Position numbers and translations under genes: made by a program. This document shows positions 1 through 64,000 of a DNA stretch of 64,000 nt, one piece after another (within the stretch, counting starts at the first letter, position 1; each line of letters starts with the position of its first letter). The stretch comes from Limosilactobacillus reuteri (lineage in GTDB: Bacteria > Bacillota > Bacilli > Lactobacillales > Lactobacillaceae). The stretch spans positions 1 to 64,000 of the forward strand of contig NZ_JAJGTZ010000028.1 in assembly GCF_020784725.1 (NCBI RefSeq), in the 5' to 3' direction. Under the pieces are notes generated by a model that worked only from the letters and a program-made list of their open reading frames with translations, made no database searches and was not told where the DNA came from.

Positions 1-3000
1 TGTTATCTTGGTCAACATAATTAACAACAGCTGTTTGATCATTAACGATTGGGTTGTATGGCACTGGTGTATCCTTACCAGGATCCGTTGGTGTTACCGT
101 TGGAACACTTGGAGTGTAGCCAGGAATTGTTGGTACTGGTTCGTCCGGCGTTACCTTTGATGGATCAGTTGGATCGGTTGGGTAATCTGGGGTTGGTGCG
201 TTTGGAATTGGGTTGCCTGTTGGATCAACTGGGATGATCTTACCAACCTTCTTGTAAACGACTTCTGTCACAACATTTGGATTGTCAGTGGTTGCCGTCA
301 ATCCACCGGCAGTTGTAACTTCAGCAACATAACCATCAATTACTGGAACATTAATTGTGCCAAACTTGTGACTAGTTTCATTCCATGCACCTTCAGTAAT
401 TACATCACCGGTTACCGCATCAACAACATCAGCCGTCCGAGTAAATTCACTGGTTTGCACATTATTTTCATGAAGCGTGTTGCCATTTTCATCAACAAAC
501 TTAATTGTCTGTGAAGCTGGAATGTTTTGCGGATTTTGCTCGATTGTTCCGTTATCTTCATAACTAACAGTAACGGTATAACTCACATCTCCATGGTTTA
601 AAGCCACACTCTTGACATTATTGCCATCAGCATCTCGACTAACGGAAACCACATGCATCCGGTCAACGCTTGGTGATTCAACACCTTTAACATCTTGAGC
701 TGGTGTCCAAGTCAATTTACCGGGCCCTGTAATCTTCTTCCCATCTTCAACGGTTACCAATTTGCCAGTAACCTTATCAACTGTACCTTGAGCAGTAAAT
801 TTAACCGTTTGATCAATTGGATCAGCTACTTCTTTACCAGTCTTAGCATTTACATAGTTGATTGTCCGCGTAACTTCTTTTTGTAAGTCAGTCTTGTTGT
901 AACCAGCCCCTGGATGTTCTGGATTGACCGGTTCAGTACCATGCTTCATCACAATAACAAAGTGCTGATCGTTATTGCCGTCGTTATCAAAAGTCTGATC
1001 GACATTAAAGTCTGAACTAACATATTCATAGCCAAGACTTTCAAGCGCATTGATTGAATCACCATAACCAGTAAAGCCAATCTTGGCATTTTCAATTCCA
1101 TCAGCGTTGAACTTAGTCGTGATGCCCGCAACAATAATTTGTTGATTATTGTTATCCTGATCCACGATTGTTAAGTCCGCCTTTTGAATCTGGTTGTAGG
1201 TAACTGGAGTATCCTTACCAGGGTCAGTTGGGGTCACTGTTGGTTGACTTGGAACCCATCCCGGAATATCCGGAACTGGTTCATCTGGCGTTACTGCTGT
1301 AGGGTCGGTTGGATCAGTCGGATATTGTGGGGTTGGGACATTTGGAATTGGCTTGCCGCTTGGGTCAACCGGAATAATCTTACCATTTGGAGCATAAGTA
1401 ATAGTTGTTTCAATGTCCTCCTGCATAACAGCCGTTGCAGGAACAGTTACCCGATCGGCATGGAAACCATCGATTACCGGAGTAGCCACTTGATCATATT
1501 CCGTCTTTTGACCAGGAACAATTGACCAGTCTGTATCGTATTCACCACCCGCAACAATTTCATGGGTGACGGTATCAATTGTAACTGTTCGACTCCACTG
1601 TGAAGTTTGAACATTATCGGTTGGTGTCTTATCACCTGCGCCAACGTAATGAACAGTCGCCTTAACATCTTTAAGGTAATTGGATGGATCAACATTTTCG
1701 TCTGGATGATCAGGGTTTACTGGTTGTTGACCATGCTTAAAGTGCACTTCAAAGATATTGGCTCCATCAGCATATTTAGCACCCGCGGTAAAGCCGTCTG
1801 AAACTAATTCGTAACCTTGACCCTCAAAATTAGAGATCGAATCCTTAGTTGAGTAGTCAATTGGGTCGCCAACCCATCCCTTAAGATCATCAGCCTTAAG
1901 TTGAGTATTCGTCGTATCATCAATGTATTTAACCTGAGCAGTGGCATCCTTAGCGTACTCATAAGTGACAACATAGCTATATGGAGTAAATTGACCGTGA
2001 TCTGCTCCATAGGTTGTCCGTAAAGTGTAACCATCAAAGTTCTTAGGTGTCGCATGCCACTCACCAGCAGAATACCAATGATTTGTTGCATTAAGTCCAT
2101 CATTAGTTTGGTCCGGATTATTTTTATTGAAGGCAATCACTTGATCATCAGCAAGCTTGTTACCCTGCTCGTCAATAAATTTAACGGTCACTGGCTTATT
2201 TGGAATTAAGTTAATTGAAGTTGCTGCCTCGTTCCAGTTGTAGTAGTCAGTATTCTTGTGGTAATTAAAGGTTCCCATGTAGGTGTAACCTTGATTTCCA
2301 TATTTTTCAACAAGCTTAGCAATTTTAGCCTCAATATCACCATTATCATGTTCATAAGTTAATCCCTTAACTCCTGAAACATTAAACACATCGGCAGGAT
2401 CAATCGTATCCCATGCTGGTCCAAAATATTCGCCATATTGGGCACCCGATCCTTTTTGACTGTCCTTAGGGTTAGGATTATCCATAATCTTCTTATACTT
2501 GAAAGTATGAACTTGATAATTTAGATTTCCTTTGGATTGAACATTGTTATAAGTATCAATAAAGGTTGCTTGATCATTTAACTGATACCCAGGAATATCA
2601 ATGGCTTGAAGAAGAAATTTCGATGGGCCAATATCCTTATTATCGCCATGATTATAAGCGTAACTAGCTGTAGTGGAAGTATTTGCACCAACAGATGAAG
2701 TTGCAAGCACTTCTCCTGTATCTTCATCGATATAGCGAACTAAGATTGGAGAAATACGGGCATATTGAAGGGTAATATCAACATCTTTATCTTTAATCCG
2801 AGCCATATTACCATCCATCGTAAAGTTTTCACCAAGAACTTCAGGATTTAATAGCTTGTAACCCGTTGGTGCCATCCCAAACGAATATAGGCTAGTACCT
2901 GTCTTACCTTCTCCATTAAAAACACCATTTTTAAAATTGTAGTTAAAAATATACGATGGTGTAACTGGAGCAGCACCAGTTGTTACATCAACAGCCTTAA

Positions 3001-3628
3001 CGGTTATTTTATAAGTCTGATTAACATTTTCATTGGCCGTTGAAGTCGTAGCAGCTTTTTGCGCAGTCACCCCTTGAACGCCAATTGCATGTTCAGCTGA
3101 TGGGGTCGTTGTAGGGATAAATGTTTCAGTCTTTGGTACTTGAGTGACATTTGCATCACTATTACTTTGTGCTGCACTGCTTGTATTGTTGATCGCAACA
3201 GCTGCTGATTGCTGATTAGCATCACTAGCAGAAGTGTTATTAACAATTGCAGATGTTGCACTACTCATTGCCGCAGAGGCAGCGCTATTAACAGCAGCTT
3301 CATAATCCTTAGCGACTGATGTATCAATATTACCAGCGGGATTTACAACAGCAGCCGAAGCATTTTGCGTAGCATTAGCAGCAGTTGCCTGTTTCATCGT
3401 TGCAGTACTTGCAGAAGAAACAACAAGGTTATGATCAGTTTGTTCTGCACCCGCACTTCCAGAATTAGGTGTTGAAGTTGCATCATTCGTATCAGCAGAG
3501 GCAGTACCAGCAAAAGTAACTCCTAACAATACAGAAGCAACCCCAATGCTTAGCTTTTTAATCGCGAACCGTTGCTTAGTAGGTTCATTTTTCTTAATTT
3601 GTTCTTGAAGGTTTTTATGAGATAGCAT
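1..3628 (-). CDS. Giant mucus-binding (Mub/MucBP) adhesin, N-terminal part; cut by window edge
   Basis: The frame stays open from the ATG at 3628 to base 2, giving 1209 residues, so the C-terminus and any sorting signal lie outside. The start follows a GGGGGA ribosome binding site. Residues 1-45 form a YSIRK-like signal (RFAIKKLSIGVASVLLG) ending near ASAD. A Ser/Ala/Thr-rich spacer follows to about residue 190. After it come MucBP-type beta domains (for example ILVRYIDEDTGEVL) and repeated Mub units. Each Mub unit has a B1 part (QVKYIDDTTNTQL, FEVHFKHG), a B2 part (ATVHYVGAGDKTP) and a Pro-rich linker beginning GKIIPVDPSGKPIPN. Mub domains bind mucin glycans and usually immunoglobulin as well. 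By family this should be a sortase-anchored cell-wall adhesin. It is a close paralogue of the gene upstream, with nearly identical linkers. Confidence 0.9.
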   Translation of the reverse strand, partial: MLSHKNLQEQIKKNEPTKQRFAIKKLSIGVASVLLGVTFAGTASADTNDATSTPNSGSAGAEQTDHNLVVSSASTATMKQATAANATQNASAAVVNPAGNIDTSVAKDYEAAVNSAASAAMSSATSAIVNNTSASDANQQSAAVAINNTSSAAQSNSDANVTQVPKTETFIPTTTPSAEHAIGVQGVTAQKAATTSTANENVNQTYKITVKAVDVTTGAAPVTPSYIFNYNFKNGVFNGEGKTGTSLYSFGMAPTGYKLLNPEVLGENFTMDGNMARIKDKDVDITLQYARISPILVRYIDEDTGEVLATSSVGANTSTTASYAYNHGDNKDIGPSKFLLQAIDIPGYQLNDQATFIDTYNNVQSKGNLNYQVHTFKYKKIMDNPNPKDSQKGSGAQYGEYFGPAWDTIDPADVFNVSGVKGLTYEHDNGDIEAKIAKLVEKYGNQGYTYMGTFNYHKNTDYYNWNEAATSINLIPNKPVTVKFIDEQGNKLADDQVIAFNKNNPDQTNDGLNATNHWYSAGEWHATPKNFDGYTLRTTYGADHGQFTPYSYVVTYEYAKDATAQVKYIDDTTNTQLKADDLKGWVGDPIDYSTKDSISNFEGQGYELVSDGFTAGAKYADGANIFEVHFKHGQQPVNPDHPDENVDPSNYLKDVKATVHYVGAGDKTPTDNVQTSQWSRTVTIDTVTHEIVAGGEYDTDWSIVPGQKTEYDQVATPVIDGFHADRVTVPATAVMQEDIETTITYAPNGKIIPVDPSGKPIPNVPTPQYPTDPTDPTAVTPDEPVPDIPGWVPSQPTVTPTDPGKDTPVTYNQIQKADLTIVDQDNNNQQIIVAGITTKFNADGIENAKIGFTGYGDSINALESLGYEYVSSDFNVDQTFDNDGNNDQHFVIVMKHGTEPVNPEHPGAGYNKTDLQKEVTRTINYVNAKTGKEVADPIDQTVKFTAQGTVDKVTGKLVTVEDGKKITGPGKLTWTPAQDVKGVESPSVDRMHVVSVSRDADGNNVKSVALNHGDVSYTVTVSYEDNGTIEQNPQNIPASQTIKFVDENGNTLHENNVQTSEFTRTADVVDAVTGDVITEGAWNETSHKFGTINVPVIDGYVAEVTTAGGLTATTDNPNVVTEVVYKKVGKIIPVDPTGNPIPNAPTPDYPTDPTDPSKVTPDEPVPTIPGYTPSVPTVTPTDPGKDTPVPYNPIVNDQTAVVNYVDQDN

Positions 3629-3709
3629 TTTTCTATATCCCCCTTAATCAATGGATAAGTTAAATTATTAGTTGTCTAAGCATGCATCGCAACTTATTTT
3701 TACCTTTTA

Positions 3710-3737
3710 AATATAAAACTCATTTTTCAAATTACAA
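3710..3737 (-). promoter_or_regulatory. Candidate promoter of the first adhesin
   Basis: A TTGTAA -35 and TATATT -10 are separated by 16 bp, about 80 bp before the start codon. The rest of the gap up to 4007 is very AT-rich and I see no gene in it. The call is by eye and such AT-rich DNA gives chance matches. Confidence 0.35.
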
Positions 3738-4009
3738 CTCAATTATCGAAAATTAAGTTATCATCTGTTAATAATTTTAACGTTTAAATACTGATAGCTC
3801 AATAATTAACCTTAAATTCTTTTATACTAAATTAATGAAAATAAATTCATTCAACATGAAAACTATTTCATATCTGGCATTACTTAATGTACTCCATCTC
3901 TATCTTTTAACCATTTTTTCTAACGTTATCCAATAATTTTTTAATTTCCAACACTTCTATCGCAAGATAATTCTTTTAGCTAATGATAAACTTTTTTACG
4001 ATTATATAC

Positions 4010-4048
4010 AAAAAAGCCCTACAGTTAAAAAACTGTAGAGCTTCTTTT
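4010..4048 (-). terminator. Rho-independent terminator of the 4960-aa adhesin gene
   Basis: On the minus strand the stem AGCTCTACAGTT pairs with AACTGTAGGGCT and is followed by a T-run. It lies about 90 bp after the adhesin stop codon. Confidence 0.85.
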
Positions 4049-4051
4049 ATT

Positions 4052-4118
4052 AATGCAGCAAGTTGCTTGCGCCTCACATAGTTGTTAAGTCATAGCAATT
4101 AACTCAACTTGTTGCATT
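4052..4118. repeat. Long inverted repeat in the adhesin 3' untranslated region
   Basis: Arms 4052-4065 (AATGCAGCAAGTTG) and 4105-4118 (CAACTTGTTGCATT) pair over 14 bp with one mismatch, with a 39-nt loop. It sits between the stop codon and the terminator. No T-run follows it, so it is a separate structure from the terminator. Function unknown. Confidence 0.5.
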
Positions 4119-4138
4119 ATTACTGTCTGAACATATTT

Positions 4139-7100
4139 TTAGTCTTCTTTGCGACGTTTCTTTCCTAATCCAACAAGACCAGTTAAACCAAGCGCAGCAA
4201 GTCCTAGAATTTCAGCACTATTAGCATCCGCATTACCAGTTTGTGGCAACTTCTTGGCCTCAGCCTTAGTAGTTGCAACTGGTTGCTGAGCATTAGTTTG
4301 CTTAGCAGCAGTTGGTTGTGGGACTGCAGGATTTACAGAACCATTATTAGCTGGACTTTCTGGCACTTGTGATGTTGGTGTTACTTCATCATTACCTTCT
4401 TCACCGCCGTTATCAACCGGAGTTTCTGGAGTTACTGGGGTTTCATTACTTGGCGTATCATCTCCAGGAGTTGTTGGAGTAGTAGTTGGCGTTTCTGGAG
4501 TAACAGGTGTATTTCTACGATCATATACCACTGGTGTATCAGTACCAGGATCAACTGGCGTTACCGTCTCACGTTCTGGAGTATATCCAGGAACAGTTGG
4601 CACTGGTTCGTTTGGTACGACCTTAGTAGGATCTGTTGGATCTGTTGGGTAAACTGGTTGGTCAGCACCTGGAATTGGTGTGCCATTCTTATCAACCGGG
4701 ATAATATGACCATTCGGGGCGTAAGTAACAGTTTCGACAACATCCTTGTCCGGATCCGCTTGTGGAGCATTAACGACTGCCTTATCTGCATGGAAGCCAT
4801 CAACAACCGGGGTATTTGCACCGGTGTAACGACCATCAGTTGTCCATGGCGTCGTGCTAATTACCTTTCCAGTGACACTATCTACTATAACTTCACGATG
4901 CCATTGAATTGTCTCAACACGATCAGCAGGAGTCTTATCTCCGGCACCAACGTAGTGAACAGTAAAGGTTGTTGTCTTTTGAGTAGCGTAGCCTTCTTCT
5001 CCACTATCATGTGGATTTTCTGGAGTAACAATTGTTTCAGCATGTTTCAAATGAACAACGAAACTGTTTTCACCATTTGTAAAGGTTTCATTACCATCTT
5101 TAAAGTTATTAGATACTAATTCGTAACCTTGACCTTCTAGCTCACTAATCTTATCTGCGGTAGTGTAAGTGATCTTATCACCAATCTTACCACTAAAGTC
5201 ATCAGTAGAGATTGTTTGACCAGTTGTATCGTCAACATATGTTACCTTACCTTGAACTGTAACTGGGGTAACTGGAGTATCAGGTGTGTAAACTACCGGT
5301 GTATCCTCTCCAGGATTATTTGGTGTTACAGTTGGTACTTCTGGAGTGAATCCAGGAATACTTGGAACTGGTTCATCTGGTGTAACCTTGGCTGGATCGC
5401 TTGGATCAGTTGGGTATTGTGGAGTTGGGGCATCTGGAATTGGTTTTCCTGATGGATCAACTGGCACAATCTTACCGTTTGGCGTGTAGGTAACAACAAC
5501 TGTGTAATCACTGTCGCCATGGTTAACTGTAACCTTAGCAACATTGTTACCATCGCCATCACGACTAACACTTGTTACATGGTATCCATCAATTACTGGG
5601 GTATTTTGACCGCTCAAGTCACCATTTCCATTCCAAGTAATTGGTGTTACCCATTTACCAGTAACGTTATCAATCACTCCAGTACCAGTAAAGTGTGCAG
5701 TTTGTTCAACTGAGTCATGAAGTTTATTACCGTTATTATCAACGTAAGTGATTGTCCGTGTTACATCCTTCGTTACTTGGTCAGAACCAGCTGGGTATTG
5801 TGGACCAGTTGGATCATTAGGGTTAATTGGTTGACCTGGCTTACCTGGGTTTTCAGGTGTAATTGGCGTCGTTGTGTGTTCAACGTAAATTACAATGTTT
5901 TGATCACCTTTCGTAATACCAGTTGGAATTGTTACATCTGGATTAACAATCTTGTAACCCTTATTAGTAAGGGAAGTAAACGTACCAGTCTTGTCATAGC
6001 TGAATTCAGTACCGACGTTTTGACTACCACTCGTCTTACCGTATTCTGGTAAATCAGTATTATCAGTTACGTCATGAACAGTAATTGTGATTGAACCCTT
6101 GTCTTGTGTTGGTGTTGGCTTGGTGTAAGGTACCTTTGTGTCGCCAGTTGGTGTATCAGGCGTTACATTTGGTACATTAGTTGTCCAGCCAGGAACAGTT
6201 GGCGTAGGTTCATTTGGCGTTACCTTTGTAGGATCAGTTGGGTCATTGTGATAACTAGGGGTTGGAGCATCTGGAATTGGGTTTCCTGATGGGTCAACTG
6301 GAATGATCTTACCAATCTTGTGGTAAACAATGGTAATTTCCTTATCAGCATCCCCTGGAGTTGCCGTTTGCCCTTCATAAGTCTTTTGTTCAGCAACGTA
6401 GCCATCAATTACTGGGGCATTGGCATTAGCGTACTTATGACTATCAGCATTCCAAGTGCCAGTCTTGCCAGACTTCGTAAATACGAATGTGTCATTAGTA
6501 TTATCATCTAATAACTTAGCATTATTGTTATCACCATCAACATAGTGAACAATTTGCTTACCAACAACTGTTTGATCAGCTGGTGTAGGAGTTGGTGTTA
6601 CTGGGTTCTTAGCGTAGTTAATGGTAATTACAATGTTGCCATTAGTATGGTTGATTGTCTTACCAGCAACTGTACCTGTACTACTGTTAATGTCACCGAG
6701 GTCTTCGTTTGAAGCAGCAATGTTAGTAATGTGGTAACCCTCAGTCTGAGGTCCTGCTACTTCATCAAAGGAACCTTCATCAGCGTTGCCATCCTTAACT
6801 GTCCAAGTCATACCATTAGCATTGCCAGTGATCTTGCCGTCCTTATCAACAGTTACCCATTGACCAGTAACTTTATCAAGTACTCCATTAGCTACAAAAG
6901 TAAGACTCTTTTCAACTGATGGAATATTGAGGCCGTCACCAACGTAATTAATCGTCCGGGTAATGGTCTTAGTTAATTGTTCTGGTTGGGTACCATCTGG
7001 ATACTTAGGACCATCTGGGTTATCTGGATTAATTGGTGTATTAGGTGTCTTTGGACCTGGTTGATCTGGATTTACCGGAACAGTCTCGTGAACAAGGTCA

Positions 7101-10100
7101 ACTTCGTAAGTAACTGTACCATTCGTGTAAGTTACTGTACCTGTTGGATAACCATCATGTTCAAGTTTGTAACCTTGGTTAGTGTACTTAGTAATCGTAT
7201 CCTTCGTGCTGTAATTTACATTTGAACCTTCATTACCAGTTGAAGTTGCCGTTTCAAGGGTCTTGCCCGTTGTCTTATCAACATAGTTAACAATTACGGT
7301 ACCCTTTTGAACTGGCGTAGGTGTTACTGGCTTCTTAGCTAATGTAATTACAACTGTACTGTTTTGACTAGCTGGGGTAATGGTTTCACCAGCTACAACC
7401 CCATTATTCATATCAACATTAGCAGTGGTGTTGTTTTCACTTACGCGAACAATATTGTAGTTCGTAGTGTCGATTGACTTAGTTGCATCAAAGTTGTGGT
7501 TTTCAGCGTTCCAAGTAATGTGGCCTGCACCAGTAATCTTACCATTTTCAACTGTTACTAATTGACCAGTTACAAGGTCGACCACACCGTTACCAGTAAA
7601 GGTAAATGTTTGATGAACCGGTGCCTCTGCTTGACTGCCATCTTCGTAAACGTATGTTACATCACGCGTTACAGTGTTAGTCAATGTTTGTGGAACAAAG
7701 TTAGCCGGGATCTTGTGTGGATGTTCTGGATCATTTGGATTTGGAACTTCTTGACCTGGCTTTCCTGGGTTTTCAGGAGTAATTGGCGTAGTTGCGTGAA
7801 CAAGGTGAACTTCAAAGACGTTGCCATCCTTTGCGAAGGTTTCGTTACCATCATTAAAGTTGTTTGATACTAAGTTGTAGCCTTGACTTACGTAATTAGC
7901 AATCTTATCAGCCGTAGTGTAATTAATCTTTTGACCAACATTACCACCAAATGTTGCTGAGGCTAGAACGTTACCAGTTGTGTCATCAATGTAAGTAATT
8001 GAACCATTAGCGGCTACTGGAACTTCTGGGTTCTTAGTCAAAGTAATAACAATCGTACTATTTTGACTAGTTGGAGTTACTGTTTCACCAGCAACTGCCG
8101 TCCCATCAACCTTAGCAGTAGTTCCATTTTCGCTAACGTTTGATACATAGTAACCATCATGGTTAATTGCAACTACATTAGCAAAGTCTTGTGAGTCATG
8201 GTTCCAAGTGATCTTACCACGTTGGTTAAGAATGTTACCATCTTTATCAACTGTGATAAGGTTACCAGTTACTAAGTCAATTGTTCCTTGACCCTTGAAG
8301 TTTACAGTTTGTACTGCATCAGCGTGGGCTGAAGTACCATCAGCGTATTGGTATTTAACCGTCCGAGTAATGGTCTTCTCAAGGTCAGTCTTAGCCAAGT
8401 TAGGGTTGCTTGGCGTTGGTGTATTTGGCTTAGTTGGATCAACTGGCTTATCTGGGTCAGCCGGATTTTCTGGCGTTACCGGACGAGTACCATGCTTAAC
8501 ATTAATCACTACCCGTTGATTACCATCAGTGTATTCAGTTGGAATAGTTGGCAATTCACCATCAAGCACATAACCCTTGTTTTCAAGAGCTGGCAAGTCC
8601 TTAGCATTTGGATTGTAGCTAAAGGCTGTTCCTTGATCTTCCTTCGTTTGAGGTTGACCATAACCTGGAATATCAACATTATCCGTTGTGTCATGGTAGA
8701 TAACTTCAATTGTACCCTGCTTAACAGGTGTTGGCGGCGTTACCTTCTTAGCCAATGTAATTACTACTGAGCTGTTTTGACTAGTTGGCGTAATTGTTTC
8801 ACTTGCTACCACACCATTAGTACGATCAACGTTCGCAGTAGTATTTGTCTTACTGATACCAATAACTTGGTAATTAGTGGTATCAATTGACTTAGTGGCA
8901 TCGAAGTTATGACCGTCAGTATCCCAACTTGTCTTTTCAGCACCAGTTACACGGTCAGTTACTGTCTTACCATTGAAAGTAAAGTTTTGGTTAACCGGCG
9001 TATCTGCTTGACTGCCATCTTCGTAAACGTATGTTACATCACGCGTTACGGTCTTAGTAACATCCTTAGTAGTCGTATCGTGAGTTAAGTGAACTTCAAA
9101 CTTGTTTTCACCATTCGTAAATGATTCATTACCATCCTTGAAGTTATTTGATACTAGCTTGTAGCCTCGGCCTTCGTAATTAGCAATTCGGTCAGCCGTA
9201 GTGTAATTAATCTTTTGACCAACACTACCACCGAACGTTGCATTTTCAAGTCGGTTACCAGTTGTGTCATCGATGTAAACAATCGAACCATTAGCCGCTA
9301 CTGGAACTTCTGGTGTCTTAGCGTAAACAACTTTAATCGTTGAACTTGCAGTATTGTGATTTACAGTTTGTGCAGTAACCGCACCATTGGCATCAACAGT
9401 AAATCCTGAAATACCATTGCCGCTCACAGAAATTACGTGGTAACCATCAGCAGTCTTTGCAGCAATTGCATCAAAGGTAGCGTCTGTATCTGGAGTCCAA
9501 GTCAATCCATCAGCAAGACCAGTAATCTTACCATTTTCAACATTTACCCACTTACCAGTTACATTATCTAAGTAACCAGAACCTTGGAACTTAGCTTCTT
9601 GGTGTTCAGGAGTTAAGCCTGGCATTGCATTACCTTGTTCGTCAACATAAGTTACATCACGTGTAATTGTGCGATCAAGGTATTCCTTAGTGTAACCATC
9701 CTTATCATCTGGATGATCTGGGTTTACCGGAGTTACACCATGGACTAAGTTGATTACCCACTTTTGACTGATGCCATCCTTATCATCAGCGTTGTCGTAG
9801 TTACCAAAGTTAATTCCAGCGTAGTTAGTAGCGTCTAAGTTAGTACCGTTGTATGAAGCACCATCCCAAACGTAACCCTTGTTCAATAAGTTTTGAACAA
9901 ATTCTTGAGCACTGCCAAAGCTAATTGCATCGCCTTCAAGACCAGGTTGAGTGTAACTACCTAAGTCTTGTTCTTGACCAGAAGTTGCATCGCGAATGAT
10001 CAATTGCGCGTTTTGTTGCGTCTTAGCTGGAGTTTCATCTTTAGTTAAGTAGATAGCAAATCGTTGATCACTATTATTTGCAGTTGCAAAGTTACCAAAG

Positions 10101-13100
10101 TTCAATTCGCTGTATGACTTACCAGCCATTTCTCTATTATTAGTTACATCTTGAGCGTGATCGAATTTGTAACCGTTAGAAATGTAGGCAGCAACAATAT
10201 CGGAAGCACTGCCGAAGTCAATTGCTGTATCTTTAGCACCAGTAACGCTGGCTGTACCAACTTGCTTACCGTTTGCGTAAATTATCAATCCAGCTTTGTG
10301 GTTTTCAACTGGGTTTGCTTTGTAGTAAACAGTTGCTTCTACATTACCATGGTCGTAAGCAACATTTTGGATTTCCTTAATGTCATTACCGTCAACCAAT
10401 TCACTTGGGGTAGTCTTAGCAGCATCAATTGTGTACCCCGCAATGGTTGGAGATACAACCTTAGCTAATGTTGTTGGATTTGACCAAGCAAAATCACTTA
10501 ACTTAGCACTACTAATGTCAATTTCATTATCAACATTGTAATCATAAGTAATTTGACCATTTTCGATACTCTTAATCTTGAGCATCTTGCCAGTTACTTT
10601 GTCAACGCGACCTTGACCTTTGAAGGTAAGAGTATTGGTGTAGTCTGTGGCAACAGGCTTATTAGTAGCTTCATCAACATAGTGAACTGTTTCAGTAACA
10701 GTTTGTGTCAAGTCAGTTCGGCCATAAGCATTTTCTGGATTAATTGGAGCGTAATCATGTTCAAGGTATACATAGAAGTCTTGATCAAATCCTGGTTGAT
10801 CGTCAAACTTCCATTGACTTGAAATAGTACCGTAGTCAGCACCTTCGCCACCATCAGTTACAACTCCGCTCTTTTCAGTATGCTTGATACTATTAACCTT
10901 GTAACCTGCCTTAATTAATGAATCAACCGTAGTGCTTGCACCATTGAAGTTGATTGTAGCATTGTCAGCACCTGAATCAGAGAAAGTACCAATTTCCTTG
11001 TTACCATCGTTAATATCAATGATGTGTAACTTAGCATTTTCAGCTTGTGGCTTTTCATCTGGAGCATAAGTTACAGTTACTGTGTAATCAGAACCAGTGT
11101 GAGCAATAGTAGTTGAAGCTACATCATTGCCATTTGCATCCCGATCAACACTTACAACATGGTAACCCGGAATCTTAGGCGTCGTTACGCCATTAAATGC
11201 TTGATCTGCTGACCAAGTTAATGGTTTTGTCCATTCACCAGTTACCTTATCAAGAACACCCTTTGCAGTGAAGTGTACTGGTTGTTGAACATCATTTGGT
11301 GTGTATTCACCAGCACCTGCGTAATGAACAGTCCGCGTAATGTCTTTAGTAAGGTCAGTTTCGCTAGTACCATTTGGATACTTAGGTTGTTCATTTTGTG
11401 GACGTGGGTCGTTAGGGTTGATTGGTTGATCTGGAGTACCTGGATTTTCTGGAGTTACTGGAACAGTATCGTGTACCAAGTGAACTTCAAAGCTGTTCTT
11501 AGAAGCATCCTTATTAAAGACTTCTTTACCATCAGTGAAGTTGTTAGATACGAGTTTGTAACCCATATTGATGTAACGGTTGATCTTATCTTGCGTAGTG
11601 TAATCAATATTGGCATCAACATTACCGTTAAGCGAATCAGTCTTCAAAGTGCTTCCTGTAGTATCGTCAATGTAAGTTACCTTACCAGTTGTGGTATCTG
11701 GTGTTGGTGCGGCATCCTTAGCATATTTAACTGTTACAGTGTAGTCTGCGCCAGTGTGGCTTATCTTAGCACTATCAACATTTTGGTTGTCGGTTGTATC
11801 CCGATCAACACTTACAACATGATAACCCGGAATCTTAGGTGTAGTTACGCCATTAAATGTCTGATCAGCTGACCAATCCAATGGTTTTGTCCATTCACCA
11901 GTTACCTTATCAAGAACACCCTTTGCAGTGAAGTGTACTGGTTGTTGAACATCATTTGGTGTGTATTGATCTGCACCTTCGTAATGAACAGTCCGTGTAA
12001 TGGTCTTATCAATTGAAGCCTTGTCCGTTCCTGATGGGTACTTAGGACCATCTGGATCGTTAGGATTAATTGGCTTATCTGGCGTACCTGGGTTATCTGG
12101 AGTTACTGGAACTGTACCATGCTTTACGTGGATAGTTACAGTAGTTGTCCCCTTAACAATTGATGAAGGAATATTGCCGTCAGTTGATACGTAAACGTAA
12201 CCCTTGTTTTCAAGGTTAGTTAAATCAGTACTTGGGTTGTAAGTTACTTGAGTACCAACATCTTGTGTACCAGTATCAGTACCTACACCAGTCAAGTCCT
12301 TGTTCTCAGTATCATCGTGGAACTTAACGATCAAGTTACCCTTTTCAGCAACTACTGGACTGTACTTAACTACAACATTGATATCTTGACTACTGTGGTT
12401 AATGCCAGTGTAGTTCTTAACATTGCCGTTACCATCATCAGCACCATCAGTTACAACTTGGGAAGTGTAGCCATCGATGTGCTTAGTTGGTACTAAGTCA
12501 AAGCTGCCACTATCCTTAGTACCATCAACGATTGTCCAAGTAATACCCTTAGCTTGGTCGGCTAATTCATTACCATTAGCGTCAGTCCACTTGCCAGTTA
12601 CCTTGTCTAAGTAACCTGTACCTTGGAAGTAAAGCGTATCGGTTACTGGGCTTGGCGTTTGATCGCCAGCACCTTCATAAGTTACTGTACGGGTTACTTC
12701 TTCAGTTAAGTTTTCCTTAGTAGTACCAGCTGGATACTTAGGGCTTTCTGGGTTTGGATCGTTAGGGTTGATCTTGTCGCCTGGCGTACCTGGTGTTGTT
12801 GGCGTTACTGGTTGAATGCCATGCTTAAATGTTACGTAGAAAGTTTGAGTATTGCCCTTCACATTGTCAAAGCTTGGCTTAGTACCATTTGCATCAAAGC
12901 CATTTGACACTAATACATAACCTTGTTTTTCGTATTCAGCAATCTTATCGGCAGTACTGTAGTTAATTGCATCCCCTCCTTGACCAGTTAATTGATCACT
13001 TTGTCCTAAATCAACAGGATGAGCTGGATCATTTACGTCTTGGTAAACAACTAACGCATTTTGTTGGTCTGAAGTTGGGGCATTCTTAGTGTAAACAACA

Positions 13101-16100
13101 TTTACAACTTGGTTAATGCCACGTTCGGGAGTAGCAAATTTTACAGTCTTAGTCTCTGGAGTGTAACCTGTTACTTCTGGTGAATCAACATCAGTAAATG
13201 CGTTCTTGTCAGCCTTCCACTTACCTTCATTTACAATTGCACCAGTTACTTGGTCAACAGTGTTAGTCTGTGTCCAAGTAATAGTTTGAGTTGCACTATC
13301 ATCTGGAGCCTTTGTCCCATCTGCCATGATGTAGTGAACATGAGCAGTAGTAGTTGCAGTTTCGTTCTTGTTACCAGTTGCATGTTTCAAGTAAATCTTG
13401 AAGCTTTGGTTAGATTGAGAATCGTTATCAAAGCTTGGGTAAGTGAAGCCATTTTGGGCATCCCCACTCATACCTTGACCTTCAGATTTTTCAAATGTGT
13501 AACCCTGGTTCAAGTAGCTTTGTAGTTGAGTGTTTGAACCATCAAAACTAATTTGCTTTCCTGATTCACCACCAGCTGAGTAAGTAGCTAATACTCGTTG
13601 GTTTTGTGGATCATTATCATCAATAATTTGTAAGTCCGCAGCTTGAGCAGAACGGTTATAAACAACAGTTACGCGTTGATTTACATTACGTTCTGGAGCG
13701 TTAAACTGAACATTTTCAAGACTTGGGGTGTAACCATCCTTTGAAAGGTCTGGGGATGTTACATCAGTAAATGCGTTCTTGTCAGTCTTCCACTCACCTT
13801 CATTTACAACTGCACCAGTTACCTTATCAACTTTATTAGTTCTAGTGTAAGTAATAGTTTGAAGCTCACTATCTTTTGGCGCTTGTACTCCATTATCAGC
13901 AACAACATAGTGAACTTGAGCAGTTGCTGTAGCATTCTCAGTCTTGTCTTCAGTATCGTGAATCAAGTAAATCTTGAAGTCTTGAGCAGTGTTACCGTAA
14001 GTTGGGTAAGTGTAACCACTTTGAGCATCCCCACTAAGGTTACCAGCAGTCTTTTGAACTTTGTAACCTTGACTTAAGTAGCTTTGAAGGATTTCATTTG
14101 AGTTAGCGAAGTTAATTTGATCTTCACTCTTACCTTCATTACTAAATGAAGCCAATTGCTTAGGTGAATTAGCATCATTATTGTCAATAATTTCAAGGGT
14201 AGCCTTTTGAGTAACTTCAGGTGTCTTGTTCTTAGTGTAAGTAACTGTTACATCGTTAACCCTTTGTCCTGGGTAAACAGTTACGCCCCCAACAGTTGGA
14301 ATGTCAACCTTATCATAACCTACTTCACTCGGAGTCTTAGAAGCTACAGAGTCCATGTTTTGGGTTGTTGGTGTCCAAGCACGATCCTTATCAGTAGTAG
14401 TTACATTAGTAGTGCCATCAGTACTGTAGCCCAAGATTTGACCAGTTACCTTATCGATCACGGCATCACGTTCAAAGGAAACAGTTTGAGTATAAGTACT
14501 CTTGCCGTCTGGAGCCCCATTTACTGGCGTAGTAGTGCCATCTTCATTTACACCAACATAGTTAATATGACGAGTTACTTCGGTAGTCAAAGCTTCCTTC
14601 GTCAAACCATCTGGGTAAACTGATGGGGTATTACGTGGATCGTTAGGATTAATGTTGCCACCAGGGTTATGTGGATTCTTTGGTGTAATCACTTCAGTTT
14701 GGTGACCGTAGTAAACATTAACCACTGCATCCTTAGTATTTGCATCAACAGTTACTTGATCAGCCTGTGCTAAATCAGGAGTAGTGTAACCTGCGTTTGA
14801 AAGATCTGGTGAAGTTACTTGAGTCCAGTCACCAGTGTTCCAACCATCAGCAGTGGCAGCCTTAGTAAAGGTCTTACCATCAGCACTAACAGTACCGTAA
14901 CCCATGTCTTGACCAGTTGATGATACAACGTGTGTCCGTGATAATGTCACGTTTTGAGTTGTAGGATTACCAGCAATCAAGTTAGTTGGAATCTTTTCAC
15001 CAGTTACCCGGTCATAGTAGTTAATCGTCCGCGTTACAGTCTTAGTCTCAGTAGTACCAGTGTAAGTTGGTGCATCTGGAGTCTTAGGATTGTAAGTAAC
15101 GACAGTTGTTGGATTTTGATTTGGATCTGGAGTTGGTGCTGGAACATTAGTTTTGTCTGGAGTGTAGCCATTAAGGTTTGGTGTTGGTACATCCGTGTAG
15201 TTATCTGGAGTAGTCCAGTTACCAGTTGGTGTAGTTACACCTGTGACCTTATCCTTAGTTCCTGGTCGAGTCCAAGTAATTGTTTGCGTGCTATCGGATG
15301 GTGGGTTAGTCTTACCATCTGACACAACATAGTGAACAGTTGAAGTAGTAGTCTTCTTGTCCGTTACTTTGTCAGTATCGTGAACTAAGTACAACTTAAA
15401 GTGTTGGTCACTAGCACTATTGTTATCAAAGTTACTGAAATTGATTTGATCATATGAAGTTGGGTTAGAAGTTTGGTTTTGATCATTTACAAAACTGTCA
15501 ATCTTGTAACCTTTAGCAATTAAGTCCGCAACATAATTTGCAGAACCACTGAATGAAATTTGTGTACCAGTCTTACCACTATTATTAAAGTTGTTAAGTT
15601 CCTTGTTGTTATCAGTCTTGTCGTAAACAACTAAGTCAGCCTTTTGAGCAACTTCTGGATTTGGATTGTAAACCACCGTTACTACTTGATCACGATTTGG
15701 TTGTGGGGTAGTAAAGTTAGCAACAGCTTGATCTGGAGTGTAGTTCGTAAGCGTAGGCGAAGTTACACTAGTAAAGCCGTTCTTATCTGGAGTCCAAGTT
15801 CCTTCAGTAGTTGCACCAGTAACCTTGTCAGTAGTGTTAGTACGAGTCCAATTAATTGTTTGAACCGGACTATCTGCTGGGGCAGCTGGCTTGTTAGCTT
15901 CGTTACCTGCTACAACATAGTGAACGTGAGCGTTAGTAGTAGCCTTTTCAGTCTTAGTATCAGTTCCGTGAACTAAGTAAATATTGAAGCTTTGTACATT
16001 ATCATCAATACTATCAAAGTTTCCAAAGGTAATGTTTGAGGCGGTCCCAATCGAGTTACCATTGGCATCAGTTGCACTATCAAAGACGTAGCCTGAATTT

Positions 16101-19021
16101 AAGTAAGCTTGAAGGGTTTGTGGTTCACCGTCAAAGCTGATTGCACTGCCCTTTGTACCATTGTTATTTTCAAAAGCAGACAATTGCTTATTGTTTTCAG
16201 TCTTATCGTAAATAGTAACCTTAGCTTTTTGTGGAGTATCTGGTGTCTTAGCATCTGGAGTGTAAACAATCGTTACATCGATATCGCCAGAATCTGGGTT
16301 TACCGTAACTGCATTTGCACTCCCGTCCGCGTTAGCATTTACGTTACCGGTAATGTGGTAGCCAGCTACTTGTTGACCAGCAACTTGCGCTAAAGTACCA
16401 GTTGCAGGAGTCCAAACAGTATCACCAGTCTTGCCAGTTACCAAGTCCTTAGTAGCAGTTCCAGTAAAGGTTACTTTTTGGTCTGCTTGAGGAGTCAAGT
16501 GGCTTTCTGGCGTAGTGCCATCAGTAAAGATGTAGTGGAAACGACGGGTTACATCTTGGTTAGTTGTAACTTGTTGCGTTTGGTGACCGTAGTAAACGTT
16601 GTATTCAAGATTTTGAGTATCTGGTGTTACTTTATGGGCTGCTACAACATTTGCACTAGTTCCATCTTGGAATTCAGGAGCAGTGTAATTGTATGCACTA
16701 AGATCGCTTGAACGTTTAGGATCGAATTGCGTAGTACCATCCGTAGTATGCCAATCTTGAGTTCTAAATGATTTACCATCGCTGCCAACAGTACCGTAAC
16801 CGACAACCTTACCATTTTGATCCAATACTTGCGTCCGCGTGAAAGTTACGGAATCAGTAATTGGGTTTTGGGCAATTAAGCTTGAAGGAATCCGTGCACC
16901 AGTTACCTTGTCGTAGTAGTTAATAGTACGTTGGATAGTCTTAGATTCTTCAACACCTTGGTGGTAAGTAGTAGTTTGAGCTGGGTTCTTAAAGTGAACA
17001 ACAAATGCTTGGTTAGTGTTGTCGTCATTGTCGTAAACTGGGAAGCTAACACTAGTGAAACTACCGCTAGCTGAACCATTAGTTACACCAGTACCAGTTG
17101 TACCATTGTAAACGTAACCTTGGTTGATTAAGTTAGCAACCGTCGAAGCAGCATTGTTAAAGCTAATTTGACTACCTGCATCGCCACTAGCATCTTGTTG
17201 TGGGTTCAAACTGGCACCAGTATCATCGTTAACAAAAGTAATGTTAGCATTTTGAGGATTGCTTACAGCTCTATAAAGAAATACTACATCTTGATTACCT
17301 GGCCGACGTCCGTTAAAGAATGCAGATTTATCACCTTGAGCAGTCGCTGCGGCAGCATCTAATTTCGGATCTCCAGTACCAGCAGTATAGACTGATGGCA
17401 AACTTTGAGTAGTAATATTACCTGCTTGTACTAATTTAGCATCGATAGCTCCAGGTACTACATCACTAGGTTGGACGTCGTAAGTATTTAAGGTAACTGT
17501 TCCGCCATCATCAATTTGTTGACTGATATACAATCTACTTGGACCATAATCCGTAGTACCTATAGCAACATTCCCTTTACGTGAGTCTCCAATCGTTCCT
17601 TTAAGCGGAGTATTCAATACATCTCCTACTGTAATCTTTACACCAGCATTAGTAGTTAAAACGGTGTCAAGAACACTCTGACTCAGTTTCGACTCATCAT
17701 ATCCATCTGCAGATCGCTCTATCTTGCTATAAACTTTGTTATTGTACAATACTTTAGCTGGACCACCATCAGTCACATCGTATGTTTGGCCAGGGATTAG
17801 TTTCTCCGAAGACTTATGGGCCATTACTTCACCGGTATCAGCATTTACATACCAGATCGTTTGCTGAGCCTTTCCTGGTATCATTCCACCAGCACTATTC
17901 CAATTTTGCTGAGCAATTGGTGACTCATTAATCGGATTACCACTTCCATATACAACAGTTAAGTTAGAACCGCCAGAGGTAAACGCACCGGTACTTGGTA
18001 CGGCTACAGGACTTTTACCATTTCTATCATATAAGTTAATCCGAGTATATCGATAGCTTGTACCGGGAATTTGAGTATTGATCGCACGAGAATACGTATA
18101 AGTACCACCCTTATATACATTTCCGTTAGTTTGGGTAATTGTTAGCGGTCCACCCCACGGCTTTGAATATACATCTTTTCCAATCGTAGTCGCTAATTTA
18201 TTACCCACATAGAAATAAATATTTTCTCCAGGATTATCCTTATCAGTGGCTGCAGTTAGAATCTTACCATTAGTTTTATCACGCCATTGTGTAAAACCGA
18301 TTTGATTTGATGGCACGTATTGTCCAAAGTAGCTCTCATAATCCTTACCATTAGAAATATTAAAGTTAGGATTATACGAAGCTAAGTCAGTAGGGCCACT
18401 ATCAGACGGTTGTGCAATAAATGAAGCCCCATATAACCGTGCAAGCTTAGCAGCATTTATTGAAGTAGTATTAAAAGCCTGTGTATCAAAAGTTTGAGTG
18501 GTAACAACTGAATTTTCTGAAGTTGCACTTGCAGTCGTTGCTTGTTGACTTGCCACAGTTGAGTTAGCTTGAGTTGTAGCAGAAGCGGATGATACCGCAA
18601 CATCACTAGCTGAGCTTGCGGCTACAGTAGTGGTACTGGCTACCTTACTGCTCTGGGCCTCCTTAGCCATAGCAGCACTAACTGCAGCCTCATATTCATT
18701 TGCGGCTGGCGTTTGCACGTCGCCTGCTGGATTTTGTGAAGTTGCAGTTGCACCGCTTGCTTGATTAGCAACAGTTGCTTCTTTTAATGTTTGATTATTA
18801 GCAGAATTTAAAACTAAATTGTGGTCCGTTTGTTCTGAACCATCCCCATTATTAGCATTTGCATCTGCATTAGTATCGGTTGTATCAGCTGATACACCAT
18901 TTGCAAAAGAAATCCCCAAAAGAACAGAGGCTACACCAACAGATAACTTCTTAATGGTGAACCGTTGTTTTTTAGGTTCATACTTCTTAATTTGTTCCTG
19001 ATGATTATTCCGTGATAACAT
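4139..19021 (-). CDS. Giant LPQTG-anchored Mub/MucBP mucus-binding adhesin, 4960 aa
   Basis: I place the start at the ATG at 19021 (MLSRNNHQEQ), which follows AAGGGGGAAAAGTTG. An in-frame ATG at 19084 would add 21 residues and has no comparable ribosome binding site. Residues 1-46 form a YSIRK-like signal (RFTIKKLSVGVASVLLG). An Ala/Ser/Thr-rich stalk runs to about 190, then a non-repetitive N-terminal region to about 590. After that come about 17 Mub-type units by eye, each a B1 fold (VTYIDDTTG..., FEVHLVHDT) plus a B2/MucBP fold (TRTVHYEGAG..., DKVTGEWT), joined by Pro-rich linkers such as INPNDPDGPKYP. The C-terminus has LPQTGN, a hydrophobic segment and KKRRKED, a sortase A signal. The family binds mucin glycans on the host epithelium. 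The length is extreme even for Mub proteins. Adjacent repeats are partly identical at DNA level. Confidence 0.93.
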   Translation of the reverse strand: MLSRNNHQEQIKKYEPKKQRFTIKKLSVGVASVLLGISFANGVSADTTDTNADANANNGDGSEQTDHNLVLNSANNQTLKEATVANQASGATATSQNPAGDVQTPAANEYEAAVSAAMAKEAQSSKVASTTTVAASSASDVAVSSASATTQANSTVASQQATTASATSENSVVTTQTFDTQAFNTTSINAAKLARLYGASFIAQPSDSGPTDLASYNPNFNISNGKDYESYFGQYVPSNQIGFTQWRDKTNGKILTAATDKDNPGENIYFYVGNKLATTIGKDVYSKPWGGPLTITQTNGNVYKGGTYTYSRAINTQIPGTSYRYTRINLYDRNGKSPVAVPSTGAFTSGGSNLTVVYGSGNPINESPIAQQNWNSAGGMIPGKAQQTIWYVNADTGEVMAHKSSEKLIPGQTYDVTDGGPAKVLYNNKVYSKIERSADGYDESKLSQSVLDTVLTTNAGVKITVGDVLNTPLKGTIGDSRKGNVAIGTTDYGPSRLYISQQIDDGGTVTLNTYDVQPSDVVPGAIDAKLVQAGNITTQSLPSVYTAGTGDPKLDAAAATAQGDKSAFFNGRRPGNQDVVFLYRAVSNPQNANITFVNDDTGASLNPQQDASGDAGSQISFNNAASTVANLINQGYVYNGTTGTGVTNGSASGSFTSVSFPVYDNDDNTNQAFVVHFKNPAQTTTYHQGVEESKTIQRTINYYDKVTGARIPSSLIAQNPITDSVTFTRTQVLDQNGKVVGYGTVGSDGKSFRTQDWHTTDGTTQFDPKRSSDLSAYNYTAPEFQDGTSANVVAAHKVTPDTQNLEYNVYYGHQTQQVTTNQDVTRRFHYIFTDGTTPESHLTPQADQKVTFTGTATKDLVTGKTGDTVWTPATGTLAQVAGQQVAGYHITGNVNANADGSANAVTVNPDSGDIDVTIVYTPDAKTPDTPQKAKVTIYDKTENNKQLSAFENNNGTKGSAISFDGEPQTLQAYLNSGYVFDSATDANGNSIGTASNITFGNFDSIDDNVQSFNIYLVHGTDTKTEKATTNAHVHYVVAGNEANKPAAPADSPVQTINWTRTNTTDKVTGATTEGTWTPDKNGFTSVTSPTLTNYTPDQAVANFTTPQPNRDQVVTVVYNPNPEVAQKADLVVYDKTDNNKELNNFNNSGKTGTQISFSGSANYVADLIAKGYKIDSFVNDQNQTSNPTSYDQINFSNFDNNSASDQHFKLYLVHDTDKVTDKKTTTSTVHYVVSDGKTNPPSDSTQTITWTRPGTKDKVTGVTTPTGNWTTPDNYTDVPTPNLNGYTPDKTNVPAPTPDPNQNPTTVVTYNPKTPDAPTYTGTTETKTVTRTINYYDRVTGEKIPTNLIAGNPTTQNVTLSRTHVVSSTGQDMGYGTVSADGKTFTKAATADGWNTGDWTQVTSPDLSNAGYTTPDLAQADQVTVDANTKDAVVNVYYGHQTEVITPKNPHNPGGNINPNDPRNTPSVYPDGLTKEALTTEVTRHINYVGVNEDGTTTPVNGAPDGKSTYTQTVSFERDAVIDKVTGQILGYSTDGTTNVTTTDKDRAWTPTTQNMDSVASKTPSEVGYDKVDIPTVGGVTVYPGQRVNDVTVTYTKNKTPEVTQKATLEIIDNNDANSPKQLASFSNEGKSEDQINFANSNEILQSYLSQGYKVQKTAGNLSGDAQSGYTYPTYGNTAQDFKIYLIHDTEDKTENATATAQVHYVVADNGVQAPKDSELQTITYTRTNKVDKVTGAVVNEGEWKTDKNAFTDVTSPDLSKDGYTPSLENVQFNAPERNVNQRVTVVYNRSAQAADLQIIDDNDPQNQRVLATYSAGGESGKQISFDGSNTQLQSYLNQGYTFEKSEGQGMSGDAQNGFTYPSFDNDSQSNQSFKIYLKHATGNKNETATTTAHVHYIMADGTKAPDDSATQTITWTQTNTVDQVTGAIVNEGKWKADKNAFTDVDSPEVTGYTPETKTVKFATPERGINQVVNVVYTKNAPTSDQQNALVVYQDVNDPAHPVDLGQSDQLTGQGGDAINYSTADKIAEYEKQGYVLVSNGFDANGTKPSFDNVKGNTQTFYVTFKHGIQPVTPTTPGTPGDKINPNDPNPESPKYPAGTTKENLTEEVTRTVTYEGAGDQTPSPVTDTLYFQGTGYLDKVTGKWTDANGNELADQAKGITWTIVDGTKDSGSFDLVPTKHIDGYTSQVVTDGADDGNGNVKNYTGINHSSQDINVVVKYSPVVAEKGNLIVKFHDDTENKDLTGVGTDTGTQDVGTQVTYNPSTDLTNLENKGYVYVSTDGNIPSSIVKGTTTVTIHVKHGTVPVTPDNPGTPDKPINPNDPDGPKYPSGTDKASIDKTITRTVHYEGADQYTPNDVQQPVHFTAKGVLDKVTGEWTKPLDWSADQTFNGVTTPKIPGYHVVSVDRDTTDNQNVDSAKISHTGADYTVTVKYAKDAAPTPDTTTGKVTYIDDTTGSTLKTDSLNGNVDANIDYTTQDKINRYINMGYKLVSNNFTDGKEVFNKDASKNSFEVHLVHDTVPVTPENPGTPDQPINPNDPRPQNEQPKYPNGTSETDLTKDITRTVHYAGAGEYTPNDVQQPVHFTAKGVLDKVTGEWTKPLTWSADQAFNGVTTPKIPGYHVVSVDRDANGNDVASTTIAHTGSDYTVTVTYAPDEKPQAENAKLHIIDINDGNKEIGTFSDSGADNATINFNGASTTVDSLIKAGYKVNSIKHTEKSGVVTDGGEGADYGTISSQWKFDDQPGFDQDFYVYLEHDYAPINPENAYGRTDLTQTVTETVHYVDEATNKPVATDYTNTLTFKGQGRVDKVTGKMLKIKSIENGQITYDYNVDNEIDISSAKLSDFAWSNPTTLAKVVSPTIAGYTIDAAKTTPSELVDGNDIKEIQNVAYDHGNVEATVYYKANPVENHKAGLIIYANGKQVGTASVTGAKDTAIDFGSASDIVAAYISNGYKFDHAQDVTNNREMAGKSYSELNFGNFATANNSDQRFAIYLTKDETPAKTQQNAQLIIRDATSGQEQDLGSYTQPGLEGDAISFGSAQEFVQNLLNKGYVWDGASYNGTNLDATNYAGINFGNYDNADDKDGISQKWVINLVHGVTPVNPDHPDDKDGYTKEYLDRTITRDVTYVDEQGNAMPGLTPEHQEAKFQGSGYLDNVTGKWVNVENGKITGLADGLTWTPDTDATFDAIAAKTADGYHVISVSGNGISGFTVDANGAVTAQTVNHNTASSTIKVVYAKTPEVPVAANGSIVYIDDTTGNRLENATFGGSVGQKINYTTADRIANYEGRGYKLVSNNFKDGNESFTNGENKFEVHLTHDTTTKDVTKTVTRDVTYVYEDGSQADTPVNQNFTFNGKTVTDRVTGAEKTSWDTDGHNFDATKSIDTTNYQVIGISKTNTTANVDRTNGVVASETITPTSQNSSVVITLAKKVTPPTPVKQGTIEVIYHDTTDNVDIPGYGQPQTKEDQGTAFSYNPNAKDLPALENKGYVLDGELPTIPTEYTDGNQRVVINVKHGTRPVTPENPADPDKPVDPTKPNTPTPSNPNLAKTDLEKTITRTVKYQYADGTSAHADAVQTVNFKGQGTIDLVTGNLITVDKDGNILNQRGKITWNHDSQDFANVVAINHDGYYVSNVSENGTTAKVDGTAVAGETVTPTSQNSTIVITLTKNPEVPVAANGSITYIDDTTGNVLASATFGGNVGQKINYTTADKIANYVSQGYNLVSNNFNDGNETFAKDGNVFEVHLVHATTPITPENPGKPGQEVPNPNDPEHPHKIPANFVPQTLTNTVTRDVTYVYEDGSQAEAPVHQTFTFTGNGVVDLVTGQLVTVENGKITGAGHITWNAENHNFDATKSIDTTNYNIVRVSENNTTANVDMNNGVVAGETITPASQNSTVVITLAKKPVTPTPVQKGTVIVNYVDKTTGKTLETATSTGNEGSNVNYSTKDTITKYTNQGYKLEHDGYPTGTVTYTNGTVTYEVDLVHETVPVNPDQPGPKTPNTPINPDNPDGPKYPDGTQPEQLTKTITRTINYVGDGLNIPSVEKSLTFVANGVLDKVTGQWVTVDKDGKITGNANGMTWTVKDGNADEGSFDEVAGPQTEGYHITNIAASNEDLGDINSSTGTVAGKTINHTNGNIVITINYAKNPVTPTPTPADQTVVGKQIVHYVDGDNNNAKLLDDNTNDTFVFTKSGKTGTWNADSHKYANANAPVIDGYVAEQKTYEGQTATPGDADKEITIVYHKIGKIIPVDPSGNPIPDAPTPSYHNDPTDPTKVTPNEPTPTVPGWTTNVPNVTPDTPTGDTKVPYTKPTPTQDKGSITITVHDVTDNTDLPEYGKTSGSQNVGTEFSYDKTGTFTSLTNKGYKIVNPDVTIPTGITKGDQNIVIYVEHTTTPITPENPGKPGQPINPNDPTGPQYPAGSDQVTKDVTRTITYVDNNGNKLHDSVEQTAHFTGTGVIDNVTGKWVTPITWNGNGDLSGQNTPVIDGYHVTSVSRDGDGNNVAKVTVNHGDSDYTVVVTYTPNGKIVPVDPSGKPIPDAPTPQYPTDPSDPAKVTPDEPVPSIPGFTPEVPTVTPNNPGEDTPVVYTPDTPVTPVTVQGKVTYVDDTTGQTISTDDFSGKIGDKITYTTADKISELEGQGYELVSNNFKDGNETFTNGENSFVVHLKHAETIVTPENPHDSGEEGYATQKTTTFTVHYVGAGDKTPADRVETIQWHREVIVDSVTGKVISTTPWTTDGRYTGANTPVVDGFHADKAVVNAPQADPDKDVVETVTYAPNGHIIPVDKNGTPIPGADQPVYPTDPTDPTKVVPNEPVPTVPGYTPERETVTPVDPGTDTPVVYDRRNTPVTPETPTTTPTTPGDDTPSNETPVTPETPVDNGGEEGNDEVTPTSQVPESPANNGSVNPAVPQPTAAKQTNAQQPVATTKAEAKKLPQTGNADANSAEILGLAALGLTGLVGLGKKRRKED
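11220..11307 (-). repeat. 88-bp block identical to 11880-11967 (copy 1)
   Basis: The DNA of these 88 bases in the giant adhesin is identical to positions 11880-11967, exactly 660 bp away (220 codons). It encodes the GVLDKVTGEWTKPL part of adjacent Mub units. Confidence 0.9.
11880..11967 (-). repeat. 88-bp block identical to 11220-11307 (copy 2)
   Basis: Second copy of the tandem 660-bp-spaced block. Sequence on both sides of the two copies is similar but diverged, which suggests recent duplication or gene conversion between neighbouring repeats. Confidence 0.9.
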
Positions 19022-19399
19022 CAACTTTTCCCCCTTAATATTTTTTATAACGCCAGCAATAAATATAACAAATGACTGTAACAATTGTTTGCTTACTTTT
19101 TCTATATTACTTGTTTTAATTTAAAACACAACTATTCTTTTGTCGATTTTTTAAAACTTAAAATCGGATTTTTCCTTATCGTTCGATAAAACGTTTATAT
19201 AACAGCATTTTCAAGCGTTTTCAAAATCAAATAAAAATGTTTAAGTTTTTTTAAACAAATGAGGTTTTCATCATTTGTTAATCGTTAATCATTTCACTTT
19301 TAACATATCGATAGATAACAAAAACAATCGTTGATTTAATCATAAAAATAAAGCTTTATTATATAAATAAATCATTTATTATCTTTATTGCTTTATCAC
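19022..19399 (-). other. AT-rich upstream region of the 4960-aa adhesin with a cre-like site
   Basis: No gene was found here. Positions 19210-19223 read TGAAAACGCTTGAA on the minus strand, matching 12 of 14 positions of the CcpA cre consensus TGWAANCGNTNWCA. It lies about 190 bp before the start codon. No convincing -35/-10 pair stands out among many AT-rich candidates. Confidence 0.35.
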
Positions 19400-19444
19400 C
19401 ACATAAGCAAGCTCCCCATTATTCTTTGGAATAGTGGAGAGCTT
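19400..19444 (-). terminator. Hairpin, probable terminator of the MBG-repeat adhesin gene
   Basis: Arms 19409-19423 and 19430-19444 pair over 15 bp, with some G-T pairs, 22 bp past the stop codon at 19467. The T-run after it is weak in the minus direction, so termination strength is uncertain. Confidence 0.6.
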
Positions 19445-19466
19445 GTTTAGCTTTATATATTTTTAA

Positions 19467-22400
19467 TTACTTTTCTCGTTTTTTCTTCTTCAAACCAGTT
19501 AAACCAAAGATACCTGCAAGAGCAGCGAATGTAAATCCTAACACAGAATTACTACTTTGATCATTACCAGTCTGGGGAAGAACATTAGCTTTTGTCTTTC
19601 CCTCTGTTCGGGTTTGAGCTAATTGATGTGAAACAAAATGTTTATTCGAAATTTGTCGCTTTTCTTGTTCAAGCGGCTTAGTTGGCAACTGATCATCAGG
19701 CACTAACTTGTTACCATCATTTGTTGGGACTAATGGTTCAATCGGTTGTGCCGGTTGAACTGGCCTTACCGGTTGATCAGGATTAGGTGGGGTCGTTGGC
19801 TGCTCAGGCGTGATTGGCTTATCAGGTTCTGCTGGTTGATTATTGTTAGTGTATTCAATCTCAATACTCCGATCTTCATCACTAGGAATAACCATTTCAG
19901 CTGGAATAGAGACCTGACTAGCGGTATAACCATTAATTTCTGGTGCCGTATATGCTGGCCATTCATTACTGCCATCAACTTGCCAAGCACTATAAGTTGC
20001 CTTACCAGTAACTGCGTCAAATGTTGCCGTCCGGGTAAAATTAACAGCTTGTGTAATTATCTGGCGTTGTCCATCCGGCAGCTTAACGATAATAGTTCGT
20101 GTTACCTCTTTGGTTAGGGATTCCATCTTCTCGTAAGTTGTTGATGGATTACCAGGAACTTTTCCTGTTGGTGCGTCTTCGCCTGGCTTTACAATGATCG
20201 TTTGATGTTTGATCAAAACGACAATATCTGGAATCCCATCAGGAGTAGCCATGACCGTTGCTGGAATTGATTGACCAGGGACAAGTTGCCAACCAGCTGG
20301 CATGGTTAAGTTGACCTCCACTGTCGCACCTGTTTTACCTTGAAGAACAGTTTGACTGATATCACTACCATTTGCGTCGCGGTAAATAATCATCCCCGTC
20401 TGCTCATTAGGAATGTAGTTAATTTCGACATTACTGTCACCACTGGCTGCTGTGACATCCATCTCAGGAACAATACTCATATTTGTCGTGTACCCTGGTA
20501 CGGTCGTAGGAGTAAAGGCCGCAAATTTGCCACGATTCCATTTAACATCAGTAACTTCACCAGTGACCAAGTTCTTTGTCCCAGTTCCGATTAAGACAAC
20601 TGTTTGCATGGTTTGTTCGTCACCACTTGGCAGGTGCTCTACGATTGTCCGCGTTACCGTCTTATGCTCTTGAACTGGCGCAGTAACTGGCTCGATCACG
20701 ATCACAATTGTCCCACCAGTAATCTTCACGGACTGCGGAAGTTCAGCAGTTGGTTGCCAATTGGTCGGAACTTCTGGCTTAAAAGAAACATCACTATTTT
20801 CTTCGCCAGTAACAGTCTGTGTATGGATTACTTGACCATTGACATCTTGGTAACTAATAATCTCTTGGCCTTCTTGTGGTTCCGGAATCTTATCGTATGT
20901 GATGTCGACCGTTTCATTTGGTGTCTCAGGATTTACCGTCATTGCTGGAACGATCTTTTGACTAGGAACATAGCCCGTAACAGTCGTAGGTTGGTAACTA
21001 GCCCATTGCACAGTGCCTTGAGGAAGCCATTCAGTGTACTTAATTTCCCCTGTTACTTCATCAAAGATCGCTGTCCGGGTAAATGTAACTTTTTGTGGAA
21101 TCGACTCTTCCTTGCCACTTGGGTATTTCACATTGATTGTCCTTGTTGGGGTAACCGTTAGTTGTTCCATTATCGGGTAATTCTTGGATGGATCACCTGG
21201 AACTTTACCAGTCGGAATGTCAGGCGCAGGAGTTTCTGGAGTAACAACAACCGTCTTATGCTCAACCTTAACTATTATCGTTGGAATTCCTTCCGCTGTA
21301 GCAGTAACAGTCTTTGGAATTCCTTGAGCTGGAACTAATTGCCAACCTGCTGGTACTTTTGGAGTAATAGTTATAGTTTCGCCAGTCTTTCCACTAAGTG
21401 GTGTTGTCCCAATTTCCTTACCTGCTTTGTCTTGGTAGGAAATAATCCCACTTTGTTCATTAGCAGTGTAAGTGATGTTGACTGTCTCATTTTGTTGACC
21501 GTTCTTAACTTCAGCCTCTGGCACAACGCTTTCACTTACCGTATACCCAGGAATTGTTTCTGGCGTGTATGCATCCCATTTAGCTGTTGACCATTCACCA
21601 TAAGTTACTTCACCTGTGACATTGTCGTAAGTAGCGTCACGGTAAATCTTACCTTCTTGGGTAATGGTCTGCTTTGTTCCATCTGGCTTCGTTACAACAA
21701 TCGTTCTCGTAATCGTCTGGTTCAAATCATTTTCATGTGCGCCATCAATTACTTCACCGGTTACCGTTTTTTCACCGTCTGGAACTGGGTTTGTATGATC
21801 AACATTGGTTATGCCATGCTTAATCTTGATAGTAGTAATTCCATTTTCAAGAGTAATTTCACTTGGCACACTGCTTGGATCACTTGCTACCCAACCAGCA
21901 GGAATTTCAGGAGTAAATGGAAGTTTAGTTCCCTTAAGGTGACCGCTAATATTAGTTGAACTAATTATTTGGTTATCAGTATCAACATAGTTAATAGTTT
22001 GGCTACTATTTTCCAAAGTAAATGTCGCAGTTGAAATGAAGTCAATATTGTAATTTGGATTTTCTTGACGAATCTTACTGATTGCATCCCCACTAAGCTC
22101 AACGTCATAAGTTCCAGCTTCAGTTAACTGAGCTGGATGACCATCTTTACTAAAGATAAAATCACTTACCGTCAACCCTGTAATCGTTTGACCATTTACC
22201 ACCACCGTGTAGTGACTAGGATCAATTTCTAAGTCTTGCGTAGTTTGAGAACCACTTAGCGTTGCCGTCGCCTTAGCTGGCACAATTGTTAATGATCCTT
22301 TACTGCCGTCATAACTATAATTATAGTTACTATCAGCTGCCTTGATTGCAGCGATACCAGCTTGGCTTAGTTCAACTTGGTAAGTACCAACATTTATTGG

Positions 22401-25400
22401 ATTACCGATAACTTGAATGTCTTTGTCAGTTAATTGGTAAGTTTGACCATTAGAAAGCTTAACTTCAAATTTATCAGGATCTAATGCTACTACACTTCCT
22501 GTATAAGGAGTTTCTTGGCTACCATTAAAGCCAATCGTTGCATTCGCCTTACTAATTGTGACACTAGCTAAACCATTGAAGTTCCAAGTGTAATTATTGT
22601 TAGTGGCAATCTTACTTTGGCTAGAATCCTTAAGCTTCAAGTAGTAAGTACCAACATTTACTGGGTTAGCGATTACTTTTCCATCTTTATCCACCCATTC
22701 ATAATCGTCAGCAGATAAAGTTGGGGCAGTAAGATTTACACCATTGTTAGTATTAATAGCGTTAGCAATCTTGTCCACCTTAATTTCAGGAGTTTGGCCG
22801 TTGTAAACCACATCATATGAACCTGAAGTAGTTACATCAGCACTAGCCTTTTCAATTGTAAAGGCTACCGCATCATTATTGTAAGTATAGTCATAATGAT
22901 TACTTTCAAGATTTCGAATCTGATCTAAGGCTTCCTCAGTTAATCTTACCTTGTAACTGCCCGCATTAGTTGGGGCAGGAATTTGATTGCCTTGCTCATT
23001 TATAAATTCAAGATCTTCAGGTTTTAAGACATAAGTTTGGCCATTTGATAACTTCACGCTAATGCCGTTAACGACACCATTAGTGGCTGGAATGACTACT
23101 GGGCTTGCGGTGTAAATTGATGAAGCTGAACCATCAAGAGTAATGCTTGCAGTAGCCTTTTCAATATGATAATTACCTTTACCTTGGTAATTCCAAGTGT
23201 AGTTGTTATTTCCAGCAATCGCATTTTGCACTTTTTGCCAACCAGCTTGGGTTAACCGAACGTGGTAAGTGCCAACTTCACTCGGTGTCGAAATCACTTT
23301 TCCATCTTGCAGGAACTCATAATCACTTGCCGTTAATTGTAATGTACTTGGCAAAGCAATTGTCTTTTCATTTGGATTATTAGTAGTGATTTCGGGAATA
23401 AAGTTAGAAGGATCAATCGTTGCCAGATCACCAGTCCAAGGAATCGTTTGCGTACTAGTAGCTGGTAAAGTGATCAACGCGTTAGCTTGATTAATAGTGT
23501 AGCTGCCACTACCAGTAATCTGGACATTTGACCAGTCCAAGTTAGCGACATTTACAGCCTTAACTTTAGCAATACCACTCTGCGTCAATTGAACAGTGTA
23601 GGTACCGGCATCACTTGGGGCGGTAGGATAAGTTTGACCATCCTTAACCCATTCATAGTCACCGGCAGTCAAGCTTACGGAATTATTTCCCGGAGCGGTA
23701 ATCGTAACTACTGGAGTATAGCCACTGATTGGCGTGCCATCATAGGACTTTTCAGCATCCCCGCTGAGGGCGGCACTTGGCGTAGCTTTAGTAATAGTTA
23801 CTGTTCCTAGTCCTGCCTTACTAAAGTCATAACCATAATTATCAGCTTGAACTTTAGCGATGTTGGCGCGGCCTTGGTCAGATAATTCCACCTCATAAGT
23901 ACCAACATTGGTATTAGCACCCGCGGCAGTATTAACAAACTGGAGATCACCAGCTTGCAATTCATAAGTTAAGCCGTTACCTAACGTGATCTTAAAGTCA
24001 GCCGGATTAATCACCGCAACAGCACCGGTGTAAACAACCTTTTCATTTCCAGAAAGGGTTACGGAAACATTGGCATTTCTCGTAATTGATAAAGTAGCAC
24101 TACCAGCAGTTGTCCAATCATAGTTGTCAGTTTGTGATGCAAACTTCTTCAAACCGTTATCTGTTAAGGTAATCGTATAAGTACCAATAGCAGTTGGTTG
24201 TGCTACTACTTGTCCGGCGGCATTAGTGATTATTACATCGTCCGCCCCTAAGCTGACACCTGCTGGCAGGTCGACCGTTACGCCATTATTGGTGGTAATT
24301 GATAATGGGAAGTTACTGTAATCGATCGTGACTGGTTGGCCATTGTAGTCAGTGCTTTGACTACCAGCAATATTAAGCGTAACCGTTGCTTTGTTAATTA
24401 CATAAGTAAAGGCACCATTAACACTAGTAAAGTCATAATTTGGATTTTCTTGATTCAATTTATCAGTATAATCCTTGTTCAAAATCAAGTAGTAAGTTCC
24501 AGCATTAACTGGTTGACCTGCAAATTTTACATACTGATCCCCATTCTTGGTGTACCAAGAGTAGTCACTCGTCGAAATATCATGAGTCAAAGTGAAAGAT
24601 TTGTCATTAGTTGTGTCATAAGCAGACCAAACAATTTGGCCATAGATCGTCGCATCGTTAAGCGCCTGACCATTATACGTTTGTTCGACCTTGCCGCTAA
24701 TGGTAACGGTCGCTTCCGCCTTATTAATGGTGTAAATAGCACTACCCGTAAAGGCATCGTCAGCAAAGGCGACATTTGGCACGTCATTTTGACCGCGACC
24801 AGCTAAACTGATAATGTAATTCTTGATATTAGAAATCCCATCAGCCGTTAATGTAATGGTGTACTCTCCCACATTAGTTGGGGCGCTCCCATCCGGAGTA
24901 TTCCAAGTGTAGTCCCCGTCTTTAAGAAGATAAGTCTTATTAGCATCAGTAACACCAGGGAAACTTACAGATACTTCAATCTGCCCATTGCTGTTTACTT
25001 CTGCCGTAGTTGTAGCTTGACCGTTATAAGCACGTGAGTTGGCGCCAGTTAATACCCCACCTGCTGGTGCTTGCTTGATCACATAAGTGTACTCACCGCT
25101 AATTGCGTCAGCAGCAAAACTGTAGTTAGGGTTGGCGGCCTGAATCTTAGCGATCGAACTATCCTTAAGTTTCAAGTAGTAAGTGCCCGTGTCAGTTGGC
25201 AAACTAGTCATCTCAGTATAAGTGCCATCCGCATTCTTGGTGTACCAAGCATAGTCAGCTTCGGTCAAATCAGCAAGGTCTAGGCTTTGGCCATCAACTA
25301 AGCCACTTGGCGTCCAAGTAATTGAGTTAAGGACATCGCTAGCGGTAGTACCTTGACCATTGTAAACTTTCTCATCATTACCGCTTAAAGTGTCAGTAGC

Positions 25401-28400
25401 GGCCTTTTGATTAATCGTGTACTTGATCGTGCCACTTGCGGCATTAAAGCTGTAGTTAGGATTGTCCTTTTGCAATGTTTGCAAAGCAGAAGACTTCAAA
25501 CGAGCTTCATAAGTACCAGCATCGGTTGGAACCGCATCAAGCTTATTCCCGTCCGTATCATACCAATCAAAGTCACTAGCAGTAATATCCTTCATTGATA
25601 ATGGGGTGTTAGCAACAAGGTCGTTACCACTAATCGATAAGTCATTGACATCTAAGCTAGCTTCTTGACCATTGTAAGTCTTTTCTTGGCCCTTGCCAGA
25701 GATGGTGACATCAGTAATCGGCTTAGGAACGATTTTAAAGGTTGCTGAGCCAGTCACATTATCAGCACTAATTATTACATTGCCTTTGCCAGCATACTGA
25801 TCAATTGCCGCTTGCAAATGAGCTAAGCCAGCTGACGTTAATTCAATAGTATAAGTACCAGCATTGGTTGGCGCATTGCCATTAGCCCACGTGTAGTCAC
25901 CATCTTGTAAGTGATAAATACTATTTTCAGTGCTATCAGGGAAGGTCAAGTTAACAATAATGTCACCACCATTGTTGATTTCAGCGGTTGTGACTACTGT
26001 GCCATCAAATACCTTCTGGTTAGAACCTGACAAGCTTGCACTAGCATCGGTGGCCGCATTAATCGTGTAAGTTGCAGTGGTATTAAATGTCCACTTGTAG
26101 TTATCGCCATTGTTGCCAGTTAAGTTCTTCAACTTAGCTTGCCCAGCTGGTGATAATTCGACCGTATAGCTACCAGCGTTAATAGGATCGCCATTAGCAA
26201 ACTGTAAATCATCAGTAGTCAATTGAATTGTTTGCGCCGTGCCGTCTGGGGCATAAACAGTGGCTGAATAAGTCAAATTATACTTACCAGTGTTCAAATC
26301 ACTTGGCGTAGTAGTTTTCCCGTCATAGATCTTACTATCACTACCGTCTAAGCTGATCGTGACTTCGCCTTGGCTCACGTTAAAGGTGCCATAAGTAGTT
26401 ACATCGCTCGCAGCTTGTGGATATGCATAGTTAGTACCCAATGCACTCTTGATATTATCCAGGCCTTGAGATGATAAGACAACTTGGTAACTACCAACAT
26501 TGCCTGGTGTTTGACTAAAAATCAAGTCGCCATCTTTAGCTTGGTAATTTAATGTAGTATCATTTTCGGTCATCACAGTTAGAGTGTAGCCTTGAAGGTT
26601 CTTCTTAATAGCACTTAACCACTCATTAGAACCATAAGTTACACTTTGCTCATTGCCACCGACAGTAATCGTTACTGGCATTTGATCAACAAAGAAGTTG
26701 GCCCGTGCTGCAGAAGCTTGCGTCCAATTATAGTTGGTTGAGCCAGTTAAAGCTTGGAACTTCTTCAACCCTTGAGGAGATAATCTTACTTCATAAATGC
26801 CAACATTACCTGGAGTAGTTACAAACTCTAAATCGCCTGCTTCAAGCTTCACATTGGTATAGATTGGCTCATGTTCATTATCAATTGTCGCATTCTTAAC
26901 AGGTGCAGTAATGGTTATAGTGTAGCCATTCTCGCCCCCATATTGAATCGTCGAATTTTCACCATATTTAATATGTTCTGCGCCATTAATCGTAACGGTA
27001 GTATCAGCAGGTGTAATGACATAAGTAGCTGGTTCATGCTTGCCATCACCAGAATACAAATCAGATGAACCACTTCTACCAGGACTATTAGTCCCACTAA
27101 CAGCGTCCCAATCATAATCTGGAAAAGCTGACTGGAGTCTTTTTAGCAGTTGATCAGCAATTTTAACTTGATAAGTGCCGACATTGACTGGCATTTGACC
27201 ATTAGTAAAGCCACTAATATAGACATCCCCAGACTTCAACCCACCAATTGCTTGAATAATTTCAGCATCAGTTGGCACAGAAACACTGCTATTCCAATTA
27301 GTTAGTTCAATGTGGTAGGCGCTTGGATCGAGATCTAAATCCGTCCCGTAAGTGGTCGTTTGATTACCGCTTAAAGTAACTTGAGCCTTGCGAGCATAGA
27401 TTAAGAAATTACCAGTAGTATCACCTAAACTAATGTCATAATTACTTGCACCTGTTAAGGCCTTAATCTTATTAAGTGCAGAATTAGTTAGACGAACATA
27501 ATAAGTTGGATTACCTGTTTTATCGTTTTCTTGCGCATTAGCATGGCTGACTGGCTTACCGTCGCTATCGACTACTTCGAGATCATCTGGGGTCAAAGTG
27601 AAACTTTCTAATCCGCTTGGTTCGTCAGTTGAGTTACCCCACACTAGTTTAATATCACCATTATCAAGCTGTGTTTGGGTAATAGCTGCATCTTGACCAT
27701 TATAAACTTCTGATGCCGTTCCAGTTACGCCGATAATCAAACTTGCAGGATAAATTTGGTAAGTGATGCGCCCTGAAATGGTACTATTTCCATCCTTAAC
27801 AAATGTGTAGTTCGGGTTAGCTGTTGCAAAGGCTGATTTACCCTTTTCATTTAATTGTAAGTAGTAATAACCCGCATTAGTTGGAGCACTAATTTGATTA
27901 CCATCTTGATCAACCCATTCAAAGTCATCGGCAGTTAAGTTGGGAATGGTTAGGCCCTGAACATTATTAAAGCCAAAGTTCTTCTTAGTTTCTTCATTAG
28001 TTGGATCAAAGCTAACTGCTTGACCATTATATTCACTCTTTTCGTTCCCCGTTAATTGAACATTTGGTGAGACCGCTTGCTCAATTTGGAAAGTAGCGCT
28101 GCCTGTGTTGTCATTAGATAAGATGACATTGTCTTGACCAACAGCCGTATCAATCGCCGCTTGGATCTTCTTAAGGCCAGCAGCAGAGAGAGTCAGCGTA
28201 TACTTACCGGCATTAACAGGTGCGTTACCATCTTGCGTATTCCAAGTGTAGTCCCCATCTTCAAGAGTAAAGCTGGTTGGTAAGTTCACAATATTATTAC
28301 CATTAATTGATACCTTGATTGTCGAACCGTCAGTATACAAATCAGCTGTTGTTACGAAATTACCATTGTAACTCATCGAATTGTGCCCGCTAAGCTCAGC

Positions 28401-31400
28401 ATTAGCAGTCGCTGCCGTAATGGTATAGGTACCCATTCCGCTAACAGGTGTTGCAGACCAAGTTATATTATCACTATTAATCTCTTTGATATGGTCCAAA
28501 CCGGCTTGTGACAAGCGAACTTCATATTGTCCAACGTTAATTGGAACATTAGTAGTCCAAGTACCATTCACATTGAACTCAATATCGCCAGCAACTAAGT
28601 TATAAGTTGGGTTATTTGGTTCATTCAACTTAATTGAGAAACCATTTAAGTAATCGGTATTAGCACTTCCTGTGTAAGTGGATGAATTATTACCACTGAA
28701 TTCTGCGGATGCTTGAGCCTTGTTGATGACTAAAGTCCCAAAGCTAGTACCTTGACTAATCTTGTAGTTACCACCAACTACATTTTGAATCTTCGCAACC
28801 CCGGCATCAGCCAAGACAATGTGGTAAACACCAGTATTCGTTGCCGTGATCGGATTTCCGCTGATATCAACAATTTGGAAGTCACCAGAATCTAATTGGA
28901 CATTGCTTAAGCTAGCCGTTGCACCATCTTTACTACTAATACTTACCTGAACACTGTTATTGCCACTAGGATTGTAGTTAACGTTAATTGGTTGGCCTGT
29001 GTAAGTTTCAGTTTGCGTTCCGTCTACACTGACAGTATTTTCAGCCGCATTAATCGTATACTTAATCGTGCTGCTTACACTATCGAAACTGTAGTTATGA
29101 TTGTCAGCTTTTAATGTTTGCAAAGCAGAAGAATTCAAACGTGCTTCATAAGTCCCTGCATTAATTGGCGATGTTGCCATTTTATTCCCATTAGCATCAT
29201 ACCAATCAAAGTCACTAGCTGTAAGTCCTGTCAGCGATAGTGGAGTATTAGCAATAGTACCGTTACCGCTAATTGTTAAATCGGCCACCGCTAAGCTAGC
29301 TTCGTGCCCATCGTAAGTCTTGCGTTGGTCATTACCAGAAATAGTAACACTAGTAATTGGCTTAGGACTAATAATATAAGTAGCCGTACCAGTAATCGTT
29401 GAATTACCATCAGCATCTACCCACTTAATACTGTTATTACCATATGCTTTTATAATATTTTGTTTACCTTGAGCTGTCCAACGTAACTCATATGTACCAG
29501 CATTAGTTGGCAAAGCAATCGACCAAGTTTGACCATTATCAGATGAGAATTCAACATCTCCAGCTTGTAAGCTATAGAGATTAGCTGTAGGTCCTGTAAC
29601 TGTAGCATAGATTGGGTCATCACCAGGACCATTACCATTATTAAGGTCATTAAGAGTAATTGGATTGCCAGTATAGGTTGATTCATTAGTGCCCGACAAA
29701 GTTGCTGTTGCAACTGTGGTATAAGTTATATTGATCACCGTATCAGGCGTATCACCATTAACAGTCTGAGCTGGAATCCATTTAGGGAATGGAAGATTTA
29801 GCGTTGTTTCAGTAGTTGTCCCATCAGGATTAGTAACAACTTGTTTGATGATTCTCGTGTAGTTGTTAGGAGTTGGGATATTACGGAACTGTCCCCACTG
29901 ACCTGTCGTCCAGCCACTTCCAGTAAAGCCATCAAATACTACACCACTATCATCAGCATTTACACGTACAGGTCTAGTAAGCGTAGCTGATTGTGTTATG
30001 GTTTGGGTAACTGACGGTTGGCCCGGCTGATTTGGTGGTGTGACGTTAATTACGCGGTTAATTGTTTTTTCGGTTAACGATTTAGGGACATAGTAAGTGG
30101 TTAAATCGTTACGAACATACCAAGTTGGATCCGTTGCATTCGTAAATACTATTCCTGGATTAAAATTGGGAGAAGCAAAAGTATTGGTAGCATATATACC
30201 CTGCAATTGTATAGTAACCACAACATAGTCGTTGCCAGCATCTGGAACATTTACACTAAAAGGTTGATTACTCTTTGGCAAATTCCATGAACCAGAAATC
30301 ACATGAAAACCTGGATTTGCTGTGTCCCCTTCATTTTGATCCCATTGCCAATTGCCGCTATAGACAACTTTATTGGTTGTAGGATCAATTGTACCAGTTT
30401 GGGCATAAAAGACTTGAACTTGTGCATCTGGTCTAAATGAGTCTCCATTCTTATCCCCACCAGCAATCACAAATTTAGCGGTTATGGTTCTAGCTTCAGT
30501 TTTATTTGGAACATAGAAGATAGTATGCACCGGCTGAGCTTCGTAAAGAGATACAGCAGTCGTATAAGCACTTGAGCCTTTAGAATTATCACTGGTACTA
30601 CCATCACTACCATTCCAAGTAGGGAAAACAAATTGATTAGCTGGAATTTTATTAGTGTTTGAAGCAGGTCCCCCCGTATAAGCTGTATATCCCGTTAAGG
30701 TTGGTACATCTGCAGTTACATTCGCCCACTTCTGCGGTAAATTAGTCCATGTACCAGAAACCACATGGTAGCCAGGTGTACTACTATCACCTTTCTTAGT
30801 ATTCCATTGCCATGGGCCATAAGTAATATCTCCAGTTACCAAATCTTTTGTAGCTTGACGAGTATAGTAAACATCTAAAACCGCAGAAGTAAAGGCATTA
30901 CCAGCCTCGGTGTAAGTACCATCTTCATTAACCTTAGTCTTAATATAATTTACTGTCACAGTTCGAGTTGCTTGTGCTTGTGGATCAGTGTTAGTTACAT
31001 CTTGGGTTCTGTGGGCTAAATGAATAACAATGTTAGCACCATATAATGAAGGAGCTGCCGTAGCATCCCACTTATAATTTGGCACTGTCCAATCACAATC
31101 TGGATCGGTAAAAGGTTTACCATAGCTAGCGGTAAAACTGACACCGTCCGGCACCCCCGTTACACTAACAGATTTATATTTTCTTGTATTGACGTCTACT
31201 GGAAACTTAAGATTATTGCTATATCCACCATTATCGGGATTTTGAATATCAAACTGAACAAGTTCCTTCTTTTCCGTATTATCCCAGTAAGTAATGGTAA
31301 ACTGCATTTGATCAGTCACCGTTACCTTAGCAGTAGCTGGAGTAGTTATGGCAGTATATTGCTGACCATTCACAGAAACTGGATAAGTTGCAATAACTTT

Positions 31401-33476
31401 AACATCATAGGTTCCTAATTGATTCCAATTTGGTTCACTATTATCAACAAATTCAAATGTAGTGCCTGATGGAAAATCAGCAACATTAGTAACTAAATCT
31501 TTAGCTGTTAAAGTCTTCCCCTTATAGGTAGTCTTATCTTGAATCTGAAGATTTTTCTTTTGGTCTGTAGGAATAGTAACAACTTGGTATGTAGCGTCCG
31601 CATAGTTAACTAGATGATTATTGTGACCAGTTACATCATCAACAGGGGCACTTGAAACTCTCTTTAGTACATAGTTATGTTCAGTAACATAATCCTCAAG
31701 CTTTTGATCAATCATGTTTTTGTAACTATTAATGGCATCGGTCATGTTACTTGCGCCAGCTGCATCATAAACAACGGGTACAGAAATGGTTGTACTTTGC
31801 CCACCCTTTGCATTATTAATAGTAATATTATGTGTATTATTGTTTTTATTAGACAAAAGAGTGTAGAGATTACCACTAGCTAAAATGATTGGCTGAGTAA
31901 AGCCACCATTGGCAATACCCAAAGTGTTTAACTTATCAGCAGTAAGTGTGGAGTTATTACCAAGATAAACGACTGACTTAGTATTATTTATGACATTCGA
32001 TGCACTAGTCACCTTACTAAAATCCCAATTAGAAAAATCAACATACTGAGCACTTGAACCAGCAAACAAAACTGACATATTGGTAGCATTGCTCGTGTTC
32101 CAGTTAGCAATCGCACTTGCATCAACCAATGATCCTTCATTGGCAAAAGTTGCGTAAAGATTAGTTACCTTACTGGTATTCCAGTTTTCCAAACCATGAA
32201 GACTAGTTAGTGATTGGTTAATATTAAATGCCCGATTCAAATCAGTTACATTGCTAGTATCCCAATTAGCTAAGGCACTAATGTCTGTCAGATTAGCATC
32301 ACTCATAAAAATGACACCCATGTCAGTTACATGGCTTACATTCCAATTTTCTAGACCTTGTAAGGTCGTAAAACTATTATTAGCAAATGCAGTGTTGAGT
32401 TTTTGTAAACTGTCAGTCTTCCAATTGCTAAGAGGCGAAAGATCCGAAACTTTACTGACATTGTTAAATATCCGAGTCATGTTCGTAACCTTTTGGACAT
32501 CCCAATTTTCCAAACCAGTTAAGCTAGTCAAGCTAGTTGCATTTTGGAACAAGGCAGACATATCTGTAACATTTGAAACATCCCAATCACTGATTCCAGT
32601 CAAAGAGGTTAGCTTAGAAGCACTGTTAAAAGTATTTTGCATCGAAATAACGCTACTGGTGTCTAAACTATTGGCATCTAAATCAGTCAAAGTAGTGTTC
32701 TTTTGGAATGTATTGTTTAAGTTAGTACTTGCAAGCTTAACTTTCTTATCATCAGTCTTGCTAAAAGCAATTGTAGTGGCATTCTTCCATTGATTCAGTA
32801 AATTGTTAGAAATTGCTACTTGCAGGCCATTAGTTGATGTGCCAGCTGCCGCAAAGTCAGCTTCATTAGGCACAATAATATGGGTTGTATCACCAGTATA
32901 GCCAGTTAATTGGTAGTAGTCAGTTCCATTAAATGTCGTACTCTGCCCCGTCCACTTAGAAGTATCTAATGTCCCCCAAGTTGCAGAATCATAGCCACCG
33001 TTAGTAGTAGCTGTTGCAGTAATCTTATTTTCTTGAAGTGCTTCATTGGCAGGGGCGTCAACAGTATTTACATTGAGAGCAAGAAAAGCATTTTTATTTT
33101 CTTCTTCACTATTAGTTTTATTTGCAGAAAAAGCGGAACTTGAATTTTCAGTATCCTGAGCAGTTGTAGTCTTTTGTTCACCGGTTTTAGAAGTGTCGGT
33201 AGTATTATCTACAACATTTCTCTTCGTTTCATCAGTATTTTGAGCACTCTCAGCCGCTGAACTTTTCAGTTGCGCCGATTCAGTTGCATTACTGCCACTT
33301 ACTTGAGTTGTTGCTGGGGTAGTCGTATCTGCTTGGACATTGGCATTTACTACCGCAGTTGCCCCAAAAGCCAGCATAAAAGTAGCACAGGCAGTAATCC
33401 ACTGTTTCTTTGCTTTGTATAATTTATAATTCTTATTTTTGGGAGTCATGCTCCGTAAAGGATTATTTTTACCCAT
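19467..33476 (-). CDS. Giant LPQTG surface protein: BspA-type LRR block plus about 24 MBG repeats, 4669 aa
   Basis: The ATG at 33476 follows GGGGGA at good spacing; a TATAAT box lies at 33515-33520. Residues 17-50 hold a KxYKxxKxW signal (KLYKAKKQW) followed by a hydrophobic stretch ending near NVQA. This signal class is often linked to the accessory SecA2/SecY2 route. An acidic/Ser/Thr stalk reaches about 150. Residues 220-510 are BspA-type (DUF285) leucine-rich repeats (LENWDVSNVTDM pattern). A mixed region with MucBP-like segments runs to about 1320. Then come about 24 MBG repeats of roughly 95-120 aa, each opening like VTLSGNxxxxYNGQ and closing with an NAGTYxVxLSxxG motif. About four MucBP units (GIISYQDKAG) follow, then a Pro-rich wall span and LPQTGN plus KKKKREK. 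It is presumably a sortase-anchored adhesin; its ligand cannot be read from sequence. Confidence 0.92.
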   Translation of the reverse strand: MGKNNPLRSMTPKNKNYKLYKAKKQWITACATFMLAFGATAVVNANVQADTTTPATTQVSGSNATESAQLKSSAAESAQNTDETKRNVVDNTTDTSKTGEQKTTTAQDTENSSSAFSANKTNSEEENKNAFLALNVNTVDAPANEALQENKITATATTNGGYDSATWGTLDTSKWTGQSTTFNGTDYYQLTGYTGDTTHIIVPNEADFAAAGTSTNGLQVAISNNLLNQWKNATTIAFSKTDDKKVKLASTNLNNTFQKNTTLTDLDANSLDTSSVISMQNTFNSASKLTSLTGISDWDVSNVTDMSALFQNATSLTSLTGLENWDVQKVTNMTRIFNNVSKVSDLSPLSNWKTDSLQKLNTAFANNSFTTLQGLENWNVSHVTDMGVIFMSDANLTDISALANWDTSNVTDLNRAFNINQSLTSLHGLENWNTSKVTNLYATFANEGSLVDASAIANWNTSNATNMSVLFAGSSAQYVDFSNWDFSKVTSASNVINNTKSVVYLGNNSTLTADKLNTLGIANGGFTQPIILASGNLYTLLSNKNNNTHNITINNAKGGQSTTISVPVVYDAAGASNMTDAINSYKNMIDQKLEDYVTEHNYVLKRVSSAPVDDVTGHNNHLVNYADATYQVVTIPTDQKKNLQIQDKTTYKGKTLTAKDLVTNVADFPSGTTFEFVDNSEPNWNQLGTYDVKVIATYPVSVNGQQYTAITTPATAKVTVTDQMQFTITYWDNTEKKELVQFDIQNPDNGGYSNNLKFPVDVNTRKYKSVSVTGVPDGVSFTASYGKPFTDPDCDWTVPNYKWDATAAPSLYGANIVIHLAHRTQDVTNTDPQAQATRTVTVNYIKTKVNEDGTYTEAGNAFTSAVLDVYYTRQATKDLVTGDITYGPWQWNTKKGDSSTPGYHVVSGTWTNLPQKWANVTADVPTLTGYTAYTGGPASNTNKIPANQFVFPTWNGSDGSTSDNSKGSSAYTTAVSLYEAQPVHTIFYVPNKTEARTITAKFVIAGGDKNGDSFRPDAQVQVFYAQTGTIDPTTNKVVYSGNWQWDQNEGDTANPGFHVISGSWNLPKSNQPFSVNVPDAGNDYVVVTIQLQGIYATNTFASPNFNPGIVFTNATDPTWYVRNDLTTYYVPKSLTEKTINRVINVTPPNQPGQPSVTQTITQSATLTRPVRVNADDSGVVFDGFTGSGWTTGQWGQFRNIPTPNNYTRIIKQVVTNPDGTTTETTLNLPFPKWIPAQTVNGDTPDTVINITYTTVATATLSGTNESTYTGNPITLNDLNNGNGPGDDPIYATVTGPTANLYSLQAGDVEFSSDNGQTWSIALPTNAGTYELRWTAQGKQNIIKAYGNNSIKWVDADGNSTITGTATYIISPKPITSVTISGNDQRKTYDGHEASLAVADLTISGNGTIANTPLSLTGLTASDFDWYDANGNKMATSPINAGTYEARLNSSALQTLKADNHNYSFDSVSSTIKYTINAAENTVSVDGTQTETYTGQPINVNYNPSGNNSVQVSISSKDGATASLSNVQLDSGDFQIVDISGNPITATNTGVYHIVLADAGVAKIQNVVGGNYKISQGTSFGTLVINKAQASAEFSGNNSSTYTGSANTDYLNGFSIKLNEPNNPTYNLVAGDIEFNVNGTWTTNVPINVGQYEVRLSQAGLDHIKEINSDNITWSATPVSGMGTYTITAATANAELSGHNSMSYNGNFVTTADLYTDGSTIKVSINGNNIVNLPTSFTLEDGDYTWNTQDGNAPVNAGKYTLTLSAAGLKKIQAAIDTAVGQDNVILSNDNTGSATFQIEQAVSPNVQLTGNEKSEYNGQAVSFDPTNEETKKNFGFNNVQGLTIPNLTADDFEWVDQDGNQISAPTNAGYYYLQLNEKGKSAFATANPNYTFVKDGNSTISGRITYQIYPASLIIGVTGTASEVYNGQDAAITQTQLDNGDIKLVWGNSTDEPSGLESFTLTPDDLEVVDSDGKPVSHANAQENDKTGNPTYYVRLTNSALNKIKALTGASNYDISLGDTTGNFLIYARKAQVTLSGNQTTTYGTDLDLDPSAYHIELTNWNSSVSVPTDAEIIQAIGGLKSGDVYISGFTNGQMPVNVGTYQVKIADQLLKRLQSAFPDYDWDAVSGTNSPGRSGSSDLYSGDGKHEPATYVITPADTTVTINGAEHIKYGENSTIQYGGENGYTITITAPVKNATIDNEHEPIYTNVKLEAGDLEFVTTPGNVGIYEVRLSPQGLKKFQALTGSTNYNWTQASAARANFFVDQMPVTITVGGNEQSVTYGSNEWLSAIKKNLQGYTLTVMTENDTTLNYQAKDGDLIFSQTPGNVGSYQVVLSSQGLDNIKSALGTNYAYPQAASDVTTYGTFNVSQGEVTISLDGSDSKIYDGKTTTPSDLNTGKYNLTYSATVYAPDGTAQTIQLTTDDLQFANGDPINAGSYTVELSPAGQAKLKNLTGNNGDNYKWTFNTTATYTINAATDASASLSGSNQKVFDGTVVTTAEINNGGDIIVNLTFPDSTENSIYHLQDGDYTWANGNAPTNAGTYTIELTSAGLAHLQAAIDQYAGKGNVIISADNVTGSATFKIVPKPITDVTISGKGQEKTYNGQEASLDVNDLSISGNDLVANTPLSMKDITASDFDWYDTDGNKLDAVPTDAGTYEARLKSSALQTLQKDNPNYSFNAASGTIKYTINQKAATDTLSGNDEKVYNGQGTTASDVLNSITWTPSGLVDGQSLDLADLTEADYAWYTKNADGTYTEMTSLPTDTGTYYLKLKDSSIAKIQAANPNYSFAADAISGEYTYVIKQAPAGGVLTGANSRAYNGQATTTAEVNSNGQIEVSVSFPGVTDANKTYLLKDGDYTWNTPDGSAPTNVGEYTITLTADGISNIKNYIISLAGRGQNDVPNVAFADDAFTGSAIYTINKAEATVTISGKVEQTYNGQALNDATIYGQIVWSAYDTTNDKSFTLTHDISTSDYSWYTKNGDQYVKFAGQPVNAGTYYLILNKDYTDKLNQENPNYDFTSVNGAFTYVINKATVTLNIAGSQSTDYNGQPVTIDYSNFPLSITTNNGVTVDLPAGVSLGADDVIITNAAGQVVAQPTAIGTYTITLTDNGLKKFASQTDNYDWTTAGSATLSITRNANVSVTLSGNEKVVYTGAVAVINPADFKITLGNGLTYELQAGDLQFVNTAAGANTNVGTYEVELSDQGRANIAKVQADNYGYDFSKAGLGTVTITKATPSAALSGDAEKSYDGTPISGYTPVVTITAPGNNSVSLTAGDYEWVKDGQTYPTAPSDAGTYTVQLTQSGIAKVKAVNVANLDWSNVQITGSGSYTINQANALITLPATSTQTIPWTGDLATIDPSNFIPEITTNNPNEKTIALPSTLQLTASDYEFLQDGKVISTPSEVGTYHVRLTQAGWQKVQNAIAGNNNYTWNYQGKGNYHIEKATASITLDGSASSIYTASPVVIPATNGVVNGISVKLSNGQTYVLKPEDLEFINEQGNQIPAPTNAGSYKVRLTEEALDQIRNLESNHYDYTYNNDAVAFTIEKASADVTTSGSYDVVYNGQTPEIKVDKIANAINTNNGVNLTAPTLSADDYEWVDKDGKVIANPVNVGTYYLKLKDSSQSKIATNNNYTWNFNGLASVTISKANATIGFNGSQETPYTGSVVALDPDKFEVKLSNGQTYQLTDKDIQVIGNPINVGTYQVELSQAGIAAIKAADSNYNYSYDGSKGSLTIVPAKATATLSGSQTTQDLEIDPSHYTVVVNGQTITGLTVSDFIFSKDGHPAQLTEAGTYDVELSGDAISKIRQENPNYNIDFISTATFTLENSSQTINYVDTDNQIISSTNISGHLKGTKLPFTPEIPAGWVASDPSSVPSEITLENGITTIKIKHGITNVDHTNPVPDGEKTVTGEVIDGAHENDLNQTITRTIVVTKPDGTKQTITQEGKIYRDATYDNVTGEVTYGEWSTAKWDAYTPETIPGYTVSESVVPEAEVKNGQQNETVNITYTANEQSGIISYQDKAGKEIGTTPLSGKTGETITITPKVPAGWQLVPAQGIPKTVTATAEGIPTIIVKVEHKTVVVTPETPAPDIPTGKVPGDPSKNYPIMEQLTVTPTRTINVKYPSGKEESIPQKVTFTRTAIFDEVTGEIKYTEWLPQGTVQWASYQPTTVTGYVPSQKIVPAMTVNPETPNETVDITYDKIPEPQEGQEIISYQDVNGQVIHTQTVTGEENSDVSFKPEVPTNWQPTAELPQSVKITGGTIVIVIEPVTAPVQEHKTVTRTIVEHLPSGDEQTMQTVVLIGTGTKNLVTGEVTDVKWNRGKFAAFTPTTVPGYTTNMSIVPEMDVTAASGDSNVEINYIPNEQTGMIIYRDANGSDISQTVLQGKTGATVEVNLTMPAGWQLVPGQSIPATVMATPDGIPDIVVLIKHQTIIVKPGEDAPTGKVPGNPSTTYEKMESLTKEVTRTIIVKLPDGQRQIITQAVNFTRTATFDAVTGKATYSAWQVDGSNEWPAYTAPEINGYTASQVSIPAEMVIPSDEDRSIEIEYTNNNQPAEPDKPITPEQPTTPPNPDQPVRPVQPAQPIEPLVPTNDGNKLVPDDQLPTKPLEQEKRQISNKHFVSHQLAQTRTEGKTKANVLPQTGNDQSSNSVLGFTFAALAGIFGLTGLKKKKREK

Positions 33477-33616
33477 AAGATATCCCCCATCTCTTAGTCA
33501 TTTATCTTCCTATAATTATATCCTAATCTAAATCCTTTTAAATCAATTTTTCATCATCCGATTTAATTTGCAGGCCAGTAGAATTTATCCATTGGTATTG
33601 TTAGGAGCAAAATTAC

Positions 33617-33657
33617 TAAAAAAACGAATGGTCGCTTTACGCTTAATACCATCCGTT
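33617..33657 (-). terminator. Rho-independent terminator of the 41-aa ORF
   Basis: The stem AACGGATGGT pairs with ACCATTCGTT, with one G-T pair, and is followed by a run of T. It lies 11 bp past the stop codon of the small ORF at 33669. Confidence 0.75.
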
Positions 33658-33668
33658 ACCACAACGCA

Positions 33669-33794
33669 TCAGTTATTGCCCTTCGTTGTTTCTTTCGGTT
33701 GTTTCTTTGCAAATAAGTGATATACGAGTCGTGCAACCAATGCTTGTAAAACAATCGTGACTACGCTTTGCGCAAGTTTTCTTTCCCATTTCAT
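33669..33794 (-). CDS. Small membrane-type protein, 41 aa
   Basis: The ORF encodes a 41-residue protein beginning MKWERKLAQSVV. It follows AAGGGAGC at 9-nt spacing. Residues 9-29 are mostly hydrophobic and could form one membrane helix. The tail is charged (AKKQPKETTKGNN). A dedicated terminator follows directly. The intact start signal, the terminator and the isolated position between adhesin and metQ argue for a real gene. I do not recognise the family. Confidence 0.55.
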   Translation of the reverse strand: MKWERKLAQSVVTIVLQALVARLVYHLFAKKQPKETTKGNN

Positions 33795-33959
33795 AATTTT
33801 AGCTCCCTTATTCAAATCATACCTTGTAGTTAAATCTAAGCTTCTATCAATTTAATTATACTCGCTTCTTATTAATTTGTTTAATAGAATCATTTATCCT
33901 CACATCGAATAAAATTAAAAATTATTCATAATAATTTTTAATTCCCCAATACAAGCACG

Positions 33960-34003
33960 CAAAAAGCCCTTTTTATTCGAAAATCATGAATAAAAAAGGC
34001 TTT
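33960..34003 (-). terminator. Rho-independent terminator after metQ
   Basis: A long AT-rich stem, AAAGCCTTTTTTATTC against GAATAAAAAGGGCTTT, ends in a T-run 44 bp after the metQ stop codon. Confidence 0.85.
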
Positions 34004-34046
34004 ATATTAGCATAATATAATCTTTTAGCTAATTATAATTTTATGA

Positions 34047-34910
34047 TTAATTTTCAAAATAGTTTAATGACTTATCAACATTAATCTTTGTTCCTTGATA
34101 CTTTTTAGCAATCCATTGTTGAATTTGCTTATCATGGTAAAGCTTAACTAACTTCTTATATTCCTTGTTATCACGGTTCTTCTTAGCAGTTGCTAAAACA
34201 TTAATGTTGTTCTTTGTGCTTTGATTAACCTTTTCATGATAAATAGAATCTTTCAAAACATTCAAGTGACCGGTCAAAGCAATCGTATTTCCAATCAATA
34301 CTAAATCAGTTGACTTTAATACCCGTGGCCCGGTGGTATCATCAATTTCTTTAAATTGAAGGTTCTTTGGATTAGACGCAATTTCGTTTGTTCCGCTAGT
34401 CGCACTAAAGCCGGGTTTTAGCTTAATCAAACCTGCACTTTGCAGAAGCAATAAACCACGCGCCGTGTTTGCTGGATTATTAGCGATCGCAACTGTTGCA
34501 CCATTCGGAATGTCTTTAACACTCTTATATTTATCTGAATATAAGCCCATTGGTTCTAAATAGGTAGTTCCAATCGCTGCTAGCTGTGCCTTCTTATTTT
34601 CCTTATTATAAGCTTGCAGATATGACCATGATTGAAAAGCATTAACGTCAATTTCACCACTAGCAGTCGCCCGGTTTAAGGCTACGGGATCAGTAAAACT
34701 CTTGACCTTAATCCTCAAACCTTCACTTTTGGCTTGCTTACTATTTGCAATGTGTTGCCAAACCTGCACATCCGGGCCAATCGTTCCAACAGTAATCTCA
34801 TCGTTGCGAGTAAACCCACCATTAGCGCCCACACTAAGTCCAGCCGCAACTAAAATCACTACTACAATACCAACAATCCACCAACCGGTATGCTTTTTCT
34901 TTCTCATCAT
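34047..34910 (-). CDS. metQ: MetQ/NlpA-family substrate-binding protein of a methionine ABC transporter
   Basis: The protein is 287 aa starting MMRKKKHTGWW, with AAAGGGG just upstream. An in-frame ATG at 34964 would add 18 residues without a ribosome binding site. Residues 10-28 are hydrophobic, and the NLPA fold follows (ITVGTIGPDVQVWQ, GEIDVNAFQSWSYLQAYN, AIANNPANTARGLLLLQ, LVLIGNTIALTG). The family delivers methionine or related compounds to a MetNI permease. No lipobox Cys is present after the hydrophobic segment, so it is probably held by an uncleaved N-terminal helix. No metN or metI lies nearby. It is 114 bp downstream of luxS with no terminator seen between, so it probably shares the T-box-controlled transcript. 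Confidence 0.8.
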   Translation of the reverse strand: MMRKKKHTGWWIVGIVVVILVAAGLSVGANGGFTRNDEITVGTIGPDVQVWQHIANSKQAKSEGLRIKVKSFTDPVALNRATASGEIDVNAFQSWSYLQAYNKENKKAQLAAIGTTYLEPMGLYSDKYKSVKDIPNGATVAIANNPANTARGLLLLQSAGLIKLKPGFSATSGTNEIASNPKNLQFKEIDDTTGPRVLKSTDLVLIGNTIALTGHLNVLKDSIYHEKVNQSTKNNINVLATAKKNRDNKEYKKLVKLYHDKQIQQWIAKKYQGTKINVDKSLNYFEN

Positions 34911-35024
34911 AACTACCCCTTTACTTTTGTTTTCGCTATTAAAATAACTAATCGCAATAGCCAACGGGACCCGACATGTCGTTATTCTCGAGAAATCCTT
35001 AGTCAGCGTTTACCAAAATTATTA

Positions 35025-35501
35025 TTAGTCAACCAAGTGCCGTTCAAATGGCTTGTCTGAAATACCTTCATCAAGAATCTTCTTTGACCATTCCTTAGCA
35101 GAGAATAATGAATGATCACGGTAGTTACCGCAAGATTCAATCGTTGTTCCCTGAACATCTTCCCACTTAGTCTTGTAGGCAATTTCTTCAAGTGAAGACT
35201 TCAATGCCTTGGCAACTTCAGTAGTTGAATGTTCACCCCATGTAATTAAGTGAAAGCCAGTCCGGCAACCAAATGGAGAACAATCAATTACACCATCCAA
35301 ACGGTCACGAAGCAAGCCAGCAAGCAAGTGTTCAATCGTATGCAAACCAGCAGTTGGAATTGCATTTTCATTTGGTTGAACTAACCGTAAATCATAGTTA
35401 CTAATCTTGTCTCCCTTTGCCCCTTCTTCAACGGTAATTAAACGAACGTAAGGTGCCTTAACCTTTGTGTGATCTAATGTAAAACTTTCAACCTTAGCCA
35501 T
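35025..35501 (-). CDS. luxS: S-ribosylhomocysteine lyase LuxS
   Basis: The protein is 158 aa, the usual LuxS length. It converts S-ribosylhomocysteine to homocysteine and DPD, the AI-2 precursor, as part of the activated methyl cycle. The metal-binding HTIEH motif and the [10 protein letters not shown] segment with the catalytic Cys and third metal ligand region are present. The start follows AAAGGAGTG. It lies behind a T-box leader and ahead of metQ, which fits control by amino acid supply. Confidence 0.96.
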
Positions 35502-35544
35502 AATAAAACACTCCTTTTCTGCCTGATGAGAATGAATCTTGGAA

Positions 35545-35835
35545 CTAAAAAATCCCTAGGAACGACAATCTAGCCAATTCCTAGGGACGTTTAATCTTCA
35601 TTAACGTGATACCACCCTAATTTAGCCTTATCTCACAATAAGACCCGCAAGAAGTACATAAAAATACTCCAGCACAGTAACGGGTGCTAATCGCTTGCTG
35701 CTAACACGTATGCTCACAGCATCAGTCTGCTCCAAGACCATCTTCATTATTCATTACCATACTAGTTCTCATCTTTCCTAGCTCTCTGTAATGGCATTAA
35801 ATAATTACTCATCTTTTCTAAGCAATTTCTAATTT
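35545..35835 (-). promoter_or_regulatory. T-box leader upstream of luxS
   Basis: On the minus strand, AGGGTGGTATCACG at about 35607-35619 matches the T-box consensus AGGGTGGNACCGCG. It is followed by a terminator with arms TCCCTAGGAA and TTCCTAGGGA and a T-run (35545-35590). A long stem I precedes it and contains ATTATT/AATAAT and CATTAC/GTAATG pairings. The variable base in TGGT is T, which would pair with discriminator A, as in bacterial tRNA-Met. I could not assign the specifier codon with certainty; an ATG occurs in the purine-rich 3' side of stem I. A methionine T-box is the sensible inference given luxS and metQ. Confidence 0.85.
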
Positions 35836-35845
35836 AATTGTAATT

Positions 35846-35874
35846 ATAATATCCTTATCCTTACTAATTGTCAA
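35846..35874 (-). promoter_or_regulatory. Promoter of the T-box/luxS transcript
   Basis: A consensus TTGACA -35 (35869-35874) and TATTAT -10 (35846-35851) are separated by 17 bp, directly before the T-box leader. Confidence 0.8.
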
Positions 35875-35888
35875 CACCTATTGCAAAA

Positions 35889-36575
35889 TTATTCATGATA
35901 TAACATCCTTAACGTTTTAGCATCATTTTTAGTTATTCCATTTTTGATGTTTCGTGGGATCATTACACTATGTTCATATTCTGGAGCGTGAGCCAATCCA
36001 AGGGCATGACCCAGTTCGTGTTGAGCAACCTCACTTCGAAATTCTTTATTAGTATAGTCTAACTGATTAGGATCCAAAGTTGAGGTTGCCTTATGCAAGA
36101 TATTCGTAGTCGGATCATATTCAGTCCGAGTTGAGCCGAGTTCAGATGTTGTATAGCCAACACCATTGTTTCCCGTATTATTTCGTGCTAGATCACCATC
36201 GGCCGCAATAATATTGGCCTTATCTTCGTTCTTAGTCCAGCGGATATGAACTGCTTTCGTCTTGTTCCACTTTTTGACCGCATCACGAAAAGCCCATTTT
36301 AATTTTGGATCAGCCGTTCCCATATAAATAGTAATATTCTTTTTCTTCCACCTAAAACCTTCAAGCGGTGTTGGTGTGTTTTCTGGAATTCTTAGCCGAT
36401 CTGCAGTCGGTCGTTGTCCACCATTAGAAAACTGAAAATCATTACTATCAGAAGAATCCTGACTAAAAAATGATGACTGGAAAGGTTGGGAAGGCGCATC
36501 TGCATCAGCAAGGACCTGATAATCGCCAATTCCAATTATTCCAGCGACTAAGAGTGCTACTAAAAATCGACGCAT
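35889..36575 (-). CDS. Secreted matrixin-like (M10 family) zinc metalloprotease
   Basis: The protein is 228 aa. The N-terminus MRRFLVALLVAGIIGIGDYQVLA looks like a signal peptide or anchor. The C-terminal half holds HELGHALGLAH, the HExxHxxGxxH zinc signature, followed by the Met-turn SVMIP. Upstream pieces (WAFRDAVKKWNKTKAVHIRW, NIIAADGDLARNNTG) match the matrixin fold. The start follows GGGGA. It lies 23 bp after the YczE-like gene, so the two are probably co-transcribed. The substrate cannot be predicted. Related small lactobacillus proteases are not well characterised. Confidence 0.85.
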   Translation of the reverse strand: MRRFLVALLVAGIIGIGDYQVLADADAPSQPFQSSFFSQDSSDSNDFQFSNGGQRPTADRLRIPENTPTPLEGFRWKKKNITIYMGTADPKLKWAFRDAVKKWNKTKAVHIRWTKNEDKANIIAADGDLARNNTGNNGVGYTTSELGSTRTEYDPTTNILHKATSTLDPNQLDYTNKEFRSEVAQHELGHALGLAHAPEYEHSVMIPRNIKNGITKNDAKTLRMLYHE

Positions 36576-36598
36576 TTAATCATCCCCATTCTATAAAG

Positions 36599-37213
36599 TT
36601 AGAAATGACAACACGGTTCAAGGCGTTCCTGCCAAAAACTGACAATCCAATTCTGAGCGAAAAAGCCGATCACCGTTCCAATATTAAAAGCAAAAATCGC
36701 ATGATTTTTCAGAGAACATAATAAGATAATGATAACGGGCAAGACAATGTTAAAATATTTCGTGAATTTAAGACTGGCGCGGCGTTTTAGGTAGACCGTT
36801 AACTTATCGTGTGGATGAAAACAACAATCACACTGCTGGTAAAGAGCATAACCAGCAAAGGCAATCACTAAACCGAGCAGATCAAAACCGAAGCGCAAGA
36901 AAATATTCATTGTATCGATTCCCCAAAATCGCCATAAATTCGCAAAGAGTTGCATTAAAATACTGTAGGGAACTAAAAACGTCAATTCCCAGCCAAATTC
37001 TTTAGGAACAAATTCGCCAACCAAAATAATATTAAGGCCAATGACAAATAGTCCTTCTGTAAAAATCGTCTCTGTCATGTTCCAACCCATCATATGCATA
37101 ATATTGACGATGGAGGCTGGCCAAGGCATACTCCCTAAATTTGTTACAATCGTCATTGAATGACCAATTGAGTTTAAAACAATTGCCAGTGCTAAAAATA
37201 CATACCGACGCAT
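36599..37213 (-). CDS. YczE/YitT-like integral membrane protein
   Basis: The protein is 204 aa starting MRRYVFLALAIV, after ACGGGATGATAAAA. The ATG three codons upstream overlaps that ribosome binding site and is less likely. About five hydrophobic segments are visible. The N-terminal GHSMTIVTNLGSMPW resembles the YczE/YyaS family signature. The loop CDCCFHPHDK and the C-terminal CCHF are Cys/His-rich. An extended -10 box (TGCTAAAAT) lies at 37251-37259 without a good -35. It leads the short operon with the metalloprotease gene. Function unknown. Confidence 0.65.
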   Translation of the reverse strand: MRRYVFLALAIVLNSIGHSMTIVTNLGSMPWPASIVNIMHMMGWNMTETIFTEGLFVIGLNIILVGEFVPKEFGWELTFLVPYSILMQLFANLWRFWGIDTMNIFLRFGFDLLGLVIAFAGYALYQQCDCCFHPHDKLTVYLKRRASLKFTKYFNIVLPVIIILLCSLKNHAIFAFNIGTVIGFFAQNWIVSFWQERLEPCCHF

Positions 37214-37312
37214 TTTTATCATCCCGTTTACGCTTATTCTCTATCACAGTATTTTAGCACGCTTATTGATTTTATGCGTTTATCTTGTCCTGAATTTTTG
37301 TAAGTACACAAA

Positions 37313-37356
37313 GAGGCTGAGAAAAAACTTTTGTTTTTTCAACAGCCTCGTTTTTT
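37313..37356 (+). terminator. GAGGCTG hairpin with T-run
   Basis: GAGGCTG and CAGCCTC arms, extended by A-rich and T-rich sides, are followed by TTTTTT on the plus strand. No plus-strand gene precedes it. The same GAGGCTG-GAGAAAA theme occurs at 44881-44916, so it may belong to a dispersed intergenic repeat. Confidence 0.5.
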
Positions 37357-37392
37357 ATACGAATAGTGTTACGATATTGTGAAAATCCTCGT

Positions 37393-37409
37393 AGGCTAGC
37401 TTCGCGTCG
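37393..37409 (+). repeat. Intergenic repeat unit, 17 bp
   Basis: The 17-mer AGGCTAGCTTCGCGTCG here recurs inverted at 48518-48534, also in a gene-free spacer next to hairpins. The rest of the spacer (37410-37528) shows no gene. Confidence 0.6.
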
Positions 37410-37528
37410 TAACTACACTAAGTCCGAACGATAATCAGCCCATGCCGTGCTAATCACCATTCTATCCTTACACCGCCTTGTCGAGAGGGTTAATTTCCAC
37501 TCACTATTGTTTCAATCAGTTTTAAACA

Positions 37529-38584
37529 TTAATCGCGTTCAAAGCCATCCATAATAATGTAAGATTTAATTGCTTCACGCTTATCCATTGCTTCATAAGC
37601 TTCTTGAATTTGGTCAAGGTCGAAACTCTTGGTAAAGACCTTCCCAGGATTAATGTCGCCATCAAGCACTGCCTTCAACAACACATCCTTATCGTAAGTG
37701 GTTACTGATGCTGGGCCACCGCCGACAATAGTGTTGTTATAGAATGGTGCTGTCATGTCCATCTTTGGCGTATGAGGTAAGCCAACTCGGCCAACGATGG
37801 CACCCGGACGACCAACTTTCATGGCAGTATCAGTTGATTGTTCTGTACCGACACATTCAAGAACAGCGTCGGCACCGGCACCATTTGTGAGTTCCATGAT
37901 CTTTTGAACTGCTTCGTCACCACGCTCAGCAACATTGTCCGTAGCACCAAATTCCTTAGCAAGAGCTTGACGATCAGCGTGCCGACTAGTAGAGATGATC
38001 TTCTTGGCGCCCCGCATCTTGGCAGCAATAATCGCACAAAGACCAACAGCACCGTCACCCATTACAACAACCGTATCGCCATCGCTAACATTAGCAACTC
38101 GTGCGGCGTGATAACCAGTAGCCATAACGTCAGCAAGCGTTAAGAGGGACTTAAGCATTCCTTCACTGTAGTTACTTGGCTTACCGGGAACTTTAACAAG
38201 CGCCCATTGACCGTGTTGGAACCGGATATATTGAGCTTGAACACCAGAGCTAAAGTTATCACTGTGACTTTGGCAAGAGCCATCGAAGCCCGCACGACAA
38301 GCAGCACAGTGTCCACATCCATGAGTAAATGGAGCAATCACAAAGTCACCCGGCTTGACAGTAGTAATATCTTCACCAACTTCTTCAACAATTCCAATTG
38401 CTTCATGACCAGAGTTTTCAGAATCTTTTTCAACTGAATTAATTCCCCGGAAGTTCCATAAGTCGGAACCACAAACACAGGTCCGCACTACCTTAATAAT
38501 GACATCATCAGTTTTTTCGATTGTTGGGCGATCGACATCAACAATCTTCATTTGACCTGCTTTTTCAAAAATCGCTTTTTTCAT
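37529..38584 (-). CDS. Zinc-dependent medium-chain alcohol dehydrogenase
   Basis: The protein is 351 aa from MKKAIFEKAGQM, after AAAGGAGGCAATTTCA. An in-frame ATG further upstream would add 68 residues and has no such signal. Typical MDR features appear in order: catalytic zinc site CGSDLW (about residue 38) and GHEAIG (about 61), structural zinc cluster CGHCAACRAGFDGSC (about 91), and NAD(P) fold GDGAVGLCAIIAAKMRGA (about 170). The family oxidises or reduces alcohols and polyols. The exact substrate is not evident; threonine- or sorbitol-dehydrogenase-like relatives are also possible. Confidence 0.88.
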   Translation of the reverse strand: MKKAIFEKAGQMKIVDVDRPTIEKTDDVIIKVVRTCVCGSDLWNFRGINSVEKDSENSGHEAIGIVEEVGEDITTVKPGDFVIAPFTHGCGHCAACRAGFDGSCQSHSDNFSSGVQAQYIRFQHGQWALVKVPGKPSNYSEGMLKSLLTLADVMATGYHAARVANVSDGDTVVVMGDGAVGLCAIIAAKMRGAKKIISTSRHADRQALAKEFGATDNVAERGDEAVQKIMELTNGAGADAVLECVGTEQSTDTAMKVGRPGAIVGRVGLPHTPKMDMTAPFYNNTIVGGGPASVTTYDKDVLLKAVLDGDINPGKVFTKSFDLDQIQEAYEAMDKREAIKSYIIMDGFERD

Positions 38585-38744
38585 TGAAATTGCCTCCTTT
38601 ATTCTAAAAAACAGTTTAGAACTATCTAATTTCAAAATCCAATATTTAAATTTCATTCTTTTCCATTCAGTTTTTGAATATCTATTCCAATCTAATTTTA
38701 TCATTTCCGCACTATAAAATATTTTATAATGTGTTAATATAGAG

Positions 38745-38816
38745 GTGATAAATAAAGTTATTAGTATGGTCTTAGCTTTACTTATCACTTTCTTTTTTAG
38801 GGAGTGGAGTCACTAG
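38745..38816 (+). CDS. Possible 23-aa hydrophobic peptide
   Basis: A GTG-started frame encodes a short hydrophobic peptide ending ALLITFFFREWSH; an ATG start at 38766 gives 16 residues. A TATAAT box lies at 38725-38730, though without a good -35. The frame sits within an inverted repeat (GTGATAAATAAAG and CTTTACTTATCAC). A plus-strand terminator lies about 160 bp further on. This resembles type I toxin layouts, but I recognise no known toxin family. Confidence 0.2.
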   Translation: MINKVISMVLALLITFFFREWSH

Positions 38817-38922
38817 CTGGCGATTTAATTGCATCGTTAAGCGCACAGTAATAATCTTTGCGTTGCTTGATGACGCCATTCTTTTCAAAAAGGATTCGTT
38901 GTTTTCTAGATAGGATATTCAT
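38797..38922 (-). CDS. Possible 41-aa protein antisense to the hydrophobic peptide
   Basis: The frame encodes a 41-residue, basic, soluble protein starting MNILSRKQRILFEKNG. There is no clear ribosome binding site before the ATG. It overlaps the hydrophobic peptide frame on the opposite strand. It may be chance. Confidence 0.2.
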   Translation of the reverse strand: MNILSRKQRILFEKNGVIKQRKDYYCALNDAIKSPASDSTP

Positions 38923-38977
38923 TAATACACAGTTACAAAACAATCTCTATTTAGAGACAGCTTTTCCAACCGAATGA

Positions 38978-39015
38978 CAATCCCACCATCTGACGTTATG
39001 GTGGGATTGTTTTTA
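38978..39015 (+). terminator. Plus-strand terminator abutting the DUF4767 gene
   Basis: A perfect 12-bp stem CAATCCCACCAT / ATGGTGGGATTG is followed by TTTTTA on the plus strand. The minus strand has no T-run after it, so it points to a plus-strand transcript ending here. It can also block the end of the convergent lipoprotein gene. Confidence 0.7.
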
Positions 39016-39597
39016 TTATTCATTTGCAATTCGTTCAAAGTTACTTTCTAGATCTGTATTAGTCGTTGGGTGACAGTCCGGATCACCATTATTCGATTGG
39101 TCAACTAACACAACTGGTTTACCATTATGGAAGGCAAAAAAGTACGTAATCCGGTTCGGTAGTGGCGGCTCTGTTCCGTCATGATTATAGATAGCAACAA
39201 CATTATATTCATAGTCACCCTTGCCTGATGGTGCCCAGCCAATCAAACCAGACTGTCCTTCCACTAACTCTTTACTCAAGCCATCTGGGTATGTTATTCC
39301 TGTTGAAACCTTCAACTCATTTTGCCCATCATATTGTTCATAGGATTGGTGCATTGTTGGTCCCCATTTTTGCATAAATGATGCCAACTGCTTATTCTTT
39401 TGATTATTCCATAATGAACTATCGTGGCGTGACTCACTACTACTGCTTGTATTATTAGTAGTGGTAGTACTTTGACTGCTGCTAGCTTCTGAATTAGTCT
39501 TTGCGGTATTGCTACTGCTTTGCGTGTTTTGGTTTCCACAACCAGCCAAGGCAACGCTTAAGCCCGCAATCGCAAGAACTCCTATTATTTTTTCAAT
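39016..39597 (-). CDS. DUF4767-type lipoprotein with anomalous start
   Basis: From the lipobox on, the protein reads LAGCGNQN, a Ser/Thr/Asn-rich linker, then a DUF4767-like domain (SLWNNQKNKQLASFMQKWG, YEYNVVAIYNHDG). The Cys would be lipidated and the protein tethered outside the membrane. The signal peptide is in frame only up to an ATT codon at 39597, five bases after GGAGG (39603-39607). A TTG one base later is out of frame because the following A-run has six bases. With seven it would read MKKIIGVLAIAGLSVALAGCG. So either ATT is used, or the gene carries a one-base deletion in the A-run. The domain family has no known function. Confidence 0.7.
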   Translation of the reverse strand: MEKIIGVLAIAGLSVALAGCGNQNTQSSSNTAKTNSEASSSQSTTTTNNTSSSSESRHDSSLWNNQKNKQLASFMQKWGPTMHQSYEQYDGQNELKVSTGITYPDGLSKELVEGQSGLIGWAPSGKGDYEYNVVAIYNHDGTEPPLPNRITYFFAFHNGKPVVLVDQSNNGDPDCHPTTNTDLESNFERIANE

Positions 39598-39611
39598 TTT
39601 ATCCTCCGAAA

Positions 39612-39656
39612 CGTAAATAAAGACCAGAAAGAATGCTTCCCTATTCTTTCCAGTCT
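39612..39656 (-). terminator. Terminator of the 38-aa ORF
   Basis: Arms at 39621-39634 and 39643-39656 (AGACTGGAAAGAAT against ATTCTTTCTGGTCT on the minus strand) pair almost fully and are followed by TTTATTT. Confidence 0.75.
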
Positions 39657-39661
39657 AGCTA

Positions 39662-39778
39662 TTAATCTTCAACTTTTTTAGCGTCGTTCATTGCCTTCAT
39701 GATAGAAGGATTCTTTGAATGACAATCCTTGATCATTTGGATATCTTCTTCACTTAATTCAACAGTGTATTTAGCCAT
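39662..39778 (-). CDS. Small acidic/basic protein, 38 aa
   Basis: The ORF encodes a 38-residue protein starting MAKYTVELSEEDIQ. GAGGGA lies at good spacing before the ATG. The residues after position 8 look helical and amphipathic. The ORF has its own terminator 6 bp downstream. I do not recognise the family. The start signal and terminator support a real gene. Confidence 0.6.
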   Translation of the reverse strand: MAKYTVELSEEDIQMIKDCHSKNPSIMKAMNDAKKVED

Positions 39779-39916
39779 GATCTTCCCTCGCTTTACTTAA
39801 AAAATTACACCCTTACTATATCACATCAAAGGAGACGTGTCTGGTTTAATCAGTAAATTAAGATCATTAATTGGACATTCAACCGAGATTTGCTAAGATT
39901 AACATTGAATTGCATA

Positions 39917-40005
39917 AACGGGGAGCTTGCAGACAGGCTGAGAGGGGACTATGCGTCTCGACCCAATGAACCTGATTTGGATAATGCCAACGTAGGAAGG
40001 ATTAA
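39917..40005 (+). promoter_or_regulatory. TPP (thiamine pyrophosphate) riboswitch
   Basis: The plus strand carries the conserved THI-box parts: GGGGAGCTTG, GGCTGAGAGGGG, GACCCAATGAACCTGA, then TTTGGATAATGCCAACGTAGG. In bacteria this aptamer shuts off thiamine synthesis or uptake genes when TPP is abundant. It is followed at once by a terminator, but no intact gene lies downstream. Confidence 0.95.
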
Positions 40006-40011
40006 TAAAGG

Positions 40012-40049
40012 ACGACTAGGATCATAGTAATTACTGGTCGCTTTTTACT
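40012..40049 (+). terminator. Expression-platform terminator of the TPP riboswitch
   Basis: CGACTAG pairs with CTGGTCG, with one G-T pair, and is followed by CTTTTT. It sits just after the aptamer, as expected for TPP-dependent termination. Confidence 0.75.
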
Positions 40050-40284
40050 ATGCGAAAACAGACAACAATTACCTAAAATAGCATGTTACTTTATTTTAAA
40101 AGCAGATTATCGTAAACAAAATTACCAATGGACTAACCTAATTCTCTGGTTAATCGATTTTATCATTTATCGAATCCTGCTAATTTATTCATTTCCGCTT
40201 GGCAGGATCGTTACCACAATCATTATCATCATCGCAATGACATGGGGCACCAGTCTCGTTGTAAAATTAGTTAAAGCAAAATAG
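40050..40284 (+). pseudogene. Remnant of a membrane-protein gene downstream of the TPP riboswitch
   Basis: The frame ending at the TAG at 40282 is open across this region but has no usable start codon. It encodes a hydrophobic tail (NLILWLIDFIIYRILLIY, IVTTIIIIIAMTWG) with two probable membrane helices and a basic end (KLVKAK). An ATG at 40083 lies in another frame and stops after ten codons, so a frameshift is likely. By position this may be what is left of a thiamine-related transporter. The family cannot be confirmed from the fragment. Confidence 0.5.
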
Positions 40285-40377
40285 CTAAGTTGAATAATTA
40301 CAGAAAGATAATATCCTTATTGAAAATTAATATTAAGTTCCATTTGCCCTAATAACCATTTAGGATAATTGAACTTT

Positions 40378-40899
40378 TTACTTTAAATTCAATTCAAACC
40401 CCATATGTTTATTGTCAATTTTGTCATCAATATAAATCGTTCCGCGTTTTATAAAACCAATATCTTGGCCTATTTTTTGAACAGGAATATTTTTGTAATG
40501 AGTATCATAACGGAAATTCCTTACTCCCTGCAAATACCCAACCGTAAGTAGATTGGAGAAGATATATTTTCCAAAGCCTTGGCCATTGCGGGAAGGAAGA
40601 ACTGCTAATCGATGAATGATCGCATATGGCTCATTTGGCTTTAGCCATGATCCATTTTTAATCTCTTCATACGTTTGTTCCGGAGTTAGTTGTAAGGTAG
40701 CCGTCCCAACAATTTTTTGATTATCAATTAGCACCCAGTTATAGCCAGCTTTAATATCATTTTCCATCGTTTTCTGGAAAGGATGACCGTCTTGCCATTG
40801 TGGATTACCCTTTTCTTTTAATTGTGCTCGTGCCTGTTCAATAATTGTCATCACACTTTGAAGATCATCCAGCGTTGCTCGTCGTAAGTAAATTGCCAT
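40378..40899 (-). CDS. GNAT-family N-acetyltransferase
   Basis: The protein is 173 aa with AAGGAGA before the ATG. It starts IYLRRATLDDLQSVMTII, a typical GNAT beginning. The acetyl-CoA motif A region reads IIHRLAVLPSRNGQGFGKYI (about residues 95-113). A late beta/helix part (GFIKRGTIYID) follows. GNAT enzymes transfer acetyl groups from acetyl-CoA to amines. The substrate is unknown. It appears to be a single-gene unit. Confidence 0.88.
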   Translation of the reverse strand: MAIYLRRATLDDLQSVMTIIEQARAQLKEKGNPQWQDGHPFQKTMENDIKAGYNWVLIDNQKIVGTATLQLTPEQTYEEIKNGSWLKPNEPYAIIHRLAVLPSRNGQGFGKYIFSNLLTVGYLQGVRNFRYDTHYKNIPVQKIGQDIGFIKRGTIYIDDKIDNKHMGFELNLK

Positions 40900-41061
40900 T
40901 ATCTTTTCTCCTTAATCATCTCTCATTCCTAACAACAAAATTCTAATATATTAATGTATGGTCATTTTATCACGATTAATTATTAAACTGATGGTGCTTT
41001 AGCTAAGTTTAAGTGTTTTGTCACAGCGTTTTCATTTTAAGGAGGGAATCTCATATTTATC

Positions 41062-41104
41062 CATAATAAAAAGGTCTCCTTTAGAATTGGGAGACCCTTT
41101 TATT
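41062..41104 (-). terminator. Terminator of the LysM/154-aa gene pair
   Basis: GGGTCTCC pairs with GGAGACC on the minus strand and is followed by a T-run, about 10 bp past the stop codon at 41115. Confidence 0.85.
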
Positions 41105-41114
41105 TAACTTTATA

Positions 41115-41579
41115 TCATCGAATTTGTTCAAACTTAGTCGCTTTATGATCAATTCCTTGACCAGCATTAGCAATCTGATAAGTAAAATTACCAGACCGCA
41201 TCTTTTTGCCTAATGCTAACATATGGTTATACTGCCACATTGAGACTTTCCCATCTTGCAGTTTTGAAAGTGTTAACCGATTCCCTTGCACCTTATAATT
41301 CCACTTACCATCTTTGGCATTGTCTTGGTAAGCTTGCTGGAAATCACTGGCACTATTACTTGCTTTGATCGCTGTATCTTTGTCGGGAGTAACAACAACT
41401 TGATCCCCACTTGTGGCAAAGGTCATATAAGCATTCTGATTGCCTGACACTGATGTATATTCATAAACGTGACCAGGAAGGCGTTTAGCCACTGTTCGAC
41501 TAGCATAGAGATAAAAGCCGCCAATAACAACCATTACTGCTACTAAAACAGAAATAATAATTTTTGCATTTTTTTGCAT
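41115..41579 (-). CDS. Membrane-anchored extracellular protein, 154 aa, unknown function
   Basis: The N-terminus MQKNAKIIISVLVAVMVVIGGFYLYA is a single membrane helix. The rest is a small soluble domain (LPGHVYEYTSVSGNQNAYMTF, GKWNYKVQGNRLTLSKLQDG) that looks beta-rich. It lies 12 bp after the LysM gene and shares its transcript and terminator. A role at the cell surface is likely. I recognise no named family. Confidence 0.75.
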   Translation of the reverse strand: MQKNAKIIISVLVAVMVVIGGFYLYASRTVAKRLPGHVYEYTSVSGNQNAYMTFATSGDQVVVTPDKDTAIKASNSASDFQQAYQDNAKDGKWNYKVQGNRLTLSKLQDGKVSMWQYNHMLALGKKMRSGNFTYQIANAGQGIDHKATKFEQIR

Positions 41580-41591
41580 TTTTATCCCCTA

Positions 41592-42656
41592 TTACTCATC
41601 GTCAGAAGTGTCAGTGTCGTGATCACTTGTAGTAGCTTGACTGTTGCTATCTGCATCATCACTGCTGCTTTGACTGCTGTCATCGCTGCTTTCACTTTCG
41701 CTACTACTGCTGCTATCTTCATCATCCTTAGTGCTGCTACTATTGCTGCTATCGGCGTCATCATCAACACTAGCGTAGATATGGATCTTGTTGCCGTCTT
41801 TTTCAATGTAAACTGTCGTATCCTTCTTGGCTTTTGAACCTAGTGCACTTTTGATTTCACTAAGAATCGCATCATAGTCATCATTCTTTGCGTCCTTTAA
41901 AATAGCTGCTGAATCAACATTAAGTTCATCGGCGTCACTACCGCCATCACCTTCGTCAAAGGACAGCTTGTTATTATTATTAGCATCATTTAAGCCGCTC
42001 ACAATGTCAGAAGCATCGATTGATGAAGACTGATGTTTTTTATGCTTAGGAGACTTAGTTGAGCTGGATTGGCTAGCGCTTTGTTCATTATCATTGTCGT
42101 TGTTGTTAAATGAATTTACCGCACCAGCCTTGTAAATTGTTGTCGAATGATCAGAATTGTCGGAATTATCATAGTTCTTAACAACTGATTGTGGTTGAAC
42201 GGTAATATTTACTGTTGTTGGTCCATTATTGATTGTAATTTTTGTTTGGGCAACAACATTTGGATTTACATTAGGATCATATCCAGCAGGAACGCTCCCT
42301 TCACGGCTTAAAATAAGAACATCCCCAGCAAAAATTAAATTAGCATTTTGAATGTTATTATCATAGCAAAGTTTAGCCACAGAAATTCCAGTTGCGGCTG
42401 AGATCCCCGATAAAGTGTCACCCCATTGAATAATATAACGAGTGCCATTAAGGTTATTAGTATTAATGTGTTGCATTGCCATATTATTAGAAATTTGTTC
42501 GGGGGTATTAGCAATCCAATTAGTAATATCAGCCTGCTCTTCTGGTGATCCACTGGCATTATCAGCCTCCGCAATCGCTACCGAGCCAATCATTACTGAC
42601 CCTGCTAAAACAACAGTCATCAAGGCAGCTGCTAGTTGCTGCTTACTTAACTTCAT
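41592..42656 (-). CDS. Secreted LysM protein with acidic Ser/Asp-rich tail
   Basis: The protein is 354 aa from MKLSKQQLAAALM, after GGGAGGATAATTTT. A signal peptide covers residues 1-31. One LysM domain lies at about 73-116 (IIQWGDTLSGISAATGISVA, LIFAGDVLIL) and should bind peptidoglycan. The middle has a stretch ending SPKHKKHQSSS and an acidic domain (DEGDGGSDADELNVDS). The C-terminal 70 residues are almost only Ser, Asp and Glu. There is no LPxTG, so wall attachment would be by LysM. It leads a two-gene operon. Confidence 0.85.
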   Translation of the reverse strand: MKLSKQQLAAALMTVVLAGSVMIGSVAIAEADNASGSPEEQADITNWIANTPEQISNNMAMQHINTNNLNGTRYIIQWGDTLSGISAATGISVAKLCYDNNIQNANLIFAGDVLILSREGSVPAGYDPNVNPNVVAQTKITINNGPTTVNITVQPQSVVKNYDNSDNSDHSTTIYKAGAVNSFNNNDNDNEQSASQSSSTKSPKHKKHQSSSIDASDIVSGLNDANNNNKLSFDEGDGGSDADELNVDSAAILKDAKNDDYDAILSEIKSALGSKAKKDTTVYIEKDGNKIHIYASVDDDADSSNSSSTKDDEDSSSSSESESSDDSSQSSSDDADSNSQATTSDHDTDTSDDE

Positions 42657-42702
42657 AAAATTATCCTCCCTAATAGTACTTAAACCTATTAATACAAAAA
42701 TA

Positions 42703-42731
42703 ATTTTACTGCTATTGGAATAATTCTTCAA
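42703..42731 (-). promoter_or_regulatory. Promoter of the LysM operon
   Basis: TTGAAG (42726-42731) and TAAAAT (42703-42708) are 17 bp apart, 47 bp before the start codon. Confidence 0.6.
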
Positions 42732-42747
42732 ATGCATATAATCATTT

Positions 42748-43908
42748 CTAATTGGCGCTTATTTTAATCAGATAAAGCGAACCAAAAACTGCGATTAAGG
42801 CATAGATTGCCCCAACGTATCCAATCTGGTTAATTTGAACAAAATTGATACTAATCGATGCCGTTAAAGAACCAATCGATACTCCCACATTAGTACAAAT
42901 CGGGTTTAATGAAGAAGCCAGATTCATTGCTTCTGGATATTCCCGATCAGCAATGTTCAGAAACATTACTTGCAGAATTGAACCGGGCATTCCTAGAACA
43001 AAACAAATGACACACAATAAAAGGATCCCTAACCATGCTACATGGAACATTGCATTCATCAACAATAAACAAATAAGGACGGTACTACTAATAATAGTAA
43101 GTTTAGTGATTCCAAAACGGTTTGCAATTACTCCGGCACATATATTACCAAGAATAAACGTAATTCCAATAAGTCCTAATAACCATGTTAAGTTAGTCGT
43201 ACTAAAGCCGAGGACAGTAGTAATAATCGGACGAACATAAGTATAGAATGTATATTCAGCAGACATTAAAGTTACCATTACGATAACCCCAAGAACTATT
43301 CGTCGATCCTTAAAAAGTTGAACTTGGTTACTCAATGACGCGTTCGCTTGACGGCTATTACGCGGTATTAGCCAATACAAGAAGCCACAAATAATTACAG
43401 TTAAAACCGAAATTAAGGCAAAACTATCCCGCCAAGAAAAAGCATTACTAATTGCCGTTCCAACGGGGACCCCTACAATTGTAGCAATACTAAAACCAGC
43501 GAAAGTTGAAGCGACCAGCATTGCCCGTTTTTCAATGGGTGCAATCATACTTACAAATACAAGAATCAGTGAAATAATCGTCCCCGCGACCGCAGCTGTT
43601 ACAATCCGCGAAACAAATAGCCAGAACAGGTTAGGCGCAACTGCGGTTAAAGTGTTGCCGATTAAAAAGACTAACATCAACACCATTAAAACCTTGAAAC
43701 GATCAAACTTCCCTGTCAAAGTGGTAATTAAAGGCGTGCAGACAGCATAAATAATTGCAAAACTAGTAACTAAAAAGCCAACCGTTGATAATGAGGCATG
43801 GTAACTTTTGGCAATATCAGAAATAACCCCCACAACCATAAATTCATTACATCCTAATAAAAATGCGGTTAAGACAAAGACAACGGATTGCAAGCGAAAT
43901 TTAGACAT
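42748..43908 (-). CDS. MFS efflux transporter, DHA1/AraJ type
   Basis: The protein is 386 aa from MSKFRLQSVVFVLTAF, with AGGAG nine bases upstream. The frame is open further upstream through the leader. About twelve hydrophobic helices are visible. The first helices carry NEFMVVGVISDIAKSYHAS and the loop LTGKFDRFKVL, typical of this family. Relatives export drugs, sugars or other small molecules by proton antiport. The leader has a strong terminator, so expression is likely controlled by antitermination. The substrate is unknown. Confidence 0.85.
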   Translation of the reverse strand: MSKFRLQSVVFVLTAFLLGCNEFMVVGVISDIAKSYHASLSTVGFLVTSFAIIYAVCTPLITTLTGKFDRFKVLMVLMLVFLIGNTLTAVAPNLFWLFVSRIVTAAVAGTIISLILVFVSMIAPIEKRAMLVASTFAGFSIATIVGVPVGTAISNAFSWRDSFALISVLTVIICGFLYWLIPRNSRQANASLSNQVQLFKDRRIVLGVIVMVTLMSAEYTFYTYVRPIITTVLGFSTTNLTWLLGLIGITFILGNICAGVIANRFGITKLTIISSTVLICLLLMNAMFHVAWLGILLLCVICFVLGMPGSILQVMFLNIADREYPEAMNLASSLNPICTNVGVSIGSLTASISINFVQINQIGYVGAIYALIAVFGSLYLIKISAN

Positions 43909-43927
43909 ATCCTGAACTCCTATCGTA

Positions 43928-44015
43928 TAAATAAAAAATACTGGAAAAACACCGATAAAATCAGTATTTTTCCAGCAACCTACCTTCGAACGTGCCTTTT
44001 GAAAGATAAAAGGCA
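43928..44015 (-). promoter_or_regulatory. Attenuator leader of the MFS gene
   Basis: On the minus strand an 8-bp hairpin (TGCCTTTT / AAAAGGCA, 43993-44015) is followed by a strong intrinsic terminator. The terminator is a 15-bp stem with arms 43961-43975 and 43941-43955 and a T-rich tail (43928-43940). It lies between a good promoter and the MFS ribosome binding site. A frame starting MPFIFQKARS runs through it into the MFS gene without a stop and has no ribosome binding site. The inducer is unknown. Confidence 0.7.
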
Positions 44016-44029
44016 TATCTACAAATTGT

Positions 44030-44058
44030 AGTATAGCAAAGGATTATTTGAGTTTCAA
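44030..44058 (-). promoter_or_regulatory. Promoter of the MFS leader, with adjacent palindrome
   Basis: TTGAAA (44053-44058) and TATACT (44030-44035) are 17 bp apart, with a TG one base before the -10. The palindrome GACAGTATCTGTC at 44071-44083 sits just upstream of the -35 and could be an operator. Confidence 0.65.
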
Positions 44059-44291
44059 TTCCTATTGAAAGACAGTATCTGTCAAATTTTCATAGATCGC
44101 CTAAAATATACATCTTTCTAGGATAAAGATGTCAATAAAAACTGAACTAACTGGTAATAATCGTCAAGAAATTGGGCATTAATCTCTTTTAGGCTCATAA
44201 ATAGAGCAGGCAACTATTAGCTACACAAAGGTTTTTCCTAGTATAATGTGGATAATTAGATATATTATTCATAATAAAGGAATGATAATTA

Positions 44292-44870
44292 ATGACAGTA
44301 GAAAGAATTAACCTTGATAAAATTAAAGAACAAACAGCAACAGGTTTAACAGAATTATTAGATCAAGCTCAGTTAGAAAAAGATGACCTCGTCGTGTTGG
44401 GCCTTTCAACTAGTGAAGTCCATGGCGGAATAATCGGAAAGAACTCTAACATTGAGATTGCCCGGGCGATTGTTTCGACAGTTGTTAACATCTTACGAAA
44501 ACACCAACTCCATTTAGCAGTCCAAGGTTGCGAACACCTTAACCGAGCACTAGTTGTCGAACGAAGTGTAGCTAAGGAGCGCGGCTTTGATCAAGTTACT
44601 GTCTTCCCTTCGCTCCATGCAGGGGGTGCAGGACAAATTGCTGCTTTTGAAAACTTTAACGATCCGATTGAAGTTGAACACATTACTGCTGAAGCTGGGA
44701 TGGACATCGGCGACACCTCAATTGGCATGCATGTTAAATTTGTCCAAGTCCCAGTTCGTACTTCTATAAAACAAATTGGACTGGCTCATACAACTTATCT
44801 CCGCAATCGGCCAAAATTGATTGGCGGTGCGCGTGCAAAATACGAATGGGATCCGTTTGATAATAATTAA
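44292..44870 (+). CDS. ywlG: YwlG/UPF0340 family protein
   Basis: The protein is 192 aa. It contains the UPF0340 hallmarks LGLSTSEVHGGIIGKNSN and LAVQGCEHLNRALVVER, and SLHAGGAGQIAAF. AAAGGA precedes the ATG by ten bases and a TATAAT box lies at 44242-44247. The length fits the family. Its function is not established. It is the only plus-strand core gene in this part of the window. Confidence 0.9.
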   Translation: MTVERINLDKIKEQTATGLTELLDQAQLEKDDLVVLGLSTSEVHGGIIGKNSNIEIARAIVSTVVNILRKHQLHLAVQGCEHLNRALVVERSVAKERGFDQVTVFPSLHAGGAGQIAAFENFNDPIEVEHITAEAGMDIGDTSIGMHVKFVQVPVRTSIKQIGLAHTTYLRNRPKLIGGARAKYEWDPFDNN

Positions 44871-44880
44871 GTTTAATTAT

Positions 44881-44916
44881 GAGGCTGGGAGAAAACATTC
44901 GTTCTCTCCCAGCCTC
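44881..44916 (+). terminator. GAGGCTGGGAGA hairpin after ywlG
   Basis: A near-perfect inverted repeat (GAGGCTGGGAGAAAAC against GTTCTCTCCCAGCCTC) starts 10 bp after the ywlG stop. A modest T-rich tract (CTACTTTTA) follows. It shares its arm sequence with the element at 37313. Confidence 0.7.
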
Positions 44917-44995
44917 AACTACTTTTATGAACAATAGTCAGATAACGCGGAACTAGCTTAGTCTCCCTTGTTGATATTTTTTAATCTCTTTTTAT

Positions 44996-46195
44996 TTATA
45001 TCAATTGCTCTAAAAAACTAGTCCCATATTCACCACGCGCCAAATTAAAGTTATCCAGCACAGTTGCACCAAAGTCAGCAAATGTCGGACGAGTACCCAA
45101 CGGCCCGCTTTTTAGCATTGACGGAGAATAAACCAGTAATGGGACGTTTTCACGAGTATGGTCTGTGCCACGAAAACCAGGATCATTTCCATGGTCGGCA
45201 GTAATAATTAATAAATCATTGCTTTTAAGATTATGCAAAACTTTTCCTAGCCGCCGATCAAAATCCATTAACGCCTGTCCAAAACCTTGCGGATCACGAC
45301 GATGTCCATACATCGTATCAAAGTCAACTAGATTGATAAAACAAAAACCAGTGAAGTTCTGTTTCATCACCTCATCAACATGATCCATTCCATCCATATT
45401 ACTTTCATTATGATAAGTTTGGGTAAATCCATGTCCTGAAAAAATATCATTAGTTTTACCAATCGCAATCGTCGTATAGCCTGCTTGATGAAGCTGGTCG
45501 ATAACTGTTGGCGTCGGCGGTTCTAAGGTGAAATCACAGCGATTAGCAGTTCGGATAAAATGATCTTTATCTGGGCCAATATAAGGGCGTGCAATCACCC
45601 GACCAACCTGATAATCAGGTCCATTCAACAGTGTTCGAGCAAAGCGACAAATTTTATAAAGTTCTTCGACAGGAATTACATCCTCATGTGCAGCAATTTG
45701 CATGACTGAATCGCCAGAAGTATAGATAATCAGTTCGCCAGTGTCCATTTGTCGTTCACCGTAATCATGAATTACAGCGGTACCAGAATATGGCTGATTG
45801 ACAATTACTTTCCGTCCAGAAAATTCTGCAATCTGGTCGATAAGTGATTGAGGAAAGCCTTGCGGGAATGTCGACAACGGTTTAAAAACAGGTAGTCCCA
45901 TCATCTCCCAATGGCCATCCATACTATCTTTACCAGCCGAAATTTCAATCATCTTGCCATAATAAGCTAAAGGATGAGGAGCGTTAGGAATCCCTGAAAT
46001 TGCTTCTTTGCGTAAATTACTGAGCCCGAGTCGCCCAAGATTAGGTAATGACAAACTCCTCTTATAAGCCGCACCAACGTGACCTAACGTATCTGCCCCC
46101 GTGTCATTAAACTTATCCGCATCAATCGCTGCACCAGTTCCGACTGAATCTAACACAATCCCAAAGATACGTTGATATTTTTTGTAATTCCTCAT
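44996..46195 (-). CDS. deoB: Phosphopentomutase
   Basis: The protein is 399 aa, the normal length. It interconverts (deoxy)ribose-1-phosphate and -5-phosphate, feeding nucleoside sugars into the pentose phosphate pathway. The alkaline-phosphatase-fold metal residues are in [12 protein letters not shown] (Asp16), [14 protein letters not shown] and [12 protein letters not shown] with the nearby TDHTRE. Its ATG overlaps the pnuC stop (TAATG), so translation is coupled. Confidence 0.95.
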
Positions 46196-46920
46196 TAATC
46201 TGTTGTGCCTCCTTCATTATCAGCTTCACCACTAGCCCATACTTTAGTTGCATAAATCGAATTAAACAATAAAGCAGCTTGCAAAGCGATTTGCGATAAG
46301 TCACCACCGAAAGTTCCAATGTGGATACCCATTTGGAACCGAATTGCCAAAATAATCCAGTAAATAATGTTTGCTGTATTGACCCAAATCCATAGTGACC
46401 AATTTTCCTGATATTTAAGAATATAAAGCAATTGCGCAATAAAGCTAACCACTAAATTAAATGAATCAAAATATGGAAGTTGTCCGTGAAAGAGGCTAAT
46501 AACATACCAGCCGATGAAATAAGCAACTACCACACCCGCAAAAACCCAGCGCCGCGCTTGCGGACTAAAACGTTTAGTTGCATCATCGTGACCCCACATA
46601 AACCAGCCGATTGGTTGAGAAATTACGTAAAAAATGTCCATGACAAATGTTCCCCACGTGTGGCTTTGCCAAGCAATATAAGTCATCGCAACACACTGAA
46701 TGAAACCAAAAATAAAAGTTACCTTTCGCCCTTTCATCCCATAAACAAGGGCAATTGTTCCAAAGACTCCAGAAAGCATGCCGATCCAACTATCCGGTGC
46801 AATCAAATAAACACCTACTTGGAGTAAGAGCAAAATTGTCACGTAAATTATCTCAAACTTCTTCCAATTACTAAAAAGCTGCGTAAAAAGCCAGCCATGA
46901 TCATTAGTTGCATTTATCAT
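46195..46920 (-). CDS. pnuC: PnuC-family nicotinamide riboside (or nucleoside) transporter
   Basis: The protein is 241 aa from [10 protein letters not shown], with GGAGG nine bases upstream, starting one base after the preceding stop codon. About seven hydrophobic segments are present. The family motif region near the C-terminus reads [16 protein letters not shown]. PnuC proteins move nicotinamide riboside by facilitated diffusion. Placement between a nucleoside phosphorylase and deoB suggests it may feed nucleosides or NR into this pathway. Confidence 0.85.
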
Positions 46921-46921
46921 A

Positions 46922-47659
46922 TTAATTTTCCTCCAGACTTTGATCACTTAAGATATCGAATGCAAGTTTGAGTGAAGCCATTTCCCCTTGAATCATGAGG
47001 TCATCCCCACTAACTAGATCATTAACCCCTGTTGCGAGATCTCCTTCGTATAGGACAACATTATTAAGAATCGATAAAGTTTCCATTCCACGTTGACGAC
47101 CAATAGTTAACAAGGTACTTGATTCCATATCGGCGCCAACGATCCCCTTACCAGACCAAAACGCTTCTTGTTCTGCATTATCATCCATGTAAAAGCCATC
47201 ATGTGAACGGATGATCCCATAAACTGCTTTAGGAGCATATTTATGTGCTAAGGCCATTAATTTAAATGAAGGGACAGCAGGATAATTTCCCGGGACATAC
47301 TTCTTAGTTAATCCATCATCGCGGACTACTCCTTCGCTAATAATTAATTCGCCTAAGCCAATTCCTTTTTGCATTGCACCAGCAGACCCCACACGGATCA
47401 GTTTTTTAACATTAACGTTATGAAGTTCTTCAACTCCGATTCCCGCAGACGGGGCCCCGATCCCAGTTGACATTACTAAAATTCGTTTATTTCGGTAAGT
47501 ACCAATTATCGACTTATATTCCCGGTTAAATGCCCATCCTTGAACATTTTCCAAAAACTCAGTTGCTTTATCTACTCGTGCAGGATCACCAACAATTACC
47601 GCGCTATCGGTATTAATTTCTGTGGTTAATTGTGTATGTGGTTGTTGTTCTTCCATCAT
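46922..47659 (-). CDS. Uridine phosphorylase-like nucleoside phosphorylase
   Basis: The protein is 245 aa of the NP-I family. Phosphate-binding and active-site segments are VGDPARV, STGIGAPSAGIGVEEL and RVGSAGAMQ, and the ribose-binding region is GADMESSTLLT. Such enzymes cleave nucleosides with phosphate to base and (deoxy)ribose-1-phosphate, which DeoB then uses. Udp is the best guess; a purine-specific enzyme is possible. GGAGG precedes the ATG, and the regulator stop is 2 bp upstream. Confidence 0.85.
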   Translation of the reverse strand: MMEEQQPHTQLTTEINTDSAVIVGDPARVDKATEFLENVQGWAFNREYKSIIGTYRNKRILVMSTGIGAPSAGIGVEELHNVNVKKLIRVGSAGAMQKGIGLGELIISEGVVRDDGLTKKYVPGNYPAVPSFKLMALAHKYAPKAVYGIIRSHDGFYMDDNAEQEAFWSGKGIVGADMESSTLLTIGRQRGMETLSILNNVVLYEGDLATGVNDLVSGDDLMIQGEMASLKLAFDILSDQSLEEN

Positions 47660-47661
47660 AA

Positions 47662-48327
47662 TTAATCCTCCGTTTCCACAATCTGTTGTAAAGTTTGCAA
47701 GTCGGTGATTTTAATAATTGAGCGATTAATTTGAATTACATTAATGTCAGCTAACTTTTTTAAAACACGATTTATATTCCGGTATGAGGTATCAACTTCA
47801 TAAGTGATTTTTTCTCGAGTAATTGGAATATGTTCATGAGCACAGTAAAGTAGAAATAATCCAATTTGCTGTAATGCAGAGTGCATACTATAACGCTCCA
47901 TCCTTTTTGTAAGATGATAAATCTGCTCAGAAAGATTATGAATCAGCCTATCAGCAAACCAATGATCCTTTTGTGTCCACTCAACGAAATCACTATTCCG
48001 AATACTTAGAACCGTAATTGGTGAAATATTGATAATTGATGCACTGTAAGGACGATTGATAATTGCTTCTTGTTCACCCAGAAACATCCCAGAATCATAA
48101 ACGTCCAAAACTACCTGTTTCCCACTAGGCGAATTCAAAAAAACTTTTACCCGCCCCTTAACAAGCAAATAGGTGTTTTGATATCTCTCTCCTTGATGCA
48201 GAACAAACTGCTTTGTATCAAACTTTTTCACGTCCATTTGTTCAATAATGTTTAGTGGTGCTGTTTTTACTAGCTGGCGAACCCGCTCGTTTGAATTAAT
48301 TGCTTTGTATACTTCATTAATATTCAA
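47662..48327 (-). CDS. Crp/Fnr-family transcriptional regulator of the nucleoside operon
   Basis: The protein is 221 aa from a TTG at 48327, with AGTGAGGGTGAT upstream; a GTG at 48342 is the alternative. The cyclic-nucleotide-binding barrel (HQGERYQNTYLLVKGRVKVFL, FLGEQEAIINRPYSASIINI) is followed by a long dimer helix and a winged HTH (ITREKITYEVDTSYRNINRVLKKLA). There is no Fnr-type Cys cluster at the N-terminus. As first gene of the operon with udp-like, pnuC and deoB, it probably controls them. The effector could be a nucleotide or sugar phosphate. Confidence 0.85.
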   Translation of the reverse strand: MNINEVYKAINSNERVRQLVKTAPLNIIEQMDVKKFDTKQFVLHQGERYQNTYLLVKGRVKVFLNSPSGKQVVLDVYDSGMFLGEQEAIINRPYSASIINISPITVLSIRNSDFVEWTQKDHWFADRLIHNLSEQIYHLTKRMERYSMHSALQQIGLFLLYCAHEHIPITREKITYEVDTSYRNINRVLKKLADINVIQINRSIIKITDLQTLQQIVETED

Positions 48328-48353
48328 GAGTATCACCCTCACTCTTTATCACT

Positions 48354-48375
48354 ATTATATTGGTTAGCGCTTACA
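48354..48375 (-). promoter_or_regulatory. -10 box and CcpA cre-like site of the nucleoside operon
   Basis: On the minus strand TGTAAGCGCTAACC (48362-48375) matches the cre consensus except the last base. It ends two bases before a TATAAT -10 (48354-48359). A cre box overlapping the promoter would give repression by CcpA on preferred sugars. No good -35 was found. Confidence 0.6.
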
Positions 48376-48517
48376 ATTTTCTATGTCACTTGTCTCTTAA
48401 TATACATGAAAATTGGGATTTTGCTATCTCAAAGTGTAATTTCGAGGACATTTGTCTTGGAAATAAAAAAGCAAACCATAAGGGAGCGAGACAGAAGGCA
48501 CTTGTGACTTCGTTTTT

Positions 48518-48534
48518 CGACGCGAAGCTAGCCT
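48518..48534 (-). repeat. Inverted copy of the 17-bp intergenic repeat
   Basis: This is the inverted copy of the 17-mer at 37393-37409. It sits in a gene-free spacer after the GGGAGCGAGACAGAA stretch at 48482-48496. Confidence 0.6.
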
Positions 48535-48551
48535 CTGGGAGCCCCCGCAAG

Positions 48552-48603
48552 CAACAATAGGCCTCTAACGTTCGGTTTTGCCGGACGTTAGAGGCCATTG
48601 TTG
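48552..48603. repeat. Long near-perfect hairpin
   Basis: Arms of about 23 bp pair with one bulged base and one mismatch (CAACAATAGGCCTCTAACG against CGTTAGAGGCCATTGTTG, then CGG/CCG closing a TTTTG loop). There is no T-run after either arm, so it is not a standard terminator. The spacer 48376-48774 holds no gene I can support. Confidence 0.65.
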
Positions 48604-48774
48604 TACTGCGTATTTGCTTTTTTTATGAAAGTAACTTATGTCACAGTCCCCTATGGTTTGGGATTTAAATTATTACTTTATTCAGTTAATGCGTCTTAAT
48701 TACCTTGGCTGGCATACCGGCAACTAATCTGATAAAACTAATACTCATTAAGTCAATTTCATTTTATATAAGCT

Positions 48775-49118
48775 TTACTCAAGCCCATAAAAATAAATTG
48801 AGTCAGGATCTTGCGTTGCCCGAATAAATTGCAAGATATACTGAACATGTCCATATGATCCTGACCGTACAAGGTGACGTGCAATTGCTCTCCTACGATA
48901 TTGGGACACATAAATTAGGTCCGGCAATCCTGTCATAAGAACAAAAATAGGAAAACCATGTCGTTTTAATTCATTAAATATTTGCGCAAAACTACGAATA
49001 GGTTGACTATTATCTACTTCATCAATTACTACCAATACATAATGGCTATTTTTTTGAACATTCTCCATCATTTTTTAGCAACTTCAGCAGTTTTATTCCC
49101 ATCTGAAATTAAAACTTA
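48775..49118 (-). pseudogene. Fragment of an AAA-type ATPase (Walker B region only)
   Basis: A 98-aa frame starting MMENVQKN contains VLVVIDEVDNSQPIRSFAQ and GFPIFVLMTGLPDLI, a Walker B and sensor region of ATP-binding proteins that are normally about 370-400 aa. No P-loop remains. Just upstream another frame reads DGNKTAEVAKK and then stops, so a one-base shift probably separates two parts of the old gene. The C-terminal 30 residues do not continue the family pattern I expect. Confidence 0.5.
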
Positions 49119-49206
49119 AAGCTTTGAAATTAATAAATTTTAGTCCTAATTCCTCTACTAGCTGTTGTAATTTTGTTTTTTAGAACTTTTTGTTAATGCT
49201 AGAGTA

Positions 49207-49248
49207 CAAAATAAAACGTCCCTCAATGATTAATTTCATTAAAGGACG
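49207..49248 (-). terminator. Terminator downstream of the rRNA methyltransferase gene
   Basis: CGTCCTTTAATGA pairs with TCATTGAGGGACG on the minus strand and is followed by TTTTATTTT. It lies 240 bp past the gene at 49488; the spacer 49249-49487 shows no gene. Confidence 0.65.
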
Positions 49249-49487
49249 AAATAAATTATTATTTCTGATAAACGAGAAAAGATTGATGTTTGTAAAACAT
49301 TATTAATTATTAGTTATCCCGATTGGAGAATATTGATTAGTTGCGAACTCACTTGGCGTTCTCTTCATTAAATTACTTCATGCTCCAGAATCAACTTTGT
49401 TCTTGGATTTTCCCCTACACTTCGACACTAAAGTATCAACAACGCTTTACATGATCGGATACTCAATTACTGCTCAAGTTTGTTCAA

Positions 49488-50360
49488 TCATTTAACTTTT
49501 CGATTACCTAGTTCCCAAAAAGCGAGAGCCGAGGCAGCCGCCACATTTAAGGAATCAACGCCCGGCGCCATCGGGATCTTAATTGTAAAATCACTCTGCG
49601 TAATTGTCTGTTCTCTTAATCCCGGGCCTTCTGAACCAAGGATAATTGCTAATCTATCTACTTCAGCTAACTGAGGATCATCAATATCAACCGTATTATG
49701 ACGGAGCGCCATCGCTGCTGTTTTATACCCTGCCTGATGAAGAAGGTCAATTCCCTTTGATCGCCAAACTTTAGCATCAACATAGGTCCATGGTACTTGG
49801 AAAACCGTTCCCATAGCTACCCGCGAGGCCCGGCGATAAAGGGGATCAGCTGAATCACTCGTTACAATTACCCCATCGATTCCGAGCGCCGCGGCTGAGC
49901 GAAAAATCGCCCCAATGTTAGTGGGATTCACAACACTTTCCAGAATTGCGATGCGTGGATGGTCACTGGGCATAGTAGCCAAAAAGCTGTCTAGACTTGG
50001 CCGTTCGACGCGGTGCATCGCCGCTAATGCTCCGCGTAAAAGATTATAACCACCACCAGCCAATTGCCGAAGTAAATTACTATTGACTACGTAGATTGGC
50101 GTTTGTTCTAATCCCCTAGTTTGGTTAATTGCCATTTCATGATCCAAATCAGCCAAGTCACGCTCTAGTTCCTTTTCTTCTATTAAAAGAGACGCTGGCC
50201 GATAGCCTGCTCGCAAAGCCCGTTCAATCACTTTGGGACTTTCCGCAATAAATAAACCCGGATTAGGTTCAAGAGCATGAAAAAGTTGTGCTTCATTAAG
50301 TCGCATATAAGGATCTAAGTCTGATCCTGTGAGATCTGTAAGAAGAATTAAATTATGCAT
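49488..50360 (-). CDS. SpoU/TrmH-family RNA 2'-O-methyltransferase
   Basis: The protein is 290 aa. The three SpoU motifs are present: NPTNIGAIFRSAAALG (about residues 145-160), IILGSEGPGL, and IPMAPGVDSLNVAAASALAF at the C-terminus. These form the trefoil-knot SAM site. The N-terminal part (LFIAESPKVIERALRAGYRP) fits an RNA-binding region of 23S rRNA or tRNA methylases. The exact target nucleotide cannot be assigned. A TATACT box lies just upstream. Confidence 0.9.
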   Translation of the reverse strand: MHNLILLTDLTGSDLDPYMRLNEAQLFHALEPNPGLFIAESPKVIERALRAGYRPASLLIEEKELERDLADLDHEMAINQTRGLEQTPIYVVNSNLLRQLAGGGYNLLRGALAAMHRVERPSLDSFLATMPSDHPRIAILESVVNPTNIGAIFRSAAALGIDGVIVTSDSADPLYRRASRVAMGTVFQVPWTYVDAKVWRSKGIDLLHQAGYKTAAMALRHNTVDIDDPQLAEVDRLAIILGSEGPGLREQTITQSDFTIKIPMAPGVDSLNVAAASALAFWELGNRKVK

Positions 50361-50430
50361 ATTGAATTTACCTTATCTTAAAAACTGAATTAGTTTAGTA
50401 TACTCTTATTTTCGCTCTTTTTCACGACGG

Positions 50431-50562
50431 CTATTTTATAACGAGCTTCGGTTGCCGATGAGTAACAAAATCACGTTGAATCAAAAGAGAAACAATCATT
50501 GCTAAGGCATCAATAATTAGGGTGATATAGTAATTATGGAGAACTTGAGCAGCAACCAGCAT
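50431..50562 (-). CDS. Possible small membrane protein, 43 aa
   Basis: From the ATG at 50562 the frame reads MLVAAQVLHNYYITLIIDAL and continues hydrophobic before a charged tail (QRDFVTHRQPKLVIK). A longer 65-aa version from 50628 would run across a terminator, so the short form is more likely if the gene exists. The ribosome binding site is poor. Family not recognised. Confidence 0.3.
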   Translation of the reverse strand: MLVAAQVLHNYYITLIIDALAMIVSLLIQRDFVTHRQPKLVIK

Positions 50563-50585
50563 TACAACAAAAAAACCTTTAGTAG

Positions 50586-50614
50586 CAAAAAACACCCAGC
50601 TTTTACACTGGATG
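50586..50614 (-). terminator. Terminator between the integrated element and the rRNA methyltransferase
   Basis: CATCCAG pairs with CTGGGTG on the minus strand, loop TGTAAAAG, then TTTTTT. It would stop read-through from the integrase side. The spacer 50615-50791 shows nothing else. Confidence 0.65.
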
Positions 50615-50791
50615 CTTCCCATTGGCAAATATGTTATTTTTGATGAGTGGGCTTAGTTTTAAAACTATCAACATGCTGCTATATCGCAGTTCCAACTCTA
50701 AGTGACATTGTCATTTTATTCCCCATCACTTGTTGAAGCCATCAGATAATCGCTTGTGTCACAAGGAATTTGGCAACTTAAATATCAACGT

Positions 50792-50813
50792 GGTAGAAAA
50801 ACGGTAGACAACT
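50792..50813 (+). repeat. Candidate attachment site, integrase end
   Basis: 22-bp direct repeat identical to 59611-59632. It contains two GGTAGA hexamers separated by AAAAC. It overlaps the end of the ancestral integrase frame. Confidence 0.75.
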
Positions 50814-52055
50814 ACACCTTGACGAACTGATTCCCAGTGAAGTTGACCAGTGAATGATCAGGGTGATCAATATGCCCCATGGCACCATTCATTTGGTCGG
50901 CTACCGTCCGATTACGTCCTCGCCATAGTTCAGAATAATACTGCAAGTAGGTGTTGGTTTAGCGTGCCCAAGTCGTTGTGATACCGCCAAGATGTCTACA
51001 TTATATTTATTAATAAGTAAGCAAACATGCGAAGTTCTTAATTCTCGTGCTTGAATATGGTGTACCCCTGCTAGCTTTGCGTATCGGTTAATTGTGTTAT
51101 TAACACTTGAACGGTGTAGAGGACGATCAGTTGCACTTAAAACATAATGATCATTACCATTTTGTGGTAGGTTATCGTATTGTTCCTGCTTCCACCACTT
51201 AAGCAATTTTACCAAATCGTTCGGTATATCGATTGTGCGCATACTACTCATGGTTTTAGTATAATTCTTGCGTTTCTTATCTGGGTCGATACTGTTAGTT
51301 AGCGTGTGATTTACCCTAATATACCCATCATGCAGATTAATATCAGACCACCAGAGCGCTAACCCTTCGGAGACCCGTAAACCAGTAAAATAGTACAGGT
51401 TAAGCATTACATAAGCTAGAGCACCCTCAATATCCCCCAAATAACACTTAGACACTACCTCCTTGAACTCTTCAAGGGTCCAATAATTGATAATATGAGG
51501 TCCCTTTGCAATAGCTCGAGTAGCTTTCTTTACCCGTGAGGGATTTCTTAACAAATAATCTAAATCAACGGCAGTATCTAATACTTGTCGGAATATACCA
51601 TATACAATGGATGCAAAAGATTGAGAGTAACCAGCTTCTGATGAAAGTAACCATGATCTAAAATCAAAGCAATCTTTAGGGGTAATGTCTTTTAAAGATT
51701 TAGCACCTAGTCTTTCTTTAATAAGCTTAAAAATTGACTTACGTGAGCTCCAAGTACTGTTCTCAACTTCACGACGATAATTAGGTATATAGACATTGCT
51801 CATGAAATTTTCCAAACTTATTTGCGATGAATGAACACTAGTCCCATCGCCAATTTCGCCCAGAACTCGTTGAACTTCTAAATGCGCCGCCCTTGCTGTT
51901 TTAAAACGATTACCCAAACGATCACGGCGTGCTTTCTTAATTATCTTTTTCCCAGTTAACGGGTCTTTTCCAAGATAGATAGAATAATAGTAGTAACCTT
52001 TATGGCCGTCTTTTGCTGGTTGATAGTAAACCGATTGATACTTAGTTCTTGCCAT
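50812..52055 (-). pseudogene. Tyrosine recombinase/integrase, frameshifted near the C-terminus
   Basis: The ATG at 52055 (MARTKYQSVYYQPAKDG) opens a phage-type integrase: N-terminal arm-binding domain, SAM-like domain (ISLENFMSNVYIPNYRREVE), and a catalytic domain with YFTGLRVSEGLALWW. The current frame ends at 50901 with an odd tail (PTPTCSIILNYGEDVIGR). Another frame continues smoothly as YLQYYSELWRGRNRTVADQM and ends at 50812. One base appears to be missing near 50950-50962. The shift removes the segment with the catalytic Tyr. In addition, the usual HxLR box reads RELR. The enzyme is probably inactive. Confidence 0.8.
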
Positions 52056-52260
52056 CCTTATCACCCTTATTAAGCGGGACACCCAGAATGACATCCTCAA
52101 TTATAGCACGAGGAGCAACTTCGAGACGAGGATTCGCCCAGAAAGTCTTGCCACGTTTAACCATTATTTGTCTTGCTTCCCGCAGAATCGTCTTGGCCTG
52201 GTTCGTTTTAAAGCCTAGATCCTCAAGTTCTTGCTTAGTCACTGTTGACCTTGTCATCAT
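52042..52260 (-). CDS. DUF3173-family protein of the element
   Basis: The protein is 72 aa from MMTRSTVTKQELEDLGFK, after AAAGGGGGAAACG. The pattern TKQELEDLGFKTNQAKTILR and RGKTFWANPRLEVAPRAIIE matches DUF3173, small proteins usually encoded just before integrases of Gram-positive integrative elements. It could act as an excisionase or directionality factor, which is an inference from position. It overlaps the integrase start by 14 bp and the initiator end by 26 bp. Confidence 0.75.
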   Translation of the reverse strand: MMTRSTVTKQELEDLGFKTNQAKTILREARQIMVKRGKTFWANPRLEVAPRAIIEDVILGVPLNKGDKDGKN

Positions 52261-53104
52261 CGTTTCCCCCTTTCTTGTTATAAAATTCATTTTTGTTAAC
52301 AATTTTCTTCCCATCTTTAGTGCTGAAAGATCGTTCGTAAGTAGCTCGTCTATCTTTATCACTTAAATCATATTGATTTAACAACCGTTGCTTAATGTCT
52401 GTTTTCATTACTGGATCCTTTATCCCCTTGGATCTTCGATAAATTCTAATGCCCTTGGGATACATATATAAGCGGGCACCCTTTGCATTAACCTTTTGAT
52501 TACCACTATTAACTTTCAGATCTGATAGATAAGCCATCACATATGAAGCCACATTGTCTGAATTAAATAAGCGTTTTGTCTTAGTAAATCCTTTGCACCA
52601 CAATTTCTGTACAATATTGTTGGGAATATATAATTCCTCACCATCAAGGGTTTTAAGTAACAAGTGCAAGTGCCAACGTCCGCTCAGTTGAGGCTCAATC
52701 ACAGCAATATATTCTAAACGACCTTTTACCTTACGCAGTTTGCTAATAAAGTTTTTAAAGTCCTGATACACCACTTTTGTGTCGTTCAAATTATGGGCAT
52801 TAATATCTACTCCATAAGTCAAAGTAATCCATAACTGATCGTTTCCGCCATCAAAATTATTAGCTATTAATCTCCTCAAAGAATGCATAGTCCTTTTTAC
52901 TGAAGATAGATTACCGACACGACTATTAGCATTTGTATTCATCTGTTTTATTTCGCCAGTGGTCAAATCTACATATCGATGATCCGAAATCACTAGAATG
53001 GATTGTTGATGATTATTGATATTACTAGTTGAAAGTTCAACAGTGTCACCGTACAAATAAGCTTTAACCACTGCGTTCTTGTCAATCTCACTATCAGCTT
53101 TCAT
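52235..53104 (-). CDS. HUH replication initiator / MobT-like relaxase
   Basis: The protein is 289 aa. The HUH metal motif reads GRWHLHLLLK (about residue 143), and a Tyr-containing helix SYVMAYLSDLK follows at about 187. This is the layout of rolling-circle Rep proteins and of MobT-type initiators in Tn916-like elements. It would nick the element's origin for replication or transfer. The C-terminus is highly charged (KKGGNDDDKVNSD). Confidence 0.8.
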   Translation of the reverse strand: MKADSEIDKNAVVKAYLYGDTVELSTSNINNHQQSILVISDHRYVDLTTGEIKQMNTNANSRVGNLSSVKRTMHSLRRLIANNFDGGNDQLWITLTYGVDINAHNLNDTKVVYQDFKNFISKLRKVKGRLEYIAVIEPQLSGRWHLHLLLKTLDGEELYIPNNIVQKLWCKGFTKTKRLFNSDNVASYVMAYLSDLKVNSGNQKVNAKGARLYMYPKGIRIYRRSKGIKDPVMKTDIKQRLLNQYDLSDKDRRATYERSFSTKDGKKIVNKNEFYNKKGGNDDDKVNSD

Positions 53105-53207
53105 AATTTCACCGCTGTTGTGTCACGATAATCAAGTTAAAGGGCAGTTGCACAAGCAACTACCCTCGCGACGACAGTCTAACGACCTGCTCGTCGCTAA
53201 CCAATAC

Positions 53208-54053
53208 TCATGTATTTGTTCTCGTAAGGTAACGATCAGTATCCTGATTAGTTAGAGATAACTTCAAAATCTGCCATATCTTTTCCGGCTCAATTTTTGG
53301 CGCCCTAAATGGCATTAAAAGCTCATCATTACTACCGTTAATCCATGCTAGCCCCTCACCTTTAGTTAAATGATATTCTGGAATATCAGTATCGTTACCA
53401 AATCCAAGGCGTAATTGAGTTGAGGTCATTGAACCCATCCCTAACTTAACGCTGACCTGTTCAGTAATAATCGTACTAAGACCTGCATTCCCAACTGATG
53501 GTTGCTGAGTAATAATTATGGCGACAAATCCTAATCCAGCACCAGTTAGAAATAGTTCCCTAATTAGTGCATCCCACTTATACCGATCATTCTTATCTTT
53601 TTTAGACAATCCTTCATTAAAAACTGCGTTAGTAGTTGCGTATTCCTCCAGTATTAAACAAAATAAAGGCATATGTAACGTACTTGCCGTTGCTCCGAAG
53701 CTGGTCTTATCAGCAATAAAATTGGCCCTTTTTCTTTTCAGAGCTACAAACTGATTAAGAAGCTTTAAAGCTTCAGTCTTGTTAGTCGCTACCCGATCAG
53801 GTGGTAATAGCCTACCTAACCTGGCCATTTCAGCATTTTTTAAATCGATTATAAACAGCTGAGTTGGACAGCTAGCTAATCCGTGCAATCCATTGATATT
53901 ATCGAGAGGTAAGGACGCTAGCATGTTTATTAAGTGTATGGTTAAGAAACTCTTACCTGATTGAGTAGGCCCGAAGACTAAAGTGAAAGGTTGATCCATC
54001 GCATCATATCCGATAGTTCGAGATATGGGTACGTAATATTGACTCAATTTCAT
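53208..54053 (-). CDS. FtsK/TcpA-like DNA translocase ATPase of the element
   Basis: The protein is 281 aa from MKLSQYYVPISRTIG, with AAGGGG upstream. Walker A is GPTQSGKS (about residue 28) and Walker B is PLFCLILEEY (about 130). A later ITQQPSV segment matches FtsK/SpoIIIE and coupling ATPases such as Tn916 Orf21. It lacks an N-terminal membrane domain; the separate membrane protein upstream may supply the anchor. It would bring the nicked DNA to a transfer channel. Confidence 0.8.
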   Translation of the reverse strand: MKLSQYYVPISRTIGYDAMDQPFTLVFGPTQSGKSFLTIHLINMLASLPLDNINGLHGLASCPTQLFIIDLKNAEMARLGRLLPPDRVATNKTEALKLLNQFVALKRKRANFIADKTSFGATASTLHMPLFCLILEEYATTNAVFNEGLSKKDKNDRYKWDALIRELFLTGAGLGFVAIIITQQPSVGNAGLSTIITEQVSVKLGMGSMTSTQLRLGFGNDTDIPEYHLTKGEGLAWINGSNDELLMPFRAPKIEPEKIWQILKLSLTNQDTDRYLTRTNT

Positions 54054-54070
54054 ACTTAACATCCCCTTAA

Positions 54071-54640
54071 TCAGTAGCGCAATTGATCACGTTTCAAATC
54101 ATCGCCGAGTATGTAAAAAATCCAGCCATCTTTTACGTACTTGTTTTTGATGTAAACTCGAAACCCCTGGTTGTTAAGCCACGCCTGCAAACTTTGAGTA
54201 GTATTATCTGATTTTAATTTATTGACAATACCACCAATAACTTGGATTTTAATTAGGTGATTAGTACCATTAACCATCGGCAAATGATACTTGGTCGAAT
54301 CTGACATATCCAGTGCGAAAATTCCTTCGCCGATAAGCCACTGGTCAAAACTGCTTGAATGTAGCAGTTCTGTCAAACTTGGCTGATTAATTAGCTTATA
54401 CTTGATTACAAAACGAATAACTGGCATGAGTAAGGCTATTGATATTAAGAAAAACAACCAACCGATAATACGTAAAAAGCCACCAAAGATCGGCGTATAA
54501 GCTGTACTAGCGCAAATATATGTGACTAATAAAGATAAGCCACTCAGAATGAGACAAACGTTTTTGGTGTCCCATCGTCCATTTGCTTGCGGTGCATTAA
54601 TGGTTCGACCGTTAACGTTTTTATTTTTTAGCAACATCAT
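54071..54640 (-). CDS. Element-encoded membrane protein, 189 aa
   Basis: Two membrane helices are visible (NVCLILSGLSLLVTYICA and FLRIIGWLFFLISIALLMPV, about residues 27-75). A soluble C-terminal domain follows (IKIQVIGGIVNKLKSDNTTQ, GWIFYILGDD). The start overlaps the upstream stop by 4 bp (TGATG-type), with GGCGGTGA before it. It may anchor the following ATPase at the membrane; this is inferred only from order. I recognise no named family. Confidence 0.7.
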   Translation of the reverse strand: MMLLKNKNVNGRTINAPQANGRWDTKNVCLILSGLSLLVTYICASTAYTPIFGGFLRIIGWLFFLISIALLMPVIRFVIKYKLINQPSLTELLHSSSFDQWLIGEGIFALDMSDSTKYHLPMVNGTNHLIKIQVIGGIVNKLKSDNTTQSLQAWLNNQGFRVYIKNKYVKDGWIFYILGDDLKRDQLRY

Positions 54641-54987
54641 TCACCGCCTTCAATATCCTCGACGTCATCCGCTCGAACTGATAATTGATTTTGATATTCG
54701 CCGTAAATTGTTGCTTCTGGATTAATCAGACGTACTAAGTGTGGTGTAATAATCTGTTGCGGTTCTCGTCCAGCAATTTTGACGGACAAAGTTTGTCCTA
54801 CATTTGTAATAGTAGGATCACCATAATCAGAGTGGTCTTGCCAGACAACGACGTTGAGTTTTGTCCCAAGCTTTTTGCCAGAGTCAAAGTCTAACCATGG
54901 CTCTTCTGACATAGCCATCAAAATCTTGGGTCCAAAAAAACCTTGGTTGTCAAATTGTTTAAATGCAGATAATTTCTTAAACGACAT
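54637..54987 (-). CDS. DUF961-like conjugative element protein
   Basis: The protein is 116 aa, with AAGGAG before the ATG. It contains LGTKLNVVVWQDHSDYG and AGREPQQIITPHLVRLINPE, ending with YGEYQNQLSVRADDVEDIEGG. This resembles Tn916 Orf22/Orf23 (DUF961) in length and pattern. Function unknown. It opens the core operon of the element. Confidence 0.65.
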   Translation of the reverse strand: MSFKKLSAFKQFDNQGFFGPKILMAMSEEPWLDFDSGKKLGTKLNVVVWQDHSDYGDPTITNVGQTLSVKIAGREPQQIITPHLVRLINPEATIYGEYQNQLSVRADDVEDIEGGE

Positions 54988-55081
54988 ACTATTCTCCTTT
55001 TTTGTGCCGAGCTTCGAAATCCCTTCACAAACAGCAAGCGCTCTTCCAACCTGATGTGTGTGATAATTAATATTTTGAAAA

Positions 55082-55124
55082 TAAAAAAAGAGGATTAAAT
55101 TACCATTAAGTAAATTAATCCTCT
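55082..55124 (-). terminator. Terminator between restriction gene and element core
   Basis: GAGGATTAATTT pairs with AATTTAATCCTC on the minus strand and is followed by TTTTTTTATT. Confidence 0.8.
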
Positions 55125-55189
55125 ATATATTTAATTGATCAGGAAAAGTACACACTAATCCCGTTCGTTATTTTTAAACACGAATTAAT

Positions 55190-55290
55190 CAGTTAAGCAT
55201 TCTATACCGCTTAACCTGTCCATTTTTACCAAAATAGCTCCCTAAACCCTTCGCTGAGGCGGAACATTGACCTTAGCATATGAAAAGTCA
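55190..55290. other. Structured non-coding region, candidate oriT or nick origin
   Basis: An inverted repeat GTTAAGC / GCTTAAC (55192-55198 and 55209-55215) with a 10-nt loop is followed by a GC-richer patch near CTTCGCTGAGGCGG. It lies in the only sizeable spacer of the element, upstream of its transfer genes. An origin recognised by the HUH protein is plausible but not shown. Confidence 0.3.
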
Positions 55291-55384
55291 GGTAGAATGC
55301 CTAATTCTATCAAATAAAAACGTAAGCCTATCCGACATTCAGAGATACATCAGCTTATATAATCATTTTACACAACAATCTAAA

Positions 55385-58300
55385 TTAATCAATAGTTAAA
55401 TCAGGTAATTTATTGACTAAATCAACTGTCTGAATTGAAACATTAATTATCCGCAGAAGCAAATTGAAAATATACTTCTGATCATCGCTATAGTCGTTAG
55501 GATCATCTGTAATACCAGATTTCTTATCCGTTTTAACTTGGTACTGATCCATGATCCATTCGATTGCTGATTTATCATCAATAATATAGCTGTAAGCCTT
55601 CAGCGGAATATTACTGATCGTAATCGTATCATTAAAGATGATTGTAGAATAATCTTTTTCACGCTTACCAGTATCAGAATTGAGTTTTTTAGCGAACTTC
55701 ATTTTCTTTACTCGATAATTGGGTTCACCTTTGACAGTGATATTTACATCATCATAAGGTTCTACCTTTTCGTAATTTAAATGAAGATCAATTAATTTCT
55801 TACCGATTTCAACATATTTATCTTTATCTTTTACAACAGGTATTCTTGCCAGGTCTTTTTTCAGATCATTGGCATATTTATCTCGATATTCTTTTGAATT
55901 GAGCAAACCGTAAATATATGCAAACGTATCATCTTTAGTTAAACCTATTTTTTTAGAAAAGTAAGTGGTGATGTTGTCTTTATTTTGTTTGATAAGTTCA
56001 TTCGAACTTTCAGTATTGTTGTACATCATGAATCCTTGAGTTGCAGTTAAACAGTTAAGGTTAGGTATTAATCCAGAAACAAGAGAAGAGAACCTACTAG
56101 ATCCTCTACCGGAAGTAAGAATGACTATATTGTGATTACCCCATTGCTTAATATATTTTCCGGGACGTTCTGTTAATTTTCGATCAAAATATAGCCATTT
56201 TTTTGCGAACGGTCTATATAAGCTTAGAACAATATGATTAGGATTAAAAGTTATTTTCTCACCCTTACGATATGTTCTTCGTAATCCGGCAGACCATTTA
56301 ACATTGTCCACATTTTTATCATCCTTTTTTTCATCTAAGGACTGATTATAATTGGCAATCATCCTTTCCATATTAGTATATAAGTTATGTTTAGAAAATG
56401 AAACTGCCCAACCATCACGATTGGTGTTAATGCCTGGAGCATTTTCATAAAAGGGAGACTTGGCTTCTCCAGAAATACTTGGGAATTTTTGATAATTTGG
56501 GTCTCTTGGGTTTATCCAGTCACTATTAATATCTGGCAATAGTTTTTTCCAAGGAATGTTGGTGATGCTGCCAAACGATTGAATAAGCTCTAATTTCTCT
56601 TTTCTAGAAAGATAGTTACCTATGTCATGATAGAACAACTCATGGTTATCGGAATTATCTTTAGCATGTAGCTCATGCATGTATTTGCGTAAAATGTCTT
56701 GATAAGTGATTTTTCCAGCATCCATCTCTTGCTTGAAATACTGAAGAGTTCGGGTGATGAACGTACCTGTACCGGTAAACGGATCTAAAACATGGACATT
56801 TTGGTCTGAAAGACGTTTACCAAAGTATTTCTGCAAAGCGTCATCCACCGAATGAATAATAAAGTCCACAACCTCAACAGGGGTAAAGACGATACCCATG
56901 GCATCAGTAGTCTTTTCAAACCCCTTTCTAAAGAAGTTTTCATACAGAGTCTTAATTATGCGTTGCTTAGCAGCTGCATTATCAATTCCTTGTGCACGTG
57001 CCTTTACGGAATCATAAAACGGCTTTAATGATTGCTGACCATTATCAAAACCATACTTCTCAAATACCGCAACCACGCTATTAATTGCTTGAGAAACAGG
57101 ATTATCCTTTACAAAACTGTAACCGGCAAATAGGGCTTCAAATACTGGCTGAGTAATCAAATGCTGTGCTAACATCTGCACGGCCTGGTCTCGGTCGATA
57201 CCGTCATTAATGTTATAGTGCAGGCTCTTTAGAAAGCTATCAAAGGCCTGCTTAGCTTCCACATTTGAATCGATCAAGTCATTAATTCGTTGAATGTGCT
57301 TATGGGCAATATTGGCAACATCTGATGACCAATCTTCAAGATAACGACGATCACCAACCTTTTGAACTACACGTCCGTAAAAGGCTTGTTCAATTTCACC
57401 CCATTTCAGAGCTAAGCTAGTTTGGTATGTAGCAGGTTCTTCTTGAACCGACTCGGCTTCTTTTCCTCGCTCTTCAGTAACCGGCTTGCTTGGACTAGTA
57501 TCCGTACCGATAAAGTTAATCTTCCCAGATTTTTTCTTATTTAATTGCAGCTTATTAATCTCAGCTTCAAAGCGCTCATCTGTAGAACGTAAAGCGTTCA
57601 AAACCTGCCAAACTTCACGATAACGCTTGTTGTTATCTAACACATCTTCAGGTTTAGCTCCTGCGTCAATTACCACTGGCAGAATAATATATCCATAATC
57701 TTTACCTTCATAACGACGCATAATCCGCCCAACAGCCTGCACAATGTCAACTTGGGACTTTTTTGGGCTAAAGAATATTACTGCATCCAGGCTTGGTACA
57801 TCAATACCTTCGGTTAAGAAGCGAACATTGGACAAAACACGTGCGTGATTATCCTCCATGTCGTTAGCCAGCCAGTCCAACGCATTCTTCTTCTGAAGTG
57901 CGTTCAATGATCCGTCAACATGTTTGACATCAACGGTAAAGCTGTCATCCGCTTCTTTGCCTAAATAGTCATTAACTACATTATTAAATTCCTTGGCAAT
58001 CTCTTTAGAGTGGGCAATAGTGTCTGTAAAGGCAATGGCTCGTTTCATAGGAGCACCCTTAATCTCGCCGTTTAAGCCGTTTCGCTTAACCATTGCATTC
58101 CAAACACCAATGATCTTACCAGGGTCATCCGTCTTTAACTCATTGTCTGAAGCCAAGGTTTCCTGCATAGCTTTATTAACGTACTGCTCACTGACCGCCA
58201 AAACTGAGACTTTGTAATCCGTTAAGTAGCCACGATTAACGGCATCGCCAAAGCCCAGATGGAAGATCACATCACCATACGTTTTTTCGTCATCCATAGA

Positions 58301-59458
58301 GGATATAACAACACTCTGTTCCTTAGCCTTCTTCTTTGCATCAACCCCATAAACCTTAGGAGTAGCTGTTTGATACAATCGCAGTTTACTACTTACATTC
58401 TTGTTTGAATGAACCTTAGTAAAAACGCTAGGGTCGCCCATTTCATTAGCACCAGTTGTTCGATGAGCTTCATCCGCAACAATCAAGTCAAATTCAGGGA
58501 GTCCAATTTCCTGTGCTTTATGAATGACATCAATAGATTGGTAGGTACTAAAGATAACATTCATTTGTTTCCCAGTATTTGATTTTATTTTTTGATAGTT
58601 ATCCATCAATTGATTGACATTAGTAGTGGCTGGAAAACCAATATCCTTAGCACTTAAATCATCATCCCCATGTTTCTTCTTGGTAGCTTTAGCATCCGAG
58701 ACCACCGAAAATGAGTTCATGTAAATCTGTTCATCATGGTCATCATTCCAGTTAAACAGTGTTTGAGACAAAAGCTGAATACTTGGTACCAGGTACAAAA
58801 CGTTGAAATTACTTTTATCCTGGTCTTTCATCAAAGCTTCAGCAATTTTAAGACTAGTAAAGGTTTTACCCGTTCCTGGCGCCATAATTAGTTTGCCACG
58901 ATCGTGTTGTTTAAAGTAGCTCAGCGATTTATCAATAGCTTCTTGTTGATAATCACGTAACTCCTTAGGCTTCTGTCGTAAGTGATCGTTAGGTTGATCA
59001 AAGTCAAAAAGCTGCCAATTGATACTAGCATGCTCTAACTGTGATAAACCTATCCTCGTCATAGGTTTAGATAATTTCTCTAAAGCCTGTTCCGCATTCC
59101 TATTCCACTGGTCAGTTGTGCTAACTAAAATACCAGCTTCATAGTAATTCTTACTAAATTCAGCAATGAATGAATTAATGGTATCTTTGCCAACTTTGCC
59201 GGTATAAAACTTAGCCTGGACTGCGGTAAGCCCACCCGTAATTCGATCCTGAGCAACAATATCAACACCAGTATCCTTCTTGGGAATACCTAGTTCATCC
59301 GGTACTTCATTTAACATCCAAACATGACTGAATTTATTGTGATAAGTCGGCTCGTTCTTCAAATAAGCCACTACAATTTCTTCAAATGCAGTTCCCCGAT
59401 CACGAGTTCCTTTGATATGATCGTTTACCTGTTTTATTAGTTCATTAAATGTCGCCAT
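55385..59458 (-). CDS. Type ISP restriction enzyme with methyltransferase core deleted, 1357 aa
   Basis: The N-terminus is an Mrr-like nuclease (GTAFEEIV, DTGVDIVAQDR, TAVQAKF with the D-QxK pattern, about residues 22-85). A superfamily 2 translocase follows: LRDYQQEAI, Walker A MAPGTGKTF (about 192), VADEAHR (about 330), YQTATP, and VGRIMRRYEG. Then come a coupler and SAM motif I DPFTGTGTF (about 893). The C-terminus is a TRD-like domain (LSLYRPFAKKWLYFD, YIYGLLNSKEYRDKYANDL). LlaGI-type relatives are about 1570 aa. Here HELHAK (about 933) jumps to FYHDIGNYLSRKEKL. About 210 residues are missing, with the NPPY methylation motif. No second methyltransferase gene is nearby. The start follows TAGGAG. 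Confidence 0.88.
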   Translation of the reverse strand: MATFNELIKQVNDHIKGTRDRGTAFEEIVVAYLKNEPTYHNKFSHVWMLNEVPDELGIPKKDTGVDIVAQDRITGGLTAVQAKFYTGKVGKDTINSFIAEFSKNYYEAGILVSTTDQWNRNAEQALEKLSKPMTRIGLSQLEHASINWQLFDFDQPNDHLRQKPKELRDYQQEAIDKSLSYFKQHDRGKLIMAPGTGKTFTSLKIAEALMKDQDKSNFNVLYLVPSIQLLSQTLFNWNDDHDEQIYMNSFSVVSDAKATKKKHGDDDLSAKDIGFPATTNVNQLMDNYQKIKSNTGKQMNVIFSTYQSIDVIHKAQEIGLPEFDLIVADEAHRTTGANEMGDPSVFTKVHSNKNVSSKLRLYQTATPKVYGVDAKKKAKEQSVVISSMDDEKTYGDVIFHLGFGDAVNRGYLTDYKVSVLAVSEQYVNKAMQETLASDNELKTDDPGKIIGVWNAMVKRNGLNGEIKGAPMKRAIAFTDTIAHSKEIAKEFNNVVNDYLGKEADDSFTVDVKHVDGSLNALQKKNALDWLANDMEDNHARVLSNVRFLTEGIDVPSLDAVIFFSPKKSQVDIVQAVGRIMRRYEGKDYGYIILPVVIDAGAKPEDVLDNNKRYREVWQVLNALRSTDERFEAEINKLQLNKKKSGKINFIGTDTSPSKPVTEERGKEAESVQEEPATYQTSLALKWGEIEQAFYGRVVQKVGDRRYLEDWSSDVANIAHKHIQRINDLIDSNVEAKQAFDSFLKSLHYNINDGIDRDQAVQMLAQHLITQPVFEALFAGYSFVKDNPVSQAINSVVAVFEKYGFDNGQQSLKPFYDSVKARAQGIDNAAAKQRIIKTLYENFFRKGFEKTTDAMGIVFTPVEVVDFIIHSVDDALQKYFGKRLSDQNVHVLDPFTGTGTFITRTLQYFKQEMDAGKITYQDILRKYMHELHAKDNSDNHELFYHDIGNYLSRKEKLELIQSFGSITNIPWKKLLPDINSDWINPRDPNYQKFPSISGEAKSPFYENAPGINTNRDGWAVSFSKHNLYTNMERMIANYNQSLDEKKDDKNVDNVKWSAGLRRTYRKGEKITFNPNHIVLSLYRPFAKKWLYFDRKLTERPGKYIKQWGNHNIVILTSGRGSSRFSSLVSGLIPNLNCLTATQGFMMYNNTESSNELIKQNKDNITTYFSKKIGLTKDDTFAYIYGLLNSKEYRDKYANDLKKDLARIPVVKDKDKYVEIGKKLIDLHLNYEKVEPYDDVNITVKGEPNYRVKKMKFAKKLNSDTGKREKDYSTIIFNDTITISNIPLKAYSYIIDDKSAIEWIMDQYQVKTDKKSGITDDPNDYSDDQKYIFNLLLRIINVSIQTVDLVNKLPDLTID

Positions 59459-59610
59459 TATATACTCCTAACCTACTCAACAACTTTAATAATAATTATC
59501 TTACATTAGCGCAGTTCAATTCAATAATCTTGGTAGAAAATAAATAGGGACTAAAAGTATATAAATACCTCTAATCCCTTATATATTACCCAATTCCTAC
59601 TACACAAAAC

Positions 59611-59632
59611 GGTAGAAAAACGGTAGACAACT
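59611..59632 (+). repeat. Candidate attachment site, guaA end
   Basis: Second copy of the 22-bp direct repeat. It lies between the restriction gene start and guaA. The spacer 59459-59717 holds no other feature. Confidence 0.75.
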
Positions 59633-59717
59633 TGTCTAAAATCCGTCTTTTTTGCTAATTTATGGTTTCTCCAAATGCCGTCAAATTAGGCTTCCCGCTT
59701 CATGTTGTCCTATGCTT

Positions 59718-61271
59718 TTATTCGTATTCAATCGTCGAAGGTGGCTTACTCGTGACATCATAAAGAATGCGGTTAACGTGGTCAACTTCATTTACGATCC
59801 GGACTGAGATCTTTTGAAGGACATCCCATGGAATCTTAGCGAAATCGGCTGTCATTCCATCAATTGAAGTAACGGCCCGAATAGCAACTGCATAGTCATA
59901 TGTCCGGCCATCACCCATAACACCAACTGAACGAATACCTGGTAAAACAGTAAAGTATTGCCAGATTTCTTCATCAAGACCTGCTTTCTTGATTTCTTCA
60001 CGAAGGATTGCATCACTTTCACGAACAATCTCAAGCTTTTCAGGAGTAATTTCGCCAATAACCCGAATTCCAAGACCTGGGCCTGGGAATGGTTGACGCC
60101 ATACCAATTCATGTGGGATCCCGAGTTTTTCACCCAATTCACGAGTTTCATCTTTAAAGAGCTTGCGTAATGGTTCAATTAACTTGAAACCAAGCTTCTT
60201 TGGCAAACCACCAACATTATGGTGAGACTTAATTGTCTGTGCAGTGTCGGTTCCAGATTCAATTACGTCAGTATAAAGCGTACCTTGAGCTAAGAAATCA
60301 GCGTCTTTAATCTTCTTGGCCTCTTCGTTAAAGACTTCGATAAATTCCTTACCGATAATCTTCCGCTTTTGTTCTGGATCGGTAACCCCTTCAAGCTTGC
60401 CTAAGAAGCGATCTGCAGCGTCAACTTTAATGATGTTAACACCAAGGTCGCGACTCAACGCATCCATTACTTGGTCAGCTTCGTTTTTCCGTAACAATCC
60501 GTGGTCAACAAAGATACAAGTAAGTTGGTCACCAATTGCCTTATGAATCAAAACGGCGGTAACACTAGAGTCAACACCACCAGAAAGACCCAAGATAACC
60601 TTCTTGTCACCGACTTCTTTGCGGATTTCATCAATCTGCATATCGATAAAGTCATCCATCGTCCAGTTTGCTTTAGCGCCACAAACATCAAAAGCGAAGC
60701 GACGTAAAATATCTAACCCATATTCGGAATTACGAACTTCTGGGTGGAATTGAACGCCATAGAATTTACGGTCATTATCAGCAATTGATGCGATCGGACA
60801 GTTCTTACTAGTAGCAGTAACTTCAAAGCCAGCTGGGGCTTGAGTTACTAAGTCACCATGACTCATCCATACATATTGCTTCTTTGGCAAACCTTTGAAT
60901 AATACAGCCTCGTCATCAAGTACTTCAATATCTGCTCGTCCATATTCGGAGTTGTCAGCTTTTTCAACTTTTCCGCCAAGGTCGTATGACATTAATTGCA
61001 TTCCATAACAAATACCTAAGATCGGGATACCAAGCTTAAAGATTTCTGGATCGACCTTGAATGCATTTGGATCATAAACACTGTTAGGGCCACCAGAGAA
61101 AATGATCCCCTTAGGATTAATCTCTTTGATCTCGTCCGCAGTTAACTTGTGAGAAAGCAATTCGGAATAAATACCGAAATCACGAAGCCGACGAGTAATC
61201 AATTGATTGTATTGACTACCAAAATCCAAGACAATGATCTTATCAAACGCATCTAAATTGATGTTTGCCAC
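59718..61271 (-). CDS. guaA: GMP synthase (glutamine-hydrolysing)
   Basis: The protein is 517 aa from a GTG at 61271 ([18 protein letters not shown]), after AAAGGAAG; this matches the usual length. It converts XMP, ATP and glutamine to GMP. The class I glutaminase domain has Cys88 in ILGICYGMQ and the HPE pair in YGVQFHPEV. The ATP pyrophosphatase P-loop is LSGGVDSSV (about 230). The C-terminal dimerisation part ends PPSTIEYE. A good promoter lies just upstream. The neighbouring element inserted in the spacer beyond its 3' end without altering the coding sequence. Confidence 0.97.
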
Positions 61272-61311
61272 AATGACACTTCCTTTGTTCAAATTTTTAT
61301 TCTTAAAGGCT

Positions 61312-61340
61312 AGTTTACAGGCTGAACATGGCATGGTCAA
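61312..61340 (-). promoter_or_regulatory. Promoter of guaA
   Basis: TTGACC (61335-61340) and TAAACT (61312-61317) are 17 bp apart, 41 bp before the GTG start. Confidence 0.6.
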
Positions 61341-61362
61341 TGATTATTTAATTTTCCATAAC

Positions 61363-61398
61363 AAAAAAGACGGGAGCCAAATTTTCTCACGTCTTTTT
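61363..61398 (-). terminator. Terminator of the 29-aa ORF
   Basis: GACGTGAG pairs with CTCCCGTC, with one mismatch, and T-runs lie on both sides, so it may work in both directions. It separates the small ORF from guaA. Confidence 0.7.
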
Positions 61399-61429
61399 CG
61401 TTAGATGGAATTTTATTGAGGATATTTAA

Positions 61430-61519
61430 TTAGTGTTCTAAATCAATATTTAATAGCCGTAATTCTTCATCAACCGCTTGTGCTTCAAGTGTTTTAGTAT
61501 CTTTATCAGTTTTTATCAT
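61430..61519 (-). CDS. Very small acidic protein, 29 aa
   Basis: The ORF encodes a 29-residue peptide starting MIKTDKDTKTLEAQ. GAGGAGG lies eight bases before the ATG, a near-ideal ribosome binding site. It has a TTGACA -35 upstream and a terminator downstream. It is probably helical and soluble. I know of no matching family. Confidence 0.5.
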   Translation of the reverse strand: MIKTDKDTKTLEAQAVDEELRLLNIDLEH

Positions 61520-61554
61520 TTCGACAGCCTCCTCATCTCATTTAATCTGTATCC

Positions 61555-61583
61555 TTCTTAAGTGGTCTGGCAGTAATTGTCAA
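61555..61583 (-). promoter_or_regulatory. Candidate promoter of the 29-aa ORF
   Basis: A consensus TTGACA (61578-61583) is followed 17 bp later by a weak -10 (TAAGAA). The remaining spacer up to 61786 shows no gene. Confidence 0.35.
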
Positions 61584-61786
61584 TAAAAATGAGGCATAAA
61601 TATCATGCGCAACCGTTTCGAACATTGATACATTAGGATTAAAAAGATTTATTTTTTTACTTTTACTAAGGAATTTAACTAGATTTTCTAATGCAGGATT
61701 TGTAATCTATTCCAAATTCAGTTAGTTTGAATGCGCTTTCTGCATTTGATAAAATTTAGTTAGTTATTTTTTACTTGAGGTGCAAT

Positions 61787-62992
61787 ATGTTTATTCGGAC
61801 AAAATATCTTAACCAACTAATAAACAACATGGACCAGCCAATAATTAAGATTCTTGTAGGAGTTCGGCGGTGTGGTAAAACAACTATCCTTGACCAGTTC
61901 CGGGCAACTCTCCGGCGCCAAGAAATTTCCTCAAGTCAAATCCAAGTGATTAACTTTGAATATCTCCTAGAAAATGAATTATGCAATCCAGAATATCTCC
62001 TACAATTTATCCTTGATCGGCTTAGTAAACATCAGATGAATTATATCTTCCTCGATGAGGTCGAAGTGGTTCCCCAGTTTGCCCGCGTTGTAAATGCCCT
62101 AAATTCACTCTCCAATACTGATATCTATATTACAAGTTCCAACAAAACTATTCTGGAGAAAGAAAATCTTCAGCAAATGGTCCCTCATACTATCATCCCC
62201 GTTTTTCCTTGCAGCTTCCGTGAATACATAAAAAGGAACCAACAAGAAGCTGATTCCCAAACGTTATATCAATATTTAAATGAGGGCGGTTTCCCCTATA
62301 CTCACGAAATCCACGGTCCGATCAACCTCCGCAATTATGTGAATGGGATCATTAATACGATTATCATTACCGATTTCACCCAACAAGCGACCCTTTGTAA
62401 TCCAGGCCTAACTAAGCAACTTGCTCATCACTTAGCTCATCATGCTGGGACCACGCAAAATATCTCCCAGATTGTTGACAGTCTTAAACGTCACCACATC
62501 ACTACTTCCAATAAGACAGTTGATTTCTATTTACAGTTCTTACAAACGTCCTTTATCTTTTACCCATGCAAAGAATATGATCTTTCTCGTCACCACGTTA
62601 AAAGTACCAACATTCGTTATTATCCGGTAGATCCTAGTATTCGGCAAGCTCTCACACTGAAAAAGAATGTCCTTTCGCAACGAATCCTTGAAAATATTGT
62701 CTTTATTGATCTATTAAGTCAAGGATACCAGGTATATAGTGGACGAATTAAAGATAATGAGATTACTTTTGTAGCGGTAAAAAACGATATCTTTACCTGT
62801 ATTCAAATTGCCTATTCTCTTGCCGATGATGGCGCTTATCGTCGGGCAACCAGTGGCTTACGGCAACTTTCCTCAAAATATAAAAAGTTTCTGATTACAG
62901 TAAAGCCAGCGCTCAATTACGCTGGCTTAGATCCTGATATTGAAATTATTGACTTATATAGCTGGCTAACCAATTACCCCCGTCGCAAGTAA
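61787..62992 (+). CDS. AAA_14/DUF4143-type ATPase
   Basis: The protein is 401 aa from the ATG at 61787, six bases after GAGG. A TTG four codons upstream overlaps that site. Walker A is GVRRCGKTT (residues 25-33) and Walker B is [10 protein letters not shown] (86-95). A FREYIKR segment and a C-terminal nuclease-like DUF4143 region ([28 protein letters not shown]) follow. These ATPases are common in bacteria and archaea with unclear roles. The gene is convergent with coaA and overlaps it by 19 bp. Confidence 0.85.
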
Positions 62993-63897
62993 AGCTTATC
63001 CACGAGGTGCCCCGTAGTTTTATGCAAAATTACGTCGGCGCGACTTTTCGTTGGCAGAATAAACTCCCGTAAATTAGGAAGATCAACACGTTGCCAAACA
63101 TCTTTAGCCATCTTGAAAGCTTCTTGGCGGTCACCTTTTGAATAAGGATAGTAATAATTTGATGGATCAGTAAAAGCAGTCTCTAACAACATCCCAAACC
63201 GTTGAAGATACCAATGCTCAATCAAGTCTGGATCTGCGTCAACGTACAATGACCAATCGAAGTAATCACTAACATACAATTGTTGGTTACTTGGCAATTG
63301 CAACGTGTTGATCCCTTCTACAATCAATATGTCTGGGCGATCAATTACCAAGGGTTTATCCAGTTGAACATCATAAACCTGGTGCGAGTACGTAGGTGCC
63401 TTAACAACTGGTTCCCCTGCTTTGGCATCATTAAGAAACTTAAGAAGTTTTTCCATGTCATAGGATTCCGGGAAGCCTTTCCGATCCATGATTCCTCGCC
63501 GTTTTAATTCTGCATTAGGATATAAGAACCCATCCGTTGTCATTAATTCTACCCGTTTATCAGGCAACATCTTATTTAGTAAAATACTAATCAACCGAGC
63601 AATGGTGCTCTTCCCAACCGCAACTGAACCCGCAATTCCAATAATATATGGAATGCGAATCGTGGAACGTTGTAAAAAGTTTGCCTTTTGCATCTGCCAT
63701 TCTAAAAAATTCTGGTAGCGCAGTTGAATTAATTTTATTAGCGGCAAATATACATCCTGTACATCCTCAATTGAAATTCGATCATTCAACGATTTAATTT
63801 CATCCAAGTTCCCTTGAGTTAATCGTACTGAATCTGTCGGGAAAAAGCCATGCCATGTTTGTCGATCAAATTGTTCGTAGTTCATCCATTCATCCAT
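62974..63897 (-). CDS. coaA: Pantothenate kinase, type I
   Basis: The protein is 307 aa. It phosphorylates pantothenate, the first step of coenzyme A synthesis. The P-loop is GSVAVGKST (about 90-98), and [24 protein letters not shown] and [13 protein letters not shown] follow as in the CoaA/PRK family. AAAGGA lies upstream; a second ATG at codon 5 is also possible as start. The 3' end overlaps the convergent ATPase gene. Confidence 0.95.
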
Positions 63898-63926
63898 TAC
63901 GCAAAATCCTTTGTTTCATCCGTCAA

Positions 63927-63940
63927 TGAAAACGGTTACT
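63927..63940. promoter_or_regulatory. cre-like site upstream of coaA
   Basis: TGAAAACGGTTACT matches the CcpA consensus TGWAANCGNTNWCA except for the last base. It lies 30 bp before the coaA start. A single match by eye. Confidence 0.3.
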
Positions 63941-64000
63941 CACGTTTAATAGTAACATATTATACACATAATTAAAGCACAGTCTGGTTTGTGAACACCT

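Follow-up and report, generated by a model that had tools for sequence, protein, structure and literature searches.

A Type ISP restriction-modification gene of Limosilactobacillus reuteri that has probably lost its methyltransferase core in a recent in-frame deletion

Introduction

Type ISP restriction-modification enzymes combine an Mrr nuclease, an SF2 motor, a coupler, an N6-adenine methyltransferase and a C-terminal specificity domain (TRD), in this order, on a single chain. In a 64,000-nucleotide stretch of Limosilactobacillus reuteri DNA (assembly GCF_020784725.1, contig NZ_JAJGTZ010000028.1, positions 1 to 64,000; hereafter the window), one gene follows this order with only part of the methyltransferase. 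A first-pass annotation, made from the sequence alone, reasoned that a working nuclease without methylation should attack its host and offered three ways out of this paradox: the protein is inactive, it is protected by another methylase, or it has been reshaped into a sensor. The locus thus raises the question of what exactly has been lost and how a cell can carry such a gene. As detailed below, we regard it as quite probable that a mobile Type ISP gene has recently lost its function through an in-frame deletion of about 615 bp.

Results and discussion

The window gene is a stop-free frame of 1357 amino acids (aa) throughout, and its intact start ATG is preceded by AGGAG (Table 1). Pfam cut-offs are exceeded by Mrr_cat_2, ResIII, Helicase_C, ISP_coupler, a partial N6_Mtase and Type_ISP_C, and the top PADLOC models are those of single-chain restriction-methyltransferases. 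The N6_Mtase match is confined to aa 834-913 and covers only profile positions 5-74 of 311; SAM motif I (DPFTGTGTF, 56759-56785) lies within this methyltransferase remnant. Pfam matches and motifs are in agreement with the first-pass annotation, which had listed nuclease, translocase, SAM motif I and TRD as remaining.

Table 1. Positions in the window of the Type ISP gene, its parts, the element that carries it and the neighbouring chromosomal gene.
Feature	Position	Strand	Basis
22-bp repeat, second copy, att-like end beside integrase	50792..50813	.	repeat comparison
Tyrosine integrase of element	50901..52100	-	family match
Rolling-circle replication initiator-like protein (REP_ORF2-G2P)	52235..53104	-	family match
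FtsK/SpoIIIE-like protein	53208..54062	-	PHROGs match only; no Pfam match
Type ISP restriction-modification gene, internal in-frame deletion, 1357 aa	55385..59458	-	ORF; LlaBIII/LlaGI, Pfam, PADLOC matches
C-terminal specificity domain, Type_ISP_C (TRD), aa 1003-1333	55460..56452	-	Pfam
Deletion junction A932|K933, direct join	56660..56663	-	alignment to L. timonensis homologue; putative TAA microhomology
N6-adenine methyltransferase remnant, aa 831-932	56663..56968	-	Pfam, alignment
Coupler, ISP_coupler, aa 706-829	56972..57343	-	Pfam
SF2 motor C-terminal half, Helicase_C, aa 467-581	57716..58060	-	Pfam; QAVGRIMR present
SF2 motor N-terminal half, ResIII, aa 165-368	58355..58966	-	Pfam; GTGKT, DEAH, TATP present
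Mrr-type nuclease, Mrr_cat_2, aa 34-156	58991..59359	-	Pfam; TGVD...QAK residues retained as in LlaBIII
22-bp direct repeat, att-like end, ~85 bp beyond guaA stop	59611..59632	.	repeat comparison
guaA (GMP synthase), chromosomal neighbour of element	59718..61340	-	

The extent of the loss was defined by alignment to LlaBIII (4XQK) and LlaGI (5FFJ), as the first-pass annotation had proposed. Both enzymes share the domain order of the window protein and are strongly similar to it over residues 3-934 and 938-1356; in contrast to them, the window protein is without about 205 residues of the methyltransferase core, including NPPY and the loops that read the target. LlaBIII residues 14-944 pair with residues 3-934 (phmmer), and a second segment resumes at residue 938, opposite LlaBIII 1154, and continues up to residue 1356. 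The LlaGI alignment breaks at the same place, and the gap relative to the two enzymes amounts to about 205-209 residues. The nearest intact relative, from L. timonensis (L034), is a full-length frame with 90% identity over aa 1-934 which, unlike the window gene, keeps the whole methyltransferase. Measured on this gene, a single internal block of 205 residues (615 bp) is absent; it begins with the N of LHANE and ends with the V of ILVKDG. Where L034 has LHANEIVLL...NPPY...AISILVKDG, the window gene has LHAKDN. The C-terminal parts of the two proteins are only 57% identical, so the specificity of L034 is probably different. The earlier estimate of about 210 residues with NPPY, missing in frame at about 56.65 kb, thus comes very close to the 205 residues and the junction given in Table 1. 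At the DNA level, the edges of the block in L034 read GCTAATGAA (left) and GTTAAAGAC (right), and the window junction reads GCTAAAGAT. The shared 3-bp TAA is the likely breakpoint, with L034 standing in for the ancestor of the window gene.

In L034, catalytic motif IV, NPPY, is found 75 residues from the start of the block; it is absent from the window protein, which is for this reason a descendant and incomplete member of the Type ISP family. To speak of a missing methylation motif, as the first-pass annotation had done in its title, is correct as far as it goes and too narrow, since the alignments indicate that most of the methyltransferase catalytic domain, and more than a single motif, is gone.

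We also modelled the C-terminal part of the window protein with AlphaFold, with L034 as control. The alignments were shallow (15 and 14 rows, respectively), and mean pLDDT was 64.5 and 66.8. Over residues 171-200 of the models, before and at motif I, block means were 36, 43 and 41 for the window protein vs 82, 90 and 71 for L034, which may hint that the methyltransferase remnant does not fold as a methyltransferase. This argument is weak because part of the methyltransferase is poorly predicted in the intact control too, with block means of 27-58 over residues 231-330. The TRD was mostly better predicted in both models, with some weak blocks. In a Foldseek search with the window model, the top-ranking structures were LlaGI and LlaBIII, although their TM-scores, normalised to the query, reached only 0.41-0.44.

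By residue counting from the alignments, the deletion corresponds approximately to LlaGI 943-1147. According to the structural account of LlaGI in PMC4872093, the target is gripped by a clamp of methyltransferase and TRD and is read by methyltransferase loops I (1017-1027), II (1053-1062) and III (1115-1138), all of which fall within the missing span. The same account places in this block the catalytic Asn and Tyr of NPPY, the pocket for the flipped adenine and two DNA-plugging residues; the functional methyltransferase residues N1018, Y1021, R1119, F1133 and R1138 are among those lost. For LlaBIII, the ATPase is described in PMC7049714 as being first stimulated once methyltransferase and TRD recognise the target. 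Because ATPase activation needs this recognition and the loops are lost, the window protein could presumably not be switched on and would be silent, neither destructive to its own cell nor in need of a protector. Loss of the target-reading loops would in this way remove the paradox of a nuclease without methylation: the expected attack on the host probably does not take place here. Among the three options offered earlier, the loss of these loops together with NPPY favours an inactive protein.

If the enzyme nevertheless still cut its target, the host would have to be shielded by another methylase of the same specificity. The genome does hold a further HsdM-like gene beside HsdS-like genes (named from sequence), and the only other kind of N6_Mtase match is a 314-aa methyltransferase-like gene (counted from its start codon) adjoining an acetate-kinase-like gene, likewise named from sequence. 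A Type ISP site would not be expected to fall within the bipartite specificity of a Type I system. Our search, which was made with the N6_Mtase family, yielded no candidate for a protecting methylase in the genome, nor was a second Type ISP gene present. As target reading by the methyltransferase loops is itself lost, we rate such shielding as exceedingly improbable, and the protection suggested by the first-pass annotation is not needed to account for the gene. We also searched the genome for the missing block as a split methyltransferase and did not find it, while the same query finds the block in two other genomes (G047, G036).

This search bears on the integrity of the assembly as well. 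If the deletion were an assembly error, the chromosome would carry an intact Type ISP gene, which we judge improbable: the junction is internal to its contig, none of the other contigs carries the missing block, and the putative 3-bp breakpoint repeat is too short on its own to mislead an assembler. The draft state of the genome (43 contigs) and the fact that the deletion is in no other gene examined nevertheless speak for such an error.

An 8.8-kb integrative element (50792-59632) bounded by two identical 22-bp repeats carries the Type ISP gene as cargo; besides the genes in Table 1, the element holds at least two small genes without family match. In two further genomes of the genus (L109, L110), the repeat, in one of them with a mismatch, recurs beyond guaA together with some 80 bp of element-end sequence, and other genes lie beside it. 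Type ISP genes directly adjoin guaA in five named genomes (L035, L037, L046, L049, L054), making this a recurring place for them and suggesting that guaA is a common home for elements that carry Type ISP genes. For L034, unlike the window gene, no guaA match lay in the stretch compared. On the other side of guaA in the window, there is an AAA_14/DUF4143 ATPase gene (61775-62992, plus strand).

We then asked how widespread the deletion is, using overlapping sets of 50 genus, 397 Lactobacillaceae, 395 order and 398 phylum genomes; the block was counted by searching for its sequence directly. In the genus set, the block was present in two other genomes and one more has a 50-residue fragment. At E <= 1e-60, 32 of the 397 Lactobacillaceae genomes match, the window's own included. 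Twenty-six other genes match from residues 1-4 through 934, and every one of them holds the block with NPPY (26/26); one has a stop inside the block (G142, L079) and another a TGA in its C-terminal match (G075). The other five family matches are partial, frameshifted or divergent (G068, G294, G121, G310, G211), and the block is present in G294 and G310. The order set added eight further genomes with nine genes, eight of which hold the block; the ninth (L089, from G488, a genome with two Type ISP genes) is unreadable there, with N over most of the block. Three more order genomes are partial or divergent (G740, G633, G659). The phylum set contributed three others: G954 with the block, G797 (L102) with the block split by a frame change, and a divergent homologue without the block in G806. 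A scan of named genomes gave 23 loci, four of which match only C-terminally, and the block was found in all 19 that have the N-terminal part.

Mobile elements gave a similar picture. Among the best 40 of 821 plasmid records, all 40 span 564-807 bp beyond the same residues in the window gene, whereas the best 60 of 161 records at a strict limit are mostly N-terminal matches alone and carry no weight here. One Macrococcoides plasmid record (among the best 30 of 148) aligned without a break over 68 residues that include the junction; it was rejected as a carrier of the deletion, since its gene extends over 4,677 bp when aligned to the query and is full-length. Two of the best 20 of 62 phage matches cover most of the query; both are Listeria phage records that span 4,632 bp and are therefore full-length. 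A Type ISP search of viral contigs found nothing. The same deletion was found in no gene examined in the genus, family, order and phylum sets, the named genomes and the listed plasmids and phages, and by these comparisons has been seen once, in the window gene. The search for homologues that share it, which the first-pass annotation had called for, thus returned none among these genes.

Damage of other kinds was encountered. Three of the 19 named-genome copies are frameshifted in their assemblies (L041, L043, L044), in the motor part with the rest intact, and these frameshifts may be sequencing errors. A Type ISP-like frame of 883 aa (L082, in G068) stops short of the methyltransferase core and retains nuclease, motor and coupler; it is probably a truncated gene. 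None of these, nor L079 and L102, is a case of the same deletion. Judging from the three frameshifted copies and the stop in G142, Type ISP genes decay elsewhere too.

The window protein might alternatively be a modification-independent nuclease-translocase that shed its core in one step and is triggered by the TRD alone or by DNA ends. Nuclease, motor, coupler and TRD are all intact, and the retained parts show no excess change. However, a nuclease-motor-recognition form without methyltransferase that is kept across genomes, as would be expected of a Type IV-like enzyme, was not found among the genes examined, and in the accounts of PMC4872093 and PMC7049714 both the clamp and ATPase activation require the methyltransferase half. 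We therefore consider this highly improbable, and with the deletion in no other gene examined, the earlier idea of a protein reshaped into a sensor finds no support.

The age of the deletion was approached through the retained N-terminal part (aa 1-934). Compared with L034, dN is 0.057, while synonymous change has reached saturation. With five outgroups, window-only and sister-only changes numbered 23/25, 23/24, 18/25, 17/25 and 27/23. The 278 sites that are invariant in 34 outgroups carry no window-only and no sister-only change, while sites conserved to at least 90% carry one and three, respectively. Because the changes are balanced and none is window-only at invariant sites, a long neutral, unconstrained period after the deletion appears unlikely. 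The lack of excess change in the retained parts fits recent loss and continued selection equally well in relative-rate and dN/dS terms, and the intact frame, start, AGGAG and nuclease and motor motifs are also what selection would be expected to leave. A random deletion preserves the frame one time in three. The undamaged long frame had previously been read as a hint of selection; on its own it shows none, and the data fit a recent event. Given that no other gene examined has the deletion, the simplest interpretation is a recent loss.

Taken as a recent loss, the history of the gene could have run as follows. The TAA microhomology would have mediated a single deletion of about 615 bp, leaving a protein that would neither methylate nor recognise its target. 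Without target recognition, the motor would not be switched on and no cutting would follow. The cell would tolerate the deletion because both activities were lost in one event, and the frame would be intact because the event is young and the frame was preserved by chance.

Conclusion

Damaged restriction-modification (R-M) systems are not without precedent. A survey of solitary restriction genes (PMC3488263) counts 74 R-M systems in which the restriction gene is full-length but the methyltransferase may be inactive, all with intact orthologues elsewhere. Loss of activity and sequencing errors are among the reasons it considers, and some of the 74 may, it notes, be such errors. In the cases of that survey, the damaged methyltransferase is a separate gene near the restriction gene, whereas in the window one polypeptide has lost its own core. 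The window gene belongs with such solitary restriction genes with a damaged methyltransferase, as their single-chain counterpart, and among the papers listed by our literature searches none dealt with a natural Type ISP gene that lacks the methyltransferase core. We see in it one more decayed R-M gene, a product of ordinary breakage and unlikely to be a new kind of defence. Should the protein be active after all, it would mean that a Type ISP motor can be triggered without the methyltransferase half. As a decayed gene, it would illustrate how both activities of a single-chain enzyme can disappear at once without harm to the host.
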